Shown here: positions 1 to 64,000 of the stretch, in pieces
How the letters are laid out: the number at the start of each line of letters is the position of its first letter
Position numbering within the stretch: the stretch's first letter is position 1
Source: Oceanospirillum multiglobuliferum
GTDB taxonomy: Bacteria > Pseudomonadota > Gammaproteobacteria > Pseudomonadales > Halomonadaceae
DNA: 64,000 bases
Direction: 5' to 3'
Assembly (NCBI RefSeq): GCF_900167095.1
Contig: NZ_FUXG01000002.1
Location: forward strand, 124,001-188,000
Notes under the pieces: model-generated
What the model saw: only the letters and a program-made list of their open reading frames with translations
Databases searched by the model: none
What the model was told of the DNA's origin: nothing
Made by a program: the position numbers and the translations under genes

Positions 1-161
1 AGGCGCATATAACGAGCGATGCTGATTCTGTGCTCTGGGTGGCTGGCTTTTAGCTCTGCCAATCCATACTGTGCAAACAGAGGCCAAGGATTTTTCTGGC
101 AATGCTCTATTGCACTGGCCAGTGTTTGCAAAAAGTTAACTTGCACATCGCCTAATTGCAT
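1..161 (-). CDS. Possible AraC-family regulator, N-terminal fragment (cut by window edge)
   Basis: The minus strand reads open from an ATG at 161 to the left edge, giving about 53 residues that begin MQLGDVQVNF and end with ISIARYMR. An AGGGAT-like ribosome-binding site lies a few bases upstream of the ATG. The pattern of a Leu/Ala-rich helix, then a GL-x-EL segment and an I-A-R-Y-M-R stretch resembles the N-terminal effector domain of AraC/OruR-type regulators, but no helix-turn-helix lies inside the window. The gene is divergent from fadH, so it may regulate fatty-acid or flavoenzyme expression; that is inference from position. The overlapping plus-strand reading frame has no ribosome-binding site or recognisable content. 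Confidence 0.5.
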   Translation of the reverse strand, partial: MQLGDVQVNFLQTLASAIEHCQKNPWPLFAQYGLAELKASHPEHRISIARYMR

Positions 162-261
162 GGTTATCCCTGTTTCTCAAAGTTATCAATCTGTCTTCTA
201 GGGTTATTGTATTTGTATGCCGCTAGGCTAAAGTAAATTCAATACGCAAACAACTGTTTGA

Positions 262-2337
<2,076 letters not shown>

Positions 2338-2361
2338 TCATAATCGAAAATTTTACGTGCT

Positions 2362-2390
2362 AAGGGAGCTTCGGCTCCCTTTTATTTTTC
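2362..2390 (+). terminator. Rho-independent terminator after fadH
   Basis: An 8-bp stem (AAGGGAGC paired with GCTCCCTT) closes a TTCG tetraloop and is followed by TTATTTTTC. It separates fadH from the next gene. Confidence 0.88.
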
Positions 2391-2444
2391 AGTATCAGGA
2401 GAAGCGGATATGATGTCATTTGATAACTCTCATAGGGAAAAATT

Positions 2445-2897
2445 ATGCAAATCTGGGTTGATGCCGATGCCTGCCCCAAGGTGATTAAAGAGATTCTATT
2501 TCGAGCCTCTCAGCGCCTGTCTTTACCCATGTTTTTGGTTGCCAATCAGCCGATTGCGGTGCCTGCCGTTGCCCATATTAAATCGGTGCAAGTCGCCTCT
2601 GGTTTTGATGTGGCAGATAACTACATTGTGCAGAATCTAAAAAAAGGTGATCTTGTGATCACGGCCGATATTCCTCTGGCGGACGAAGTGATTGATGCAG
2701 GCGGCCACGCTTTAAATCCTAGAGGCGAGCTGTATACCAAAGACAATATCAAAGAGCGTCTGATGATGCGTGATTTCATGTCTGACCTGCGTGGTAGTGG
2801 CGTACATACAGGAGGGCCTGCGGCTTTAACTCAGAAAGATCGCCAAGTGTTTGCTAATGCACTGGATCGGTTTTTAGCGAAACACTATCAGCCATGA
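2445..2897 (+). CDS. YaiI/YqxD family protein (UPF0178)
   Basis: A 150-residue protein that opens with the family signature WVDADACP and carries the internal segments [11 protein letters not shown] and [11 protein letters not shown], typical of UPF0178. The Asp-rich start resembles metal-dependent NYN/PIN-type nuclease folds, but no biochemical role is established that I can name. An AGGGA ribosome-binding site precedes the ATG. Its stop overlaps the start of the next gene by 4 bases (ATGA), so the two are probably translationally coupled. Confidence 0.9.
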
Positions 2898-3886
2898 TGA
2901 CAGTTGCTTCGGTACAAGCTTTAGAGCAGCAGTTACAACCACCTGTCTTACAAGCGGTGCAGCATCCACTGCTCACTGAGCATCAGGTACAGCTTTGGTT
3001 TTTTCGTACCGATTTGGTTGACCCTATTATCTCAGGCAATAAATGGTTCAAACTGAAGTACAACTTGGTGCAAGCATTACAGCAAAAGGCTGCTGGTGTG
3101 TTGTCTTTTGGTGGTGCTTGGTCAAATCATCTGCATGCTTTAGCTGCGGCCTGTGAAAAATTGGCTTTGCCTGTCACCGCTATTATTCGCGGTGAACCTG
3201 AGCTTATTGGCAAGAGTCTGATGCTGCAAGAGTTTCAGCAGATGGGCGGGCAACTGCACTTTGTCAGTCGAAGTGAATACCGTGAGCGTGAGAATCCTTC
3301 ATGGCTGGCCAAGTTACAGCAGCAATACCCAAACTATTTCCTAGTGCCAGAAGGGGGGAGCAGTGCCTATGCGGAGCAAGGTTTGTTAGAGCTTGCTTAT
3401 GCGCTTGAGGTAGAAATTAAAACACTGGCACTTCAACCCAATCAAATTTGGTGTGCATTAGGTACAGGTGGCACTTTTGCAGGTTTATTGTCGGGCCGTA
3501 CTCTAGCCTATGAGTTAATTGGTGTACCTGTTTTAAAAGGCGGTCATTTTTTGGCTGAGACTGTGCAGAAGAAACTTCAACAGTCAGTGGTTAAAAGCCC
3601 TGCTTTTAATGCCAGCTTCAACTTATTGTTAGATGGTCATCGAGGTGGCTATGGTAAAGCCGATAAACAGTATTTGGCTTGGATGGAGCATTTTACGCAG
3701 CAAACAGGCGTACCTTTAGACCCTATTTATACGGGTAAACTTTGTTATCGCTTTTTTCAAGCACTAGAACAAGGCAGTGTGGTACAGGGTAGCCAAGTCG
3801 TATTGCTACATACTGGTGGCTTGCAAGGGCGTAGGGGCTATGATTTATCTTGGCCGAACATTGGGGGCGCTCTACTTTACGGCTAA
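2894..3886 (+). CDS. PLP-dependent D-cysteine desulfhydrase / ACC deaminase-like enzyme
   Basis: A tryptophan-synthase-beta-fold PLP enzyme of the ACC deaminase/DcyD family, 330 residues long, like E. coli DcyD. Visible signatures are [12 protein letters not shown] with the presumed PLP lysine, [26 protein letters not shown] (phosphate-binding loop) and a C-terminal LLHTGGLQG. Family members break down D-cysteine, or deaminate 1-aminocyclopropane-1-carboxylate or D-serine. Sequence alone does not settle the substrate; D-cysteine desulfhydrase is the commoner activity in gammaproteobacteria. The start overlaps the upstream stop by 4 bases. A hairpin terminator follows. Confidence 0.85.
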
Positions 3887-3917
3887 GTCTTTGATACACT
3901 TGCACCTTGGACAATAG

Positions 3918-3955
3918 CTCTGAAACTAGGCGATGGTATTTCAGAGTTTGATTTT
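3918..3955 (+). terminator. Probable terminator after the PLP enzyme gene
   Basis: CTCTGAAA at 3918-3925 pairs with TTTCAGAG at 3939-3946, followed by a T-rich run (TTTGATTTT). The loop of 13 bases is longer than ideal. Confidence 0.6.
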
Positions 3956-4009
3956 AATGGTTTTAGGGTGTTGCTGCTGAATACTCTAGGTAGGAATTTG
4001 AGGTGAGCC

Positions 4010-5494
4010 ATGCATGATGAGTTAGAAAATAGTCAACCTGAAGCCCCTGTAGAATCATCAAAAGAGGCCGGTGCTGGAGCATCAGGTGAAACCCCCATCG
4101 TAAATGCAGAAGCGGTGAACTCAACAGAAACAACGACTAATAATCCAGCAGAAGGCTCTGCAACGCCACCTCCTACTCAGCCTGAACCAGTGGTACTGCA
4201 AAATGGCATTTTGGCAGACAGTACCGCTTTTGGTTATTACTTGACCTATTGCCTCAGTGACGATGAGCTAATTTACCCTCTGATAGTGGAAATGTTAGCG
4301 CGTTTTCATAATATGATTGATGAGTGTGCACGCACATTTAATGTGCCGTCATTAACCGCAGTTGTGGCGGTTGGTTCAGAAGCTTGGGACAAATTGTATG
4401 GCGAAGCTAAGCCAGCCGCTCTGAAAGCTTTTCCTGAGATGAAGCAAGCTGATCGTGTTGCGCCAGCCACACCTTGTGATCTGTTTTTTCAGATCCGATC
4501 AGATCGACATGACATCAACTTTAACGTTGCGCGTCGTATTCAGGCAATTTTAGGTGAGATTGCCCAGCTGCAAGAAGCAGTGCCTACCTTCCGCTATTTA
4601 GAGTCTCGTGATTTAACTGGCTTTGTAGACGGCACAGAAAATCCTGAGGGTGAACATCGCCATAAAGTAGCGATAGTTGGCCCAGAGGATGCAGATTTTG
4701 CAGGTGGCAGTTACGTCCATATTCAACGCTATATCCATGATCTACCCTCTTGGAATCAACAATCAGTTGAGCAACAAGAGCAAATCATTGGTCGAACTAA
4801 AACTGATAATATTGAGTTTAAAGGTGATAAAAAACTGCCCACCTCTCACATAAAACGGGCAGGTATTAAGGATGAAGAGGGTAAGGCGGTGGAGATTTTG
4901 CGCCAAAGTATGCCTTATGGTGATCTAAATGAGCAGGGGCTTTATTTTGTATCTTATTGCCGTTTTGCAGATAACTTCACCCGTATGTTAGCCAGCATGA
5001 TCTATCAAAATGCAGAAGGTCATCATGACCACTTGATGGGCTTTACTCAGGCGGTAACAGGTGCGGCATTATTTGCGCCAGCGCGTAGCTTTCTTACGCG
5101 TTATGTTGGTTTTGCCGCAAAGGCAGAACAGTTGAGAATTGAACATGAGGCCGCAGAGGCTGCTCGTTTAGCAGCAGAGCTAGCAGAACAAAACTCCACT
5201 CGCGCAGAACTGGCTTACACTCCGTTGAGTGATGAGCTCTTAGAGCCAGAGATAGATATCCCTGAGCCTGCAGAGCCTCAATCTACAGAGTCGAATGCCG
5301 CTCAGGTTTTACCAACACCATTAGAGCAAGCTAAGCCACCTGCTAAGCGTTACTCTGCGGGCTTCTACCAAGCGATGATTGAAGATGCGGAAGCTGAAAC
5401 CAAACCTGAACAGCCAGCAGAGCCTAAGAAGCCGCTCAATGCTCTGCCTTGGTCGCTGACCGATGCAGGAAAACAAAAGAAAGACCCTCAGTGA
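4010..5494 (+). CDS. DyP-type heme peroxidase with long N- and C-terminal extensions
   Basis: The core (about residues 65-370) is a dye-decolorizing peroxidase. The family GxxDG motif (GFVDGTENP, near residue 204) carries the distal Asp, SHIKRAG near 278 provides the proximal heme His, and QSMPYGD and FADNFTRMLASM match the end of the fold. Class B members such as YfeX are about 300 residues; this one has 494. The first 60 residues are Glu/Ala/Thr/Pro-rich and low-complexity. The last 120 begin with an Ala/Glu-rich probable helix and end in an acidic Pro-rich tail. There is no signal peptide, so a cytoplasmic location is likely. The ATG is preceded by GAGGTGAG. It lies 70 bp upstream of cobT in the same orientation, possibly only by chance. 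Confidence 0.92.
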   Translation: MHDELENSQPEAPVESSKEAGAGASGETPIVNAEAVNSTETTTNNPAEGSATPPPTQPEPVVLQNGILADSTAFGYYLTYCLSDDELIYPLIVEMLARFHNMIDECARTFNVPSLTAVVAVGSEAWDKLYGEAKPAALKAFPEMKQADRVAPATPCDLFFQIRSDRHDINFNVARRIQAILGEIAQLQEAVPTFRYLESRDLTGFVDGTENPEGEHRHKVAIVGPEDADFAGGSYVHIQRYIHDLPSWNQQSVEQQEQIIGRTKTDNIEFKGDKKLPTSHIKRAGIKDEEGKAVEILRQSMPYGDLNEQGLYFVSYCRFADNFTRMLASMIYQNAEGHHDHLMGFTQAVTGAALFAPARSFLTRYVGFAAKAEQLRIEHEAAEAARLAAELAEQNSTRAELAYTPLSDELLEPEIDIPEPAEPQSTESNAAQVLPTPLEQAKPPAKRYSAGFYQAMIEDAEAETKPEQPAEPKKPLNALPWSLTDAGKQKKDPQ

Positions 5495-5564
5495 TTGCCG
5501 AACCATTGACCACAACAGTGCCGTTTAAAGCTGCACGCTACCCCCATGATTGATAAGTGATGCT

Positions 5565-6632
5565 ATGTTCAAAATTGATGCTACAGATAAAAAACTAACC
5601 GCTGAACTACAGCAGCTTATTGATAACAAAACCAAACCCTTAGGTGCGTTGGGGCAGCTAGAGTCATTGGCACTGAAAATAGGCTTAATTCAACAAAGTT
5701 TAAAGCCTGTTTTGCACAAGCCCGCCATGCTGGTATTTGCAGCAGACCACGGTATTGCCAATGCAGGTGTAAGCCCTTATCCACAGGCTGTAACACAGCA
5801 AATGGTGTTGAATTTTTTGCAGGGTGGCGCAGCAATCAATGTGTTCTGTCGTCAACATGGTTTGTCACTGTCGGTAATTGATGCAGGGGTAAATGCAGAG
5901 TTGCCAGACCATCCGCAGCTGATCAAACAATCTATGGGTATGGGGACCGAAAACTATCTGAACAATCATGCCATGACGCTTGAACAAGCGCAGGAGGCAA
6001 TACGCCGTGGTGCTGCACAAGTGCGGCAACTGGCGGAGCAAGGCTGCAATGTGGTGGGATTTGGTGAAATGGGCATTGCGAACACCTCATCTGCTGCGCT
6101 GATTATGCACCGTATCACAGGGATTTCCTTAACTGAATGTGTGGGACGAGGTACAGGCTTAGATGATAAAGGGCTGTTGAATAAACTGAGTCTTTTGCAA
6201 CAAGCGGCGAACTATCACGCCCAGAATCACAATCCACTACAAATCTTAGCCACTTTTGGCGGCTTTGAAATCGCCATGATCTGCGGTGCCTTTTTACAAG
6301 CCGCAGAGCTAAAAATGACCATCTTGGTGGATGGGTTTATCGTCAGCAGTGCTTTGCTGATCGCTCATGCGCTTTATCCTGAAGTGTTAGAGTATTGTGT
6401 GTTTTCACATCAGTCGAATGAAAGCGGTCATCGTAAAATGTTGGACTATCTAAAGGTCAAACCGCTGTTGCAGATGGACTTACGGTTAGGTGAGGGTAGT
6501 GGTGCAGCATTGGCTTACCCATTATTGCAGTCGGCCTTAGCTTTTATGCATGAGATGGCCTCCTTTCAAGCGGCAGGTGTCAGTCAGAGTGATGCCGATT
6601 CTGGGTGTCACAATACTAATGAACCGAGCTAA
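5565..6632 (+). CDS. cobT: Nicotinate-nucleotide-dimethylbenzimidazole phosphoribosyltransferase CobT
   Basis: CobT makes alpha-ribazole phosphate from nicotinate mononucleotide and dimethylbenzimidazole, the lower-ligand branch of cobalamin synthesis. Recognisable blocks are KPLGALGQLE, FAADHGIANAGVSPYPQAVT, GEMGIANTSSAA, GRGTGLDD, VDGFIVSSALLIA, SHQSNESGH and LGEGSGAAL; the last contains the catalytic Glu of the family. I use the ATG at 5565 (355 residues), since the E. coli enzyme is about 359; an upstream TTG at 5550 is a weaker choice. Its stop overlaps the cobS ATG by one base. No cobalamin riboswitch is recognisable in the 70 bp upstream. Confidence 0.95.
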   Translation: MFKIDATDKKLTAELQQLIDNKTKPLGALGQLESLALKIGLIQQSLKPVLHKPAMLVFAADHGIANAGVSPYPQAVTQQMVLNFLQGGAAINVFCRQHGLSLSVIDAGVNAELPDHPQLIKQSMGMGTENYLNNHAMTLEQAQEAIRRGAAQVRQLAEQGCNVVGFGEMGIANTSSAALIMHRITGISLTECVGRGTGLDDKGLLNKLSLLQQAANYHAQNHNPLQILATFGGFEIAMICGAFLQAAELKMTILVDGFIVSSALLIAHALYPEVLEYCVFSHQSNESGHRKMLDYLKVKPLLQMDLRLGEGSGAALAYPLLQSALAFMHEMASFQAAGVSQSDADSGCHNTNEPS

Positions 6633-7426
6633 TGACTGATTCCACTACGATAACCTCTGTTTCATTCTGGCGGAGACAATATTACTTATTGCTTGCCGCA
6701 GTGGTGTTTTTTACCCGTATTCCCGTTACGAAGCCTATTCCTGATTGGGCGTTGCAGTTGAACCGCAGCGCCCGATTTTTGCCGTTAGTGGGTTTGGGCT
6801 TGGGGGTGGTCAATGCTGTTGTTTTCAGTCTCGCGTTTAGTATCTGGCCGCAGGTTTGGCTGGCGCTGGTGCTTACAACCGTAGTATCAGTGCTGCTTAC
6901 AGGGGCTTTTCACGAAGATGGCTTTGCTGATTTTTGTGATGGTTTTGGCGGCGGCTGGACAAAAGAGCAAGTGCTCTTAATCATGAAAGACTCGCGTTTA
7001 GGCACCTATGGCGTTATTGGCTTAGGTTTGCTGATGACCACCAAACTCAGCGCGTTAAGCTTGTTGTCGGCAGAGCAAATACCCGCCGCATTAATCTTGG
7101 GACACTGTTTAAGTCGCAGCATTTCCGCCAGTTTTATGCACAGCATGGATTATGTGCGTGATGAAGTGGATCGCAAATTTTCAGGTCATAGCGAGCCAAT
7201 GCAATTAGGCGAGTTAACGCTGGTTTGGCTGACTGGTTTGTTGTGTTTGCTCTGGGTTGTTGGCGCGCAAGCGTTGTGGGTTTTGTTGCCGTTATGGGGC
7301 TTGAAAAAGCTATTTTCAGCTTATTTACAGAAACGTATCGGCGGGTACACCGGAGATTGTTTAGGTGCAGTGCAACAGTTGGCTGAGGTTTTGATCTACC
7401 TGATTTTATCAGCATTATGGCTGTGA
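6632..7426 (+). CDS. cobS: Adenosylcobinamide-GDP ribazoletransferase CobS (cobalamin synthase)
   Basis: An integral membrane enzyme joining adenosylcobinamide-GDP to alpha-ribazole(-phosphate) in the last steps of cobalamin assembly. The family signature GAFHEDGFADFCDGFGGGWT, with its metal-binding acidic residues, is near residue 90, followed by MKDSRLGTYGVIGLG and a C-terminal GGYTGDCLGAVQQL. Several hydrophobic spans are evident. Length 264 is normal. It is coupled to cobT by a one-base TAATG overlap, and cobC follows 13 bp later. Confidence 0.95.
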   Translation: MTDSTTITSVSFWRRQYYLLLAAVVFFTRIPVTKPIPDWALQLNRSARFLPLVGLGLGVVNAVVFSLAFSIWPQVWLALVLTTVVSVLLTGAFHEDGFADFCDGFGGGWTKEQVLLIMKDSRLGTYGVIGLGLLMTTKLSALSLLSAEQIPAALILGHCLSRSISASFMHSMDYVRDEVDRKFSGHSEPMQLGELTLVWLTGLLCLLWVVGAQALWVLLPLWGLKKLFSAYLQKRIGGYTGDCLGAVQQLAEVLIYLILSALWL

Positions 7427-7439
7427 TGGGTTTACCGTT

Positions 7440-8132
7440 ATGAATAAGCCTGAGCCGCAGTACTATCAACAGCAAATTGTATTGTTGCGTCACCCAAAAC
7501 CTCTGGTTGAGGCGGGTATCTGTTATGGTCAGCTTGATCTACCGCTTAACACCGCACTGCATTCACAAAATGAGCCGATACTACAACAGCTAGCAGATCT
7601 GTTACAGCCATTCGCAATACAGAGTAGCCCGCTACAGCGTTGTGCTGTGTTGGCAAAGTTTTTGGCTGGCACACATAAAGCAGTGCAGCTTGATCCTGCG
7701 TGGCAAGAGTTAAACTTTGGCGACTGGGAAGGACAAAACTGGTTAGATATTGAGCCTCAGGCTATCAGCGCATGGCAACAGAATCTGGCTGATTTTGTAC
7801 TCCCGTCTGGTGAAAGTGCACGACAGATGCAAGCACGGGTGTTGTTAGCATGGCAGCAGTTATTGCAAAACAGGCAAACCTCAATGGTATTAGTCAGTCA
7901 CTTGGGCGTAATCAGAATGATTTTAGCCGAGTTATTGTCCGCGCCATTTTCAGCACAGTTGCGTTTAAAAGTAGATTATCAACATGGGGTGCTGCTAAAG
8001 CGCAGTTGGTTGGCTGAAACAATAGCGGCCACTCCTGTGAGAGATTCAGAGGTCTGGCAAATTGAAGCGGTTAATATCAGTCCACAGGGGCTTGTGGAGC
8101 ACTTATCCTCTGACACCGCCACACAACTTTAG
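7440..8132 (+). CDS. cobC: Histidine phosphatase, probable alpha-ribazole phosphatase CobC
   Basis: A phosphoglycerate-mutase-like histidine phosphatase. LLRHPKP near residue 17 replaces the usual RHG and carries the phospho-acceptor His. The segment CYGQLDLPL, the ELNFGDWEGQ block and the second catalytic His in VSHLGVIRMIL match CobC, which removes phosphate in the alpha-ribazole branch. Its place directly after cobT-cobS supports that role. At 230 residues it is a little longer than E. coli CobC (about 202). No cobU/cobP or other cobalamin gene is nearby. Confidence 0.85.
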   Translation: MNKPEPQYYQQQIVLLRHPKPLVEAGICYGQLDLPLNTALHSQNEPILQQLADLLQPFAIQSSPLQRCAVLAKFLAGTHKAVQLDPAWQELNFGDWEGQNWLDIEPQAISAWQQNLADFVLPSGESARQMQARVLLAWQQLLQNRQTSMVLVSHLGVIRMILAELLSAPFSAQLRLKVDYQHGVLLKRSWLAETIAATPVRDSEVWQIEAVNISPQGLVEHLSSDTATQL

Positions 8133-8146
8133 AGATCAGGATCAAT

Positions 8147-8788
8147 ATGGCTGAACAGGAAGGCGTGATTAAGTACCGGTTAGATTTCACTGAAGCAGCG
8201 CCATTACCAGAAATCTGGCTGCAATCTTTACAACAGTGGCGTTTGACTCTGTTTCAATTAGGTTTAATTGGACAAGATCCTGAGCGTTACGGTGGCTTGG
8301 GTTATGGCAATATCAGCCTGCGTCATCCTTCTGGTAAGGGGTTTATTATCAGTGGTACGCAAACGGGAGGTTTAGCGCAGCTCAGCCCTGCTGATTACTG
8401 TTATGTGAGCCACTGTGATCCTTTCGAGAATCTAATTGTGGCTTCTGGGCCAATTAAACCTTCGTCAGAGGCTTTAACCCACGGCGCAATTTATGCCTTA
8501 GACGATAACATTCAAGCGGTTATCCACACCCACAGCCCCGAAATTTGGCAGCAAGCCGATACAATTTTGCTTCCCAAAACCCCCGCTGAAGTGCCTTATG
8601 GCACGCCTGAAATGGCGCAGTCCGTTGCCGATCTGTGGCAAAAGGGCGTATTAAGCCCTGCACATATCTTTGTGATGGCAGGGCATGAAGATGGTGTGGT
8701 CAGCTTTGGTGGCAATCTGAATGATGCAGGGATGACCATGCTGAATAACTTTCAATGGGCCAGAGCCTTTTTGTTAAATGCTGAATAA
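8147..8788 (+). CDS. Class II aldolase/adducin family protein
   Basis: A 213-residue protein with the aldolase-II fold markers: GYGNISLRH near residue 50, SSEALTHGAIY near 105 with a likely catalytic or metal-binding Glu/His, HTHSPEIW with two zinc-ligand-type His, and a third His in MAGHEDGVVSFG. Family members include fuculose-phosphate aldolase, ribulose-phosphate epimerase and methylthioribulose-phosphate dehydratase; the substrate here is unknown. AGGAT precedes the ATG. It lies 14 bp after cobC and is probably co-transcribed with it, though a cobalamin role is not established. Confidence 0.8.
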   Translation: MAEQEGVIKYRLDFTEAAPLPEIWLQSLQQWRLTLFQLGLIGQDPERYGGLGYGNISLRHPSGKGFIISGTQTGGLAQLSPADYCYVSHCDPFENLIVASGPIKPSSEALTHGAIYALDDNIQAVIHTHSPEIWQQADTILLPKTPAEVPYGTPEMAQSVADLWQKGVLSPAHIFVMAGHEDGVVSFGGNLNDAGMTMLNNFQWARAFLLNAE

Positions 8789-8807
8789 GGCTTTAGATTA
8801 AAGCCTT
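8787..8807. terminator. Shared hairpin between convergent genes
   Basis: AAGGCTTTA and TAAAGCCTT form a perfect 9-bp stem around GAT. The hairpin spans the stop codons of both the aldolase-like gene and the permease gene. Neither side has a long T run, so efficiency is uncertain. Confidence 0.5.
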
Positions 8808-9908
8808 TGGCCGTAAGGTTTGTCGTGCATAGTTCAAAAATAGCAGCACCAAAACAAATGCAGAGCCTAGCATTAGCCATTCAGGCAATAAGTCTTGGCT
8901 GGCCGCAAGTTGTGCTTGAATGTCTATATGCCAAAAATCGACCAATAGATTGGTTAATCCACCAAAAATAAAGGCGACGCTTAATACCCCTATCAGATAA
9001 GCAATCACAGCACGTTGGCCTAGTTCGCGTTTGACTACGCCAATGGTGGCCATATTGGTAGCAGGGCCTGCCAGTAGAAATACCAAAACTGCACCAGGTG
9101 AAATCCCTGCAATTAATAAGCTGGCCGCAATAGGGGTAGACGCTGTGGCGCAGATATACATAGGTACACCCACCAATGCCATCACCAGCATAGCGATAAA
9201 ACCGCCGCCCCACTGAGTTAAAAAGTTGTGAGGTAGCCAAGCTAAAGTAGCTGCTGCCAGTAACAAGCCCACCATCAACCAGCCAGCCATATCATTAAAA
9301 ATATCCACAAAGGCATAACGTTGTCCCTGCCAAAAACGGTTGAAGAGCGTATCGGCTGTGGGCGGTTGTTCTGCGTGATGGTGGTGATGGGCGTGGGCTT
9401 GATGATCAGTTGTTTGATTCTGAGGCACCGATGAAGCCTGATGGCTACACCCGCACTGGCTTTGGCAATGGCTTTTAACCAGCTCAGGGGTGGTGGCTGT
9501 TTTGAGTTTTTCTGGCAGGGCAATGGTGAGTAATCCTGCCGTAATAGCGCTGACAATAGCAGCAATGGGGCGGATGATCGCCATGAACGGCCCTAATAGT
9601 GCGTAGGATACAGCGATGGAGTCTGCACCCGTTTCAGGGGTTGAAACCAAAAATGAAACTGTTGCGCTGCGAGACGCTCCACTGCGGCGCAAGCTGATGG
9701 CCGCAGGAATAACACTGCACGAGCAAAGCGGCAATGGCGCACCAAATAGTGCGGCTTTGATATTGGCACCTAGGCTATCTTGTCCCAAGTGCTTTGCTAA
9801 AGCCTGACTGGGTACAAAACTTTGAATCAAGCCCGCTATCATTAGGCCAGCCAGTAACCAAGGTGCTGCATCTAATAATAAGTGATAAAAACTATTGAGA
9901 AATAACAT
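8793..9908 (-). CDS. Metal-efflux permease, SO_0444-like (Cu/Zn) family
   Basis: A 371-residue polytopic permease of the former DUF318 group, annotated in other bacteria as SO_0444-family Cu/Zn efflux transporter. FGAPLPLCSCSVIPAA and the LVSTPETGADSI stretch are family hallmarks. A cytoplasmic or periplasmic loop near residues 140-185 is metal-binding in appearance: CQSQCGCSH followed by a run HAHHHHHAE. The second half repeats the membrane core (GVPMYICATASTPIAASL, GPATNMATIGV). It lies 48 bp downstream of a ZntR-like regulator on the same strand, which fits metal-induced export. The exact metal is inferred. Confidence 0.82.
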   Translation of the reverse strand: MLFLNSFYHLLLDAAPWLLAGLMIAGLIQSFVPSQALAKHLGQDSLGANIKAALFGAPLPLCSCSVIPAAISLRRSGASRSATVSFLVSTPETGADSIAVSYALLGPFMAIIRPIAAIVSAITAGLLTIALPEKLKTATTPELVKSHCQSQCGCSHQASSVPQNQTTDHQAHAHHHHHAEQPPTADTLFNRFWQGQRYAFVDIFNDMAGWLMVGLLLAAATLAWLPHNFLTQWGGGFIAMLVMALVGVPMYICATASTPIAASLLIAGISPGAVLVFLLAGPATNMATIGVVKRELGQRAVIAYLIGVLSVAFIFGGLTNLLVDFWHIDIQAQLAASQDLLPEWLMLGSAFVLVLLFLNYARQTLRPKALI

Positions 9909-9956
9909 GGCAGCGGTTGTCCTATGGTTGTATTACGCCAATATCAATAACAGTAA

Positions 9957-10388
9957 TTAGTGATGCTCTGGTTTAGCTTCACCGTCAGCTAATGCTGTTA
10001 AAATCGTGCAGTGACTGGCTGACTTCTCACCACCACAACAGGCCTCTGTAATCTGGCTGAGTGCCGCACGCATTTTGGTCAGTTCTGCGAGCTTATTGTC
10101 GATTTCATCTAATTTGGATTCAGCGAAAGACTTTACAGACTCACAGGTTTCTTGTTCTCGATTCACTTCTAGCGCTAAAAGCCCTGCAATGTCTTTTAGG
10201 GAAAAGCCCACCGCTTTGGCGCGTAAAATAAAAGCAACTCGTTTGGTCGTTTGGCTATCATATAAACGGTAACCGGACGCACTCCGTGCAGGACTATTCA
10301 GTAAGCCTTGCTTTTCATAAAAACGTAAAGTTTCAACCGAAACACCAATTAACTTGGCCAGTTCACCAATACGAAGATAAGGTTGCAT
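9957..10388 (-). CDS. zntR: MerR-family heavy-metal regulator, ZntR-like
   Basis: A 143-residue MerR regulator: N-terminal winged helix (RIGELAKLIGVSVETLRFYEKQGLL), a GYRLYD segment, a coiled-coil dimerisation helix and a C-terminal metal loop. Cys in TCESVK, the CCGG pair and the Cys of SHCTIL align with E. coli ZntR Cys79, Cys114/115 and Cys124. The residue equivalent to ZntR His119 is Lys here, with a His one place before the last Cys. The C terminus ends in EHH. An AAGGAG ribosome-binding site precedes the ATG. Probably autoregulates and drives the downstream permease through the promoter at 10413-10444. CadR/PbrR-like metal preference cannot be excluded. Confidence 0.85.
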   Translation of the reverse strand: MQPYLRIGELAKLIGVSVETLRFYEKQGLLNSPARSASGYRLYDSQTTKRVAFILRAKAVGFSLKDIAGLLALEVNREQETCESVKSFAESKLDEIDNKLAELTKMRAALSQITEACCGGEKSASHCTILTALADGEAKPEHH

Positions 10389-10412
10389 AAGGTTTCTCCT
10401 TGATTCAGATCT

Positions 10413-10444
10413 ATAATAAACCCTGAAGTAAAGTATAGAGTCAA
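10413..10444 (-). promoter_or_regulatory. MerR-type promoter and operator of the zntR-permease unit
   Basis: On the minus strand TTGACT (10444-10439) and TATTAT (10418-10413) are separated by 20 bp, the over-long spacing typical of MerR-controlled promoters. Within the spacer lies an imperfect dyad, ACCCTGAAGT-AA-AGTATAGAGT at 10420-10441, with 6 of 10 arm positions matching. The zntR ribosome-binding site follows about 15 bp downstream. Confidence 0.75.
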
Positions 10445-10502
10445 TGGTGCGACTTTCTCTGGATAAGTAATTCTATTACGCAGATTATTAGGTACTGGCA
10501 CA

Positions 10503-11540
10503 ATGGATACAGTTTGGATTCTTATTCTCTTAGCAATTGTCATGGTGACATTATTTGATTTCACTAATGGCTTTCATGACGCCTCCAATATGGTGGCCTC
10601 GGTTATTGCCTCAAGGGCGATGACGCCTGCTCAATCTGTCTTTATCGTAGGCTTTTTTACCTTTTTAGGCCCTGTTTTAGGGGGCACTGCCGTAGCCAAT
10701 ACTATTGGCAAGTTTGTGCTGCTGGATGACCTGCCCGAAACCTTGTCTCTCTCGGTGGTGGTCTGTGGTTTGTTTGCAGCAACCGCGTGGAATTTTCTGA
10801 CCTGGTGGCGCGGTATTCCCTCGTCTTCTTCACATGCCTTAGTGGGTGGTCTTGCAGGTGTCGTTGTGGTGGCCGCAGGTTTTGATCATGTGTTGTGGGG
10901 CTTCAGTGAGCTGTTACAGGGGCGTGTTACGGGCGTAACTAAAGTACTGTTAGCACTTCTGGTTTCGCCATTATTAGGTTTCTGGGTAGGCTTTATTTTA
11001 CATCGCTTAAGCTTGTTTTTTCTGCGCTCAGCCAGTCCGTTGGTTAACCGAGAGTTAAGAGGTGCGCAGTGGATTTCAACCGCCGCTCTGGCTTTTGCGC
11101 ATGGTGCCAATGATGCACAAAAAAGTATGGGGATTCTGACATTGTGTCTGCTTTTGGGCGGGCAAATTGAGAGTTTTGTAGTGCCCATGTGGGTGATTAT
11201 GCTATGTGCCACAGCTATCACCTTAGGTACTATTTCAGGTGGTTGGAAAATTGTGCGCACCTTGGCCTTTGCCATCTACAAAATTCGGCCTTTGCATGGC
11301 TTTAACTCTCAATTGACCTCTGGTGCGGTGATCTTTTTAGCCTCAATGATCGGGGCGCCAGTATCGACGACTCATGTCGTATCTTCTTCGATTATGGGCA
11401 TTGGCGCCTCAGAGCGACCAAGAGCAGTACGTTGGAAAAAAGCCCGAGAGATTGCCATTACTTGGGTTCTAACAATTCCTGGATCGGCGCTGGTGGCAAT
11501 GTTGGCTTATGGTTTGCTATCTCTGTTTGGCTTGGTATAG
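10503..11540 (+). CDS. Inorganic phosphate transporter, PiT family
   Basis: A 345-residue polytopic membrane protein with the duplicated PiT signature: FTNGFHDASNMVASVIASR near residue 20 and FAHGANDAQKSMGIL near 200. Conserved GAPVSTTHVVSSSIMG is near the C terminus. PiT proteins import phosphate (often as metal-phosphate) using the proton or sodium gradient. The DUF47 gene 30 bp downstream is its usual partner, supporting a phosphate rather than sulfate role. Its start is divergent from zntR, with 114 bp shared between the two. Confidence 0.92.
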   Translation: MDTVWILILLAIVMVTLFDFTNGFHDASNMVASVIASRAMTPAQSVFIVGFFTFLGPVLGGTAVANTIGKFVLLDDLPETLSLSVVVCGLFAATAWNFLTWWRGIPSSSSHALVGGLAGVVVVAAGFDHVLWGFSELLQGRVTGVTKVLLALLVSPLLGFWVGFILHRLSLFFLRSASPLVNRELRGAQWISTAALAFAHGANDAQKSMGILTLCLLLGGQIESFVVPMWVIMLCATAITLGTISGGWKIVRTLAFAIYKIRPLHGFNSQLTSGAVIFLASMIGAPVSTTHVVSSSIMGIGASERPRAVRWKKAREIAITWVLTIPGSALVAMLAYGLLSLFGLV

Positions 11541-11570
11541 CGTATTAATGAATCACGCAAAGGTGCAAAA

Positions 11571-12215
11571 ATGACAACAACACAAAAAAGAAATTGGTTA
11601 CAAAAGCTGTTGGCGCGACTGGTACCTGTTCCAGCCGATTTTTTTGCGCTATTGGCTGAGCAAAGTGCAATGGTGACGGTGACCATACGCAATTTAGATT
11701 TGTATATGCGCCATGCGGATGTGCAAACCGCCAATATTTTATCTGATGATGAACATGCTGCGGACACTATTAAAATTCGTAATTTGCACCAACTGAACCG
11801 TGCGTTTTCAACCCCGATAGACCGTGAAGACATCTACCGTGCGATTGAAGCGCTGGACTGGATGATTACGCACTGCAAAAGCACGATTAATGAATTACTT
11901 GATCTAGATGTTGCACCTGATCAGCATATGCAAAATATTGTGCAAGAGCTGTTGCAAGGCAGTGAAGCACTAGAGAGAGGCTTTCAAGCACTGGCGACTT
12001 ATCCCGCTGGCGCAGAAAAAGAAGCGCAAACGGCACGACACTCACACCGTCGTATTGAACGCTTATATCGCCACAGCTTAGCGGATCTGTTTCAGGGAGA
12101 AGTCACCACAGAGATGTTACGCAAACGAGAGATTTACCATCACCTAATGGATGGTTCTAGGCGCTTACATGCTGCTGCTAATGTGTTGCACGATATTATG
12201 GTGAAGTTGGTTTAG
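11571..12215 (+). CDS. DUF47/PhoU-like Pit accessory protein
   Basis: A 214-residue soluble, helical protein of the DUF47 (PhoU-like) family, which typically sits beside pit genes and is thought to modulate phosphate uptake. Visible family features are the FFALLAEQSAMV start region, HAADTIK, TPIDREDIYRAIEALDWM and repeated E/R-rich helices. It lies 30 bp after the transporter in the same orientation, so an operon is likely. AAAGGTG precedes the ATG. Confidence 0.9.
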   Translation: MTTTQKRNWLQKLLARLVPVPADFFALLAEQSAMVTVTIRNLDLYMRHADVQTANILSDDEHAADTIKIRNLHQLNRAFSTPIDREDIYRAIEALDWMITHCKSTINELLDLDVAPDQHMQNIVQELLQGSEALERGFQALATYPAGAEKEAQTARHSHRRIERLYRHSLADLFQGEVTTEMLRKREIYHHLMDGSRRLHAAANVLHDIMVKLV

Positions 12216-12231
12216 TCTCTTTTTGAATCCC

Positions 12232-12255
12232 CAGCCCCTTGATATCAAAGGGCTG
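12232..12255. repeat. 24-bp near-perfect palindrome after the pit operon
   Basis: CAGCCC-C-TTGATATCAA-A-GGGCTG is self-complementary apart from one C/A pair. It lies 16 bp after the DUF47 stop. It is not followed by a T run, so it is either a weak terminator, an mRNA 3'-end stabiliser or a protein-binding site. Confidence 0.6.
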
Positions 12256-12409
12256 TAGAGGAAATTATCCAGAAAGTATGAAGTTAATCAGAGATTCCCT
12301 AAATATCACAATGCAGCATATTGATTTTGAGACAGAAAATAAAAAAACTCCCCCGTGCTTTGCCCGTATCTAGACAAGAAATTAAGATTCGCTAAGGTTT
12401 CATTTTTTT

Positions 12410-13633
12410 CTAATGGGTTGTTTTTTCTATCATTAATGCTAATTTTTTATACTCAGAAATAGATTTAAATCTTGATTCGTTTTTAATTAAACCAACGATT
12501 AGTTGTTTTAATTGTTCGAATAAGAACCGTAACTGATGATCCAAACTAATTTGAGAGCTTTTTATATCATGAGCAATAGAATTTCTTGAATTTCTTATAG
12601 AAGACAATATATCTCCGGCTAAGTTTTTTTTGCTTCCATCTATGAAATAAGATAGGATTTTTCTCATTTCAAATTGTTTTATATTAAACACTTCATCTAA
12701 TATTGCCCATATTTTAATAATTTTTAAACTGTCGGACTGATTGTCAAAAGCTAGTGATAAACCTTTCATGATTTTTGATATAGCTAGAAATATTCCTTTG
12801 TTTTTCTTGTTTAGAGACATAACCGATTCAAAAAAATCCTCAAAACCCTCCAACTTTAATGTTGACAATTTTCTTTTTCTATACTCTTGCTCATACCAAT
12901 ATAAATTCTCATTAACCATATTCCCATCTGGGAAGTGAGCAGTATGTATATTACCAACAAAAAATGGATTTTGTATTTTGCTTCTAATCTCCCCCATACT
13001 ACCCATGCTTAAAGGATTACTGATTGTTAGCATCATAGCTCCTCTAATAAAGTCTATGGCTTCCAATGACTGGGATACAGCATAACTTTCATCAAGTGCA
13101 TGACACTTGGCGATGCAGCATGTAAAATCTGAATCTTCCGAAACCCCTAGGCATTTGATTTTGCTAAACAAATTTTGTCGACTACTTTGATACTTTTCAG
13201 GTATTTTAGGGTAAAAAGAAAGGTTTACAGAGCCAATTTTTTTATTAGAAATACTGACTTCAGGGCAAATGGATAACATAATAATAACATGATATTCCAT
13301 ACATCCACTTTTATATAGTGAATGGCATTTCTTGTTATAGTGATCTATGAGTAAATCTTCGCTCCATTCTTTTTCCTCTAGAATAATATCTTTAAAAGTT
13401 TCTTTAAGAAATTTATATTTTTTCTCATCTGAAATAGAGGGGTAAGCATGCTCAATAGAGTGATATACAGATGTTATGTAAAGATCATGTTCTAATGGGT
13501 ACTTTATAGCCCTATCTCCTGCCTTAGATGCAGAAGAAAATAGCTCTTGAAGTAGGTGGTTACACGCTTTTTCTTTCTTCCAAGTGCTTTTCTTAGCCAA
13601 TTTCAAGGTTCCTTGCTTTAGAAAGGCCTTCAA
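12410..13633 (-). CDS. AT-rich orphan gene with C-terminal Apea/HEPN-like domain
   Basis: A 407-residue protein, Lys/Ser/Ile-rich and visibly more AT-rich than its neighbours, which suggests horizontal acquisition. The N-terminal 280 residues match no family I recognise. The C-terminal 120 residues look like an Apea-like HEPN domain: a Leu/Ile helix, a basic FIDGSKKN loop and then IRNSRNSIAHD near residue 350, which contains the R-x4-H motif of HEPN ribonucleases. No signal peptide or membrane span is seen. The longest frame starts at TTG 13633, but TTG 13600 has AAGGA at a 9-base spacing and may be the true start. A TTGACA promoter lies upstream. No antitoxin-like partner is adjacent. A defence role is inference. 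Confidence 0.72.
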   Translation of the reverse strand: MKAFLKQGTLKLAKKSTWKKEKACNHLLQELFSSASKAGDRAIKYPLEHDLYITSVYHSIEHAYPSISDEKKYKFLKETFKDIILEEKEWSEDLLIDHYNKKCHSLYKSGCMEYHVIIMLSICPEVSISNKKIGSVNLSFYPKIPEKYQSSRQNLFSKIKCLGVSEDSDFTCCIAKCHALDESYAVSQSLEAIDFIRGAMMLTISNPLSMGSMGEIRSKIQNPFFVGNIHTAHFPDGNMVNENLYWYEQEYRKRKLSTLKLEGFEDFFESVMSLNKKNKGIFLAISKIMKGLSLAFDNQSDSLKIIKIWAILDEVFNIKQFEMRKILSYFIDGSKKNLAGDILSSIRNSRNSIAHDIKSSQISLDHQLRFLFEQLKQLIVGLIKNESRFKSISEYKKLALMIEKTTH

Positions 13634-14022
13634 TAGGCAGGTGCGCTACATGTAAGGCATTTAGTATTATTTACCTTCTTTCATAGTTTACTGTCAACAG
13701 TCATCTATTAAGTCATTTTTCTATTTCTTAAAAAACAAGACAGTGCTTTTCCTTTGCGGTGTGTTTACACTATGGTTTACGTCATGGATTTGGGATTTTT
13801 TGGCTTCGATTTTTAACCATTAACACCTCACCAAATACAACATTAATCTCATCTACGGCTTTATTCTTCACCATTTCCATCCTCTGGGATCTAATCCACC
13901 TTCCGGTCATAAATCAGGCCGGTTAGGAGTAGCCACAGATTGCAGGCTAAAAAACAAATCCGTATGATGCCCTGCCCCCTGTTTAGGGTGTTTTTTTGTT
14001 CTTTGTATGAGCGGTTCTAGCT
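13634..14022. other. Spacer without a recognisable gene
   Basis: 389 bp between two divergent genes. It holds the promoter of the HEPN-like gene at its left end. The middle is AT-rich with only short frames; the longest plausible one is about 30 codons on the minus strand (near 13784-13876, beginning MVKNKAVDEI) after a GAGGA-type site, possibly a decayed gene. An imperfect CCGG hairpin lies near 13903-13922, and a weak GC hairpin followed by a T run lies near 13975-13997, just before the methyltransferase gene. I see no tRNA, attachment site or insertion-sequence end. Confidence 0.5.
13668..13697 (-). promoter_or_regulatory. Probable promoter of the HEPN-like gene
   Basis: On the minus strand TTGACA (13697-13692) is separated by 18 bp from TAAATA (13673-13668). 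The -35 lies inside a small palindrome, ACTGT-TG-ACAGT, which could bind a repressor. Confidence 0.55.
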
Positions 14023-15240
14023 ATGCGTCAAAATAACCGAGTGCCTCCCCATTTTTACGCCACGATTTGTGCCATTTTAAATGATGTTTTGCATCAACAT
14101 TGGCCGCTAGACCGCAGCTACCATCAACACTTCTCACGACAAAAGCTCAGTGCGCAAGACCAAGGTTTATTGGTTTCGATTACGGGGGAGATATTACGTC
14201 GTCTGAACTATTACCAACAGCTTGCAGGCTTAACTGACGTTGGCACTCGACAGGCACCTGCTGCGCTATTACAAGCGTGGTTTGCCGCTCAAAGTTGGCC
14301 TGTACCTAGGGTGAATAATCAGCCACCTGCCAAAGCAGCTGACTATCAAAGTCGTATCAATAGCCTGAAAAACAATGCTCAAGTTAAAGATGGTTGCCCT
14401 GATTGGCTAGAGCAGTTAGGGCAAAACCAGCTGGGTAAGCGTTGGCCGCAAGAGCGTGCCGCTTTGAGCCAAGCCCCACTGCGTTATATTCGCGTAAACC
14501 GATTAAAAGGTACGCCAGAGCAACTGCAAAAGCGCTTACAAGCTGAGCGTATTCAAAGCGAATTGTTACGCCAGTACCCTGATGCCTTGGTGGTTAAAGG
14601 CGATGCACATCTGTTTCGCAGTGCCTGTTATCGTGAAGGCTGGTTTGAGCAGCAGGATTTAGGTTCACAACAGATCGCCCGTTTTCTAGCGCCTAGTTCA
14701 GGTATGTTTACCATTGATGCTTGTGCAGGCACGGGGGGCAAAAGTTTGCACTTGGCTGCTATGATGGCGAACAAAGGGCGCTTAATCTCAATGGATATTG
14801 AGCAGCACAAGCTAGAGCAGTTACGCCAACGGGCGCGTAAAGCGGGGGTAAACAACCTTGAAACGCGCCTGATTGAATCTTCCACGCAAATTAAGCGACT
14901 CAAAAACAGTGCCGATCGCGTGTTATTAGATGTGCCTTGTTCGGGTTTGGGCGTGTTGCGTCGTAATCCAGAAGCGAAGTGGTTTCCACAGTTCAATGAT
15001 TTGAACTCACTTTGCCAAACTCAGCAGGATATTTTGCAGCGTTATAGCAAAATGGCAAAAGTTGGCGGTGAAGTGGTGTATGCCACTTGCAGTATTTTAC
15101 CGCAAGAAAATGAACAACAAGTGGCGCGCTTTTTAGAACAAGCCGATGGGGCATTTTCTTTGATGGCTGAGATGATCATCAGCCCCGCCGAGCATAACAG
15201 TGATGGCTTTTATATGGCGAAACTAAAACGTGAGGCTTGA
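14023..15240 (+). CDS. RsmB/NOP-family rRNA cytosine-5 methyltransferase
   Basis: A SAM-dependent RNA m5C methyltransferase of 405 residues. The N-terminal third resembles the NusB-like RNA-binding domain of RsmB. The catalytic domain has the SAM loop DACAGTGGKSLHLAA (near residue 236), the motif IV cysteine in DVPCSGLGVLRRNPE (near 306) and the motif VI cysteine in VVYATCSILPQENEQQ (near 345), the two Cys used by this family. True RsmB usually lies next to fmt, which is not seen here, so I do not assign the symbol; it could be a paralogue with another rRNA target. Confidence 0.88.
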   Translation: MRQNNRVPPHFYATICAILNDVLHQHWPLDRSYHQHFSRQKLSAQDQGLLVSITGEILRRLNYYQQLAGLTDVGTRQAPAALLQAWFAAQSWPVPRVNNQPPAKAADYQSRINSLKNNAQVKDGCPDWLEQLGQNQLGKRWPQERAALSQAPLRYIRVNRLKGTPEQLQKRLQAERIQSELLRQYPDALVVKGDAHLFRSACYREGWFEQQDLGSQQIARFLAPSSGMFTIDACAGTGGKSLHLAAMMANKGRLISMDIEQHKLEQLRQRARKAGVNNLETRLIESSTQIKRLKNSADRVLLDVPCSGLGVLRRNPEAKWFPQFNDLNSLCQTQQDILQRYSKMAKVGGEVVYATCSILPQENEQQVARFLEQADGAFSLMAEMIISPAEHNSDGFYMAKLKREA

Positions 15241-15312
15241 TCTATTTCAAAAGCACCCTCGTATAACAAGCGCTAATTGAATCAATCCCTTTGCCTGATT
15301 AGGACTATCACG

Positions 15313-15996
15313 ATGGAAACTTTTGAGCAGATCTATCAACGTGCGGCGGCTCGTAAAGGCGGTGAACAGGCGCTAGAAAGTTTGATGCCTGTTACCTTAA
15401 GCCGAGCAGAGCTTGCTCAATTAGATGACAGTCGCTATTTGGCACAGTTTACCAAGTCGATTTTTCAGTCTGGTTTTGTTTGGCGAGTGGTCGAACAAAA
15501 GTGGCCTGATTTTGAAGCACAATTTTTTAATTTTGAGCCAGAAACGCTTTTGTTGCTCAGTGATGAGCAGTGGGAGAAAAAAGCCCAAGACCCCAAGATT
15601 ATCCGCAATTTAAGCAAGGTGATGACCATTAAGCACAATGCTCAGATGATCTATGATCTGCAATATGAGCAGGGCAGCTTTGCACAGTTTGTCGCGCAAT
15701 GGCCCAATGAAGATGTGGTGGGTTTGTGGCAGTTTCTGAAAAAGCGCGGTAAACGTCTAGGCGGTAATACAGGGCCTTATGCTTTGCGCTATCTAGGTTT
15801 TGACACCTTTTTACTGACCAATGATGTGTGGGCGTATCTGAAAGCGCACAACATTGTCACCGCAACCAGCGCTACAAGTGTCAGAGCTTTGACGGAAGCT
15901 CAAGCGGCTTTTAATCAGTGGCAGCAACAATCAGGCCGAACTTTTTCGGTCATTAGCCGTACAATTGCTATGAGCATGGGGGACAATGTGGTTTAA
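15313..15996 (+). CDS. DNA-3-methyladenine glycosylase I-like protein
   Basis: A base-excision repair glycosylase of the TAG family (HhH-GPD superfamily) by its central region: FQSGFVWRVVEQKWPDFEAQF, DPKIIRNLSKVMTIKHNAQ and the helix-hairpin-helix-like KRGKRLGGNTGPYALRYLG. The zinc ligands of classical E. coli TAG (an N-terminal Cys, and His and Cys near the C terminus) are absent, so this is the zinc-less branch whose substrate range is less certain. The ATG at 15313 has AGGA 8 bases upstream and gives 227 residues; an upstream TTG has no support. Its 3' end overlaps the convergent gene by 29 bases. Confidence 0.8.
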   Translation: METFEQIYQRAAARKGGEQALESLMPVTLSRAELAQLDDSRYLAQFTKSIFQSGFVWRVVEQKWPDFEAQFFNFEPETLLLLSDEQWEKKAQDPKIIRNLSKVMTIKHNAQMIYDLQYEQGSFAQFVAQWPNEDVVGLWQFLKKRGKRLGGNTGPYALRYLGFDTFLLTNDVWAYLKAHNIVTATSATSVRALTEAQAAFNQWQQQSGRTFSVISRTIAMSMGDNVV

Positions 15997-16783
15997 ACTG
16001 AGCATCTGACTCAAGTAAACCGTAGTGCTTTAAGATTAAATGCCACTCATTTTGATAGCCCAAACTTTGTACAAAGTCAGTTAAAAATAGATGCACCTCG
16101 GTGAGTTGTGGCGTGACCAATAGATGACGGTTATAAGTGCTTAGTGCTGTTTCTGCCCTATAGAATAAGCCTTTCATAGCGGTATCTTGCTCAAAGTAGC
16201 TGAAGGTGCTATCAGGCATAGTAGTAAAGTCGATTCGACCATACTGGAGCTTTTTAAGGTTTTGATCCTCTCCGCCAGAGTCTTCCCGCGTGATCTCCCC
16301 TCGTGCAATTGCTGCGGTTAAAGCCATATATTCTCGTCCTAATATCCCTCCAAAAGTTAGCCCCTTGAAAGCACTGACATCACCGTTGTAACGAATAGGT
16401 TTGTCCATGCGAGAAATAATCTCATTACGATCAGTCAACAAAGCGGGAGTCCATAGATAGCGTGTGAACTCGGGATCTGACATCCATAGCCCATTCACAA
16501 AAAGCACTACCCCTTGCTCGCCCGTTGCCAGCTTAAGGTCTAAACGCTTACGAGGGTACATGGACAAGGTAAAGTGGTAATGTCCTTGCGATTTCTGATT
16601 GAGTAGATCAGTAAAATCATAAAGTAAGCCCTTATTAGGCGCTGTTAGAAATGGAGGAAATTGGTAATAGCTCCACATCTGTATCTCCGTTGGTTTTGTT
16701 GAAGCTGCATTGGCAACTGAATAGCACAGGTGCACCAGCAGCAATGGCATCAAGAGAAGAGTGCATGTCAACTTAAACGGCAT
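15968..16783 (-). CDS. Periplasmic amino-acid-type substrate-binding protein
   Basis: A 271-residue exported protein. The signal peptide has a basic start, a Leu-rich core and a likely cleavage after SVANAA near residue 27. The mature part resembles family 3 solute-binding proteins (SBP_bac_3/TIGR02285-type): QMWSYYQFPPFL at the start, a PRKRLDLKLATGE block, and FKGLTFGGILGREY at the domain crossover. No ABC permease or ATPase is adjacent, so it may be an orphan sensor-type binding protein. The gene is divergent from the MocR regulator and overlaps the glycosylase gene tail to tail. Confidence 0.78.
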   Translation of the reverse strand: MPFKLTCTLLLMPLLLVHLCYSVANAASTKPTEIQMWSYYQFPPFLTAPNKGLLYDFTDLLNQKSQGHYHFTLSMYPRKRLDLKLATGEQGVVLFVNGLWMSDPEFTRYLWTPALLTDRNEIISRMDKPIRYNGDVSAFKGLTFGGILGREYMALTAAIARGEITREDSGGEDQNLKKLQYGRIDFTTMPDSTFSYFEQDTAMKGLFYRAETALSTYNRHLLVTPQLTEVHLFLTDFVQSLGYQNEWHLILKHYGLLESDAQFKPHCPPCS

Positions 16784-16953
16784 ATTAAAAATTAGTCCTA
16801 TACTGAATGAGGTTGCTTCAGTGTTGCGTCCTTATGACTAGCATAGCTGAGATTAGACTGTTTCGAGAGAGTGCAACTATAGTGCCTATTGTCAGCTTAC
16901 AAGTTGGATGGTTTGATAGAGACAATTAACAGATAAGAGATAAGGTAAAAGTG

Positions 16954-18333
16954 ATGTGGCTTCCTGATTTAACGCTTTATAAAGGCGCACGCTATATCGC
17001 TATTGCTGATGCTATGGCGAGTGCGATTGAGTCTGGTGAATTAAAAGATGGAGATCGTTTACCCACGCATCGTGCTTTAGCAGATCAGCTGTCGGTCACT
17101 GTTGGTACAATAACGAGGGCTTACGCCGAGGCTGAGCGCCGAGGATTTGTGAATGCTCGCGTTGGGCGCGGTAGTTTCATTGCCACACAACACAGCCAGC
17201 GGTTAATTATTCCAAGTGACAATGAGCCTGATTGTGTTGATTTTCGTTTGAATTTGCCTGTTGCCAAAGATCGTGCAGAGGCTTTAAGCCAATCAATGAA
17301 TACATTGGCCAAAGACTCTGTGCAAATGAACCGTTTATTGGGTTATCAACCAGATATAGGTTTACTTGAGCATCGTATACAGGCGGCAAATTGGTTAAAG
17401 CAAACGGGTTTAACAACAGATGCCGACTGTATCGCACTGACTAATGGTGGCCAGCACGCCATTATGTTGGCGCTCTTAGCCTTGACTCGTCCTGGGGATA
17501 GTATTTTATCTGAGGCGATGACTTATCCCGGTTTTATGGCGATTACCCATCAATTACATCTACGTCCACAACCTGTGGCAATGGATGAAGAGGGGGTTAT
17601 ACCTGCCGCCTTTGAAGAGGCTTGTAAGCAGTTTAGCCCTAAGGTGTTCTATTGTACGCCGACATTACAGAACCCAACCACAGCCATTATGTCAGGGCGT
17701 CGGCGAGAGGCTTTAATAGAAGTAGCGCGCCGTTATCAAGTTTGGATTATTGAAGACTCTGTGAATAGCAATTTATTGGAACAACCCCCAATGCCTTTGG
17801 CTGCAATGGCACCTGATTTAGTATTGCACATCAATAGTGCATCTAAAACTTTGGCAGCAGGCTTGCGTGTGGGCTGGCTGGTATCTCCTACCGCAATACA
17901 GCAGCAGGTTGCAAATGCCCTAAGAGCAAGCTGCTGGATGGCCAGTCCGCTATTGGGTGAAATTGCCAGTAGTTGGATTGCCAGCGGTTTAGCACAACAA
18001 TTGTTAAATGAACAACGCCAAGAGCTGGTTTTACGTAATCGTCTGGTTAACCAATATTTAGCCCCTTTTGCTTTACGTGCAAACCCCAACAGTTTACACG
18101 CTTGGCTAGAATTGCCTTCGCCTTGGCGCAGTAGCGAGTTTATTCAAGCGGCAGACCAACAGGGGGTTAAGGTGATTGGTGAAGATAGCTTTGTGGTGGC
18201 TCAGTACTCTGCACCTCAAGCCATTCGATTATCTGCCAGTAGTGCATGGTCAATTGGCCACTTAGAAAAAGGCTTAAAAGTTTTGGCCGCCTTATTACGA
18301 GAGGAGCCAAAACCCACTTTAACCGTTTTTTGA
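16954..18333 (+). CDS. MocR-type GntR/aminotransferase transcriptional regulator
   Basis: A fusion of an N-terminal GntR winged helix (residues 1-75; LKDGDRLPTHRALADQLSVT and TVTRAYAEAERRG-like helices) and a PLP-binding aminotransferase class I fold. The Schiff-base lysine is in HINSASKTLAAGLRVGW near residue 297. Such proteins sense PLP or amino acids and usually regulate a divergent or adjacent gene; the divergent periplasmic binding protein is the obvious candidate. I use ATG 16954 because TAAGG lies 8 bases upstream; the preceding GTG at 16951 is possible too. It ends 1 bp before the convergent moeB. Confidence 0.88.
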   Translation: MWLPDLTLYKGARYIAIADAMASAIESGELKDGDRLPTHRALADQLSVTVGTITRAYAEAERRGFVNARVGRGSFIATQHSQRLIIPSDNEPDCVDFRLNLPVAKDRAEALSQSMNTLAKDSVQMNRLLGYQPDIGLLEHRIQAANWLKQTGLTTDADCIALTNGGQHAIMLALLALTRPGDSILSEAMTYPGFMAITHQLHLRPQPVAMDEEGVIPAAFEEACKQFSPKVFYCTPTLQNPTTAIMSGRRREALIEVARRYQVWIIEDSVNSNLLEQPPMPLAAMAPDLVLHINSASKTLAAGLRVGWLVSPTAIQQQVANALRASCWMASPLLGEIASSWIASGLAQQLLNEQRQELVLRNRLVNQYLAPFALRANPNSLHAWLELPSPWRSSEFIQAADQQGVKVIGEDSFVVAQYSAPQAIRLSASSAWSIGHLEKGLKVLAALLREEPKPTLTVF

Positions 18334-18334
18334 G

Positions 18335-19093
18335 CTAATCATTAGGCTGGTGCTTTTTACAGACGGGGCACTCTGGGTCTTGGTTTAGCTTCATGCTGCG
18401 CCATTGGCTGGTAAGCGCATCAAACAGCATTAAGCGGCCTGTGGCAGGCTGACCAGCACCAGAGAGCAACTTGACTGCCTCTAGAGCTTGCATAGTGCCG
18501 ATGATACCAACTAAGGGGGAAATTACGCCATTTTCGGCACAGCGTAGTGCCTCATCATCACTTTCTTCATATAAACAACGATAGCAAGGGCTGCTATCAA
18601 GGCGGTTATCAAATACAGCCAGTTGGCCAGAGAACTGGATTGCTGCCCCTGATACTAAAGGAACCTTATGTTGCACAGCGTATTGATTAACAGCAAAACG
18701 AGTGGAGAAACGGTCGCTGCAATCCAGTACTAAGTCGGCTTGTGCAATCTCTTGGGACAGTGCCTCTTCTGTTAACTTTTCTGGTAGGGCGCGTACGATA
18801 CAATCAGGATTTAAGGCGTGAATCTTGTCTCTGGCTGATTCAACTTTTAAACGGCCAATATCGGCTTGGCTGTGAATAATTTGTCGTTGCAGGTTAGACA
18901 GATCAACCGAATCAAAGTCAGTAATAACTAAAGTGCCAACGCCAGCGGCAGCCAAATATAGTGCTGCAGGTGATCCTAACCCGCCCATGCCGATGATCAA
19001 CACTTTTGCGGCCAATAACTTTTGCTGTCCGTCGATTTCAACTTCAGGCAGCATAATTTGACGGCTGTAACGCAGCAGTTGTTGGTCGTTCAT
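18335..19093 (-). CDS. moeB: Molybdopterin-synthase adenylyltransferase MoeB (ThiF/HesA family)
   Basis: An E1-like enzyme that adenylates the C terminus of MoaD (or a ThiS-type carrier). Features: ATP loop IIGMGGLGSPAALYLAAAG near residue 35, the DSVDLSNLQRQ metal/ATP segment, LVLDCSDRFSTR, and two CxxC pairs (CYRC near 173 and CPVC at the C terminus) for structural zinc. Length 252 suits MoeB. In Pseudomonas moeB follows hemA-prfA-prmC directly; here an lrp gene separates it from prmC. ThiF cannot be fully excluded by sequence alone. Confidence 0.85.
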   Translation of the reverse strand: MNDQQLLRYSRQIMLPEVEIDGQQKLLAAKVLIIGMGGLGSPAALYLAAAGVGTLVITDFDSVDLSNLQRQIIHSQADIGRLKVESARDKIHALNPDCIVRALPEKLTEEALSQEIAQADLVLDCSDRFSTRFAVNQYAVQHKVPLVSGAAIQFSGQLAVFDNRLDSSPCYRCLYEESDDEALRCAENGVISPLVGIIGTMQALEAVKLLSGAGQPATGRLMLFDALTSQWRSMKLNQDPECPVCKKHQPND

Positions 19094-19142
19094 GGTTAAG
19101 TGCTCTTTTTTTAGAATGGCTTTATAGCGGGCAAGAACCAGC

Positions 19143-19177
19143 TCAGCACATCCGATGATCTATCAACGGTGTGCTGA
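19143..19177. repeat. Inverted repeat between lrp and moeB
   Basis: TCAGCACA at 19143-19150 pairs with TGTGCTGA at 19170-19177, extended by CCG/CGG with one bulged base. It lies downstream of lrp and upstream of moeB on the minus strand, without a strong T run. It may be a leaky terminator or a binding site. Confidence 0.5.
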
Positions 19178-19200
19178 AAAGATTTGGCATAGAGGGTTGT

Positions 19201-19713
19201 CTAGGTCAAATGGTTATCGTCAAACTCAGACATATCGGGTACATAGATTGAAGCGTCTTCTTTTACTTCTTCCATTACTACGTAGCTTTTAGATTCTTTA
19301 ACTCCAGGAAGAGTCAGTACGACATCTTCTAGCAGCTGGCGATAAGCAGACATCTCAGGAATGCGACATTTTAGGATGTAGTCAAATTGACCTGAAACTA
19401 GATGGCATTCTTGAATTTGAGGCTGTTTAGCAACTGCACGTCGGAACTCATCAAACACTGCGGAAGATTGGGTTTCTAAACTGATCTCCACAAATACCAG
19501 CAGGTTAGCTCGCAGATACTTTGGATTTAATAGGGCTTTATAACCCTTAATAACACCGTTGCGTTCTAGACGCTTAACACGTTCTAAACAAGGTGTGGTA
19601 CTTAAACCTACTTGGTTAGCAAGATCCACGTAAGAGATACGGGCATTATCTTGTAAACAAGCGAGAATTTTTAAGTCAATACGGTCGAGTGCACGTGGTT
19701 TTGATGGTTTCAT
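19201..19713 (-). CDS. lrp: Leucine-responsive regulatory protein Lrp
   Basis: A 170-residue Lrp/AsnC regulator that matches Lrp itself closely. The winged helix (ALDRIDLKILACLQDNARIS, then VGLSTTPCLERVKRLERNGV) is followed by the RAM effector domain with LLVFVEISLE, IQECHLVSGQFDYILK and LPGVKESKSYVVMEEVK. E. coli Lrp has nearly the same segments at the same spacing. It acts as a global regulator of amino-acid metabolism. It sits alone between prmC and moeB with about 230 bp of upstream non-coding DNA, so it probably has its own promoter. The C-terminal tail beyond the VMEEVK segment is divergent. Confidence 0.9.
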   Translation of the reverse strand: MKPSKPRALDRIDLKILACLQDNARISYVDLANQVGLSTTPCLERVKRLERNGVIKGYKALLNPKYLRANLLVFVEISLETQSSAVFDEFRRAVAKQPQIQECHLVSGQFDYILKCRIPEMSAYRQLLEDVVLTLPGVKESKSYVVMEEVKEDASIYVPDMSEFDDNHLT

Positions 19714-19946
19714 ATCGGGTCACAATAGCTCATCAATCAGAATGTTTTACTAATTATTGTAAATCTTACAGTAAGAATTGCTGATTAGAGCTTATCGCTA
19801 AGCGAGGGGCAATTTCAAGAGGTCTATAGGGAATTATAGCTAATACTTTACTGTTAACTGCTTGAGCGCAGCATAAACACATAGCATTGTAACTTACGAG
19901 GCTGTTTTTCGAGTTTTAAACAGAGCGTTACAGTGCATTCAACTAC

Positions 19947-20804
19947 TTAATCAATATGATAACAACCAAGAGTAACACGATCTTGACCGGCAAGATCTTG
20001 AGCTGAATGTACCTGCTGATAGCCTGCATTCAGCAAAATCTGCTGAACAGCTTCAGCCTGATTGTAACCATGTTCTAGCATCAACCAGCCAGAAGGTTTC
20101 AAGCAACGTTGGCAATCTATGGCTAATTTTCGAATGTCGTCAAGGCCATCTGCGCCAGAGGTTAAAGCGGATAGAGGCTCAAAGCGTACATCCCCTTGCT
20201 GTAAGTGTGGGTCATCAGCCTCGATATAAGGCGGATTGCTGACGATAAGATCAAAGTGTTGGTCGGGCAGTGCTTGGCACCAGTCTGACTGAATTATGGT
20301 GACGTTATTGAATCCCAGTTGCTGCCTGTTTTGTTCTGCTAGTGTCACTACTTCAGGTTTGAAATCTGCGGCGGTAATCTGCCATTGTGGTTGCTCACTT
20401 GCTAGTGCCAGTGCAATAGCCCCCGTACCTGTGCCTAAGTCAGCCACATAAGCTTGTGGTTGGCTTGCCAGTTGTTGCAGTGCTAATTCAACCAGTCGCT
20501 CGGTATCTGGGCGTGGAATTAAAGTGTCAGGGCTAACCTTTAGGGTTAAGCCCCAAAACTCTCGGCAGCCGATCAAATACGCGACGGGTTGCCCTTGTTG
20601 GCGTTTCGCAATCCAGTGCTGATACTGCTGCCACTGTTCTGGCTGCAGCTGTTTATCAGGCCAAGTGTATAACCATGTTCTGCTTTGCTGAAGCAGTTCG
20701 CTCAACAGAATTTCAGCATCTAACCTAGGCGTTGCTGAGGGTTGCTCCGATTGGCTCAACTGCTCTGTCGCCCAAGTTAAAACCTGCTGAATCTCTAAGT
20801 TCAT
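19947..20804 (-). CDS. prmC: Release-factor glutamine methyltransferase PrmC
   Basis: PrmC methylates the Gln of the GGQ motif in release factors 1 and 2. The N-terminal helical domain contains TPRLDAEILLSELL; the methyltransferase domain has the SAM loop ADLGTGTGAIALAL (near residue 118) and the catalytic VSNPPYIEADD (near 188). Length 285 is typical. It lies 53 bp downstream of prfA on the same strand, the usual pairing of enzyme and substrate genes. Confidence 0.95.
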   Translation of the reverse strand: MNLEIQQVLTWATEQLSQSEQPSATPRLDAEILLSELLQQSRTWLYTWPDKQLQPEQWQQYQHWIAKRQQGQPVAYLIGCREFWGLTLKVSPDTLIPRPDTERLVELALQQLASQPQAYVADLGTGTGAIALALASEQPQWQITAADFKPEVVTLAEQNRQQLGFNNVTIIQSDWCQALPDQHFDLIVSNPPYIEADDPHLQQGDVRFEPLSALTSGADGLDDIRKLAIDCQRCLKPSGWLMLEHGYNQAEAVQQILLNAGYQQVHSAQDLAGQDRVTLGCYHID

Positions 20805-20857
20805 GGTGTTTACCTTTTCCTTGATCTTATCCTGATTTTGTTGGTAGATAGCGTCGA

Positions 20858-21943
20858 TTAAGAGTCGCTGAGTGCCGCTAGTAAGTCGGCTTGGTATTCG
20901 GCTACTAGTGGGTTGATCACTTCACTGAGATCACCTTCCATAATCTCATTCAGCTTGTACAAGGTTAAGTTGATGCGGTGGTCGGTCACTCGACCTTGTG
21001 GATAGTTATAAGTACGGATACGCTCAGAACGGTCGCCACTGCCCACTAAGTTACGGCGTGTGTCTGACATCTCTTGTGCCGCTTTGTCATCTGCAGCCTG
21101 CTGAATACGAGACACCAACAATGACATCGCTTTAGCTTTGTTTTTGTGCTGTGAGCGTTCGTCCTGACACTCTACCACTGTACCTGTTGGAATGTGTGTG
21201 ATACGAATTGCGGAGTCAGTGGTGTTAACGTGCTGACCACCAGCACCAGAGGAGCGGAAGGTATCAATACGTAGATCAGCTGGGTTAATGTTCACTTCAC
21301 CCACTGCATCGGCTTCAGCCATGACTGCAACTGTGCAAGCGGAAGTGTGGATACGGCCTTGAGATTCTGTTGCTGGTACACGTTGTACACGGTGAGCGCC
21401 AGACTCAAACTTCAATTGTGAGTAAACACGGTCGCCGACGATACGGGTGATGATCTCTTTATAGCCACCATGCTCGCCTTCGTTTTGGCTGATGATCTCC
21501 AGCTTCCACTTTTTCTTTTCAGCGAAACGGGCGTACATGCGGAACAGGTCGCCTGCGAAGATAGCGGCTTCGTCACCACCTGTACCAGCACGAACCTCTA
21601 AGAACACGTTGCGTTCATCGTTCGGGTCTTTAGGCAGCAGTAGTTTTTGTAGCTCAACGTCTAGGGCTTCAAGATCATCTTTGCCTGCTTCAATTTCATC
21701 ACGGGCCATTTCGCGCAGATCTGGATCACTGTCTTGTAGCATGATCTCAGCTTCTGCCATGTTTTCTTGAATTTGCAGGTAGCGATTGTACGCGGCAACC
21801 ACATCCTCAAGCTCTGAATACTCTTGTGAGTAGGCGCGGAATTTATCTTGGTTGGTGATCACTTCTGCATCACTTAAGTGTGCCTGAAGTTCTTCAAAAC
21901 GATCTTTTAAAAGATCTAGTTTGGCAAGAATTGATGGTTTCAT
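20858..21943 (-). CDS. prfA: Peptide chain release factor 1
   Basis: RF1 terminates translation at UAA and UAG. It has 361 residues; the tripeptide anticodon-like PAT is in [16 protein letters not shown] near residue 187 and the GGQ motif in [16 protein letters not shown] near 236. The C-terminal [11 protein letters not shown] and [13 protein letters not shown] segments are standard. It is between hemA and prmC on the same strand; the 175-bp gap to hemA contains a short GC hairpin (ATCCCCACTGGGGTGAT) but no clear terminator. Confidence 0.97.
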
Positions 21944-22118
21944 GTTGGCTCATCCGCTTCGCGGTTGCTAATTAATTAAAGCGTTACTTGTCTGGAATGG
22001 GTCAAAGTTTAGACCGAGTTGCATCGAAGAGGAGTAAAGCGGATAAGTGTCAGTATCACCCCAGTGGGGATGCTAAACGCAGGACTCGCCTCAACGCTTG
22101 CGGTTAAGTGGAGCGACG

Positions 22119-23378
22119 CTAATCCAGAGCAAACAGTGTGCGAGCAGCATTCAACAAGTCATGACGATTATCGGCGGACGCTTGTCTTAGCTGCACCATA
22201 GGTTCATGCAGAAACTTGTTGGTTAAGCCTTGTGCGAAACGGGTCAATACTTGCTCAGGGTCTTGGCCGTTTTTCAATTGCTGCAAGGCTTTTTCTAGTT
22301 CTTGTTGGCGCAGGTGTTCGGTTTGCTGGCGTAAGTCGCCAATCAGTTGTCCCGCTCCACGGGCACGTTGTGACTCTAAAAAGCTTTCAACGCCCGTTAA
22401 GATTAATTCTTCTGCTTGTGCCGCAGCCTCTTGTCGGCTGCGCATATTCTCTTCGATGACTTCACGTAGATCATCTACGCTATACAGGTAAACATCATCT
22501 AAATCGCCCACTTGAGGTTCAATGTCTCGAGGTACGGCGATATCCACCATAAAAATCGGTCGGTGTTTACGGACTTTTAGCGCGCGCTCTACCGCACCTT
22601 TACCCAAAATCGGCAGTTGGCTGGCGGTGGAGGCGATGACAATATCCGCACGTTCTAGCTGGCGGGGAATATCGCCTAATAATACCGCTTCGCCGTTAAA
22701 CTCTTCTGCCAGTGCTTGCGCCCGTGCCAAGGTACGGTTAGCGACCACCATGTTGCTGACACCTGCATTACGCAAATGGCGTGCGACCAGTTCAATGGTT
22801 TCCCCTGCACCTATCAGCAAGGCTCGGCTTTTGGCTAGATCGGAGAAAATACGTTGTGCCAGGTTAACTGCAGCATAGGCGACAGAAACAGGATTCTCAC
22901 CAATCGAAGTTTGGGTACGTACTTGCTTGGCAACAGAGAAAGACTGTTGAAACAGTTGGTTAAGTTCACGGCCAACAAGACCATTGTCGCGGGCGTTTAC
23001 ATAGGCATCTTTAATCTGCCCCAGAATTTGTGGCTCACCTAAGACCATAGAGTCTAAGCCACAGGACACTCGCATCAAATGACGGGCGGCATCAGCATCG
23101 GCATATTGATAGCTGTAGCGGGCTAGGTCTTGCAAATCAAGTTGATGGAACTGGCCAATCCAATCCAAAACAGGGCTGGTGGCACTTTGAGCTTGATCGT
23201 CTAATACGCAGTAGAGTTCAGTTCGATTGCAAGTTGAAACCACAGTCGCTTCAGTGATCAACGGGTGTTGTTTCAGCTGTGCAAACGCACCCTCTAGTTG
23301 CTCAGGCGTAAACGCAACGCGTTCACGAATCTCAACTGGGGCTGTTTTGTGGTTAATTCCGAATGCAATCAAGCTCAT
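22119..23378 (-). CDS. hemA: Glutamyl-tRNA reductase HemA
   Basis: HemA reduces glutamyl-tRNA to glutamate-1-semialdehyde, the first committed step of tetrapyrrole synthesis by the C5 route. Seen: [19 protein letters not shown] at the start, the catalytic Cys in [12 protein letters not shown] near residue 50, [20 protein letters not shown], and the NADPH fold [18 protein letters not shown] start at ATG 23378 (419 residues), matching the E. coli N terminus; the longer frame begins with a TTG and has no ribosome-binding site. It heads the minus-strand hemA-prfA-prmC group. In Pseudomonas this group is divergent from the lbcA-lolB block, which lies 29 kb away here. Confidence 0.95.
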
Positions 23379-23653
23379 AGCAGGTTGAGTATCTAATGGT
23401 TCCAGCAAAAGATTACGGCGGGCAAAATAGACGCGCCAGATTTAATGACCGCTTTGGATAGGTGTTATATAACCTTTTGAATGATAAGGCATACCACCTA
23501 ATTTTTTATTGATTTTACACGGCTAATACAGTGTATTTTCGTCGGTCGCCCCTTCGGTCTGGTTTAAGAGCCGAGTTCAGGGCTGGGGATAATAGCATAT
23601 CCTTAGAAAGGTGGCACTCTAGACAAGGTGCGCAGTTTCTATCGAAAATAGGG

Positions 23654-25213
23654 TTAAATAGATCGACCTTTTTTTAGATTAAAACACAAGAGTAAAATAA
23701 CAGCGCAGAGCAGCAATATTGGTGTAGAACCATAGCGGCTAAAGGCGGTGTGCCCACTCATACTTTGTGCTTCTCCGCGCACAATTGCAGGCTCAAATTG
23801 TGGTGCGCTAGCGGTAATTCTCCCTTGAGGGTCAATAATAGCGGTGACGCCATTATTGGTGCCTCTTAGCATATAACGGCCATTTTCTGCTGCACGTACC
23901 TGTGCCATTTGTAGGTGTTGCAATGGCCCAACGGAATGTCCAAACCAGCTGTCGTTCGATATTGTAACTAATAGATCGCTACTTTGTGCTTGTTGGCGCA
24001 CAAAGTCAGGGTAAACCACTTCGTAGCAGATAAACGGTGCAATGCTTTGGCCTTTGGCTACTAATAGAGGTTGTGCTGAATCTCCTGCAATAAAGCTCGA
24101 CATGGGTAGATTGAAAAAACTAATCATGCCCCTAAACAGAGACTCCAATGGTACATATTCACCAAAAGGTACGAGCTTTTGTTTGTGATAAATCCCATCG
24201 GCATCTCCTGTTGCGATCACTGAGTTATAAAAAGCTTGATTACCATCAGTGCTGACAGCGCGCTGTGGCAAACCTGTGATTAATGCCGTCTTTTCAGGTA
24301 GTTCAGAGATGATTTGTGCAAGATAAGGTTTTGATTGTTCTAGCAGCAGCGGCACTGCTGTTTCAGGCCAGATGACCAGGTCTGCATCTTGAATATCTTG
24401 TGTCAGGTTGCGATAAAGCTGTAAAAATTGCTGACGATACTGGGGCTTCCACTTTAGGTTTTGATCAATATTGCCTTGAACCAGTGCCACTTGTAGTTTG
24501 GGTTGGCTGGGTTCTGTCCATTGAATGTGGTTTAAGCCCGCTGATGCGACCAGTAGCGTGACCATTAATGCTAGTAGACTACGTAGTTTAATTTTACGTT
24601 GTAAGGCTAAATAGAAAACGCCGCCTGTCAGCACCAGTAAAAAGCTGGCGGTAAATACGCCACCTAGGGGTAACCAACCAACGAGTGGTGAGTCGACTAA
24701 TGCATTACCTGCAAAAAGCCACGGGAAACCAGTTAACAGCCAGGTTCGTAACCACTCAAATAGTACCCATAGTGCTGCGAAACTAGTAATAGAGAGTAAT
24801 GGCGATTGTTTTTTAGCAAAAAAACGTTGATACAAGCTGATTTGTAATGCGGGTAACAGTGCCAAGCCCATGATAAAGGCTAGCGTTAACAGTAAAGCAA
24901 GAGGTATACCCGTATAGCCGTAATCATGAATGCTGACGTAAACCCAAGAAACTCCTGTCCCAAATAAACCCAAGCCAAAGAACCAGCCCAGAGTAAATGC
25001 AGAGGCTTTTTCTTTAGGTTGTGAAAAGCTGTTGTTAGCACGCTGTAATGCATTAATGCAGCTCAGTAGCAGCAAAACCGAAACCGGTGTCATCATCCAT
25101 AGCGAATAAGGGGCAAAAGAGAGGGGGAGTAATCCGCCTGATACTGCTGCTAATAGATAGATTGGCAACCCTTTACGGGTAGAAAATTGCTGTAGGGCGC
25201 GGGAGATAGCCAT
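23654..25213 (-). CDS. lnt: Apolipoprotein N-acyltransferase Lnt
   Basis: An inner-membrane enzyme that adds the third acyl chain to lipoproteins. The N-terminal 230 residues hold several membrane helices (GGLLPLSFAPYSLWMM, FGLGLFGTGVSWVYVSIHDYG). The C-terminal nitrilase-like domain has the Glu-Lys-Cys triad in VIWPETAVP (near 284), KLVPFGEYVP (near 345) and PFICYEVVYP (near 396). Length 519 is normal. It lies downstream of corC and the ybeZ-ybeY pair on the same strand, the order seen in E. coli. Confidence 0.96.
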   Translation of the reverse strand: MAISRALQQFSTRKGLPIYLLAAVSGGLLPLSFAPYSLWMMTPVSVLLLLSCINALQRANNSFSQPKEKASAFTLGWFFGLGLFGTGVSWVYVSIHDYGYTGIPLALLLTLAFIMGLALLPALQISLYQRFFAKKQSPLLSITSFAALWVLFEWLRTWLLTGFPWLFAGNALVDSPLVGWLPLGGVFTASFLLVLTGGVFYLALQRKIKLRSLLALMVTLLVASAGLNHIQWTEPSQPKLQVALVQGNIDQNLKWKPQYRQQFLQLYRNLTQDIQDADLVIWPETAVPLLLEQSKPYLAQIISELPEKTALITGLPQRAVSTDGNQAFYNSVIATGDADGIYHKQKLVPFGEYVPLESLFRGMISFFNLPMSSFIAGDSAQPLLVAKGQSIAPFICYEVVYPDFVRQQAQSSDLLVTISNDSWFGHSVGPLQHLQMAQVRAAENGRYMLRGTNNGVTAIIDPQGRITASAPQFEPAIVRGEAQSMSGHTAFSRYGSTPILLLCAVILLLCFNLKKGRSI

Positions 25214-25384
25214 GCCAAGTAAATCCTGAAATAAATATCAGGGCAGACTAGCAAAAGCATGCCAAGATGAAAATATGTCCGCAAGACAGTTTGATAATGA
25301 TCAGCTGATTCAAGTCGAGCTTAAGCCTTTGCTTACTCACTTATTGAGTCAACTGATCATTTCACGGGAGTGAAGTGCCTAAGT

Positions 25385-26230
25385 TTAGCCAGCCTTTTGC
25401 ACTTGCAGTAAACGGATACGGCGATTATCAGCGTTAACTACTTTGAACTCTAAACCATTAAGCACAGTTGTTTCATTGCGGTTGGGCAGATGTCCAAAGC
25501 GCTGCATTACGATGCCGCCTATGGTATCGAACTCTTCTTCACTGAAATCGGTGTGAAAGTGCTCATTAAAGTCTTCAATCGGGGTCAGTGCCTTCACGAT
25601 AAACTTTTGCTCATCAATGGCACGAATGTCCATGTCGTCTTCATCAACATCATGTTCATCTTCAATTTCACCGACAATCTGCTCCAAGACGTCCTCGATG
25701 GTCACTAAACCAGCAATGCCGCCATATTCATCTACCACTATTGCCATGTGGTTGCGCTTGACACGGAACTCGCTCAGTAGACTGTTCAGGCGTTTGGATT
25801 CTGGAATGAATGAGGCTGGTCGAATAAAGTCTTTTAGCTGGAAGTCACTGCGGTCTTTTTTCAGTATCAAAGGCAGAAGGTCTTTTGCTAATAGTACGCC
25901 TAGTACTTCATCAGCATTTTCCCCGATTACTGGGAAGCGAGAATGTGCAGACTCGATAATAACGGGCAAAAATTGCTCTGGTGATTGTCCGTCTTTCACT
26001 GCCACCATTTGCGAACGAGGAATCATGATGTCTCGAACTTGCATCTCGTTGATCTGCAAGGCACCTTCGATGATGTTCATCGCTTCAGCATCAAGCTGTA
26101 AGCGCTGTTCTGCATCACGGATAAATTCGAGCAGCTCACGTCGGGTTTTGGGCTCGCCCGTGAGTGAGGTCATGATGTTTTTAAGCCAGGATGATTGACC
26201 CTGACTGTTGCTCGATCGGTCTTCGCTCAT
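25385..26230 (-). CDS. corC: CorC-family CBS/transporter-associated protein
   Basis: A soluble HlyC/CorC-type protein: paired CBS domains (residues 65-185, containing RDIMIPRSQMVAV and ESAHSRFPVI) followed by a C-terminal transporter-associated domain. DEYGGIAGLVTIEDVLEQIVGEIEDE is diagnostic. Known as magnesium/cobalt efflux protein CorC or YbeX, it clusters with ybeY and lnt. I start at ATG 26230 (281 residues) because AGGAA lies at correct spacing and E. coli CorC begins MSDDN in the same register; the track-length frame adds 26 residues with no family match. Confidence 0.92.
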   Translation of the reverse strand: MSEDRSSNSQGQSSWLKNIMTSLTGEPKTRRELLEFIRDAEQRLQLDAEAMNIIEGALQINEMQVRDIMIPRSQMVAVKDGQSPEQFLPVIIESAHSRFPVIGENADEVLGVLLAKDLLPLILKKDRSDFQLKDFIRPASFIPESKRLNSLLSEFRVKRNHMAIVVDEYGGIAGLVTIEDVLEQIVGEIEDEHDVDEDDMDIRAIDEQKFIVKALTPIEDFNEHFHTDFSEEEFDTIGGIVMQRFGHLPNRNETTVLNGLEFKVVNADNRRIRLLQVQKAG

Positions 26231-26358
26231 GAGTGTTACATTCCTATTGCTTGCCATTTTGAAATCAGGTCGATCTAAGTGGTTTTCCCAAGTAACTTTA
26301 ATCGACATATTTTTGTCTGCTTAATATAGCCTTTAAAAGCAGTGTTTCACAATGGCTC

Positions 26359-26823
26359 TTAGTCGATGTTGTAGGGATCTTGGATATTCAGGCTGACTAA
26401 CAATTCAATCTCTAGGGCTTCCATCTCTTCTGCTTCCTCATCTTCAATATGGTCATAGCCGAGTAAATGCAAGCTGCCATGAATAATCATATGTGCCCAG
26501 TGGTCTTTCAGGGCTTTACCCTGTTCCTGTGCTTCCTCGGCAACCACTTGTGCACACACAATCAGATCTCCCAGTAATGGGAGTTGCACTTCTGGTGGAG
26601 ACTCAAAGGGAAATGAGAGCACATTAGTTGGCTTCTCTTTCCCACGGTATTGATGATTTAGAGACTGGCTCTCTTCAGGGCTGACAATACGAATGGTGAT
26701 CTCGTGCCCCGTGTCTTCATGGGCATCAATCACTTTCTGTAGCCATAGTGTGAAATCTGCCTCTGAAGGCAGATTATCGGCATCGCAAGCCAGTTGTAAG
26801 TCAATTACGGCTTGTGTAGACAT
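26359..26823 (-). CDS. ybeY: Endoribonuclease YbeY (rRNA maturation)
   Basis: A metal-dependent RNase needed for 16S rRNA 3'-end maturation and ribosome quality control. The zinc-binding signature [11 protein letters not shown] near residue 115 contains all three His. [15 protein letters not shown] is the other conserved block. It has 154 residues. Its ATG overlaps the ybeZ stop by one base, indicating coupling with that ATPase. Confidence 0.96.
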
Positions 26824-27911
26824 TATCGTTTATCCTGCACGTTTGACAGTGCGGCTAAGTTTAGACTTTCTTGTTCCATTTTTAGGCGCTGGGCTTCACG
26901 GGCTTTACGCTCTGCCTGTTCTTTGACGGCAACTTCAGCTTCGTGTTTGTCATAAGCCTCAACAATGCGTTGTACCATTGGGTGGCGCACCACATCTTTT
27001 GAGTCAAAGCGGGTCACGCTGATCCCTTCAACGCCGTCGAGCACATCTAGCACATGTACTAGGCCAGATTTTTGGCCTTTGGGTAGGTCGATCTGGGTCA
27101 CGTCACCTGTAATCACCGCAGTTGAGCCAAAACCAATACGGGTCAGGAACATTTTCATCTGTTCACGGGTGGTGTTTTGGCTTTCATCCAAGATGATAAA
27201 GGCGTTGTTGAGGGTGCGGCCTCGCATATAAGCCAGCGGTGCCACCTCAATCACATTGCGTTCAATCAACTTGGCGACTTGCTCAAAGCCTAACATTTCA
27301 TACAGCGCGTCGTACAATGGCCGCAAATAAGGGTCAACTTTTTGCGAAAGATCGCCGGGTAAAAAGCCAAGTTTTTCCCCTGCCTCTACGGCTGGGCGTA
27401 CCAGTAATATGCGACGTACTTCATCGTTGCTCAGGGCTTCTACCGCACAGGCAACCGCTAAATAGGTTTTACCCGTGCCTGCAGGGCCTACGCCAAAGTT
27501 AATGTCGTTGGTAATAACCGAACGTACATAAAGCTGCTGATTGGGGCCTCGCGGCTTAATGCTGCCTTTCGGGGTACGCAGAATGATCTCTTGATCTGCG
27601 GCTCCTTCAGGGCGTTGCATCTGCTGCTCGATCGCTTCAACTCCTGAGGCTTGTAAATACAGGTGCACGTTTTCAGGGCCAAGCTCTGCTTTAGCCGCAT
27701 CTTGATAGAGCGCTTCTAAAACATGTGCAGCCGCTTTGATACGTATCGGTTCACCTGAAAGCTGGAATTGATTGCTACGGTTACGGATCGAGATACCTAA
27801 ACGTCGTTCGATTAGGCGCAGGTGCTCATCGTGCAAGCCGCATAAGTTCGCCAGACGTTGTGCGTCATTAGGCTCTAAGTCAAGTTTGATCGTATTGGTT
27901 TGACTGTTCAA
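26823..27911 (-). CDS. ybeZ: PhoH-family ATPase YbeZ
   Basis: A PhoH-like P-loop ATPase of 362 residues, thought to act with YbeY in rRNA processing. The N-terminal KH-like region (residues 1-95) precedes [19 protein letters not shown] (Walker A, near 140) and [21 protein letters not shown] (Walker B and sensor region). The C-terminal 40 residues are a charged, probably coiled tail with many Glu/Arg/Ala. It overlaps ybeY and follows miaB by 55 bp on the same strand. Confidence 0.95.
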
Positions 27912-27966
27912 AAGAAATTCCTGTTTCAGCCTTTTAATTCAGTATAGTCAATCACGCGCTGTGAGA

Positions 27967-29310
27967 TTAATAACGCTGGCCGTCGACCAATTCGCCCCGC
28001 AAGGAGTTCGGCAATGCTTCAGTGATTCGGACATCTACAAAATAACCGATCAGATCCATCGGGTTCTCAGCTCGGAAGTTTACTGAGCGGTTATTCTCTG
28101 TACGGCCTTGCAGCAAACTCGGATCTTTGTGAGAGAAGCCGCTGACCAAAATACGTTCGACATTGCCCACCATACGACGCGAAATCTGCATAGACTGTTG
28201 AATAATGCGATCTTGCAGGATCTTCAAACGCTGCTTTTTCACCTCTTCCGGTGTGTTGTCTTCCATGCTGGCCGCAGGGGTGCCGGGGCGAGCGCTGTAG
28301 ACAAAGCTGTAAGAGATGTCAAAACCAATCTCTGCGATCAGGTTCATGGTGTCTTCAAAGTCTTCATCGGTTTCATTTGGGAAGCCGACAATAAAGTCAG
28401 ATGAGAAGCAAATATTCGGGCGCTTCTCTTTAATGCGACGCATTTTGTCGATGTATTCAGCACGAGTATGACCGCGTTTCATTGCAGCTAAAATACGGTC
28501 TGAGCCACTTTGCACGGGTAAGTGCAAATGGCTGACCAATTCAGGTACTTCGGCAAAGGCATCAATCAAACTGTCGGTGAACTCAACAGGGTGCGATGTG
28601 GTGAAGCGAATACGGTCAATGCCCTCAATCGCTGCGGCAACTGTAATCAGCTCTGCCAGATCAATCTCTTCGCCGTCGTCATTATGGCCGCGATAAGCGT
28701 TAACGTTTTGACCTAACAGATTGATCTCTCGTACGCCTTGTTCAGCAAGGTGTACGATTTCGGCGATCACATCCTCGAATGGGCGAGATACCTCTTCACC
28801 GCGAGTGTAAGGCACTACGCAGAAGGTACAGTATTTACTGCAACCTTCCATCACCGATACAAATGCACTGGCACCTTCAACGGTTGGCGCTGGCAAACGA
28901 TCAAATTTTTCGATCTCTGGAAAAGTGACATCGACAATTGCGATATGGTTTTTCTTAGAGGCGTCGATCATTTCAGGTACGCGGTGCAGGGTTTGAGGAC
29001 CAAAGATCACATCCACAAAATTGGCACGTTTGCGGATATTGTCACCCTCTTGGCTGGCAACACAGCCACCTACGCCAATGATCAGATCAGGATTTTTATC
29101 TTTGATCTTCTTCCAACGTCCCAGTTGGTGGAAAACCTTATCTTGCGCCTTCTCACGAATGGAGCAGGTGTTCAGCAAAAGAACGTCAGCCTCAAGCTCG
29201 TTGTCTGTGAGTTCGAGTTCGTGACTTTCACCCAATAGATCAGCCATACGAGAGGAGTCATATTCATTCATCTGGCACCCGTGGGTTTTGATGAATAATT
29301 TCTTAGCCAT
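27967..29310 (-). CDS. miaB: tRNA-2-methylthio-N6-isopentenyladenosine synthase MiaB
   Basis: A radical-SAM methylthiotransferase that modifies A37 of tRNAs reading UNN codons. The N-terminal UPF0004 domain holds [10 protein letters not shown]-type Cys ([15 protein letters not shown]), NTCSIREKA and GCVASQ for one 4Fe-4S cluster. The radical-SAM cluster is in [18 protein letters not shown], and the TRAM domain is at the C terminus. I start at ATG 29310 ([12 protein letters not shown], 447 residues) with AGGTG upstream; the longer frame has 15 extra residues not found in the family. It heads the miaB-ybeZ-ybeY-corC-lnt order known from E. coli. Confidence 0.97.
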
Positions 29311-29559
29311 GAATAACACCTGCTTGTTTAATGCGATTAATACGGACTGCCCCAAAAAAACGACGCTGATTGGACGTTTATTCGTGTGCGACAGTTCAAA
29401 AACAGAGGATTATACGAGTCCTGTTGCACAGCGCCTAGTCTGATCTTGAGAAAATATCCAAGTTAGCCACTTGGGTATTACGATCAAGCTACAGTCGCAA
29501 TTTTGATTTATGGTATGCTCAGGCTCTTTTTTTCAGATGCATGATTGAATGGAGCCACT

Positions 29560-29901
29560 ATGGCTGAGGCTGAATCTATCTACCGAGTAATTTTTCTGAA
29601 TAAAAATGAAGTGTACGAGTTGTACGCTCGCCAAATATTTCAAAGCGATCTGTTTGGCTTTCTGGAAATTGAAGCGTTTGTGTTTGGTGAGCGCAGCCAA
29701 ATATTGATTGATCCTGCGGAAGACAAACTTAAACAAGAGTTTGCCGACGTGAAGCGAAGTTACATCCCTTACAATGCCATTGTGCGCATTGACGAGGTTG
29801 AGCGTGAAGGCGTCGCTAAGGTGAGTGAGTGGAAGTCGGGGAGTAATGTGGCGCATTTTCCTGGTCGACCTGTGCCGACGCCACCGAAAGGACAAGATTA
29901 A
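29560..29901 (+). CDS. DUF1820 family protein
   Basis: A 113-residue protein with the DUF1820 pattern: YRVIFLNKNEVYELYAR near the start, FLEIEAFVFGERSQILIDPAEDKL and VKRSYIPYNAIVRIDEVE. Function is unknown; members are common in Pseudomonas-like bacteria. ATG 29560 has GGAG at 7 bases; the frame can be extended to a TTG at 29545 without support. It is divergent from miaB, 250 bp apart. Confidence 0.9.
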   Translation: MAEAESIYRVIFLNKNEVYELYARQIFQSDLFGFLEIEAFVFGERSQILIDPAEDKLKQEFADVKRSYIPYNAIVRIDEVEREGVAKVSEWKSGSNVAHFPGRPVPTPPKGQD

Positions 29902-29951
29902 GCGCTGTATGGTGCTGTTACCTGTATTGAGTTCAGTTTGAAGGGGGAGTT

Positions 29952-30620
29952 ATGGATAAGGCATTTTGGCATCAGCGGTGGCAAGAGGAGCGTATTGGCT
30001 TTCACCGTGATGAAGTACATCCGGCGTTGCCTGCGTACTGGTCTTATCCTCCGCATGGGGATTCTGGCGTGGTCTTTGTGCCGTTGTGTGGCAAATCAAA
30101 TGATATGGTTTGGCTTGCCCAGCAGGGATGGCAGGTGATTGGTGTGGAGTTGAGTGCGAAAGCGATAGAGGCTTTTTTTGAAGCGCAACACTTAACGCCA
30201 GTTCGCACGGAGGTGGCTGATCATCTCAGCTGTTATGAAGCAGGTGCCTACCGAATCTATTGTGGCGACATCTTTCATTTGCATCGAAAGCAGTTGGCTC
30301 AGGTTTGTGCTGTGTATGACCGAGCCGCATTGGTGGCGCTACCGGAGGCGATGCGTCAGCGTTATGCTTTTCATCTGGCGCAAATGCTATCCCCTGGTGT
30401 TCGCATGTTGCTGGTTAGCTTAGAACACGATAATCCATCAGGCCCTCCCTTTTCGGTTGAGCTGGAGGAGTTGACTTGGTTGTTTGGGGCTAACTTTGAA
30501 GTCAAAATTTTGGCGCATTTGCCAGAAGATGAGCGTCAGGTGGTTGATGTCGTCTATCAGTTGGTGCGTAAAGGTAAGCAAAATCTAAAAGAAGTGATGC
30601 GTAAAATAAAGTCTGAGTAA
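29952..30620 (+). CDS. tpm: Thiopurine S-methyltransferase
   Basis: A SAM-dependent methyltransferase of 222 residues with the bacterial TPMT signature: FWHQRWQEERIGFHRDEVHP at the start, VFVPLCGKSNDMVWLAQQGW (SAM loop), VIGVELSAKAIEAFF and IYCGDIFHL. Bacterial members methylate thiopurines and metalloids such as selenite or tellurite. GGGGGAG precedes the ATG. It follows the DUF1820 gene by 50 bp and converges on prc, with a terminator between. Confidence 0.93.
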   Translation: MDKAFWHQRWQEERIGFHRDEVHPALPAYWSYPPHGDSGVVFVPLCGKSNDMVWLAQQGWQVIGVELSAKAIEAFFEAQHLTPVRTEVADHLSCYEAGAYRIYCGDIFHLHRKQLAQVCAVYDRAALVALPEAMRQRYAFHLAQMLSPGVRMLLVSLEHDNPSGPPFSVELEELTWLFGANFEVKILAHLPEDERQVVDVVYQLVRKGKQNLKEVMRKIKSE

Positions 30621-30639
30621 ACTTGGCAGGCTTCGCGAT

Positions 30640-30674
30640 AAAAAATAGGGTGAATGCCTGTCGCATTCACCCTA
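30640..30674 (-). terminator. Terminator of prc (minus strand)
   Basis: TAGGGTGAATG and CATTCACCCTA form a perfect 11-bp stem with a 7-base loop. On the minus strand the stem is followed by TTTTT, so it ends prc transcription; on the plus strand, serving tpm, the T run is poor. Confidence 0.87.
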
Positions 30675-30688
30675 GTCTTAAATGCTAT

Positions 30689-32758
30689 CTACTGCTGAGC
30701 TGTAACAGCGGTTTGATTTAGCTTTATCATATCCAAGATAATCCGACCGGACTCGACAAGTTCAGCATCTTGATTTGGATCGTCTTTTTTATCTTCGTGC
30801 TCATTTAACTCCTTAATCAGCTCCAAACCTTTTGCTTTACGACGTTGGTTTTCTAGCGCTAATTGCTGCGCCTCAATCCGTTTGGTTTCAGCTTGTCGAG
30901 TTTGCTCATTTAGGCTGATACTTTTAATGCTGCGTGTTTGTTCAATTAGCTTAGTTTGCTCAGCCAGAAAGATTAAGTCTGGGTCTTGTAGGCTACGCTT
31001 TTGGTGATTTTCACGTAACGCTGGTAGCCATGTAGGAAGTTGAACATAAAACTTGTGCGGTACTTGTTTGACTTGATCCCAAGGTAGAGCAAACTCTAAC
31101 GCACTTTCGCCCACTTCTTTATGGTCGAATAGGTTGGGGAACATAATGTCGGGTACAACGCCTTTATGCTGCGTGCTTTCGCCTGAGATACGGTAGAACT
31201 TGGCGCGTGTCAGTTTCAGTTGCCCATGATCTAAAGGTGTCACAGATTGCACTGTGCCTTTACCAAAGGTTTGACCACCGATTACGACGCCTCTCTGATA
31301 ATCTTGAATGGCGCCCGCAAAAATTTCGGACGCAGAGGCGCTTAAGCGGTTGACCAATACTGCCAGTGGGCCGTTGTAAACAATGCTGTTGTCTGAGTCG
31401 CCTAATATATCAATACGACCCTCTGCACTGCGCACTTGTACGGTTGGGCCTCTATCAATAAATAAACCAACCAATGAGTTGGCTTCTTGCAATGCACCGC
31501 CGCCATTGTTGCGTAGATCAATAATTAAACCGTCAATACCTTCGGCTTCTAGCTCTGTAATTAAACGGGCTACATCTCGAGTGGTGCTGCGGTAGTTTTC
31601 AGCACCTTGACGCCACGCCTCAAAGTCAACATAGAAGGCTGGAATATCAATAACTCCAATACGGCGGTTTTGGCCGTTTTGATCTAAGGTGACAATGGAT
31701 TTTTTCGCAGCTTGATCTTCTAGCTTCACAGTATTACGAACAATCGCAATCTCTTTGCTTTGGCTATTATCAGCCGCATTGGCTGGAATAACTTGCAGGC
31801 GTACGGTGCTGGCTCTAGGATCGCGGATTAAGTCGACAACTTCGTCTAAACGCCAACCTATCACATCAACTATCTCTCCATTTTCTTGACCTACACCAAT
31901 GATGCGGTCGGCAGGTTTCAGCTCTCCTGCTAGGTCTGCTGGGCCACCGGGTACAAGACTGACCACTTTTGTGAACTCATCTTCAGATTGCAATAATGCA
32001 CCAATGCCATCTAATGAGAGTTTCATGCGGATATTAAAAGTCTCTGAACTGCGTGGTGATAGGTATTGCGTATGTGGGTCGTAAAGCTGGGTGTAGGCGT
32101 TCATGAACACTTGAAAGACATCTTCATCACGTGTTTGTTGAACTCTCGTCAGTTGGCTTTGTAGGCGTCGTGTTAAGGTTTTGCGTGCCTCTGCAACGGT
32201 TTTACCTGATAGTTTTAAGCTAAGAAGGCTGTTTGTGAGGCGCTTCTTCCACAGCTTGTTTAATTCAGCTTCTGTCGCTGCCCAAGGTGAGTCTGTGCGG
32301 TCCAATAGCAGTGTTTCTTTGCCGTCAAATACAAAGTCATCTGGGAATGATTCTAGGTCAACCAACTGTTGTTCAATACGCTTAACCAGCTTCTTCTGGT
32401 AAGTGTTATAAATTTCGAAGGCTGCTTGTAAATCACCTTTTTGCAGGTCGTCGTCTAGCTGATTACGATACTGTTCATAGTTGTCGATTTCAGCTTGAGT
32501 AAAATAAGCTTTAGAGCCATCAAGTAGTTTCAAATAATGGTCAAGAATTTGTGCTGAAAGTGCATCATCTAATTTGATCTCTCGATAATGACCATAACCA
32601 AGGCGCTCTACTACATCTTTAGCAGCTTGCCGTTGTTCTTGGCTTGCACTGAGCTGACCTACAGCGGCATTTTCTGCAAAACTGTAGACGCTGAATATAG
32701 ACAGAAAAGTCAGTATTAAAGCGCGGGGCAAACCTAATGGGATAACCTTGGATAACAT
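30689..32758 (-). CDS. prc: Tail-specific periplasmic protease Prc (Tsp)
   Basis: A 689-residue exported carboxy-terminal processing protease. The signal peptide (residues 1-28, ending FSVYSFAEN) leads to an N-terminal helical domain, then a PDZ domain with LDGIGALLQSEDEFTKV and GGPADLAGELKPADRIIGVG. The S41 catalytic region has DLRNNGGG, NRLSASASEIF (catalytic Ser near 475) and QTFGKGTVQ (Lys near 500). The C-terminal part carries Lys/Glu/Gln-rich helices typical of E. coli Prc. It trims periplasmic proteins and, with adaptor lipoproteins, controls peptidoglycan hydrolases. The LbcA-like adaptor candidate is encoded at 52.2 kb. Confidence 0.95.
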   Translation of the reverse strand: MLSKVIPLGLPRALILTFLSIFSVYSFAENAAVGQLSASQEQRQAAKDVVERLGYGHYREIKLDDALSAQILDHYLKLLDGSKAYFTQAEIDNYEQYRNQLDDDLQKGDLQAAFEIYNTYQKKLVKRIEQQLVDLESFPDDFVFDGKETLLLDRTDSPWAATEAELNKLWKKRLTNSLLSLKLSGKTVAEARKTLTRRLQSQLTRVQQTRDEDVFQVFMNAYTQLYDPHTQYLSPRSSETFNIRMKLSLDGIGALLQSEDEFTKVVSLVPGGPADLAGELKPADRIIGVGQENGEIVDVIGWRLDEVVDLIRDPRASTVRLQVIPANAADNSQSKEIAIVRNTVKLEDQAAKKSIVTLDQNGQNRRIGVIDIPAFYVDFEAWRQGAENYRSTTRDVARLITELEAEGIDGLIIDLRNNGGGALQEANSLVGLFIDRGPTVQVRSAEGRIDILGDSDNSIVYNGPLAVLVNRLSASASEIFAGAIQDYQRGVVIGGQTFGKGTVQSVTPLDHGQLKLTRAKFYRISGESTQHKGVVPDIMFPNLFDHKEVGESALEFALPWDQVKQVPHKFYVQLPTWLPALRENHQKRSLQDPDLIFLAEQTKLIEQTRSIKSISLNEQTRQAETKRIEAQQLALENQRRKAKGLELIKELNEHEDKKDDPNQDAELVESGRIILDMIKLNQTAVTAQQ

Positions 32759-33054
32759 TCACTTCTCCAGTAGCAAAACCTCGAAGACAACAGCAAGGCT
32801 TTATTCTGTTATTTTTTAGAGTTTAGGTCGTAGACTGTGTTACAGCATGCTCAAATCGAGAGTTTCTATCTGTATATATTGACTAATGTGCTCAAAAACA
32901 AGTTACAAACAGAATAAGCTCAGCTTCGACAGATTTTGATATAGTACACCATGATGCAGGATTTATTTCATGCTTCGTCCATTTACAAGCCCTGCATAAT
33001 TTATCAACGGCTCGCTTGTTTAAATATTGTTTTTCTCTATCCCTAGGTGTATTG

Positions 33055-34344
33055 ATGACTGAGCACGATTTTAATCAGCAATTGTTGGCTTTTTTAGATG
33101 CTTCGCCAACACCATTTCATGCGACCCAAAAAATGCTTGAGCAGTTTTTAGCTGCAGGCTATCAGTCTTTAGATGAGCGTGATACTTGGTCATTACAGTC
33201 AGGTGGTCGCTATGTGGTTACACGCAACGCTTCTTCTTTGGTGGCCTTTACTTTGCCTTCAGACCCTGTTGTAACAGGTTTTCGTTTGATGGGCGCGCAT
33301 ACCGATAGCCCTTGCTTAAAAATAAAAACACAGCCAGAACAAGTCACAAAAGGTTATTTACGCTTAGGTGTTGAAACCTATGGTGGTGTTTTGCTGAGTA
33401 CTTGGTTTGACCGTGACTTGTCGATTGCAGGTCGCGTTTCTTATCAGTCGACAGCAGGTGAAATCAAACATCAGTTGATTAACTTTAAGCGTCCGGTAGG
33501 TGTAATTCCAAATCTGGCGATTCACTTAAATCGAGAGGTAAATAATGGTGTTGCGATTAATGCGCAAACCCAGTTGCCTGTGATGGTGATGCAGCTAGGT
33601 GAAGGCGAAAAGGGTTCTTTTAATGAGATTCTTTTGCAGCAGTTGCAAACGGAAGGTGTGTCAGATGCTGAGCAAATTTTAGAGCATGACTGTATTCTGT
33701 TTGATACTCAAAAAGCAGCCGTTGTGGGTTTGCAGAATGATTTTATAACGTCGGCGCGCTTGGATAATTTGCTGAGCTGTTTTATTGGTATGCAGTCGAT
33801 GTTGTCTGGTGGTGATGCAGTAGCGTCAGTATTGGTTTGTAATGATCATGAAGAAGTAGGCAGTTTAAGTGCTTCTGGTGCGCAAGGGCCGTTGTTGAAG
33901 TCTATTCTGAAACGAGTGGCTCAAACAGAGGAGCGCTATCAGCAGATGATCGCCGCCTCTATGATGATCTCTTGCGATAATGCTCATGGTATTCACCCTA
34001 ATCATGCTGCTTTACATGATGATAATCATGCGCCGCTACTCAATGCGGGGCCAGTGATTAAGCTAAACGCTAACCAGCGCTATGCTTCGAATAGCGAAAC
34101 CTCTGCTTGGTTTAAATGGGTTTGCCAGCAAGCTAGTGTTCCAGTGCAAAGCTTTATCATGCGCAGTGATTTGGCTTGTGGTAGTACCATTGGCCCTATT
34201 ACTTCTGCTGAGCTAGGCGTAAGAACGGTTGATGTGGGTGTGCCGCAGTTTGCAATGCATTCAATTCGAGAGTTAGCAGGTACGAAAGACGCTTATCATT
34301 TGATGAAGGCTCTGGTGTACTTCCTGCAAATTGAACGTATCTAA
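33055..34344 (+). CDS. apeB: M18-family aminopeptidase
   Basis: A cytoplasmic zinc aminopeptidase. Conserved segments: LMGAHTDSPCLKIK (first metal His/Asp), WFDRDLSIAGRV, ARLDNLLSC, CNDHEEVGSLSASGAQGP (catalytic Glu-Glu) and MRSDLACGSTIGPI and FAMHSIRELAG at the C terminus. ATG 33055 gives 429 residues, equal to the P. aeruginosa protein as I recall it; the frame extends upstream to a TTG without support. It is divergent from prc with 296 bp between. Confidence 0.93.
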   Translation: MTEHDFNQQLLAFLDASPTPFHATQKMLEQFLAAGYQSLDERDTWSLQSGGRYVVTRNASSLVAFTLPSDPVVTGFRLMGAHTDSPCLKIKTQPEQVTKGYLRLGVETYGGVLLSTWFDRDLSIAGRVSYQSTAGEIKHQLINFKRPVGVIPNLAIHLNREVNNGVAINAQTQLPVMVMQLGEGEKGSFNEILLQQLQTEGVSDAEQILEHDCILFDTQKAAVVGLQNDFITSARLDNLLSCFIGMQSMLSGGDAVASVLVCNDHEEVGSLSASGAQGPLLKSILKRVAQTEERYQQMIAASMMISCDNAHGIHPNHAALHDDNHAPLLNAGPVIKLNANQRYASNSETSAWFKWVCQQASVPVQSFIMRSDLACGSTIGPITSAELGVRTVDVGVPQFAMHSIRELAGTKDAYHLMKALVYFLQIERI

Positions 34345-34445
34345 AGTGAAAATCTCTCAGCCAAGGAGGGTTGAGAGAGGTTGATGAGGTTTGTACTTGA
34401 TATGAAACCGATCAGCCTGAAGTACTGGTGCACCAATTCTAGACG

Positions 34446-34467
34446 AAAAAAAACCGGTGTTAACCGG
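34446..34467 (-). terminator. Terminator after tRNA-Asn
   Basis: On the minus strand CCGGT-TAAC-ACCGG is followed by eight T residues. It lies 13 bases after the tRNA 3' end. Confidence 0.85.
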
Positions 34468-34480
34468 CTGATTAGAAGGT

Positions 34481-34556
34481 TGGCTCCCCGAGCAGGACTT
34501 GAACCTGCGACCAATAGATTAACAGTCTACTGCTCTACCGACTGAGCTATCAGGGA
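34481..34556 (-). tRNA. tRNA-Asn (GTT)
   Basis: A 76-nt cloverleaf read on the minus strand. The acceptor stem pairs TCCCTGA with TCGGGGA, the T arm contains GGTTCAAGTCC, the anticodon is GTT and CCA is encoded. It has its own promoter and terminator. Confidence 0.97.
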
Positions 34557-34580
34557 ACTGTGCTTAACCTTCGAGAGCGA

Positions 34581-34608
34581 ATTATACAGATCAAAAAATA
34601 TGAGTCAA
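34581..34608 (-). promoter_or_regulatory. Sigma-70 promoter of tRNA-Asn
   Basis: On the minus strand TTGACT (34608-34603) and a perfect TATAAT (34586-34581) are separated by 16 bp, about 25 bp upstream of the tRNA. Confidence 0.85.
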
Positions 34609-34713
34609 CACCAAATTTTGTTGTTTTGATTATTTTTTAAAGATTATCGCCTTGGCAGGACTCAAAATATCCAAAATTAATGGTACTATTAATTTATCAG
34701 CATAATTTTTCAG

Positions 34714-36093
34714 ATGTGGTACATCATGAGTACTCTAAAAGTATTGTTAATATATGTAATGTTGTGTCTTAGCATTCCATCCTACCTCTATGCATCAGAG
34801 AAAACAGAGGCGTTAAATGCATTAAAAGATAAAGCTCTATTTTATCTTGCGCAGGGTCAAGCTGAAAAAGCATATCAAACTCTAAAACCTGCAGAGCTGG
34901 CCTACTCTGGAGATGCTCAGTTCAACTACTTGTTAGGTATATCTGCAATTGATGCAGGACACCCTGGTGATGCATCTTGGATTTTTGAGCGAGTAGTGGC
35001 GGTAATGCCTCATCATGCTGGAGCTAGAATGGGTATGGCTCGCGCTTTTTTTCAGCTTAAAGATTATGAAAATGCTAGAAAAGAGTTCTTGTTGCTAAAA
35101 ACGATGTCACCTCCTGAATCCGCGTCTCAAGCTATTGAAAAATATTTAGCCGAGATAGATCGTATCACAGAGAAAAAATCCACTTGGCTATTTAATGGTC
35201 TGGTCTACTCTGCTGTAGGTCACGACTCAAATGTTAATGGTGCCCCCACCTCTGAGAAAATTCTGCCTGCACCTTGGATGCAGTTGTTTCTAACTGTTTT
35301 AGGTAGTCCTGATGGTACGATTGCAATAGACCAAGAGAAAAGCAGCGCATATTTAGAGGTTGGTACGTCCAATAAGGCGACTTATAAAAAGCCTGAAACT
35401 TGGTCTTTTTGGGGGCAAGTCAAGGCTAAAAACAAAGAATTGCAAAGGTATAATGAGTTCTCATCCAGAAACATTGAGTTGGCAATAGGCTCTCTTTGGG
35501 TAAAAGATAGCCATAGTATCAATAGTGAGCTGGGGCTGAGTTATGTATGGCGAGGCTCAACTCTAAACAATAAGATACTTAGCTTACAGAGCAGCTATAG
35601 TTACTCTCTCAATCCAAGAACCCTAGTGGGTGGCTATCTATTCTTAGCGGACCAACAATACTTAGAGTCTAGTAGCAATAACGGAGTGTTAAGTACAGTA
35701 GGGGTTAGTGGTAGCTATATTTGGGGGCAGTATCGTCCTGTTGTACTGCAGGGTAATTTTTATGCAGGCCAAGATAAAGCTGTTAGCTCGCGCCCAGAAG
35801 GTGATAAGTCTCTTTTCGGCAGCAGAGTTGGATTGCAGTTTATTTACAATCAGCAACACTCTTTTAGTACGAGCGTCTCCTGGTCAGATAGCCGATATGC
35901 GAAAGAAAATAGTATTTTTGAGAAAACGCGCACAGAACAGCAGTTAAGTTATGCATTAGGCTATACTTGGAGCGTCAACAAGTCATTTTCTCTAAGTACA
36001 AGAATCAGTCGAAGTGATACTGACTCGAATATTGCGCTTTATGATAGTGAAAAGAGTGAGATTTTTCTGCGAGCAGATTACGTTTATCAATAA
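34714..36093 (+). CDS. Exported TPR plus outer-membrane beta-barrel protein, Slam/DUF560-like
   Basis: A 459-residue protein with a signal peptide (core LLIYVMLCLSI, cleavage near SYLYA-SE). Residues 30-145 are TPR-like helices (ALFYLAQGQAEKAYQTL, GDASWIFERVVAVMPHHAGARMGMA). From about 160 to the end it alternates polar and aromatic residues as in an outer-membrane barrel, with the DUF560-like opening GLVYSAVGHDSNVN near 170 and an aromatic last strand FLRADYVYQ. This order, TPR then barrel, is that of surface lipoprotein assembly modulators (Slam). The giant repeat protein starts 5 bp after its stop. ATG 34714 and ATG 34726 are both possible; neither has a strong ribosome-binding site. Assignment to Slam is by architecture, not alignment. 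Confidence 0.7.
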   Translation: MWYIMSTLKVLLIYVMLCLSIPSYLYASEKTEALNALKDKALFYLAQGQAEKAYQTLKPAELAYSGDAQFNYLLGISAIDAGHPGDASWIFERVVAVMPHHAGARMGMARAFFQLKDYENARKEFLLLKTMSPPESASQAIEKYLAEIDRITEKKSTWLFNGLVYSAVGHDSNVNGAPTSEKILPAPWMQLFLTVLGSPDGTIAIDQEKSSAYLEVGTSNKATYKKPETWSFWGQVKAKNKELQRYNEFSSRNIELAIGSLWVKDSHSINSELGLSYVWRGSTLNNKILSLQSSYSYSLNPRTLVGGYLFLADQQYLESSSNNGVLSTVGVSGSYIWGQYRPVVLQGNFYAGQDKAVSSRPEGDKSLFGSRVGLQFIYNQQHSFSTSVSWSDSRYAKENSIFEKTRTEQQLSYALGYTWSVNKSFSLSTRISRSDTDSNIALYDSEKSEIFLRADYVYQ

Positions 36094-36098
36094 CAGAA

Positions 36099-39000
36099 AT
36101 GTTTAACATTGAACTATTAGTGACTACTATGATTTCTAAAATCGCTATAGATGCCAGAAAAATATACCAAATTCCATTGTTACTCATCGTTTTTAGTGGT
36201 TTTGCGTGGGCCGGTGAAGCAGGCAAAATTTTATTTGTTCACGGTAAAGTAAATATCATTAGCGCATCGGGTGAAAGTAGGCTGGCGGAGAGAGGCGCTT
36301 CCGTCTTTGAGGGTGATAAAATAGTTTCTGAAGCAGCCAGTAGCATGCAGTTGAAAATGATCGATAGCGGCTACTTAGCAATTCGTCCATCAAGCGTTAT
36401 AAGGCTTGATGAATATCGTTTTGAGCAGAAGGAAAACGATACTGCGCAAGCATCACTTTTGAAGGGTGGTATTCGCTCAATTACAGGTGTAATAGGTAAA
36501 ACAAAAAAAGAGAGCTTCAAGCTTAGAACGCCTGTCGCAACTATAGGTATCAGAGGAACTGACTTAGAACTTTACTACTTACCACAGAAAAGCCGTGCGG
36601 GTTCAGTCAATGGTGCGTATTTAAGAATTAACTCTGGTCGAGGTTATATTCAAACCCAAGCAGGAGTGCAGTTTGTCAGCTCAAATCAGGTTGCTTTTGC
36701 AACGAATAGCCAACAGCTACCTACACTGATTAATAATCCACCAAAGTTTTTCAATGACCCAAATGAGGACCCTCTCGCTGATACTGGAGGTGAAGGCTCA
36801 ATAAGTGATGAAGGTGAGGCCAATCCCCGTCAAGTACCACCTGAGGATGTTCGTAGTGGAAATACCACGCCAGACTCAACTAGTTTAAATGCAAAGCCGA
36901 AAGCTAAAGAGCGCTCTGAACCTAGTGTTGTAAATTATAGTTTACCGCCGGACATGCAAGAAAGCTGGCGTATTAATGATATAGAGGAACCTGTTGAGGT
37001 CAGCTATCACGAGCCAACATTTTCTGTTGTCGACAATACCGTTAAAGATATTGAAAATAAAACGCCTGATACCACAAACGGTCAAGATCCAGGTGTGATT
37101 GATGGAGAAGCACCTAAGGATCCAATTGAAGTCAGCAAACCTAAAGGAAGATATAACTACTCAACTAAGCCTAGCTTTTCTGGTCAGAACCTAAGTGATA
37201 GTAGTGAAGCCGCACTGGCTATTGATTTTGATAGCGGTATTGTGAACTACAGCCTGTCTTTATTCTTTAAGCCTGAAGCAGGTCGACAAGTGGCAAAAGC
37301 TTCTTCAGAGAATGGGGGGGAATGGTCATTTAAAGGAACAGGCAATATATCAGATCTAAATACCAGCGGCTTAGTATTAAGTGGTTATTACCTCGACTAT
37401 ACCGACCAGAAAAAGTATAGCGCTGGTGGTGTATGGAAAGGAATGTTCACAGGTGACAATGCTGAGAGCTTCACAGGCTCTCTTGATCTCTTTACGCTGG
37501 ATAACAGTCTATCATTTTCTGGTACTAGTACATCGACTAATCGTGATCAGAGCACTATTAACTTTCTCAGTGGTTTCAGCGAGAACAGTAACAATATTGT
37601 TGGCTATATACAAAGCGATAAAAACAGTGACGTATTAAGTAACTATCAACTCTGGCAGGAAAATGGACAACTTGTGGCTTTAGTTCATAAAGCTAATCAA
37701 GGACAGCTTCTTGCTGATAGTGCTGTTGAAAAAGGCCTTTTAGCAGGTGGTGCAACCGTAACGTGGGGGCACTGGCAAACAGGCTGGAGTACATTTGATG
37801 GCCAAGACTTATTGCCGCAAGCCACGCCTCTTCACTATATATATGCTGACAACTTAAGCGATAGTGCTGTACTTAAAGATAGGCAAGGTACCTATCTCTT
37901 TAATAATATAGACAGCTCCGTTAGTAATAGCCTCAGTGAGATCAGTACCTTATCCGGTGACTTAACAGTAGATTTTAGCACTAAGGAAGCGCATTTAGAG
38001 TTTGTGAGCAAATTTAGCCAGAGTAGCTGGAGTGCGGCCGGAAGGGGCAGTATTGCCAGCTTACAGTTGGGGGAGTTCTCAATATCTGGGCTACGTACTA
38101 GCATACAGGACAGCACTACTGAGGCTGCATCAGGCAAAGTCCTTGGCCAATTCTCAGGTGAAAATTTAAATAGTCTATGGGGGCATTTTAGCTTAACAAG
38201 TCCGACCGACTATCTAAGTGGTGTATATGCCTTCAGTAATCCAAAGCTAATTGACTATCTAGCTGATCTAACTCTAGCTGGTTCAAAACTAGGCTACTTG
38301 CTAGAAGGACCGTCGGTAAGTAGCCTAGATGACTATGATTTGTGGCAGAGTGATAACATGCTTTTGGGCGCTGTTAACAGAACATCTCAAGAGCAGAAAG
38401 TCACCAAAGTTACAACTCAGAAAATAGTGCCCTCGGGAGAAAGTAGGGTCGTTTGGGGAAGTTGGCTGCAAGGTTGGAATCGTATTAACGACCAAGTACT
38501 GACTCAGCACCTCACTCCTATACAATATATATACGCCGATAGCTTAAGTGATAACTCAATTATTACGAATCGTTTAGGTACTTATAGTTCCAGTCATATT
38601 GACGGTATTGCTTCTAATAGTATCGCAGAGCTTGGAGATCTTTCTGGCAATGTTAATATTGACTTTAGTGCACATAGCGCAGATTTAGATATTTTAAGCA
38701 ACATTGGCAATGATACTTGGACTGCATCTGGAAAGGGGCCAATTAGTAGCTTGCAGGCTGGTCAGTTTGGGCTAATAGGGCAACGTAAAAATAACCAAAA
38801 TGACTCTTCAGAGGATGCCTCTGGACTAATACTTGGACATTTCTCTGGTGCAAACTTAGATACTCTTTGGGGGCACTTCCGATTAACCAGCAATACAGAT
38901 CAACTTAATGGCGTATATGCATTTAGTGACTTCAACTTAGATGGATATTTATCTGGCCTTAAAAAAGATGACCGAACGATTACTGGATATTTGTTAGAAG

Positions 39001-41996
39001 GAAAGCATCTAGGTAGCTTCAGTAACTATCAAATATGGAGCGCTGATAATCTACTACTAGGTATAGTCGAAAATTCATCTGGAGCCCAATGGGTTACCAA
39101 CAAAGCAACCCAGCAAAGTTTAGCTGTTAATAGCTCAACAATTACTTGGGGTAGTTGGAAAGAAGGTTGGTCTATTTTCGACACAAAAGAGCTCATACCA
39201 AAGCAAACTCCCCTTCATTATATATATGCGGATAGCTTGACTGATGCGTCATTAGTGACTGCTCGAGGAGGTCTTTACAACTTTAATCAGGTTGATGGGA
39301 CTAGCTCTGATAATGCAGGAACCTTTGGTAATGTACAAGGTAGTCTGAGCATTGACTTTAGTAATCAGCAAGCAGACTTAAGTCTTTCAAGCCAAATGAA
39401 TGGGATAACTTGGAGTGCATCAGGCAAGGGGAGTTTAAATAGCCTGCAGTCAGGGGGGGTTGCGTTGGAGGGGAAACGCACGAACACCGCTCAAATAACC
39501 TCTACTGAATCGGTTACAGGTAGCGCTATTGGGCAGTTCTCAGGTAACAGTGCAGACAGTGTATGGGGGCGCTTCTACCTTTCAAGTAATAGTGATCAAT
39601 TAAACGGAGTTTATGCTTTTAGTGATGCAAAGCTACATAACTACCTTGCAGACCTTAGTCAAGTATCTGATACCGCATATGGGCATGTGCTAGATAACCA
39701 CAGTAGTAGTAATTTGAGTGCTTTTCAAAGGTGGCAAAAAGACGGCTTACTTTTAGGCTTGGTCAATGGTACAACGCAAGAGCAATGGATAGCGGAAAAC
39801 ACGACGCAACAAAGTATTTCTGGAGGAAGTGCACTTGTCACTTGGGGTAGCTGGCAGCAAGGCTGGAACCGAGTTAATGACCAAGCACTTAGCTCACAGA
39901 CAACTCCTATTCAGTTTATTTACACCGACAGTCTAACTGACAGTTCTGTTGTTTCTAATCGCCAAGGTATATATAACTTTAGACAAGTTAATGGGTCTGC
40001 AAGTAATAAAGCTGGAGAGCTAGGCGGTCTATCAGGGAGTCTGAATATTGATTTTGGCAATCAGAAAGTAGGGCTAAATCTTTCTAGCCAGTTTAGCCAA
40101 AGTAGTTGGGCTGCCTATGGTGCGGGTGGAATAAATGAACTTCAGTCGGGTAATTTTGCACTCAGTGGCACATTCTCCAATATACAAAAAAATACTTCGG
40201 AAACTGCTACAGGCCTTGCTTTAGGACAGTTTTCAGGTGGACAAGCTGATATGTTATGGGGGCAATTCTCTCTTAATAATCAATCCCAATCAGATAAATT
40301 GAGTGGCTTGTATGTGTTTTCTGACTCTGCTGTAGATACTGTCATAACCCCTTCTTTAAAAGAAGAGGACTTTATTATTCAGCTAAGCTCTAACGGTAGT
40401 CGCTTATTGGAAGCGGGTTCAGATGTGGTTACAGCTTTCAACTACGATGGAGGCTTGTATGCTGTTAGCCTCCCGACTGCTGCAAATAATAACTCTTTAA
40501 CTTATAAAAATTTATCACCTAGCACGGCTCAGTCTTTCTCATACTCTGATAGCTATGACATCATGCGCTGGGGTTTTTGGTCTACTTACAGCCGTCATGA
40601 TGGTGTTGATACAGATAGCCCCCTTTTCTATAGCATGATTGAGAACCTTAACACGCCTAGTATCGACTCAAAATTACTAGTTAGTCAGCGCGTAGACTAT
40701 ACGCTTGTGGGAGGATTGATCTTTAGTAAATCAGGCGGGGAGCTTTTACTCGATAATAGCTTGACTCACTTAGGCTTAGACTTTGCGTCAGGTGTGCTAG
40801 GAATGTCGCTCAGCATGAACTCTAGTGATGGCCTAGAACAGTGGACGCTTGGTGCTGAGGGTAATTTGTCAGGTCTATCTATGCATGAGCCTATTGATAT
40901 TAACTTATACGGTACTGTTGAATATTCAGCTCAAGATATTGCAGGCAATGATAGTAGCCCAATGAACTATGATATTGTTAACGGTACATGGCATGCATTA
41001 TGGGGAGGAAGTTCAGGGCAGTTCTTTATTGGTGATATCTCTCTTTCTTCTGAACAAAACTCAAAGATAGCCGCAGAAGGTGTCGTAGCATTCGCAGGGG
41101 ATGTATTAAGCTACCCCAGCGCTAAAGATGTCAAAGGTATGGACTTGGTTGGTCTAGCTTCAGTGCAAATAACAGATGGTCAAGGAGTAAGTGTTTCAGC
41201 CCACGCGCTAAAGTCAGGCAATAGTAACAATGACTTTCACTTGAAATCTGCAACAGACTCAACTCTTATGAGCTTTAGGGAAGATAATAACTGGATAACT
41301 GTACGAGAAGAGCTAGCAACTCACGTCAAAAATAGCTCATCGTATACATTATCTACTAGTGGAATAGCTGTTACGCAATCAACTCAAGTTGCAGCTAACA
41401 TAGGAGACTTCACTACAGATGATGGGCAGAATACAGTTAAAAGTATGACAGGGAATAATGTTGCTGAAGTAAACTGGGGGCGTTGGGCTTCTAGTGGCAA
41501 TAATAGCTTTGATACAAATATCTCACCTTATAATGATGTTCAGGCGTTGCATTATATCTATGCATCTAATCCAACTTCACTCGATACTGTCATTAATAAA
41601 GTAGGTGTCAGCAACTATCTTTTTGCAGGTGGTACAGCTCCGACGTTATTGAATAATAATGGCTCATATGTTGGAACGCTGAACAAATTTGGTATTGAAG
41701 TTGACTTTAGTGGGCAATCTTTAGCTGCAATGCTTGATTTGACTTTAAATGGCAATACCTATACTGCAATTGGAGGTGGTGGTATATCTGAATTCTTAGA
41801 AAGTTCTGGTATTGCTTTGTCAGTGGAGCAAGAAAGCTCCGTTGTTGGAGGGGGGAGTTTAAATGGTCTGTTTGTTGGCTCAGATGCTGAAGGCATTATT
41901 AGTCAATACAACTTGTATGTACCTAGCGGCTCCATCAATGGTGCAGCACTGCTACAACAAATTACCCATTCTCTATCACAGACGTCTCCACCTTAA
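36099..41996 (+). CDS. Giant exported FecR-domain protein with tandem ~231-residue repeats
   Basis: A 1965-residue protein. A signal peptide ends near GFAWA-GEAG (about residue 38; an alternative ATG at 36129 shortens the n-region). A FecR domain follows (about 42-195: GKVNIISASGE, VFEGDKIVSE, LRTPVATIGIRGTDLELYYL). A Pro/Asp/Glu linker runs to about 350. From there to about 1490 it is built of tandem repeats, then a diverged C-terminal region ending in another WGRW...LHYIYAS copy near 1790. Each repeat carries WGSW, HYIYADSL, IDFS, WSASGKGS, LGQFSG and LWGHF motifs, resembling TbpB-like barrels. No lipobox Cys is visible. Asn/Ser/Thr-rich composition suits a surface protein. Probably exported with help from the preceding Slam-like protein. 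Confidence 0.8.
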   Translation: MFNIELLVTTMISKIAIDARKIYQIPLLLIVFSGFAWAGEAGKILFVHGKVNIISASGESRLAERGASVFEGDKIVSEAASSMQLKMIDSGYLAIRPSSVIRLDEYRFEQKENDTAQASLLKGGIRSITGVIGKTKKESFKLRTPVATIGIRGTDLELYYLPQKSRAGSVNGAYLRINSGRGYIQTQAGVQFVSSNQVAFATNSQQLPTLINNPPKFFNDPNEDPLADTGGEGSISDEGEANPRQVPPEDVRSGNTTPDSTSLNAKPKAKERSEPSVVNYSLPPDMQESWRINDIEEPVEVSYHEPTFSVVDNTVKDIENKTPDTTNGQDPGVIDGEAPKDPIEVSKPKGRYNYSTKPSFSGQNLSDSSEAALAIDFDSGIVNYSLSLFFKPEAGRQVAKASSENGGEWSFKGTGNISDLNTSGLVLSGYYLDYTDQKKYSAGGVWKGMFTGDNAESFTGSLDLFTLDNSLSFSGTSTSTNRDQSTINFLSGFSENSNNIVGYIQSDKNSDVLSNYQLWQENGQLVALVHKANQGQLLADSAVEKGLLAGGATVTWGHWQTGWSTFDGQDLLPQATPLHYIYADNLSDSAVLKDRQGTYLFNNIDSSVSNSLSEISTLSGDLTVDFSTKEAHLEFVSKFSQSSWSAAGRGSIASLQLGEFSISGLRTSIQDSTTEAASGKVLGQFSGENLNSLWGHFSLTSPTDYLSGVYAFSNPKLIDYLADLTLAGSKLGYLLEGPSVSSLDDYDLWQSDNMLLGAVNRTSQEQKVTKVTTQKIVPSGESRVVWGSWLQGWNRINDQVLTQHLTPIQYIYADSLSDNSIITNRLGTYSSSHIDGIASNSIAELGDLSGNVNIDFSAHSADLDILSNIGNDTWTASGKGPISSLQAGQFGLIGQRKNNQNDSSEDASGLILGHFSGANLDTLWGHFRLTSNTDQLNGVYAFSDFNLDGYLSGLKKDDRTITGYLLEGKHLGSFSNYQIWSADNLLLGIVENSSGAQWVTNKATQQSLAVNSSTITWGSWKEGWSIFDTKELIPKQTPLHYIYADSLTDASLVTARGGLYNFNQVDGTSSDNAGTFGNVQGSLSIDFSNQQADLSLSSQMNGITWSASGKGSLNSLQSGGVALEGKRTNTAQITSTESVTGSAIGQFSGNSADSVWGRFYLSSNSDQLNGVYAFSDAKLHNYLADLSQVSDTAYGHVLDNHSSSNLSAFQRWQKDGLLLGLVNGTTQEQWIAENTTQQSISGGSALVTWGSWQQGWNRVNDQALSSQTTPIQFIYTDSLTDSSVVSNRQGIYNFRQVNGSASNKAGELGGLSGSLNIDFGNQKVGLNLSSQFSQSSWAAYGAGGINELQSGNFALSGTFSNIQKNTSETATGLALGQFSGGQADMLWGQFSLNNQSQSDKLSGLYVFSDSAVDTVITPSLKEEDFIIQLSSNGSRLLEAGSDVVTAFNYDGGLYAVSLPTAANNNSLTYKNLSPSTAQSFSYSDSYDIMRWGFWSTYSRHDGVDTDSPLFYSMIENLNTPSIDSKLLVSQRVDYTLVGGLIFSKSGGELLLDNSLTHLGLDFASGVLGMSLSMNSSDGLEQWTLGAEGNLSGLSMHEPIDINLYGTVEYSAQDIAGNDSSPMNYDIVNGTWHALWGGSSGQFFIGDISLSSEQNSKIAAEGVVAFAGDVLSYPSAKDVKGMDLVGLASVQITDGQGVSVSAHALKSGNSNNDFHLKSATDSTLMSFREDNNWITVREELATHVKNSSSYTLSTSGIAVTQSTQVAANIGDFTTDDGQNTVKSMTGNNVAEVNWGRWASSGNNSFDTNISPYNDVQALHYIYASNPTSLDTVINKVGVSNYLFAGGTAPTLLNNNGSYVGTLNKFGIEVDFSGQSLAAMLDLTLNGNTYTAIGGGGISEFLESSGIALSVEQESSVVGGGSLNGLFVGSDAEGIISQYNLYVPSGSINGAALLQQITHSLSQTSPP
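37758..40559 (+). repeat. Four tandem imperfect repeats of ~231 codons in the FecR-domain gene
   Basis: Measured at the recurring (V/I)xWG motif, units begin at 37758, 38448, 39141 and 39837 (residues 554, 784, 1015, 1247), giving periods of 690, 693 and 696 bases, with a fourth diverged unit of about 723 bases. Each unit has two halves, one starting WGxWxxGW and one starting at LGxFSGxNxDxLWGxF. A diverged half-unit precedes the array and others follow it. The units are similar at protein level but differ enough in DNA to be old duplications. Confidence 0.88.
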
Positions 41997-41998
41997 TG

Positions 41999-44215
41999 TT
42001 ATTTACTAGTATGCGTAAACACACCGTCCCAATTATCACCGGGCGGTGTGTCTCGATATAGCTGAATTCGCTCAAGGTAAACACTGTATAGCAGATGGTC
42101 TTCATCTGATTTCAAAGCGTCAAGCAGGCGCTCGGCGTGGCCCCACTCTTGTTTTCTAAAATGCTCCAGCGCGGTATGAAATAGGGAGACTTTATCTTCT
42201 AGTTTCTCGTCAATTTCTGTTTTCAGCCCTATCGGCTCAAAGATTGCGACGGGTTCATGCTTACCTTTTACCCGTACCAGATCAAGCTGACGGTACAGGT
42301 ATTCTGGCGCTGCATCAGCGGTGGTTTCACTGACCATAAGATCAACGCCATACTGTTTAGTTAGTCCCTCAAGACGTGAGCCAAGGTTAACGGCGTCACC
42401 CAGTACGGTATAGGCCATACGGAACTCAGATCCCATGTTGCCAACATTCATCATGCCGGTGTTGAGTCCGACCCCTATTTTCAGCTCTGGCCAACCTCGC
42501 TTTTTAAACTCAGGCCCTAATTCGTGCATCACTTGTACCATCTTTAACGCCGCTTTAACGGCGTGACTGGCATGCTGTTCATCTTTCAGAGGGGCACCCC
42601 AGAAGGCCATGATCGCATCCCCCATGTATTTGTCGATGGTGCCGCGATAATCATGAATAACACCAGTCATAGGGGTGAGAAACGCATTCATTAAGCGGGT
42701 GAGTTCCTCTGGATTTAACCCTTCTGAAATGGTGGTAAAGCCACGTACATCTGAGAACAGAACGGTCATGTCACGACTTTCACCCTCCAATGTGATGCTG
42801 CTAGGGTCTATATTCATTTCGTCCACTAACTCAGGTGGAATATATTGGCCAAATAATTTGGACAATTCTCGCTTGCCCTTTGATTCAACCAAGTAACCGT
42901 AAGCCAGTTGATAGCCTACAATCAGTATCACCATTAATAATGGAGAGGCTAAAGGGAATACCCACTGATAGTCGATCCAAAGTAACATGTTTCCATACCA
43001 AACTCCGGCCACAACAATAGTTGATACGACCAAAATAAGCATTGGTGATAAACGGGATAGACTAAAGGTTAGCAATAGACCTAAAAATAAAAGTAAAAGC
43101 AGTTCTGCCCCGACAGTATAGGTTGGTTGCTGCTTAAAGGATTGATGCAGAATACCTGCGATTAGATTGGCGTGAACCTCTACTCCTGGATAAACACTTT
43201 GTACAGGAGTTGTTCTAAGGTCTAGCAGGCCTGGAGCACTTGCGCCAAGCAACACAATAGCACCTTGTAGTTTCTCTTTAGGTACGGTTTGTCGGAATAC
43301 GTCGATAACGGAGACATATTCAAAAGTACCTCTGCCACCATAATAAGGCACTAATACTCCAGATTGGTTATCCACTGGTATTTTAAAGCCACCTACATTT
43401 AACCCCTCTAGAATTGGGTTGCTCTCATCACCGCTAATGATCAGCTCAACTGGAGGCATACCCAATACACTTCTAATGACACCTAATGATAAGGATTGAT
43501 AGTACTGACCTTTATACTCTTGCATCATTGGCACTCTGCGGAACACACCGTCAGCATCAACCAATGGGTTGTCAAAAAAACCACCGCTTATGGCATTGTT
43601 TTGTAAAATGGGTTGATTGCCAGAAAAACGCTTGGCTTGAGGGATAGGAAAATAGCTAGGTGGTATACGGCTAATTAATTCTAGTGGTTTAGGCAAGTTA
43701 CCAACAGAAGGTACTTTTTCTTCAGACTCTCTATCTAAGTAAAAACCAGTGATAGCGGAGGTTTGTGCCAGTATTTCCGCCAGCTGTTTATCGCCATCCA
43801 TCTCTGCCATCAAAGGTCTTAAAGTGGGTGCTAACTCTGGACGCTGTTCTAGCATTTTCTCCAGCGCTTCTGTTGCCCCTCGTCGATCAGGCTCTGCAAA
43901 TACAATATCGAATCCCAACGTACTGATTTCATACTCTGCAAATAAGATATAGAGCAACTCTGCCACGTATTCTCTTGGCCAAGGGTATTGCCCAATTTCA
44001 CGCAAGCTGGCTTCATCGATATCAATGATTAAGACCTGAGGGTCGCCTGTTTTGGGTAAGGTTAAATTGATTCTCAAATCATATGCGATCTGTTCTAAAC
44101 GGTTAATGAAGCTGATCGACCAATAGCCAGAGGCATGAAAAATAAAAAGTGTCATGATGGCGAGCCCACCAAGCGGACGTATCAGGCGACGCAAGAGCTT
44201 CTTAAATGCTGGCAT
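41999..44215 (-). CDS. CHASE2-domain class III adenylate/guanylate cyclase
   Basis: A 738-residue membrane cyclase. One N-terminal transmembrane segment (residues 14-32), an extracytoplasmic CHASE2 domain to about 340 (LIIDIDEASLREIGQYPWPR, VLLGASAPGLLDLRTTPV, VYPGVEVHANLIAG), three membrane helices between 370 and 442, then a cytoplasmic cyclase. The catalytic domain has both metal Asp sites (VLFSDVRGF near 487 and KYMGDAIMAFWG near 530, with the adenine-type Lys) and VLGDAVNLGSRLEGL with the transition-state Asn and Arg. All residues expected of an adenylate cyclase appear present. It ends 2 bp from the giant FecR-domain gene, tail to tail; CHASE2 cyclases and FecR-domain proteins are known to co-occur. 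Confidence 0.92.
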   Translation of the reverse strand: MPAFKKLLRRLIRPLGGLAIMTLFIFHASGYWSISFINRLEQIAYDLRINLTLPKTGDPQVLIIDIDEASLREIGQYPWPREYVAELLYILFAEYEISTLGFDIVFAEPDRRGATEALEKMLEQRPELAPTLRPLMAEMDGDKQLAEILAQTSAITGFYLDRESEEKVPSVGNLPKPLELISRIPPSYFPIPQAKRFSGNQPILQNNAISGGFFDNPLVDADGVFRRVPMMQEYKGQYYQSLSLGVIRSVLGMPPVELIISGDESNPILEGLNVGGFKIPVDNQSGVLVPYYGGRGTFEYVSVIDVFRQTVPKEKLQGAIVLLGASAPGLLDLRTTPVQSVYPGVEVHANLIAGILHQSFKQQPTYTVGAELLLLLFLGLLLTFSLSRLSPMLILVVSTIVVAGVWYGNMLLWIDYQWVFPLASPLLMVILIVGYQLAYGYLVESKGKRELSKLFGQYIPPELVDEMNIDPSSITLEGESRDMTVLFSDVRGFTTISEGLNPEELTRLMNAFLTPMTGVIHDYRGTIDKYMGDAIMAFWGAPLKDEQHASHAVKAALKMVQVMHELGPEFKKRGWPELKIGVGLNTGMMNVGNMGSEFRMAYTVLGDAVNLGSRLEGLTKQYGVDLMVSETTADAAPEYLYRQLDLVRVKGKHEPVAIFEPIGLKTEIDEKLEDKVSLFHTALEHFRKQEWGHAERLLDALKSDEDHLLYSVYLERIQLYRDTPPGDNWDGVFTHTSK

Positions 44216-44272
44216 AGAGAACCTGTGGCTGAAATGAGAGGATTATCTTGGATCAACATAAACGCAACGTTT

Positions 44273-44301
44273 TGACTATACCAGATCGGACTAAAATTAT
44301 A
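44273..44301 (+). promoter_or_regulatory. Candidate promoter of the GGDEF-EAL gene
   Basis: TTGACT at 44273-44278 and AATTAT at 44296-44301 are 17 bp apart, within the 154-bp region between the divergent cyclase and GGDEF-EAL genes. Confidence 0.45.
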
Positions 44302-44369
44302 GGGTGAAAAACCATAATCATGATCTGGCGCTATAGTTTGAGGTTACATTTTTCATATATGTATTTACA

Positions 44370-47300
44370 ATGCATAATTTATTGAGCTCTGGCAGACGAC
44401 CTGATATGCACCACTTACCCTTGAGTACATTAGTTCCATCAACGAGCCTAACCGCCCTCTCAGATGAGACTGTTGTTGATGTCATTGCCAAAATGTATCA
44501 ATTAGGCAGCAGCAGTGTCGTTATTCTGGATCAGAATCATCATCCTGTCGGTATTTTAACGGAACAAGATGTGGTCGCGCTATTTGCACAGGATGCAAGT
44601 TTATTGCAAGCCAAAGTGCAATCGGTATGTAGTAACGCGCTTGTGACGGTACTGGCTCATGAGTCTTGTCAGCAAGCGTTGCGGCTGATGACTGAGCGCC
44701 AACTGCGTCATTTGGTGCTGCTAGATGAGCAGAAGAATTTTTTGGGTGTGATCAGTGAGGACGAGTTGATCCACCATATGACATCTGTCCCGATGCAGAT
44801 TGCTCCATTGGTGAAAGAGGTGATGAGCACCTGTGTGCAGCAATTGGGGCCAAATTGTAATCTACAAGATGCGTTATGTTTGATGCGTCAGCAACGTATC
44901 AGCTGTGTGGTGGTGACAGAAGCGCAGCGTGCGATCGGGATTTTAACCGAACGAGACATTGTTTATCTGGCTGCCCAGCAAGCGCAACCACAACAACTGC
45001 TACTGCGAGAAGTGATGCACAGCCCAGTATTGTCTGTGGTCGGCGATCTGTCTGTACGTGATGCTGCTTTTTTGATGGAGCAGAAAAAGGTGCGTCGCTT
45101 TGTGGTTGAGGAGCAATCGCAGATTAAAGGGATTATCACGCATCACGATATTTTACGTTCAATGCAGCGTGCTTATGTGGAGTATTTAGAAGCAGAGCTT
45201 GCATTCAAAGAGCGGCAAATCGAAGAGATTTCAAACCACATTCGACAGTTTGATGAGCAAAAGCTGTTGCGCAGTTTGATGTTTCAGATCAGTGACAGCA
45301 TCTATGTCATTGATGCTGAGACAGGCGATATTTTGGATGTGAACCAGCAAAGTTGTGCGCAGTTAGGGTACAGCCGAGAAGAGTTGCTGAAGATGAAGCT
45401 GCCTGAACTTTCTACGGCGGCGCTGACATCCAATATTTTCAGCGTTATCAATCAGCAAATTCGAAAGCAAGGCTTTGCCTTGGTTCAAAGTCAGCATCGA
45501 CATAAGAGTGGAGCGTTGATTCCTGTTGAGGTCAAGGTCAGTCAACTGCACTTGAGTGATCGAGTGATCAATATTGCAATTGCGCGAGATCAGAGTGAGC
45601 GCCTTGCAGCAGAGCGGGCCCTACGAAATAACGCGGCTATTTACCAAGGTGTTATCAGTACAGCGTTAGATGGTTTTTGGATGACGGACACTAACGGCAA
45701 CATTTTAGATGTGAATCAAGCCTATTGTGATATGTCGGGTTTCAGTCGTGAAGAACTGCTGAGTATGCGCATTTTTGACATCGACAATTTAGAAACTGAG
45801 ACCGACACTCTGACGCGTATCGCTAGTATCAAAAAAGTCGGTCAGGCTAACTTTATATCACGTCATCATACAAAATCGGGCGTGCCTTTTGATGTTGAAG
45901 TGAATGTCACTTACTGGCCTGAGCAGGGGGGGCGTTTTTTCGTTTTCTGCCGCAATATTACCGATAAACTGGCCGCAGAAGCGTATTTGAAACTTTCGGC
46001 GACTGTATTTGAAAATACCAACGAAGCGGTAATGATTGTCGGGGCTGACTATAAAATTCAACGGGTTAATCATGCCTTCAGTGTTATGACAGGATATAAC
46101 GCTGAAGAGGTGATTGGACAGTCGGCGTCTTTATTACAGTCGGGATTACACCCTAAAAGTTTTTATGAAGAGATGTGGCGTCGAATCATCTGTGACGGTC
46201 ACTGGCAGGGTGAAGTTATTAATAAGCGTGTGGATGGTACGACCTATCCTGAGCTTCTGAATATCAGTGTGGTGAAAAACTCTGAGGGCGAAATCAGTCA
46301 TTATGTGGGTATTTTTGCGGATCTATCGAAGCAAAAGGCGTCTGAAGATAAGTTAGCTTTTTTAGACTATCACGACCCGCTCACGGGATTGGCAAATCGA
46401 AAGACCTTGATGTTGCGTCTGGATCATGCGATCAGAAATGCGCAGAAAAACAAAAAGCAAGTGGCGCTGTTGTTGATCGATTTGGATCGTTTTAAAGATG
46501 TGAACGACAGCTATGGGCATGTGGTTGGGGATGAGCTGCTCAATCGAGTCGCACGTGTCTTGGATACCGAATTGAGCGATATCGATACTTTGGCTCGACT
46601 GGGTGGCGATGAGTTTGCTTTGCTGGTCGATGAGGTCGATAGTGTGGAGTATTTGTCGAGTTTGGCATCGCAAATTATCCGTCTGCTCAATAAGCCTTGG
46701 TCTCTTTCCAATAATGTCACGGTGACCATTGGTGCCAGTATTGGTATCAGTTTGTCACCACAAAATGGTCACTCCGCTAATCAACTGCTGCAACATACTG
46801 ATGCAGCGCTCTATCAAGCCAAAGCGGATGGTCGCTCTCGGTTCTGCTATTTCTCTGAAACCTTGACACAGGAAGCCCGTTATCGGGCTGAGCTGGAAAC
46901 TCGGATGCACAGGGCGCTGAGACGGCATGAACTACAGGTTTATTTTCAGCCTCAAATCGATATTAAAAGCGCTAAGCTGACAGGGGCTGAAGCCCTTGTA
47001 CGCTGGCTTGATCCAGAGCAGGGCTTATTGTCTCCTGTGCACTTTATCGATCAATGTGAGCAAAATGGTCAGATTATTGCGCTAGGGCGGCAAATTCTAG
47101 AGATGACCTGTCAGCAAGGTAAAGCTTGGCTTGATCAGGGGTTTGCGCCGATTAGTTTGGCTGTCAATTTATCTGCGCGTCAGCTGAAAGAGCCACATTT
47201 GTATCAAGACTTGGTCGATATTCTCACCGCGACACAGTATCCCGCTGAATATTTAGAGTTGGAGCTGACAGAAAGTGCGTTGATGATGCATGAGCATGAG

Positions 47301-47651
47301 GTGGTGCTACTGTTAGAAAAAATTAAGGGGCTGGGTATTCGCTTGGCTATTGATGATTTTGGCACAGGTTACTCCTCTTTTGCCTATCTCAAACGTTTCC
47401 CAATCGACGTGTTGAAGATTGATAAAAGCTTCATTGATGATATTCCGTATAACCATGAAGGCATGGAGATTGTTTCCGCCATTATTGGTATGGGGCACAC
47501 ATTGGGGTTTGAGGTTTTGGCAGAGGGCGTAGAGACTGACGCGCAGCTGGCATTTTTAGCGCTGAAGCATTGTGACCAGTATCAGGGCTACCTCTGCAGT
47601 AAACCAATAACTGCCGCAGAATTTGAGCAATTGTTATCCGGCCAACAATAG
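44370..47651 (+). CDS. CBS-PAS-GGDEF-EAL cyclic-di-GMP signalling protein
   Basis: A 1093-residue cytoplasmic protein. Two CBS pairs (about 13-130 and 145-270: SSSVVILDQNHHPVGILTEQ, RISCVVVTEAQRAIGILTERD) suggest adenine-nucleotide sensing. Three PAS domains follow (about 300-415, 420-540 and 545-660, each with a DVNQ/RVNH-type core). The GGDEF motif is intact near 745, but the inhibitory RxxD site upstream reads SDID, so product inhibition there is probably lost. The EAL domain is intact: EALVRW near 874, NLSARQL, ELTESAL, IDDFGTGYSS, LKIDKSF, EGVET and QGYL. No transmembrane helix is seen. Both synthesis and hydrolysis of c-di-GMP are possible. ATG 44406 is an alternative start. Confidence 0.93.
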   Translation: MHNLLSSGRRPDMHHLPLSTLVPSTSLTALSDETVVDVIAKMYQLGSSSVVILDQNHHPVGILTEQDVVALFAQDASLLQAKVQSVCSNALVTVLAHESCQQALRLMTERQLRHLVLLDEQKNFLGVISEDELIHHMTSVPMQIAPLVKEVMSTCVQQLGPNCNLQDALCLMRQQRISCVVVTEAQRAIGILTERDIVYLAAQQAQPQQLLLREVMHSPVLSVVGDLSVRDAAFLMEQKKVRRFVVEEQSQIKGIITHHDILRSMQRAYVEYLEAELAFKERQIEEISNHIRQFDEQKLLRSLMFQISDSIYVIDAETGDILDVNQQSCAQLGYSREELLKMKLPELSTAALTSNIFSVINQQIRKQGFALVQSQHRHKSGALIPVEVKVSQLHLSDRVINIAIARDQSERLAAERALRNNAAIYQGVISTALDGFWMTDTNGNILDVNQAYCDMSGFSREELLSMRIFDIDNLETETDTLTRIASIKKVGQANFISRHHTKSGVPFDVEVNVTYWPEQGGRFFVFCRNITDKLAAEAYLKLSATVFENTNEAVMIVGADYKIQRVNHAFSVMTGYNAEEVIGQSASLLQSGLHPKSFYEEMWRRIICDGHWQGEVINKRVDGTTYPELLNISVVKNSEGEISHYVGIFADLSKQKASEDKLAFLDYHDPLTGLANRKTLMLRLDHAIRNAQKNKKQVALLLIDLDRFKDVNDSYGHVVGDELLNRVARVLDTELSDIDTLARLGGDEFALLVDEVDSVEYLSSLASQIIRLLNKPWSLSNNVTVTIGASIGISLSPQNGHSANQLLQHTDAALYQAKADGRSRFCYFSETLTQEARYRAELETRMHRALRRHELQVYFQPQIDIKSAKLTGAEALVRWLDPEQGLLSPVHFIDQCEQNGQIIALGRQILEMTCQQGKAWLDQGFAPISLAVNLSARQLKEPHLYQDLVDILTATQYPAEYLELELTESALMMHEHEVVLLLEKIKGLGIRLAIDDFGTGYSSFAYLKRFPIDVLKIDKSFIDDIPYNHEGMEIVSAIIGMGHTLGFEVLAEGVETDAQLAFLALKHCDQYQGYLCSKPITAAEFEQLLSGQQ

Positions 47652-47753
47652 TCAATAGCGTGTATGAAACGCCTTAATCGGGTATACTGCTGCGTCGTTT
47701 AATTCTCAAAGAACAGCAGTTTTGGCCTCTTCGGCATCAGGGAGCGCGCACCT

Positions 47754-48785
47754 ATGTACAGTCTTGCCCGAAATCTTCTTTTTCGCTTCTCCGGCGAAAC
47801 CGCTCATGAGCTGGCCTTAGATGGTCTCAGCGCGGCAGAGCGTTTGGGGGTATTGCCTCTTTTGACCAATAAAATGGTGCAGGCTCCCGTTGAAGTGATG
47901 GGGATTCGCTTTCCTAATGCCGTAGGTTTGGCAGCAGGTTTAGATAAAAATGCGGATCACTTAGACGCAATGGGTGCGTTGGGTTTTGGCTTTGTTGAGG
48001 TGGGTACCGTAACCCCTAAAGCGCAGCCGGGTAACCCTAAGCCTCGCATTTTTCGAATTCCGGAGAAAGGCGCGATTATTAACCGCATGGGCTTTAACAA
48101 CAAAGGGGTGCATCACCTTGTTGAGCAGGTGAAGCAGCGTCGTTACTCAGGTGTTTTGGGGATCAATGTCGGTAAAAATCTGAGCACCTCTGTTGAAGAT
48201 GCTGAGCAAGATTATCTGTACTGTCTAAAGGCTGTCTATGAACATGCCGATTACATCACCGTGAATATCTCATCGCCGAATACGCCCGGTTTGCGAAACC
48301 TTCAATTTGGTGAAACCCTTGAGTCTTTGCTGCGTGCGTTAAAGACCGAGCAGACCCGCTTATCGGATCTTCATCAGCGTTATGTGCCAATTGCGATTAA
48401 AATTGCACCAGATATGAGTGATGATGAAGTGCGTTTGGTTGCGGGTAATATTCGCAATCAGAAAATGGATGCCGTGATTGCAACCAACACCACACTGGAA
48501 CGTGCTGCGGTACAGGGTTTGGCACATGCAGATGAAGCTGGTGGTTTAAGTGGTAAGCCTGTTCGTGAGAAGTCGACCCACGTGATTCGGTTATTGGCTG
48601 ACAGCCTTGAGGGCGATCTGCCCATTATTGGTGTGGGTGGCATTGATAGCGCACAAGCTGCTTGTGAAAAAATTGAAGCGGGTGCCAGTCTCGTGCAGGT
48701 TTATACAGGCTTTATTTATGAAGGGCCTGCTTTAATTAAAGATGCGGCAGAGGCAATTGCAGCCTTGCAAGCGCGTCGTCAGTAA
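47754..48785 (+). CDS. pyrD: Dihydroorotate dehydrogenase (quinone), class 2
   Basis: A membrane-associated flavoenzyme of pyrimidine synthesis, passing electrons to quinone. The N-terminal amphipathic helix ([19 protein letters not shown]) is the class 2 membrane anchor. FMN and substrate motifs include [30 protein letters not shown], the catalytic Ser segment [15 protein letters not shown], and [16 protein letters not shown]. Length 343. A TATACT -10 element lies about 65 bp upstream. The neighbouring convergent rmf gene is the same as in Pseudomonas and E. coli. Confidence 0.97.
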
Positions 48786-48805
48786 GGCAAGGCTCAGAAA
48801 ATAGA

Positions 48806-48828
48806 AAGGCTCACAACATGTGAGCCTT
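48806..48828. terminator. Hairpin terminator between pyrD and rmf
   Basis: AAGGCTCAC and GTGAGCCTT form a perfect 9-bp stem with loop AACAT. The minus-strand exit is T-rich (TTTCTATTTTC), so it suits rmf; the plus-strand exit is weaker. Confidence 0.75.
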
Positions 48829-48898
48829 AAGTATTTGGAGCGCAGAGCCAGTAAAACGCTGTATTGTTTTATCGGCTCATCAACGGAGTGTTGAGACG

Positions 48899-49108
48899 CT
48901 ACGTCATCACAGTAGGATTCTTGTGAATGCCGGCCACACCCGTCATGCCTGACCATGAATCAGACCGACCTTCTCGCCACCCGCTCATCCAGTACTGACG
49001 GGTGTCGACATCTTGATTGGGGCACAGGTCGCGGGACTTACCACTCACGCCTGCTTGATAACCACGTACGAAAGCTTTTTGGGCTGGGTCACGTTTTTGT
49101 TTTCTCAT
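48899..49108 (-). CDS. rmf: Ribosome modulation factor RMF
   Basis: RMF dimerises 70S ribosomes into inactive 100S particles in stationary phase. The sequence MRKQKRDPAQKAFVRGYQAG, then CPNQ and WMSGWREGRSD, aligns directly with E. coli RMF. I start at ATG 49108, with GAGG at a 9-base spacing, giving 69 residues; E. coli RMF has 55. The extra residues form a C-terminal tail after the conserved Trp-Arg-Glu segment. It converges on pyrD, the classic rmf neighbour. Confidence 0.93.
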   Translation of the reverse strand: MRKQKRDPAQKAFVRGYQAGVSGKSRDLCPNQDVDTRQYWMSGWREGRSDSWSGMTGVAGIHKNPTVMT

Positions 49109-49510
49109 AGAGTAACGCCTCGTAGCTATTTCTGGGGCCAAACTGGGTGCCTGTTAACATGGCTTGATCAGTTCAACCATCCTTTAGTTGAGTTATTTCC
49201 TATGGCAGAAAACCTAGACATCAGGTTTATTTTATCTCCGGTCTGATGTGTGGCTTTCACTAAAACGGATTAAATTGCGTCAATTTTTGCTTAGTCGGTT
49301 AAGGTTTAAGAAATGGTTCGGTTTAATCTGGATGAATTCATCATTGTTTGAGTTAGCCATTTGCAGAATCAAAAGGCAACAGTTAAGTTGTAGATGAATT
49401 GTTACACTTTGTCGATAACCTTTTTTTCATAATTCCGCAGCCTGTTAGATGGTTAAGGAATAAAACAAAGTGCTCATGAGCAGCATTTTGATTATTTTGG
49501 TTGAGAAATC
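49109..49510. other. Intergenic region between rmf and rlmKL
   Basis: 402 bp between divergent genes, presumably holding both promoters. It is AT-rich towards the rlmKL side. I see no convincing paired promoter boxes, RNA gene or coding frame; the 77-codon plus-strand frame at its left end overlaps rmf and lacks family features. Confidence 0.5.
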
Positions 49511-51712
49511 ATGGCATTACTAGAATTGTTTTTAACCTGTCCAAAGAGTTTGGAAGGGCTGCTAGCACAAGAATGTGAACAATTAGGTGCAGAATCGGTA
49601 AAAGAAAGTGTGGCAGGCGTTTCTTGTCATGCCACTTTAGAGACCGCTTACAAACTTTGTTTGTGGTCACGTTTGGCAAACCGTGTGCTGTTACGTCTGC
49701 ATCAAGGTGCTGCAGAAACCGCTGATGAATTATATGACACCATTCAACAGGTGAACTGGGATGAGCATATGCAATCCGGTGGAACCCTGACGGTTGATTT
49801 CTCTGGTACGAATCGCGAAATCCGTAACACGCACTTTGCGGCCCAACGCGTAAAAGATGCGATTGTGGATCAACTGAAGGATCGTACTGGGTTCCGTCAT
49901 TCTGTGGATAAAGAGCGTCCATCCATGCGGGTGAATGTGCGCTTACACCATGGCGAGGTGGTCATCTGTCTGGATCTTTCTGGTAACAGCTTACATCAGC
50001 GGGGATATCGTTTAGATGGCGGTTTAGCGCCACTGAAAGAGAACTTGGCCGCCGCTATTTTGATTCGCAGTGGTTGGCCTGAGTTGGCTAAAAAAGGTGC
50101 GCCTTTATTGGACCCAATGTGTGGTTCTGGCACCTTATTGATTGAAGCCGCGCTGATTGCTATGGACCAAGCTCCGGGGCTCAACCGTAGTCACTTTGGC
50201 TTTTTTACATGGAAACAACATGATTTCGACCTCTGGCAAGAGGTGGAAAAAGAAGCGGATATTCGAGCAGGCTTAGGCCGAAAACGTTGGCAGGGCCTGA
50301 TCTATGGCTATGATGTCAGCAATAAAGCACTAGATGCTGCTCGCAAAAATATCCGCCGAGCAGGTCTGGATAAAACGATTCACGTGACCAAGAAAGAGTT
50401 GGCTTATTTTGCTCAGCCTACCCATGCCGGTGTCTTAGAGGCAGGATTGGTGGCTACTAACCCTCCCTATGGTGAGCGTATCAGTGATATGCCTTCGTTA
50501 ATTCACCTGTATCGTCATTTGGGTGAACGTTTGAAAGAAGCATTTCCTGATTGGCAAGTTTCAGTGTTCACAGGCAACCCAGACCTGTGCCACAAAATGG
50601 GGATGCGTAGCCATAAGCAATACGCCATGTTCAACGGTGCGTTACCTTGTAAGCTATTACTCTTCAAAGTACTGCCTCAGGTGGTGCGTGAGACGGGTGA
50701 TGATAGCCCCGAAAAAGTGGCTAAGCCGCTGCAAAGCACAGAAGACTTAATTTACGATGAGTCTGACTGGAGCGAAGGTGCGGTGATGTTCGCCAATCGC
50801 TTGCGCAAGAATTTGAAACAGCTGAAAAAGTGGCTGAAGAAAAGTGGCGTGCAGTGCTACCGTGCATATGATGCAGATATTCCTGAATACTCTGTTGCTG
50901 TTGATGTCTACGGTGATCATTTGCATGTACAAGAATATGCGCCGCCTAAAACCATTGACAGCAGCAAGGCAGAGCGTCGTCTAATGGACGTGATTCAAGT
51001 ACTGCCTGCGGTTTTTGACATGAAGCCCAGCAATATTCACTTGAAGCAGCGTAAGCGTCAGGCGGGTACATCGCAATATGAAAAGCTGAACCGTAAAGAG
51101 CAGATGCTAACGGTACAAGAGGGGCCTTGTAAGATTTTGGTCAATCTTGATGATTATTTAGACACAGGCCTGTTCTTAGATCACCGCCCGATTCGCAGTT
51201 ATATCGGCGAGCAGTCTAAAGACAAACGGGTGCTGAATTTGTTCTGCTATACCGGAACAGCCTCGGTTCATGCCGCAGTTGGCGGCGCGCGCAGTACAGT
51301 CAGTGTGGATATGTCGAAGACCTATCTGAACTGGGCACAGCAAAATATGAAGCTGAACGGTTGTGCCGGGCCACAGCATGAGTTTATTCAGGCCGATTGT
51401 ACGCAGTGGTTGGCAGACAATGATCGCCTGTTTGACCTGATCTTTATGGACCCGCCGACCTTCTCAAACTCAAAACGCATGGAAGGTGTTTTTGATGTGC
51501 AGCGAGACCATGCGCGGATGATTCGTCATGCCATGCGGGTGTTGAGTCCGGGCGGAGTACTGATTTTCTCGAACAATTTGCGCAGCTTCAAAATGGACGA
51601 AGGCATTTTAGAGCAGTATGACGTGGATGATATTTCGAAAGAGTCCATTCCAACGGATTTTGCGCGTAATCAGCGCATCCATCACTGCTTTGAAATTCGT
51701 TATTTTGACTAA
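49511..51712 (+). CDS. rlmL: 23S rRNA methyltransferase RlmKL (m2G2445 and m7G2069)
   Basis: A 733-residue fusion of two rRNA guanine methyltransferases. The N-terminal part has a THUMP domain (about 45-155) and the RlmL catalytic domain with DPMCGSGTLLIEAALIA near 200 and the VATNPPYGERI motif near 318. The C-terminal RlmK part has VLNLFCYTGTASVHAAVGGA near 577 and MDPPTFSNSKRM near 648. E. coli RlmKL is about 702 residues. It starts at ATG 49511. Confidence 0.96.
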   Translation: MALLELFLTCPKSLEGLLAQECEQLGAESVKESVAGVSCHATLETAYKLCLWSRLANRVLLRLHQGAAETADELYDTIQQVNWDEHMQSGGTLTVDFSGTNREIRNTHFAAQRVKDAIVDQLKDRTGFRHSVDKERPSMRVNVRLHHGEVVICLDLSGNSLHQRGYRLDGGLAPLKENLAAAILIRSGWPELAKKGAPLLDPMCGSGTLLIEAALIAMDQAPGLNRSHFGFFTWKQHDFDLWQEVEKEADIRAGLGRKRWQGLIYGYDVSNKALDAARKNIRRAGLDKTIHVTKKELAYFAQPTHAGVLEAGLVATNPPYGERISDMPSLIHLYRHLGERLKEAFPDWQVSVFTGNPDLCHKMGMRSHKQYAMFNGALPCKLLLFKVLPQVVRETGDDSPEKVAKPLQSTEDLIYDESDWSEGAVMFANRLRKNLKQLKKWLKKSGVQCYRAYDADIPEYSVAVDVYGDHLHVQEYAPPKTIDSSKAERRLMDVIQVLPAVFDMKPSNIHLKQRKRQAGTSQYEKLNRKEQMLTVQEGPCKILVNLDDYLDTGLFLDHRPIRSYIGEQSKDKRVLNLFCYTGTASVHAAVGGARSTVSVDMSKTYLNWAQQNMKLNGCAGPQHEFIQADCTQWLADNDRLFDLIFMDPPTFSNSKRMEGVFDVQRDHARMIRHAMRVLSPGGVLIFSNNLRSFKMDEGILEQYDVDDISKESIPTDFARNQRIHHCFEIRYFD

Positions 51713-51727
51713 AAATTGACTGAGATG

Positions 51728-51747
51728 TGCCGCCAAGGACGGTGGCA
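51728..51747 (+). terminator. Weak hairpin after rlmKL
   Basis: TGCCGCC pairs with GGTGGCA (one G-T pair) around AAGGAC, 16 bases after the rlmKL stop. There is no T run, so termination is uncertain. Confidence 0.35.
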
Positions 51748-51804
51748 TCCAATCTACCTATAAAATGGAATGTCTCATTAACTTCTAAAGTTTAAGACCT
51801 CAAA

Positions 51805-52044
51805 ATGACAAAGAAACTTTATCTATTCACCACAGATGGTTGCCATTTATGCGAAATGGCGTTGGCAATTGTGCAGCCGTTATTGTCAGATACTAAGTGG
51901 CAATTAACCTTAGTTGAAATTAGTGAGGAAGCCTCGCTGGTGGAGCAATACGGCATCCGTATCCCTGTACTGTTAAAAGAAGGGGCTATTGAAGACTTAG
52001 GCTGGCCATTTGACCAAGAGCAGGTTGTAAGCTATCTAAACTAA
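51805..52044 (+). CDS. Small glutaredoxin-like protein (DUF836)
   Basis: A 79-residue thioredoxin-fold protein with a CxxC site in TDGCHLCEMA near residue 13 and the cis-Pro turn IRIPVLL near 52, as in DUF836/YruB-like glutaredoxins. It is probably a cytosolic thiol oxidoreductase; its partner is unknown. It lies between rlmKL and the LbcA-like gene, in the same orientation. Confidence 0.85.
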   Translation: MTKKLYLFTTDGCHLCEMALAIVQPLLSDTKWQLTLVEISEEASLVEQYGIRIPVLLKEGAIEDLGWPFDQEQVVSYLN

Positions 52045-52182
52045 CTTCGGCCTTTTACTTGAAAGATATAAATAATACACAGGCATGTGTTAACAAACCT
52101 AGTAACCAGTAGTGTATATTGAAACTTAATGGTCGTGATAAAGTCGATCTTACAATCGATGGTTTGTTTTCAGGAAATATTC

Positions 52183-53988
52183 ATGCGTGTTTTTTTATAC
52201 CCTCTCGCGGGTTGTTTGTTACTTCTGACGGGATGTCAGACTTTGACTCAGCAGAAAGCCTCTTCACCCTCTGTCTTGAGCACGCAGGTTGTACATCAGC
52301 AATCGGATGAACATGAAAATGCGCAGCCATTATCAGGTCTTGATGCTGAAGGGGTCAGCGAGTTAATCGCGGCAGAGATAGCGGGGCAGCGCAATCGAGT
52401 TGACCTTGCTCTTCAGTTATACCTAGAACAGGCCAGTCGTTTAGAACATCCAGCGTTGGCACAGCGTGCCACTTATATTGCTCAATATCTGCGAGACACT
52501 CAAGCCGCGCTAGATGCGGCAGAGCTTTGGAGCGATATGGACCCTAGCAGCGTTGAAGCGCATCGGCTTAGTTCAACACTATTGATTCAACAGGGTGAGT
52601 CACTAGAAGCTTTTGAGCATCAGTCGGCACTATTTGCCCTGAATGAGCAAACGCACTTTGCTTATTTGGTTGCACAGAGCCAACACAGTGATAGTGCTGT
52701 GCATGAGGAGCTGTTGCTAAATCTTAATGAGTTAAAAACACAAGCAAAAGAAAATGTTGATATTTTAACGGCCATTGCTCAGCTACATATTTTTGCAAAA
52801 CGTCTTGTTGAAGCTGAGGTAGAAATTGATGCGGCTTTAAAGATAAACCCGAAGCAAGAACAAACTCTAATCTTAAAAGCAGGCCTGCAAACTCAAACAA
52901 AAGGTATTGATGCAGGCATATTGGTTTTGCAGGCTGCAGATAAAGCGCTGCCAAATAGTTTGCGTATCCAGCTGGCACTAGCACGTAGTTATGTGAAGGT
53001 AGAGCGCTTAGATGAAGCGCAAAATATTTTTGCCAATCTATCAGAAAAACACCCGCAAGATGGGCAAATGATGCTTTCACTAGCCTTGGTGATGATGGAA
53101 AACGGCCTAAATGCTCAAGCAGAAAAAGAGTTCGAAAAGCTCATTGCCAATCAACAGCAAGTAGATCAGGCTCATTTCTATTTAGGGCGAATTCACGAAC
53201 AAGATAATGATGTTGATGGCGCTATATTTCATTATCAAGAGGTGAAAGGTGGCGAAGAGTTTTTACAAGCACATGCTCGCGCGACTCGTTTGCAAATTGA
53301 AGCAGGTAGGATTGAAGATGCACGGGTGCATTTGGCGCAGATCCGTCTTGCACAACCTGAGCTGGCAGATCAACTCTACCTGTTAGAAAGCGAAGTTTTG
53401 CAGAGTCTTGATCGAAACCAAGAGGCTTATGAATTGTTGTCAGAGGCGCTTGAAATGAGTACGCAGAGCGATGAACTGCTTTATCAGCGCGCTATGATTG
53501 CGTTTCGACAAGGGCGGATTGCTTTAATGGAACAAGACCTGCGTAAAGTTCTGGAGCAAGACCCAAACAACGCAACCGTATTGAACACCCTAGGTTATAC
53601 CTTAACTGACTACAGTGAACGCTATTCTGAAGCCTTAGAGTTAATTAAAAAGGCTTTTGCTTTAAAGCCAGGGGACCCTGCAATTATGGATAGTCTGGGT
53701 TGGGCGCACTATCGTTTAAAAGAGTATGAGCTGGCTGTTGATTATTTAAGCCAAGCTTATGGGCAGATGCAAGATGCAGAGATTGCGACCCATCTAATTG
53801 AAGTGTATTGGGTGATGGAGCAAAAGGAGAAAGCGCAACTTTTGTTGCAGGAAGCTTTACAGCTATTTCCTGATCATGACTTGGTGATTGACTTACTGAA
53901 CCGCTTTCCAGCGTTAAATAATACCAATAAAAGTGCTGTACCAGAGAACTCTATCCCTCAAGATAAAGTACTAAAGGTAATCCCCTAA
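52183..53988 (+). CDS. TPR outer-membrane lipoprotein, LbcA-like
   Basis: A 601-residue protein with a lipoprotein signal (lipobox LLTGC, acylated Cys near residue 18) followed by about 13 TPR-type helical repeats (for example LALARSYVKVERLDEAQNIF and PAIMDSLGWAHYRLKEYELA). ATG 52183 has AGGAAA at good spacing and directly starts the signal peptide; the longer frame adds 18 residues before it. It precedes lolB with a one-base overlap. In P. aeruginosa the gene in this position encodes LbcA, an adaptor that recruits carboxy-terminal processing proteases to peptidoglycan hydrolases. Role assigned by architecture and synteny. Confidence 0.85.
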   Translation: MRVFLYPLAGCLLLLTGCQTLTQQKASSPSVLSTQVVHQQSDEHENAQPLSGLDAEGVSELIAAEIAGQRNRVDLALQLYLEQASRLEHPALAQRATYIAQYLRDTQAALDAAELWSDMDPSSVEAHRLSSTLLIQQGESLEAFEHQSALFALNEQTHFAYLVAQSQHSDSAVHEELLLNLNELKTQAKENVDILTAIAQLHIFAKRLVEAEVEIDAALKINPKQEQTLILKAGLQTQTKGIDAGILVLQAADKALPNSLRIQLALARSYVKVERLDEAQNIFANLSEKHPQDGQMMLSLALVMMENGLNAQAEKEFEKLIANQQQVDQAHFYLGRIHEQDNDVDGAIFHYQEVKGGEEFLQAHARATRLQIEAGRIEDARVHLAQIRLAQPELADQLYLLESEVLQSLDRNQEAYELLSEALEMSTQSDELLYQRAMIAFRQGRIALMEQDLRKVLEQDPNNATVLNTLGYTLTDYSERYSEALELIKKAFALKPGDPAIMDSLGWAHYRLKEYELAVDYLSQAYGQMQDAEIATHLIEVYWVMEQKEKAQLLLQEALQLFPDHDLVIDLLNRFPALNNTNKSAVPENSIPQDKVLKVIP

Positions 53989-54638
53989 TGAGCATGATCT
54001 CTAGTGTATTTTTACTCAGATCCTTGGTTTTTTTGCTGATATTGATGCTGTTATTACTGGGGGGCTGTGCATCAACAGAGGTGCTAAAGCCAACAGGTGA
54101 GAGCTATATGCAGCGCCATAATGACGAGCGTACCAAATTAACCCATTGGCAAATGAATGGTAAAATTCGTGTTAAAACAGCAGATAGCTCCGATAGTGCC
54201 AATCTACTATGGCAGCAAAATGGACAACAGTATCGTATCATTCTAAGCGGCCCTTTTGGTCAATCTGGGGCTACAATTCAAGGCGATCCTTATCAAGTTC
54301 AATTACTGCTGCCAGAAAAGGGAGCCTATCAAGCTAGTACACCAGAGCAGCTGTTGCATGATTATTTTGGTTGGAATCTACCGCTGAGCCATCTTTTTTA
54401 TTGGGTACGTACTTTGCCTGCACCGTTGTTGCCTTATCAATCGAACCTAAATGAGCAGCAGCAACTGGCACAATTGATACAAGATGGCTGGGAGATTCGC
54501 TATGACCGTTACCATGAGGCGCTTAAGCCAATGTTGCCCGGCCGGATGAAAATTAGCAAAGGTGATTTACAGCTTACATTAGTAATCAACCAGTGGCAGC
54601 TAGAGCCTGATTTTGCACAGCTCAGTTCATTCAGATAA
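53988..54638 (+). CDS. lolB: Outer-membrane lipoprotein receptor LolB
   Basis: LolB receives lipoproteins from LolA and inserts them in the outer membrane. A hydrophobic signal ends in the lipobox LLGGC (Cys near residue 27). The conserved WQMNGKIRVKT and GPFGQSGATIQGD segments belong to the LolB beta-fold. Length 216. The ATG overlaps the stop of the upstream TPR lipoprotein gene by one base; ispE follows 27 bp later, the standard lolB-ispE-prs order. Confidence 0.93.
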   Translation: MSMISSVFLLRSLVFLLILMLLLLGGCASTEVLKPTGESYMQRHNDERTKLTHWQMNGKIRVKTADSSDSANLLWQQNGQQYRIILSGPFGQSGATIQGDPYQVQLLLPEKGAYQASTPEQLLHDYFGWNLPLSHLFYWVRTLPAPLLPYQSNLNEQQQLAQLIQDGWEIRYDRYHEALKPMLPGRMKISKGDLQLTLVINQWQLEPDFAQLSSFR

Positions 54639-54665
54639 ACCTTTCAATTAAGATTTTTCTTTAAC

Positions 54666-55571
54666 ATGACAACCGCTTCTTTCAATCGACAGTTTTCTGA
54701 CGGCCAAATATCGCTCATGCTGCCTGCGCCAGCTAAATTAAATTTGATGCTTCATATCGTAGGTCGCCGTACAGATGGTTATCACTTGCTGCAATCTCAG
54801 TTTCAGTTTTTAGATTACTGCGACAGCCTACATTTTCAGCTCAATGACAGTCAGCAGATTAAGCTGGTTAGCTCAATTGCTGATTTGCCGACTGAAGACA
54901 ATCTCGTTGTTAAAGCTATACGTAAACTTTTAGCCTTTAAAAACATTGAGTTACCTTCAGGTGTAGATATCCGCTTAGATAAGAAAATCCCAATGGGTGG
55001 CGGTTTAGGTGGTGGTAGCTCTAATGCTGCAACCACTTTATTGGCACTAAATCATTTGTGGTCTCTTGGTTTATCTATCGATCAACTGGCTGATATTGGC
55101 TTGAGTCTTGGCGCGGATGTACCTGTTTTTGTACATGGTTTTGCAGCTTGGGCTGAAGGTGTGGGCGAGCGGTTAACACCAATTGAGCTAAAAGAACGTT
55201 GGTTTTTGGTCATCACTCCTACGTGCCATATCTCAACACAGGAAATTTTTTGTCACCCAGAATTGACAAGAGATACCGAAATCATGACAATTACGCGCGC
55301 ACTTGATCAGGGTGGCCACAACGATTGCGAGGCAATTGCTCGAAGTCTCTATAAAGAGGTTGATGAGGCAATTATCTGGCTGAGTCGGTTTGCACCGGCA
55401 CAGATGACAGGAACAGGCGCTTGCGTATTCGCAGGATTTGATGATGTTGATCAGGCTAACGCCGTCTATCATCAGTTGCCGAATCACTGGCACGGCTTTG
55501 TGGCTCAAGGGAAAAATACCTCCCCATTACATAAGACGCTTGCTGAAATCACGCTTTTCAGCGCGCCGTAA
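54666..55571 (+). CDS. ispE: 4-diphosphocytidyl-2-C-methylerythritol kinase IspE
   Basis: A GHMP kinase of the MEP isoprenoid pathway. The start LPAPAKLNLMLHIVGRRTDG carries the substrate Lys and ATP-domain residues; PMGGGLGGGSSNAATTLLAL near residue 108 is the phosphate-binding loop; MTGTGACVFAGF is the third GHMP motif. Length 301 is slightly above E. coli (283). tRNA-Gln and prs follow directly. Confidence 0.95.
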   Translation: MTTASFNRQFSDGQISLMLPAPAKLNLMLHIVGRRTDGYHLLQSQFQFLDYCDSLHFQLNDSQQIKLVSSIADLPTEDNLVVKAIRKLLAFKNIELPSGVDIRLDKKIPMGGGLGGGSSNAATTLLALNHLWSLGLSIDQLADIGLSLGADVPVFVHGFAAWAEGVGERLTPIELKERWFLVITPTCHISTQEIFCHPELTRDTEIMTITRALDQGGHNDCEAIARSLYKEVDEAIIWLSRFAPAQMTGTGACVFAGFDDVDQANAVYHQLPNHWHGFVAQGKNTSPLHKTLAEITLFSAP

Positions 55572-55593
55572 TTAAAACTGATCTTTTGACTGT

Positions 55594-55668
55594 TGGGGTA
55601 TCGCCAAGTGGTAAGGCACCGGTTTTTGGTATCGGCATTCCTAGGTTCGAATCCTAGTACCCCAGCCA
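55594..55668 (+). tRNA. tRNA-Gln (TTG)
   Basis: A 75-nt cloverleaf: acceptor TGGGGTA with TACCCCA, D arm GCC/GGC, anticodon loop TTTTGGT with anticodon TTG, T arm GGTTCGAATCC and encoded CCA. Position 37 is G, where E. coli tRNA-Gln has A. It lies between ispE and prs, as in Pseudomonas, and no separate promoter is evident. Confidence 0.96.
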
Positions 55669-55724
55669 TATTTCTACAGAACGTCCGCTTACTCCCGTCA
55701 GACTGAATCCAAAGGTAGTTGCTC

Positions 55725-56669
55725 GTGTCAAAGTTAATGGTGTTTACGGGGAATGCAAACCCCCAGTTAGCCCGAAAAGTTGTTGATTGTCTGGACATTC
55801 GTCTGGGTGATGCCACTGTTGGACAATTCAGCGACGGCGAGATTGCCGTAGAAATCAATGAAAACGTGCGCGGTAAAGACGTTTTCGTGATTCAGTCGAC
55901 TTGTGTGCCAACCAATGACAACTTGATGGAACTGATCCTGATGGTGGATGCGTTGCGTCGTGCTTCTGCACAGCGTATTACCGCAGTAATTCCTTACTTT
56001 GGTTATGCCCGTCAAGATCGTCGCGTACGTTCTGCCCGTGTTCCTATCAGTGCAAAAGTGATCGCTGACATGATCGTTGCTGTAGGCGTTGACCGTGTGT
56101 TGACTGTTGACTTGCATGCTGATCAGATTCAAGGCTTCTTTGATGTGCCGGTAGATAACGTTTACGGCTCGCCAATTCTGCTAGATGATATCGAACGTCA
56201 GTGCTACGAAAACTTGATCGTAGTCTCTCCAGACGTGGGTGGTGTAGTGCGTGCGCGAGCTATCGCTAAACAGCTTAACGATGCTGATCTGGCTATTATT
56301 GACAAGCGTCGTCCGCAGGCTAATGAAGCACAAGTAATGCATATCATTGGTGATGTTCAGGATCGTACCTGTGTGCTGGTTGATGACATGGTCGATACAG
56401 CGGGCACTTTATGTAAAGCTGCTGCCGCATTGAAAGAACATGGCGCTAAGCGAGTTGTGGCCTATGCAACACACCCTGTTTTGTCGGGTGCCGCTATTGA
56501 TAACTTGCGCAATTCTGTTCTTGATGAATTAATTATTACCGATACAGTTCCACTGAGTGATGCTGCACTGAAGTGTGGCAAGATCCGTCAGTTGACTTTG
56601 TCTGGTTTGTTGGCTGAAGCGGTACGTCGCGTCAGCAACGAAGAATCTATCAGCGCGATGTTCCGCTGA
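55725..56669 (+). CDS. prs: Ribose-phosphate pyrophosphokinase
   Basis: Prs makes PRPP from ribose-5-phosphate and ATP for nucleotide, His and Trp synthesis. Visible motifs: [30 protein letters not shown], the catalytic flexible loop region, and the PRPP-binding [15 protein letters not shown] start at GTG 55725 ([13 protein letters not shown]) because AAAGG is 9 bases upstream and the Pseudomonas protein begins [13 protein letters not shown]; a TTG six bases earlier is too close to the site. 314 residues. A terminator separates it from rplY. Confidence 0.96.
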
Positions 56670-56691
56670 AATTAACTGTTTTAAACCGAGC

Positions 56692-56727
56692 GCTAACCTC
56701 TGGTCGCGGGGGTTAGCGTTTTCTTAT
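56692..56727 (+). terminator. Terminator between prs and rplY
   Basis: CGCTAACC pairs with GGTTAGCG (8 bp, GC-rich loop) and is followed by TTTTCTTAT. It lies just before the rplY ribosome-binding site, so rplY may have partial independence or read-through. Confidence 0.82.
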
Positions 56728-56748
56728 AGTAAAACCGAGGAAAGTCCT

Positions 56749-57363
56749 ATGACAGATTTCACTTTAAACGCTGTAGTTCGCAGCGACTTGGGGAAAGGTG
56801 CGAGCCGCCGCCTACGTCGTCTGGAAGGTACAACTCCAGCTATCGTTTACGGCTTGGGCAAAGCTCCAGTTTCTATCACGCTAGAACAGCGTGAGCTACT
56901 GGTGAAACTGGAAAATGAAGCATTCTACACTCATATTCTTGAGCTGAATGTGGAAGGCGGTGAGAAAGAGCAGGTGATCCTGAAAGCTCTGCAACGCCAC
57001 CCGTACAAGCCTATCGTAATGCACGCTGATTTCCAGCGCGTTGACGAAAGCTGCAAAGTGGTTGTTCATGTACCAATTCACTTCACTAATGAAGCGAACT
57101 GCAAAGGCGTTAAAACTGGCGGCGGCGTGATCCAGCACCACCTGTCAGAAGTTGAAGTACGTGCACTGCCAAGCCAGTTGCCAGCGTTTATCACTGTTGA
57201 TATGACAGCGATGACTAAAGGTCAAACAGTTCACCTGTCTGATCTGAAACTACCAGCAGGCGCAGAGATCGTTGCTCTTACTAAAGGCGCAGATCACGAT
57301 ACTGGCGTTGTTTCTGTTGTTGCGCCAAAAGGTGCTGCAGCTGAAGAGGCTAGCGCGGAGTAA
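56749..57363 (+). CDS. rplY: 50S ribosomal protein L25/Ctc
   Basis: The long (Ctc/TL5) form of the 5S-rRNA-binding protein L25, 204 residues. The N-terminal domain has [14 protein letters not shown] and [12 protein letters not shown]; the C-terminal beta domain has [20 protein letters not shown] and LPAFITVDM, ending in an Ala/Glu tail. Its gene is followed 18 bp later by pth, the common order in Pseudomonas-type genomes. Confidence 0.96.
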
Positions 57364-57381
57364 TCCCGCTCAGGTTCTGGC

Positions 57382-57972
57382 ATGACGGAAGGTATACAGC
57401 TCATTGTTGGCCTAGGTAATCCTGGTGCTGAATATGAACAGACCCGACACAATGCTGGTGCTTGGTTTGTCGAGGCGTTGGCGAGGCACTGCGGTGTCTC
57501 CCTGCGCCCCGATAACAAATATCATGGGCTATATGCCAAAGCCCGCTTTGAAGGTCATGACCTTCATTTGTTGATTCCCACCACTTTTATGAATCTGAGC
57601 GGACAAGCAACAGTTGCTGTCAGCAATTTCTTTAAGATTCCTGCCTCTGCCATTCTAGTGGCTCACGATGAGATGGACATTCCTACGGGAACCGCACGTT
57701 TCAAGCATGGCGGTGGTCATGGCGGCCATAACGGGCTAAGGGATATCATCAGCAAACTTGGCAATGAAAAAGGTTTCAACCGTTTACGGCTTGGAATCGG
57801 CCATCCGGGCAGTAGTGATAAAGTTACCGGATATGTGTTAGGTCGTGCACCTAAAGCTGAGCAGCAGGCGCTGAATGATTGTATCGATGAGGCGATTAGA
57901 GCCTTACCTGATGCAGTTAAAGGCCAATGGGCTCCAGCTATGAATCGATTACACAGCTTCAAACCGGCCTGA
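57382..57972 (+). CDS. pth: Peptidyl-tRNA hydrolase
   Basis: Pth releases peptides from peptidyl-tRNA that drops off the ribosome. Seen: [21 protein letters not shown] with the catalytic His, [41 protein letters not shown] and [10 protein letters not shown]. 196 residues, standard. It lies 18 bp after rplY and 49 bp before ychF. Confidence 0.97.
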
Positions 57973-58021
57973 TCATAACTGACCTGTTGCCGGTTCACTC
58001 ACGCAATCAGGATCATCTCTC

Positions 58022-59113
58022 ATGGGTTTCAACTGCGGTATTGTCGGCCTACCTAACGTAGGTAAATCGACCCTGTTCAATGCTTTAACTAAATCCGGTA
58101 TCGATGCCGAGAACTTCCCTTTCTGTACCATTGAGCCAAACACTGGTGTTGTGCCAATGCCTGACCCGCGTTTGGATAAACTGGCTGCGATTGTTAATCC
58201 AGAGCGTATCTTGCCGACGACAATGGAGTTTGTGGATATCGCGGGCTTGGTTGCAGGTGCATCAAAAGGTGAGGGCTTAGGCAATAAGTTTCTGGCCAAC
58301 ATCCGTGAAACTGATGCGATTGCGCATGTGGTACGTTGTTTTGAAAATGAGAACATCATTCACGTGGCTAACCAAGTTGATCCAGCTGCCGATATCGAAA
58401 TCATCAATATGGAGCTGGCGTTAGCCGATTTGGACTCTGTGGAAAAAGCGATCCATCGCTTAACCAAAATTGCCAAAGGTGGTGACAAAGAAGCTGCGGC
58501 TCAAAAGGCGATCTTAGAAAAGATTCAGCCTCATCTTGCAGAGGGTCAACCTTTGCGTAGTTTCGGTTTGAGTGACGATGATCGTAAGCAGATGCGTTCA
58601 TTTAACTTCCTGACGTTGAAGCCTACCATGTATATTGCCAACGTCGATGAAGATGGCTTTGAGAATAATCCACACCTTGATGTCGTGCGTGCGATTGCCG
58701 CAGCAGAAGGCGCAATTGTTGTTCCGGTGTGCAACAAACTGGAATCTGAGATCTCTGAGCTTGATGATGAAGAGCGTGAGATGTTCCTCGCTGATTTGGG
58801 TATGGAAGAGCCGGGTCTAGATCGAGTGATTCGTGCAGGTTACGGTTTGTTGGGTTTACAGACTTACTTTACCGCAGGCGTGAAAGAAGTACGTGCCTGG
58901 ACGGTTAAAGTGGGTGCAACTGCACCAGAAGCGGCAGGTGTGATCCACACAGACTTCCAGCGTGGTTTTATTCGTGCAGAAGTGGTCAGCTATGATAACT
59001 TTATCGAATATAAAGGCGAAGCTGGTGCAAAAGAGGCTGGTAAGTGGCGATTAGAAGGTAAAGACTACATTGTTCAAGATGGCGACGTGGTTCACTTCCG
59101 CTTTAATGTGTAA
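58022..59113 (+). CDS. ychF: Obg-like ATPase YchF
   Basis: A ribosome-associated P-loop ATPase of the Obg/TRAFAC group, 363 residues. [15 protein letters not shown] is the P loop; [19 protein letters not shown] is the switch II region; IANVDE near residue 206 is the altered G4 motif (NxxE in place of NKxD) that gives ATP over GTP preference. The C-terminal TGS-like domain ends in [13 protein letters not shown]. The pth-ychF pairing is conserved in E. coli. Confidence 0.97.
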
Positions 59114-59140
59114 CTCTCAACGTTTACATTAAAATAAGAG

Positions 59141-59168
59141 TTGCATCGGATGTGGGTTTCAGTATAAT
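59141..59168 (+). promoter_or_regulatory. Promoter of first tRNA-Met
   Basis: TTGCAT at 59141-59146 and a perfect TATAAT at 59163-59168 are 16 bp apart, with the tRNA starting 15 bp after the -10 box. Confidence 0.8.
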
Positions 59169-59182
59169 TTGCATCCGAAATT

Positions 59183-59259
59183 GGCTACGTAGCTCAGTTG
59201 GTTAGAGCACAGCACTCATAATGCTGGGGTCGCAGGTTCAAGTCCCGCCGTAGCCACCA
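59183..59259 (+). tRNA. tRNA-Met (CAT), elongator, copy 1
   Basis: A 77-nt cloverleaf: acceptor GGCTACG with CGTAGCC, anticodon CAT, T arm GGTTCAAGTCC and encoded CCA. The paired first acceptor base and overall match to E. coli metT indicate the elongator type. Confidence 0.97.
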
Positions 59260-59264
59260 TATTC

Positions 59265-59293
59265 AAAAAAGCAGTCGTCATGACTGCTTTTTT
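59265..59293 (+). terminator. Terminator after tRNA-Met copy 1
   Basis: GCAGTC and GACTGC, extended by A/T pairs, form a hairpin with a T run at 59288-59293. Confidence 0.88.
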
Positions 59294-59362
59294 CATCTCA
59301 AGCCACTTACTTTGGTGGACAGATGCGTCAGAAGTTATCTTGTTAATTTTAAAGATATTTTC

Positions 59363-59391
59363 TTGACACTTAGCGTATCAATCGACATAAT
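59363..59391 (+). promoter_or_regulatory. Promoter of second tRNA-Met
   Basis: Perfect TTGACA at 59363-59368 and CATAAT at 59386-59391, 17 bp apart, followed 14 bp later by the tRNA. Confidence 0.85.
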
Positions 59392-59405
59392 ACGCGCCAG
59401 TTTAA

Positions 59406-59482
59406 GGCTACGTAGCTCAGTTGGTTAGAGCACAGCACTCATAATGCTGGGGTCGCAGGTTCAAGTCCCGCCGTAGCCACCA
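59406..59482 (+). tRNA. tRNA-Met (CAT), elongator, copy 2
   Basis: 77 nt, identical to copy 1 at every position, including encoded CCA. It has its own promoter and terminator. Confidence 0.97.
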
Positions 59483-59487
59483 TATTT

Positions 59488-59517
59488 AAAAAGCCGCTTA
59501 CTTAAGCGGCTTTTTTT
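59488..59517 (+). terminator. Terminator after tRNA-Met copy 2
   Basis: AAGCCGCTT and AAGCGGCTT form a 9-bp stem around a four-base loop, followed by seven T residues. Confidence 0.9.
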
Positions 59518-59744
59518 ATGTCTAAAATAGTTTCTCTAGTAACGCTTAATCTCCCGCTCACAATATTTCTTGTCTAACCATTCTTTCTAAATAGTGTATT
59601 TATGAGCAGCTATTGCTTAATAAAAAACACGCTTAACGCTTAAGCAGAGGGTTACCTGCTCGATAAATATGTTAATCTAGCAAAAATTTAGGGCAGGTTG
59701 TGCCTGTCAGGGACGTATTAAATAAAACAGAGGTTGACTGACTG

Positions 59745-60323
59745 ATGAAGCAGCGTCTAATTGTAAGCGCTCTAGCCGCAGTAACTGTATTGGCATCTAT
59801 GCCATCCGAAGCCGCACCCGCTTATCGCCAAATGCGCGATAACATGCCCCGTGTGAATATCTACCAAGACTCTTATGCTTATGCGGGTATTGATATGATG
59901 AACTGGAATTACTCCAGCACCTCATCTTCAGGCACTGCGACAAGATTCAATTTTGGGCAACGTTTTGATGAGTTCTTATCTGCAGAAGCCCAATTTGCTT
60001 TTGGTGGTAGTGATGGCAATGCGTCAATGAAGTACAACTTAGGCTTGTTTGCCAAAGCAGTAATGCCGATGGGAAATTTGCAGATTAAAGGTCTTTTGGG
60101 TTATTCCGCTGCACAATTTGATGTAACAAGCTCAACGATAGATGCTACTGGTGCAACGATAACAACAAAAGCACGCTCTAGCTTATCCAGCATCTCTTAC
60201 GGTGTTGGTGCTGAGCTTACTGTTTGGCGTGATGTTTATTTGAATGCTGATTTTATTAAATATATTGCAACGGCCAGTAATGATATGAATGCTATTAGCA
60301 TTGGTGTCGGCACTCGTTGGTAA
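59745..60323 (+). CDS. Small outer-membrane beta-barrel protein (OMP_b-brl type)
   Basis: A 192-residue exported protein. The signal peptide ends near MPSEA-APAY (about residue 24). The mature part alternates polar and aromatic residues in about eight strands (for example FNFGQRFDEFLSAEAQFAFG, KYNLGLFAKAVMPMG) and ends in VGTRW with the aromatic C terminus used for Bam-dependent insertion. It resembles OmpA-like porin-fold proteins; role unknown. It stands alone between the tRNA-Met pair and lysE-like gene. AGAGG lies 12 bases or so upstream of the ATG. Confidence 0.82.
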   Translation: MKQRLIVSALAAVTVLASMPSEAAPAYRQMRDNMPRVNIYQDSYAYAGIDMMNWNYSSTSSSGTATRFNFGQRFDEFLSAEAQFAFGGSDGNASMKYNLGLFAKAVMPMGNLQIKGLLGYSAAQFDVTSSTIDATGATITTKARSSLSSISYGVGAELTVWRDVYLNADFIKYIATASNDMNAISIGVGTRW

Positions 60324-60352
60324 TATATATTTCCTTAATGGATTGCCAGTTT

Positions 60353-60373
60353 CAGCCAGCATTATGCTGGCTG
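60353..60373 (+). terminator. Probable terminator after the outer-membrane protein gene
   Basis: CAGCCAGCA and TGCTGGCTG form a perfect 9-bp stem around TTA, 30 bases after the stop. The following sequence is only moderately T-rich. Confidence 0.5.
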
Positions 60374-60435
60374 ATTACGTTATAAATCCAAAATATTTAT
60401 ACAGGGCATTAAGCTAGCAGATAAAGGAGTTTGCT

Positions 60436-61077
60436 ATGACTACGCTATTACAATATTGGCCAGAGTTTTTAACAGTTGTCATTATACATTTTCTCGCGGT
60501 AGCTAGCCCTGGGCCTGATTTTGCTGTCATTCTACGTCAAAGTCTCTGTGCAGGACCTCGTATTGGTGTTTGGACAGGCATAGGTATAGGTAGCGGTATT
60601 TTGGTACATGTGACCTACTCTTTACTTGGGTTAGGCTTGTTAATCGCACAATCAACCACGGCATTTACGGTATTAAAGGTATTAGGTGCTGTTTATCTAT
60701 TATGGGTGGGCTGGCAATGCTTGAAAGCAAAGCCCGCAAGCACAGAAGAGCAAAACCTATCAGATGTAGAGTACGAGCAGTCTATTTGGCAGGCATGGCG
60801 CTTAGGCTTTCTAACCAATGTCCTAAATGCTAAGGCAACGCTGTTTTTTGTTTCGCTATTTTCTGTTGTAATCAGTCCTACAACCCCTATATGGATGCAG
60901 GGTATTTACGGTTTATGGATGACTTTAGCGACTGGCTTTTGGTTTGTAGGTCTTGCGTTATTTTTATCTCGCCAACAAGTGCGTAGTTTTTTTCGCCGTA
61001 TCAGCCACTGGATAGAACGAGTAACAGGGGTGGCGCTGATTGCTCTGGCGGGTAAATTAGCAATGACACAGAACTAA
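60436..61077 (+). CDS. LysE/RhtB-family amino-acid exporter
   Basis: A 213-residue inner-membrane protein with about six hydrophobic helices. ASPGPDFAVILRQSLCAGPRIGV near residue 25 is the LysE-family signature, followed by YLLWVGWQCLKA and GFLTNVLNAKATLFFVSLFS. Family members export amino acids or their derivatives; substrate unknown. A strong AAAGGAG site precedes the ATG. Confidence 0.92.
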   Translation: MTTLLQYWPEFLTVVIIHFLAVASPGPDFAVILRQSLCAGPRIGVWTGIGIGSGILVHVTYSLLGLGLLIAQSTTAFTVLKVLGAVYLLWVGWQCLKAKPASTEEQNLSDVEYEQSIWQAWRLGFLTNVLNAKATLFFVSLFSVVISPTTPIWMQGIYGLWMTLATGFWFVGLALFLSRQQVRSFFRRISHWIERVTGVALIALAGKLAMTQN

Positions 61078-61209
61078 ATTTAGCTATAACTATAGTGTTT
61101 AAAACAGCCCTAATAGTCGTATTGAACCTCTGAATATAATCAGCTAACGTCATGTTACAAATGTGACGTTTAGTTACTCCCTACTTTCGCAAAGATGATA
61201 AGACAATCG

Positions 61210-62091
61210 ATGGAACAATTTAAAAATATTGGCCTGATTGGCCGCATGGGTAGCGTGAAAGTGGTTGATACCATGAAGCGTTTAATCCGTTTCCTGCAAG
61301 AGCGCAACCTACATATCATCATCGAAGAGCAGATAGGGGAGGTGTTACCTGGTCATGGCTTGCAAGAGGCCAGTAGTAAGTTAATAGGTGAGATCAGTGA
61401 TTTAGTGATTGTGGTTGGTGGTGATGGGAGTTTATTGGGAGCTGCCCGTGCGATCGCCAAGTACAACACGCCTGTATTGGGTGTAAACCGTGGGCGCTTG
61501 GGTTTTTTAACCGATATATCACCTGATGAGATTGAAAAGCGTGTAGGTGAAGTTTTGGATGGCCAGTTCATCAGCGAAACTCGCTTTATGCTAGATGCAG
61601 AGGTTTATCGAAATGGAGAGCCCGTAGGCAATGCGGTGGGCTTGAATGATGTGGTGCTGCACCCTGGTAAATCTGCACGTATGATTGAGTTTGATCTCTA
61701 TATTGAAGGACAGTATGTCTACAATCAACGCTCTGATGGTTTGATTGTGTCTACACCTACGGGTTCCACCGCTTATGCTTTGTCTGGTGGTGGCCCTATT
61801 ATGCATCCTAAGCTTGATGCTATTGTTTTAGTACCAATGTTCCCTCATACCTTAAGTAGTCGTCCCATTGTGGTAGATGGCAACAGTGAGGTGAAAATTA
61901 TCATCGCTGAAGACAATGACGCTTATCCTCATGTCAGCTGTGATGGGCAGACACATTTGGTGACCAAGCCTGGTGATGTGTTATATGTGAAAAAGCGTCC
62001 TTATAAGCTACGCTTGATCCATCCTGTAGATCATAACTTCTACGAAATTTGTCGAACTAAACTGGGCTGGAGTAGTAGTTTTGGAGACTGA
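61210..62091 (+). CDS. nadK: NAD kinase
   Basis: NadK phosphorylates NAD to NADP. The diagnostic VVVGGDGSLLGAARAIA near residue 66, GVNRGRLGFLTDI, NDVVLHPGKSARMIEFDLYI and the SDGLIVSTPTGSTAYALSGGGPIMHP motif are present, ending in ICRTKLGW. I start at ATG 61210 (MEQFKNIGLIGRMGS, 293 residues) because Pseudomonas NadK begins the same way; ATG 61195 is the alternative. It overlaps the next gene by 11 bases. Confidence 0.96.
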   Translation: MEQFKNIGLIGRMGSVKVVDTMKRLIRFLQERNLHIIIEEQIGEVLPGHGLQEASSKLIGEISDLVIVVGGDGSLLGAARAIAKYNTPVLGVNRGRLGFLTDISPDEIEKRVGEVLDGQFISETRFMLDAEVYRNGEPVGNAVGLNDVVLHPGKSARMIEFDLYIEGQYVYNQRSDGLIVSTPTGSTAYALSGGGPIMHPKLDAIVLVPMFPHTLSSRPIVVDGNSEVKIIIAEDNDAYPHVSCDGQTHLVTKPGDVLYVKKRPYKLRLIHPVDHNFYEICRTKLGWSSSFGD

Positions 62092-63079
62092 TCCAGATTC
62101 GGCCTTAGCTCATAATATCCCGCCTGCTGCGGGTTATGATCTTATAGGTGATGTTCATGGCTGCGCCCACACATTAGAACGTTTATTGGTTTTGCTAGAC
62201 TATCGTGAGATTGATGGTATTTGGCAGCATCCTGAACGCAAGGTGATTTTTTTAGGCGATATTGTCGATCGAGGCCCGCGCATTCGTGAGTCTTTGCGCT
62301 TGGTATATCGTATGGTCGAAGCTGGTCACGCAGTTATGATTATGGGTAATCATGAACATAATGCATTAACCTACTGTACCCGTGCCCCAGAGGGATTTGG
62401 AAGTGAGTTTTTACGTGCCCATACACCACGGCATAACCGCTTGATTAAAGAAACTTTGGAGCAGTTTGAGTATTATCCAGATGAGTGGGCGAAATACTTA
62501 GATTGGTTTAAAACTTTACCTCTCTTTTTGGAGCATGAGCAGTTTCGAGTTGTTCACGCTACTTGGAATCTTGGTCTTATCCGACAGCTACAACAGCAGT
62601 ACGGGCAAAATAGCTTAACCGATGAGCTGTTGCTTGAGTCTGTGCAGCAGGGTAGTTTTGGCTTTACTTTGATGGAGCAACTAACCCGTGGCTCTCATAT
62701 GAGGCTGCCAGAGGGCGTTGAAATTCACAGCGGTGATGGCTTCACTCGTCGCACTTTTAGAACACACTTTTGGGCAGAAAATCCACAGACTTATGGTGAT
62801 GTAGTTTTTCAGCCAGATAATTTACCCGGTGATCTTGAGGATCGTCTTTTAAGCTCAGAAGAGAAGGCCAATCTGCACTATTATGGTAAGCAGGAACGCC
62901 CTATCTTTATCGGTCATTATTGGTGTGAAGGTGTCCCTGCGTTAGTGACGCCTAATATTGCATGCCTCGATTACAGCGCAGTGAAGTACGGCAAGTTAGT
63001 CTGTTATCGCTACAGTGGTGAAACGCAGTTAGATGCGGGCAATTTTATCTGGGTGTCAGTGGAGCGAGATGAGTACTAA
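62081..63079 (+). CDS. Calcineurin-like metallophosphoesterase
   Basis: A 332-residue two-metal phosphoesterase of the PrpA/ApaH-like type. The motifs run in order: DLIGDVHGC near residue 21, FLGDIVDRGPRI near 55, GNHEHNAL near 87, and two later His-containing segments (VVHATWNLG, IGHYWCEG). The substrate is unknown; dinucleotide or protein phosphatase activities occur in the family. No ATG is available near the conserved start; TTG 62081 has GGAG exactly 8 bases upstream, so it is well supported. Overlap with nadK suggests translational coupling, and the nadK-phosphoesterase-rhomboid order is also found in Pseudomonas. Confidence 0.85.
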   Translation: METDPDSALAHNIPPAAGYDLIGDVHGCAHTLERLLVLLDYREIDGIWQHPERKVIFLGDIVDRGPRIRESLRLVYRMVEAGHAVMIMGNHEHNALTYCTRAPEGFGSEFLRAHTPRHNRLIKETLEQFEYYPDEWAKYLDWFKTLPLFLEHEQFRVVHATWNLGLIRQLQQQYGQNSLTDELLLESVQQGSFGFTLMEQLTRGSHMRLPEGVEIHSGDGFTRRTFRTHFWAENPQTYGDVVFQPDNLPGDLEDRLLSSEEKANLHYYGKQERPIFIGHYWCEGVPALVTPNIACLDYSAVKYGKLVCYRYSGETQLDAGNFIWVSVERDEY

Positions 63080-63212
63080 GCCTTACATTTTGTAAAGTTT
63101 TGTCGCTGCCCCTTGGAACTTTGATAAATGGCCGCACACTAAAGACTATGGTTATCCTCAAAGCCTGTGCTAAAAATAAGGTGAGTGACAGGATGGTTAC
63201 TCCAGCGAGTTG

Positions 63213-63250
63213 ATCCGGCAGCATATCCCAGTGCTGCCGGATTTTTATTT
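63213..63250 (+). terminator. Strong terminator before the rhomboid gene
   Basis: ATCCGGCAGCA (63213-63223) pairs perfectly with TGCTGCCGGAT (63232-63242) and is followed by TTTTATTT. It lies 134 bp after the phosphoesterase stop, a long distance for an ordinary operon terminator. Confidence 0.9.
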
Positions 63251-63282
63251 TCTAGTCACTTGTTATTGTGAGAATAGAGTAG

Positions 63283-64000
63283 ATGATAAAAGTACTAGAG
63301 GTGCCTCTTGAGCAAGACCTTTCTGAGTTGAGCCAAGAGCTTTGGGCTAGGCGTATTGGTCACCGCATTAATGAACATAATGGCCACCAAGAGATTTGGC
63401 TGGCTGATCCCGCTTATTTTCCTGAACTACTGCAACTACTGCGTGATTGGCAGCAAGGGCAACTTACCCATACGATAAACATTAAGCCAAGAGCCAGTAT
63501 TGGTAAGCAGATTGAGATGGGGTTTAGGCAATGGCCTTTCAGCTTGCTGTTGATCATGGTCAGCACGTTAATCACGGCTGCAATATTTTTGCTGTCTAGC
63601 GATCAGCTGCTTTCTATGCTTACCATTGTGCCTGTTGTGTTACAAGGCTCTCAGCTTATTCATGGTGATCTGAGCACGGTCTTACAACAAGGTGAGCTAT
63701 GGCGTTTACTCAGCCCCATGTTTTTACATTTTGGTTGGCTACACCTTGCCTTTAACTGTTTATGGATCTGGGAGCTTGGCCGCTTAATTGAAACAGAACA
63801 ATGTAGTAAAAAACTGTTGGTGGTCGTTTTAGTGTCGGGGCTTGTTGCTAATCTCTCTCAATATATGATGGGAGATGTCCTGTTTGGCGGCTTGTCAGGT
63901 GTGGTATATGGCTTGCTGGGCTATTGCTGGTTTTGGGATAAGTTTGCACGTACCCCTCTGTTTTTCGTACGTAAAGGCGTATTTATTGCGTTGATGATTT
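63283..64000 (+). CDS. Rhomboid-family intramembrane serine protease (3' end outside window)
   Basis: The open frame runs from ATG 63283 to the window edge, giving 239 residues. The N-terminal soluble domain (ELWARRIGHRINEHNGHQEIW, then LADPAYFPELLQLL) matches the cytoplasmic domain of GlpG-like rhomboids. Membrane helices start near residue 87. FLHFGWLHLAFNCLWIWELG is the helix 2 His/Asn segment, and GGLSGVVYGLLGY near 207 holds the catalytic GxSG serine. The catalytic His of helix 6 lies beyond the edge. Follows nadK and the metallophosphoesterase, as in Pseudomonas. Confidence 0.88.
   Translation, partial: MIKVLEVPLEQDLSELSQELWARRIGHRINEHNGHQEIWLADPAYFPELLQLLRDWQQGQLTHTINIKPRASIGKQIEMGFRQWPFSLLLIMVSTLITAAIFLLSSDQLLSMLTIVPVVLQGSQLIHGDLSTVLQQGELWRLLSPMFLHFGWLHLAFNCLWIWELGRLIETEQCSKKLLVVVLVSGLVANLSQYMMGDVLFGGLSGVVYGLLGYCWFWDKFARTPLFFVRKGVFIALMI

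Follow-up and report, generated by a model that had tools for sequence, protein, structure and literature searches.

A Slam-like barrel protein, a giant FecR protein with TbpB-lobe-like units and a CHASE2 cyclase at one locus of Oceanospirillum multiglobuliferum

The locus

The window, as the whole stretch of DNA analysed here is called, comprises 64,000 nucleotides of Oceanospirillum multiglobuliferum (contig NZ_FUXG01000002.1, positions 124,001 to 188,000), the source genome of which has 3.5 Mb and is 98.75% complete. Three neighbouring genes make up the locus:

34714..36093, + strand: P0001, TPR and outer-membrane beta-barrel protein, SlipAM/Slam-like, 459 aa (ORF, Pfam, hhalign, tree)
36099..41996, + strand: P0002, giant FecR protein with seven TbpB-lobe-like units, 1965 aa (ORF, Pfam, unit HMM)
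41999..44215, - strand: P0003, predicted CHASE2 adenylate/guanylate cyclase, 738 aa (CHASE2 5.8e-54, Guanylate_cyc 4.3e-21)

The initial annotation of this DNA had described two adjoining genes of 459 and 1965 residues, and both reading frames are confirmed, with a gap of 5 bp between the stop codon of the first and the ATG of the second. The third gene, which is absent from that account, is convergent with P0002, leaving 2 bp between the two stops. Divergent from the cyclase gene, positions 44370-47651 encode a large protein that is CBS-PAS-GGDEF-EAL-like by eye.

The TPR-barrel protein

The following parts can be told apart in P0001:

34714..34797, + strand: signal-peptide-like N-terminus (read from the sequence by eye)
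34801..35112, + strand: TPR region, residues 30-133 (Pfam)
35182..36090, + strand: barrel domain, about residues 157-459 (hhalign with barrel-only sequences)
35224..35238, + strand: DSNVN motif, residues 171-175 (N173 invariant in the alignment)

A signal peptide, TPR helices and a barrel with a DSNVN motif had been read from this single gene, and the reading is borne out by eye, by Pfam (TPR_19, 9.1e-10) and by weak outer-membrane matches of the C-terminal stretch (DUF2860, 1.2e-5; BBP2_2, 5.5e-4). When 33 FecR-adjacent barrels, the window row among them, are aligned, the asparagine N173 of the motif does not vary. No segment of the barrel alignment was conserved enough to serve as a scan probe. 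A scan of viral contigs with the barrel gave no match.

The further claim, that the barrel is of the Slam type, stands for the family but not for P0001 alone, which does not match Pfam SlipAM (PF04575) at E ≤ 1 and reaches TPR_Slam below its cut-off (E 0.056, 14.3 bits vs 35.2). Within a set of 25 family members, the window included and five of them without an adjacent FecR gene, SlipAM is matched in 12 and TPR_Slam in 16 at E ≤ 0.1 (best 4.8e-17 and 1.2e-5), and homologues in a genome of the same genus (G003), which adjoin FecR genes, exceed the SlipAM cut-off. The Slam barrel itself has 14 strands. When the TPRs were removed and a profile of 35 FecR-adjacent barrels was compared by hhalign with three Slam barrels from one genome, the probability was 98.8% (E 5.5e-17, 283 columns); the controls PgaA and BcsC gave 3.5% and 1.2%. 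Single FecR-adjacent barrels reach 50% against the Slam rows in 6 of 35 cases, P0001 having 7.7%; P0001 in turn matches the family profile, from which it and its closest homologue had been excluded, at 99.7% (E 6.9e-27). According to Pfam and the profile comparison, P0001 also has the Slam order of N-terminal TPRs followed by a C-terminal barrel. Judged from these profiles, the homology of the family to Slam barrels holds up, and it is visible only at the profile level.

In a tree of 71 barrel rows, built by a quick method with SH-aLRT support only, a single change splits FecR-labelled from TbpB-labelled barrels (support 91-93, not starred), and P0001 groups with the FecR-partnered ones. The labels overstate how clean this division is, because four rows labelled TbpB (L293, L294, L297 and L298, one of which was run through Pfam) also carry FecR.

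The giant FecR protein

P0002 begins with a FecR domain and continues as an array of units:

36099..36212, + strand: signal-peptide-like N-terminus, AWA/G, no lipobox (by eye and lipobox pattern)
36315..36614, + strand: FecR domain, residues 73-172 (PF04773, 1.2e-7)
37128..37517, + strand: unit 1, barrel half only, residues 344-473 (unit HMM 7.1e-18, model positions 44-160 of 164)
37746..38228, + strand: unit 2, residues 550-710 (unit HMM)
38433..38918, + strand: unit 3, residues 779-940 (unit HMM)
39129..39614, + strand: unit 4, HMM residues 1011-1172 (unit HMM)
38925..39629, + strand: stretch modelled with AlphaFold2, handle and barrel of unit 4
39819..40313, + strand: unit 5, residues 1241-1405 (unit HMM)
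40566..41063, + strand: unit 6, degenerate, residues 1490-1655 (unit HMM 7.6e-17; lowest of the array when scored against single-unit proteins)
41457..41942, + strand: unit 7, C-terminal, residues 1787-1948, 17 aa from the end (unit HMM)

The FecR domain noticed at the outset is thus recovered by Pfam, and it is the only Pfam domain of P0002 above its own cut-off. The TbpB-like repeats are likewise upheld: a GxFSG...WG motif occurs near-exactly four times (residues 683, 913, 1145 and 1376), and an iterated HMM finds seven units, each with a domain E ≤ 7.6e-17. The repeats were detected by motif and HMM, an all-against-all BLASTP of P0002 having given none. The unit modelled with AlphaFold2 adopts the TbpB-lobe fold, a handle plus an 8-stranded barrel, as had been anticipated. 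A direct comparison with Pfam TbpB_B_D points the same way but remains below the cut-off (E 0.33, 11.9 bits vs 26), which is exceeded in a relative (L343, 30.3 bits). The nearest PDB sequence match of the units is hemophilin, and their sequence relatives in the PDB are cargo of the T11SS type. In all eight proteins with at least three units, the last one ends 9-18 aa from the C-terminus.

The next-to-last lobe is degenerate in all six long arrays of the genus (positions 40566-41063 in the window; L063, L075, L076 and L079 are among the others). Degeneracy was measured as the score against single-unit proteins, by which the penultimate unit is the lowest, but the second lowest in L063.

TbpB itself has a lipidated N-terminus, which cargo of the hemophilin type does not. 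In the N-terminus of P0002 no lipobox was found by pattern or by eye, and an AWA/G cleavage-like site is seen instead, which fits the earlier proposal of a non-lipidated giant protein. The start codon is ambiguous, since a downstream ATG (M11) would give an equally plausible signal peptide.

A FecR anti-sigma factor has a cytoplasmic sigma-binding domain and one membrane helix, and a FecI-type sigma factor gene adjoins its own. P0002 was rejected as a classical member of this group, as no anti-sigma domain is seen, its neighbours encode a barrel and a cyclase, and its start is signal-peptide-like by eye.

Conservation of the barrel-FecR pair

Although conserved, the pair has a patchy distribution: of 97 relatives, 23 have a match to the barrel and 24 to the FecR protein. 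A SlipAM search made without regard to FecR returned 20 loci in 20 genomes among 185 of the class, and at 13 of these a FecR gene lies within the 1.5-kb flank. With the barrel profile, 20 foreign loci were obtained at E < 1e-59 from 249 genomes of the phylum (the window's own locus, L270, was excluded, and L269 was included though identical to the profile row L227); 19 of the 20 adjoin a FecR gene. The second barrel of genome G481, a further place under 1e-59 outside these 20 loci, also has FecR beside it. Because one unit folds as a TbpB lobe in the model and the gene pair is conserved, the observation goes far beyond chance.

A barrel gene neighbours 15 of the 16 FecR genes with units and 6 of the 20 without (Fisher p 1.3e-4). 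The count covers the 36 FecR genes of the window and its relatives that could be used; they stem from related genomes and are not independent. These are 36 of 39 rows, the criteria having dropped FecR reading frames of less than 150 aa (L057) and matches that did not reach 1e-20 (in L084, the first FecR gene); reading frames near an edge at which no barrel was seen (L063, L068, L075) were dropped from the FecR rows as well. The sole unit-bearing exception in the table (L084, 4677-7697) sits behind the dropped first FecR gene, which adjoins a barrel. L063, a locus of the same genus that is syntenic by eye, encodes a FecR protein of 2457 aa in which seven units are found, as well as a CHASE2 cyclase, with no barrel adjoining, and a different barrel is located elsewhere in that genome; this locus is an exception against the reading that the barrel exports the lobes.

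Barrels of this kind also pair with FecR partners of 281-320 aa that have no units, and other such partners carry Pro/Gly-rich tails. When the FecR partners at 19 loci of the phylum were screened for lobes, by unit or by TbpB profile, lobes were detected at four loci (L317, L318, L319, L321) and at none of the other 15, so lobe export is not the barrel's sole role, and a view of the module as always a display system is rejected. Pfam, at E 0.01, did not find the LysM domain that had been suspected near the beginning of a FecR protein from L317. One member of the barrel family, L052, is a fusion with FecR at residues 73-177, TPR at 303-359 and the barrel profile at 268-677.

Elsewhere in the source genome, on another contig (L071, 15126-16970), a paralogous FecR protein of 614 aa has two FecR-profile stretches and a C-terminal half that is outer-membrane barrel-like by eye, with no barrel gene matched nearby; L077, from a genome of the same genus, resembles it (OMP_b-brl 2.6e-6, just below the cut-off). 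In a genome of the same order (G342:C60, about 8-19 kb), there is a row of multi-domain TbpB_B_D proteins, one frame of which has 1770 aa.

Linkage to CHASE2 genes

A CHASE2 cyclase gene adjoins 9 of the 21 barrel-FecR pairs in the window and its relatives; seven of these nine lie beside the FecR gene and two, L081 and L082, on the barrel side, and two of the remaining 12 pairs are at a contig end. In the phylum sample, CHASE2 genes adjoin 8 of the 20 loci, one of the other 12 being a 3-kb contig. The position relative to the pair varies (convergent, downstream or upstream), as does the output, which is an adenylate/guanylate cyclase in the window and L343 and a hybrid histidine kinase with Response_reg and Hpt in L322, L324 and L333. 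Looked at from the cyclase, neither FecR nor barrel is seen, within the DNA covered, at 63 of 80 related loci. In IMG/VR, a FecR gene lies upstream at 16 of 39 CHASE2-type cyclase loci (L171-L209), within 170 bp of the cyclase match at 14 of them, and no barrel is matched.

At L343, one chain carries FecR (1.2e-13) and TbpB_B_D (6.7e-7), and it is followed by a protein with SlipAM (3.5e-16) and TPR_Slam (4.4e-10) and then by one with CHASE2 (6.8e-51) and a cyclase domain (8.9e-26), all of which exceed the curated Pfam cut-offs. On these domain matches, L343 is the cleanest bridge between the T11SS-type and the CHASE2 parts. The complete set is also found in L108 (Woeseiaceae), L110 (Gallionella) and L114 (a betaproteobacterium). 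On plasmid pAMI5 of Paracoccus aminophilus, genes for a barrel, a FecR protein and a CHASE2 cyclase stand in a row, and the C-terminus of the FecR protein matches TbpB_B_D (2.3e-4, below the cut-off) and FHBP_C (2.3e-3); Shinella sp. H4-D48 provides a second plasmid example. Beside FecR/CHASE2 clusters on Ensifer and Shinella plasmids (L315, L316) there are export genes for NHLP-type bacteriocins.

The NsrA-CyaK precedent

With P0003 as a probe, CyaK of S. meliloti is matched. Directly upstream of cyaK, with a one-base overlap, a 1190-aa protein is encoded that has a FecR domain (3.1e-15) and several TPRs. The gene nsrA presumably lies just upstream of cyaK. We identify the 1190-aa protein as NsrA on account of its length and of the barrel range of residues 600-1200 given in the accessible part of the publication (PMC7529298). 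In the work on S. meliloti, as far as its available text goes, NsrA is an outer-membrane receptor and CyaK its cognate cyclase, the signal being an external protein (PMC7529298, PMC13001267). FecR, TPR, barrel and CHASE2 cyclase are thus a signalling set in one published case, and the same set occurs in the window as separate genes. The NsrA barrel did not match the FecR-adjacent barrel profile at E 0.01, and SMc02177, another FecR protein of S. meliloti, is described in the available part of its report as dispensable for signal perception (PMC5498481).

Proposed mechanism and alternatives

The homologies of the barrel and of the units almost certainly hold, and the TPR-barrel protein would sit in the outer membrane and belong to a separate branch of the SlipAM superfamily, the one partnered with FecR proteins. 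The TPR-barrel protein probably exports the lobes: by analogy with T11SS, the C-terminal lobe would serve as the export signal, and the barrel would pass the tandem TbpB-like lobes of its FecR partner to the cell surface, the C-terminal lobe first. The giant protein, being predicted as non-lipidated, would keep its N-terminal FecR domain in the periplasm, at or near the barrel, as FecR-TPR-barrel fusions hint, and its lobes would hang outside the cell as a multi-lobed antenna. Ligand binding or tension on the outside may then alter the FecR end, which would act on the periplasmic CHASE2 domain of the inner-membrane cyclase and change cAMP, a step modelled on the action of NsrA on CyaK. Since lobe-less partners are common, the barrel must have a role beyond lobe export, the natural candidate being the retention of FecR at the outer membrane that NsrA exemplifies.

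Taken as a full chain from export to a cAMP change, this envelope signalling module of three parts, with a Slam/T11SS-type translocator as its basis, has a chance slightly short of even. Many pairs lack a CHASE2 neighbour (12 of 21 and 12 of 20) and most related cyclase loci lack both FecR and barrel, which speaks against it, as do the missing SlipAM match of P0001, the unmatched NsrA barrel and the dispensable SMc02177. More tentative is the general claim of an unrecognised class of transenvelope receptor, in which a T11SS-type translocator would thread a FecR-anchored chain of lobes and the periplasmic FecR would switch a CHASE2 cyclase or hybrid kinase. The presence of a lobe in only 4 of 19 phylum partners lowers the odds of both and raises those of an NsrA-like alternative.

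According to that alternative, the module is an NsrA-like receptor divided among separate genes, in which the barrel acts as receptor at the surface. The FecR protein, lobes included, would be a wholly periplasmic adaptor or spacer to the CHASE2 cyclase, and there would be no export. The putative NsrA, with FecR, TPR and barrel in one chain directly upstream of cyaK, its published standing as an outer-membrane receptor (PMC7529298, PMC13001267, in the parts available), the fusion L052 and the 15 of 19 lobe-less partners would all suit such an arrangement. It is nevertheless unlikely, given that the modelled lobe has the TbpB-lobe fold with T11SS-type cargo as its PDB sequence relatives, that units go with barrel genes among near relatives (15/16 vs 6/20) and that the barrel is Slam-like by profile.

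Quite unlikely is also plain T11SS display, in which the lobes are a surface adhesin or bind a ligand (haem or protein), FecR is a mere anchor and the cyclase is only co-regulated. The Slam homology of the barrel and the cargo fold of the lobe are what it would predict, and so is the absence, in the DNA covered, of a CHASE2 neighbour from more than half of the pairs. Against this stand the repeated adjacency of CHASE2 genes to the pair, in several gene orders and with cyclase or hybrid-kinase outputs, and the FecR-CHASE2 linkage in IMG/VR, which occurs without a barrel as well. Because lobe-less FecR partners exist and a CHASE2 cyclase or kinase is often part of the module, a display-only reading is incomplete. 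A polysaccharide-export TPR-barrel (BcsC/PgaA-like) or a simple porin with a glycan-binding FecR protein, for which the TPR-plus-barrel layout and the weak DUF2860 and BBP2_2 matches could be cited, is disfavoured as very improbable by the PgaA and BcsC comparisons set against that with Slam and by the lack of a synthase gene, by eye, among the window neighbours, other loci having been scanned for module genes only.

If the transenvelope receptor class proves real, a secretion system would serve to assemble a signalling antenna. The module points to a mode of environmental sensing in bacteria that has gone unrecognised. FecR-partnered T11SS-like proteins gain from it a candidate class of cargo, and CHASE2 cyclases and kinases a candidate input, both of them tied to the experimentally known case of NsrA-CyaK. 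Plasmid pAMI5 of Paracoccus aminophilus can be named as a test locus.

Comparison with known systems

The novelty lies in the meeting, within one module, of T11SS and FecR/CHASE2 signalling, each of which is known. In the open-access literature, no paper was found that treats FecR together with DUF560; among the matches listed for FecR with Slam-type terms, FecR occurs in PMC11233812 and PMC12075148, and FecR with TbpB leads to PMC11233812 and PMC2662411. In the first of these, the available text places a sigma factor and a FecR regulator, as separate proteins, beside TbpA, TbpB and Slam genes (PMC11233812). The word FecR is absent from the accessible main text of two T11SS papers (PMC8406197, PMC12282271), the latter of which states, in the part available, that experimentally verified T11SS proteins all fall in one of ten sequence clusters. 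Open-access papers on FecR with CHASE2 or cyclases, in their available portions, yielded no T11SS link. The remark in the initial annotation that no Slam substrate of such architecture had been described agrees with these open-access searches.

As in Slam/DUF560 (type 11) systems, an outer-membrane protein with TPRs and a barrel adjoins a secreted-type protein whose modelled lobe has the TbpB handle-barrel fold, and P0002 resembles TbpB-type T11SS cargo in ending in a TbpB-like unit, 17 aa from its end. Unlike Slam/TbpB cargo, the FecR-partnered proteins begin with FecR, are predicted not to be lipidated and have 0-7 lobes, and unlike Slam systems the window-type module is often accompanied by a CHASE2 cyclase or kinase. 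Four mixed rows apart, the tree places FecR-labelled barrels on one side and TbpB-labelled ones on the other, and P0001 by itself falls short of what Pfam detects.

The pairing of a FecR protein with a CHASE2 sensor recalls the operon of LysM-FecR and CHASE2 histidine kinase in Burkholderia (BiofilmReg) and P. aeruginosa, which in the available text comes without a named barrel protein or described lobes; that text also describes what CHASE2 domains recognise as unknown (PMC5192318). Clusters of a CHASE2 cyclase, FecR and TPR have already been noted in Campylobacterota; compared by description only, they differ from the window in that the accessible part of the source names no T11SS link or TbpB-type domain (PMC9239204).

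The closest parallel in gene content is NsrA-CyaK, experimentally a signalling pair according to the available text (PMC7529298, PMC13001267). NsrA is a single chain in which no TbpB-type match was found and whose barrel is unmatched by the SlipAM-like profile; the window module is divided among separate genes, with the lobes on the FecR part. In both, FecR, TPR, barrel and CHASE2 cyclase are encoded side by side.
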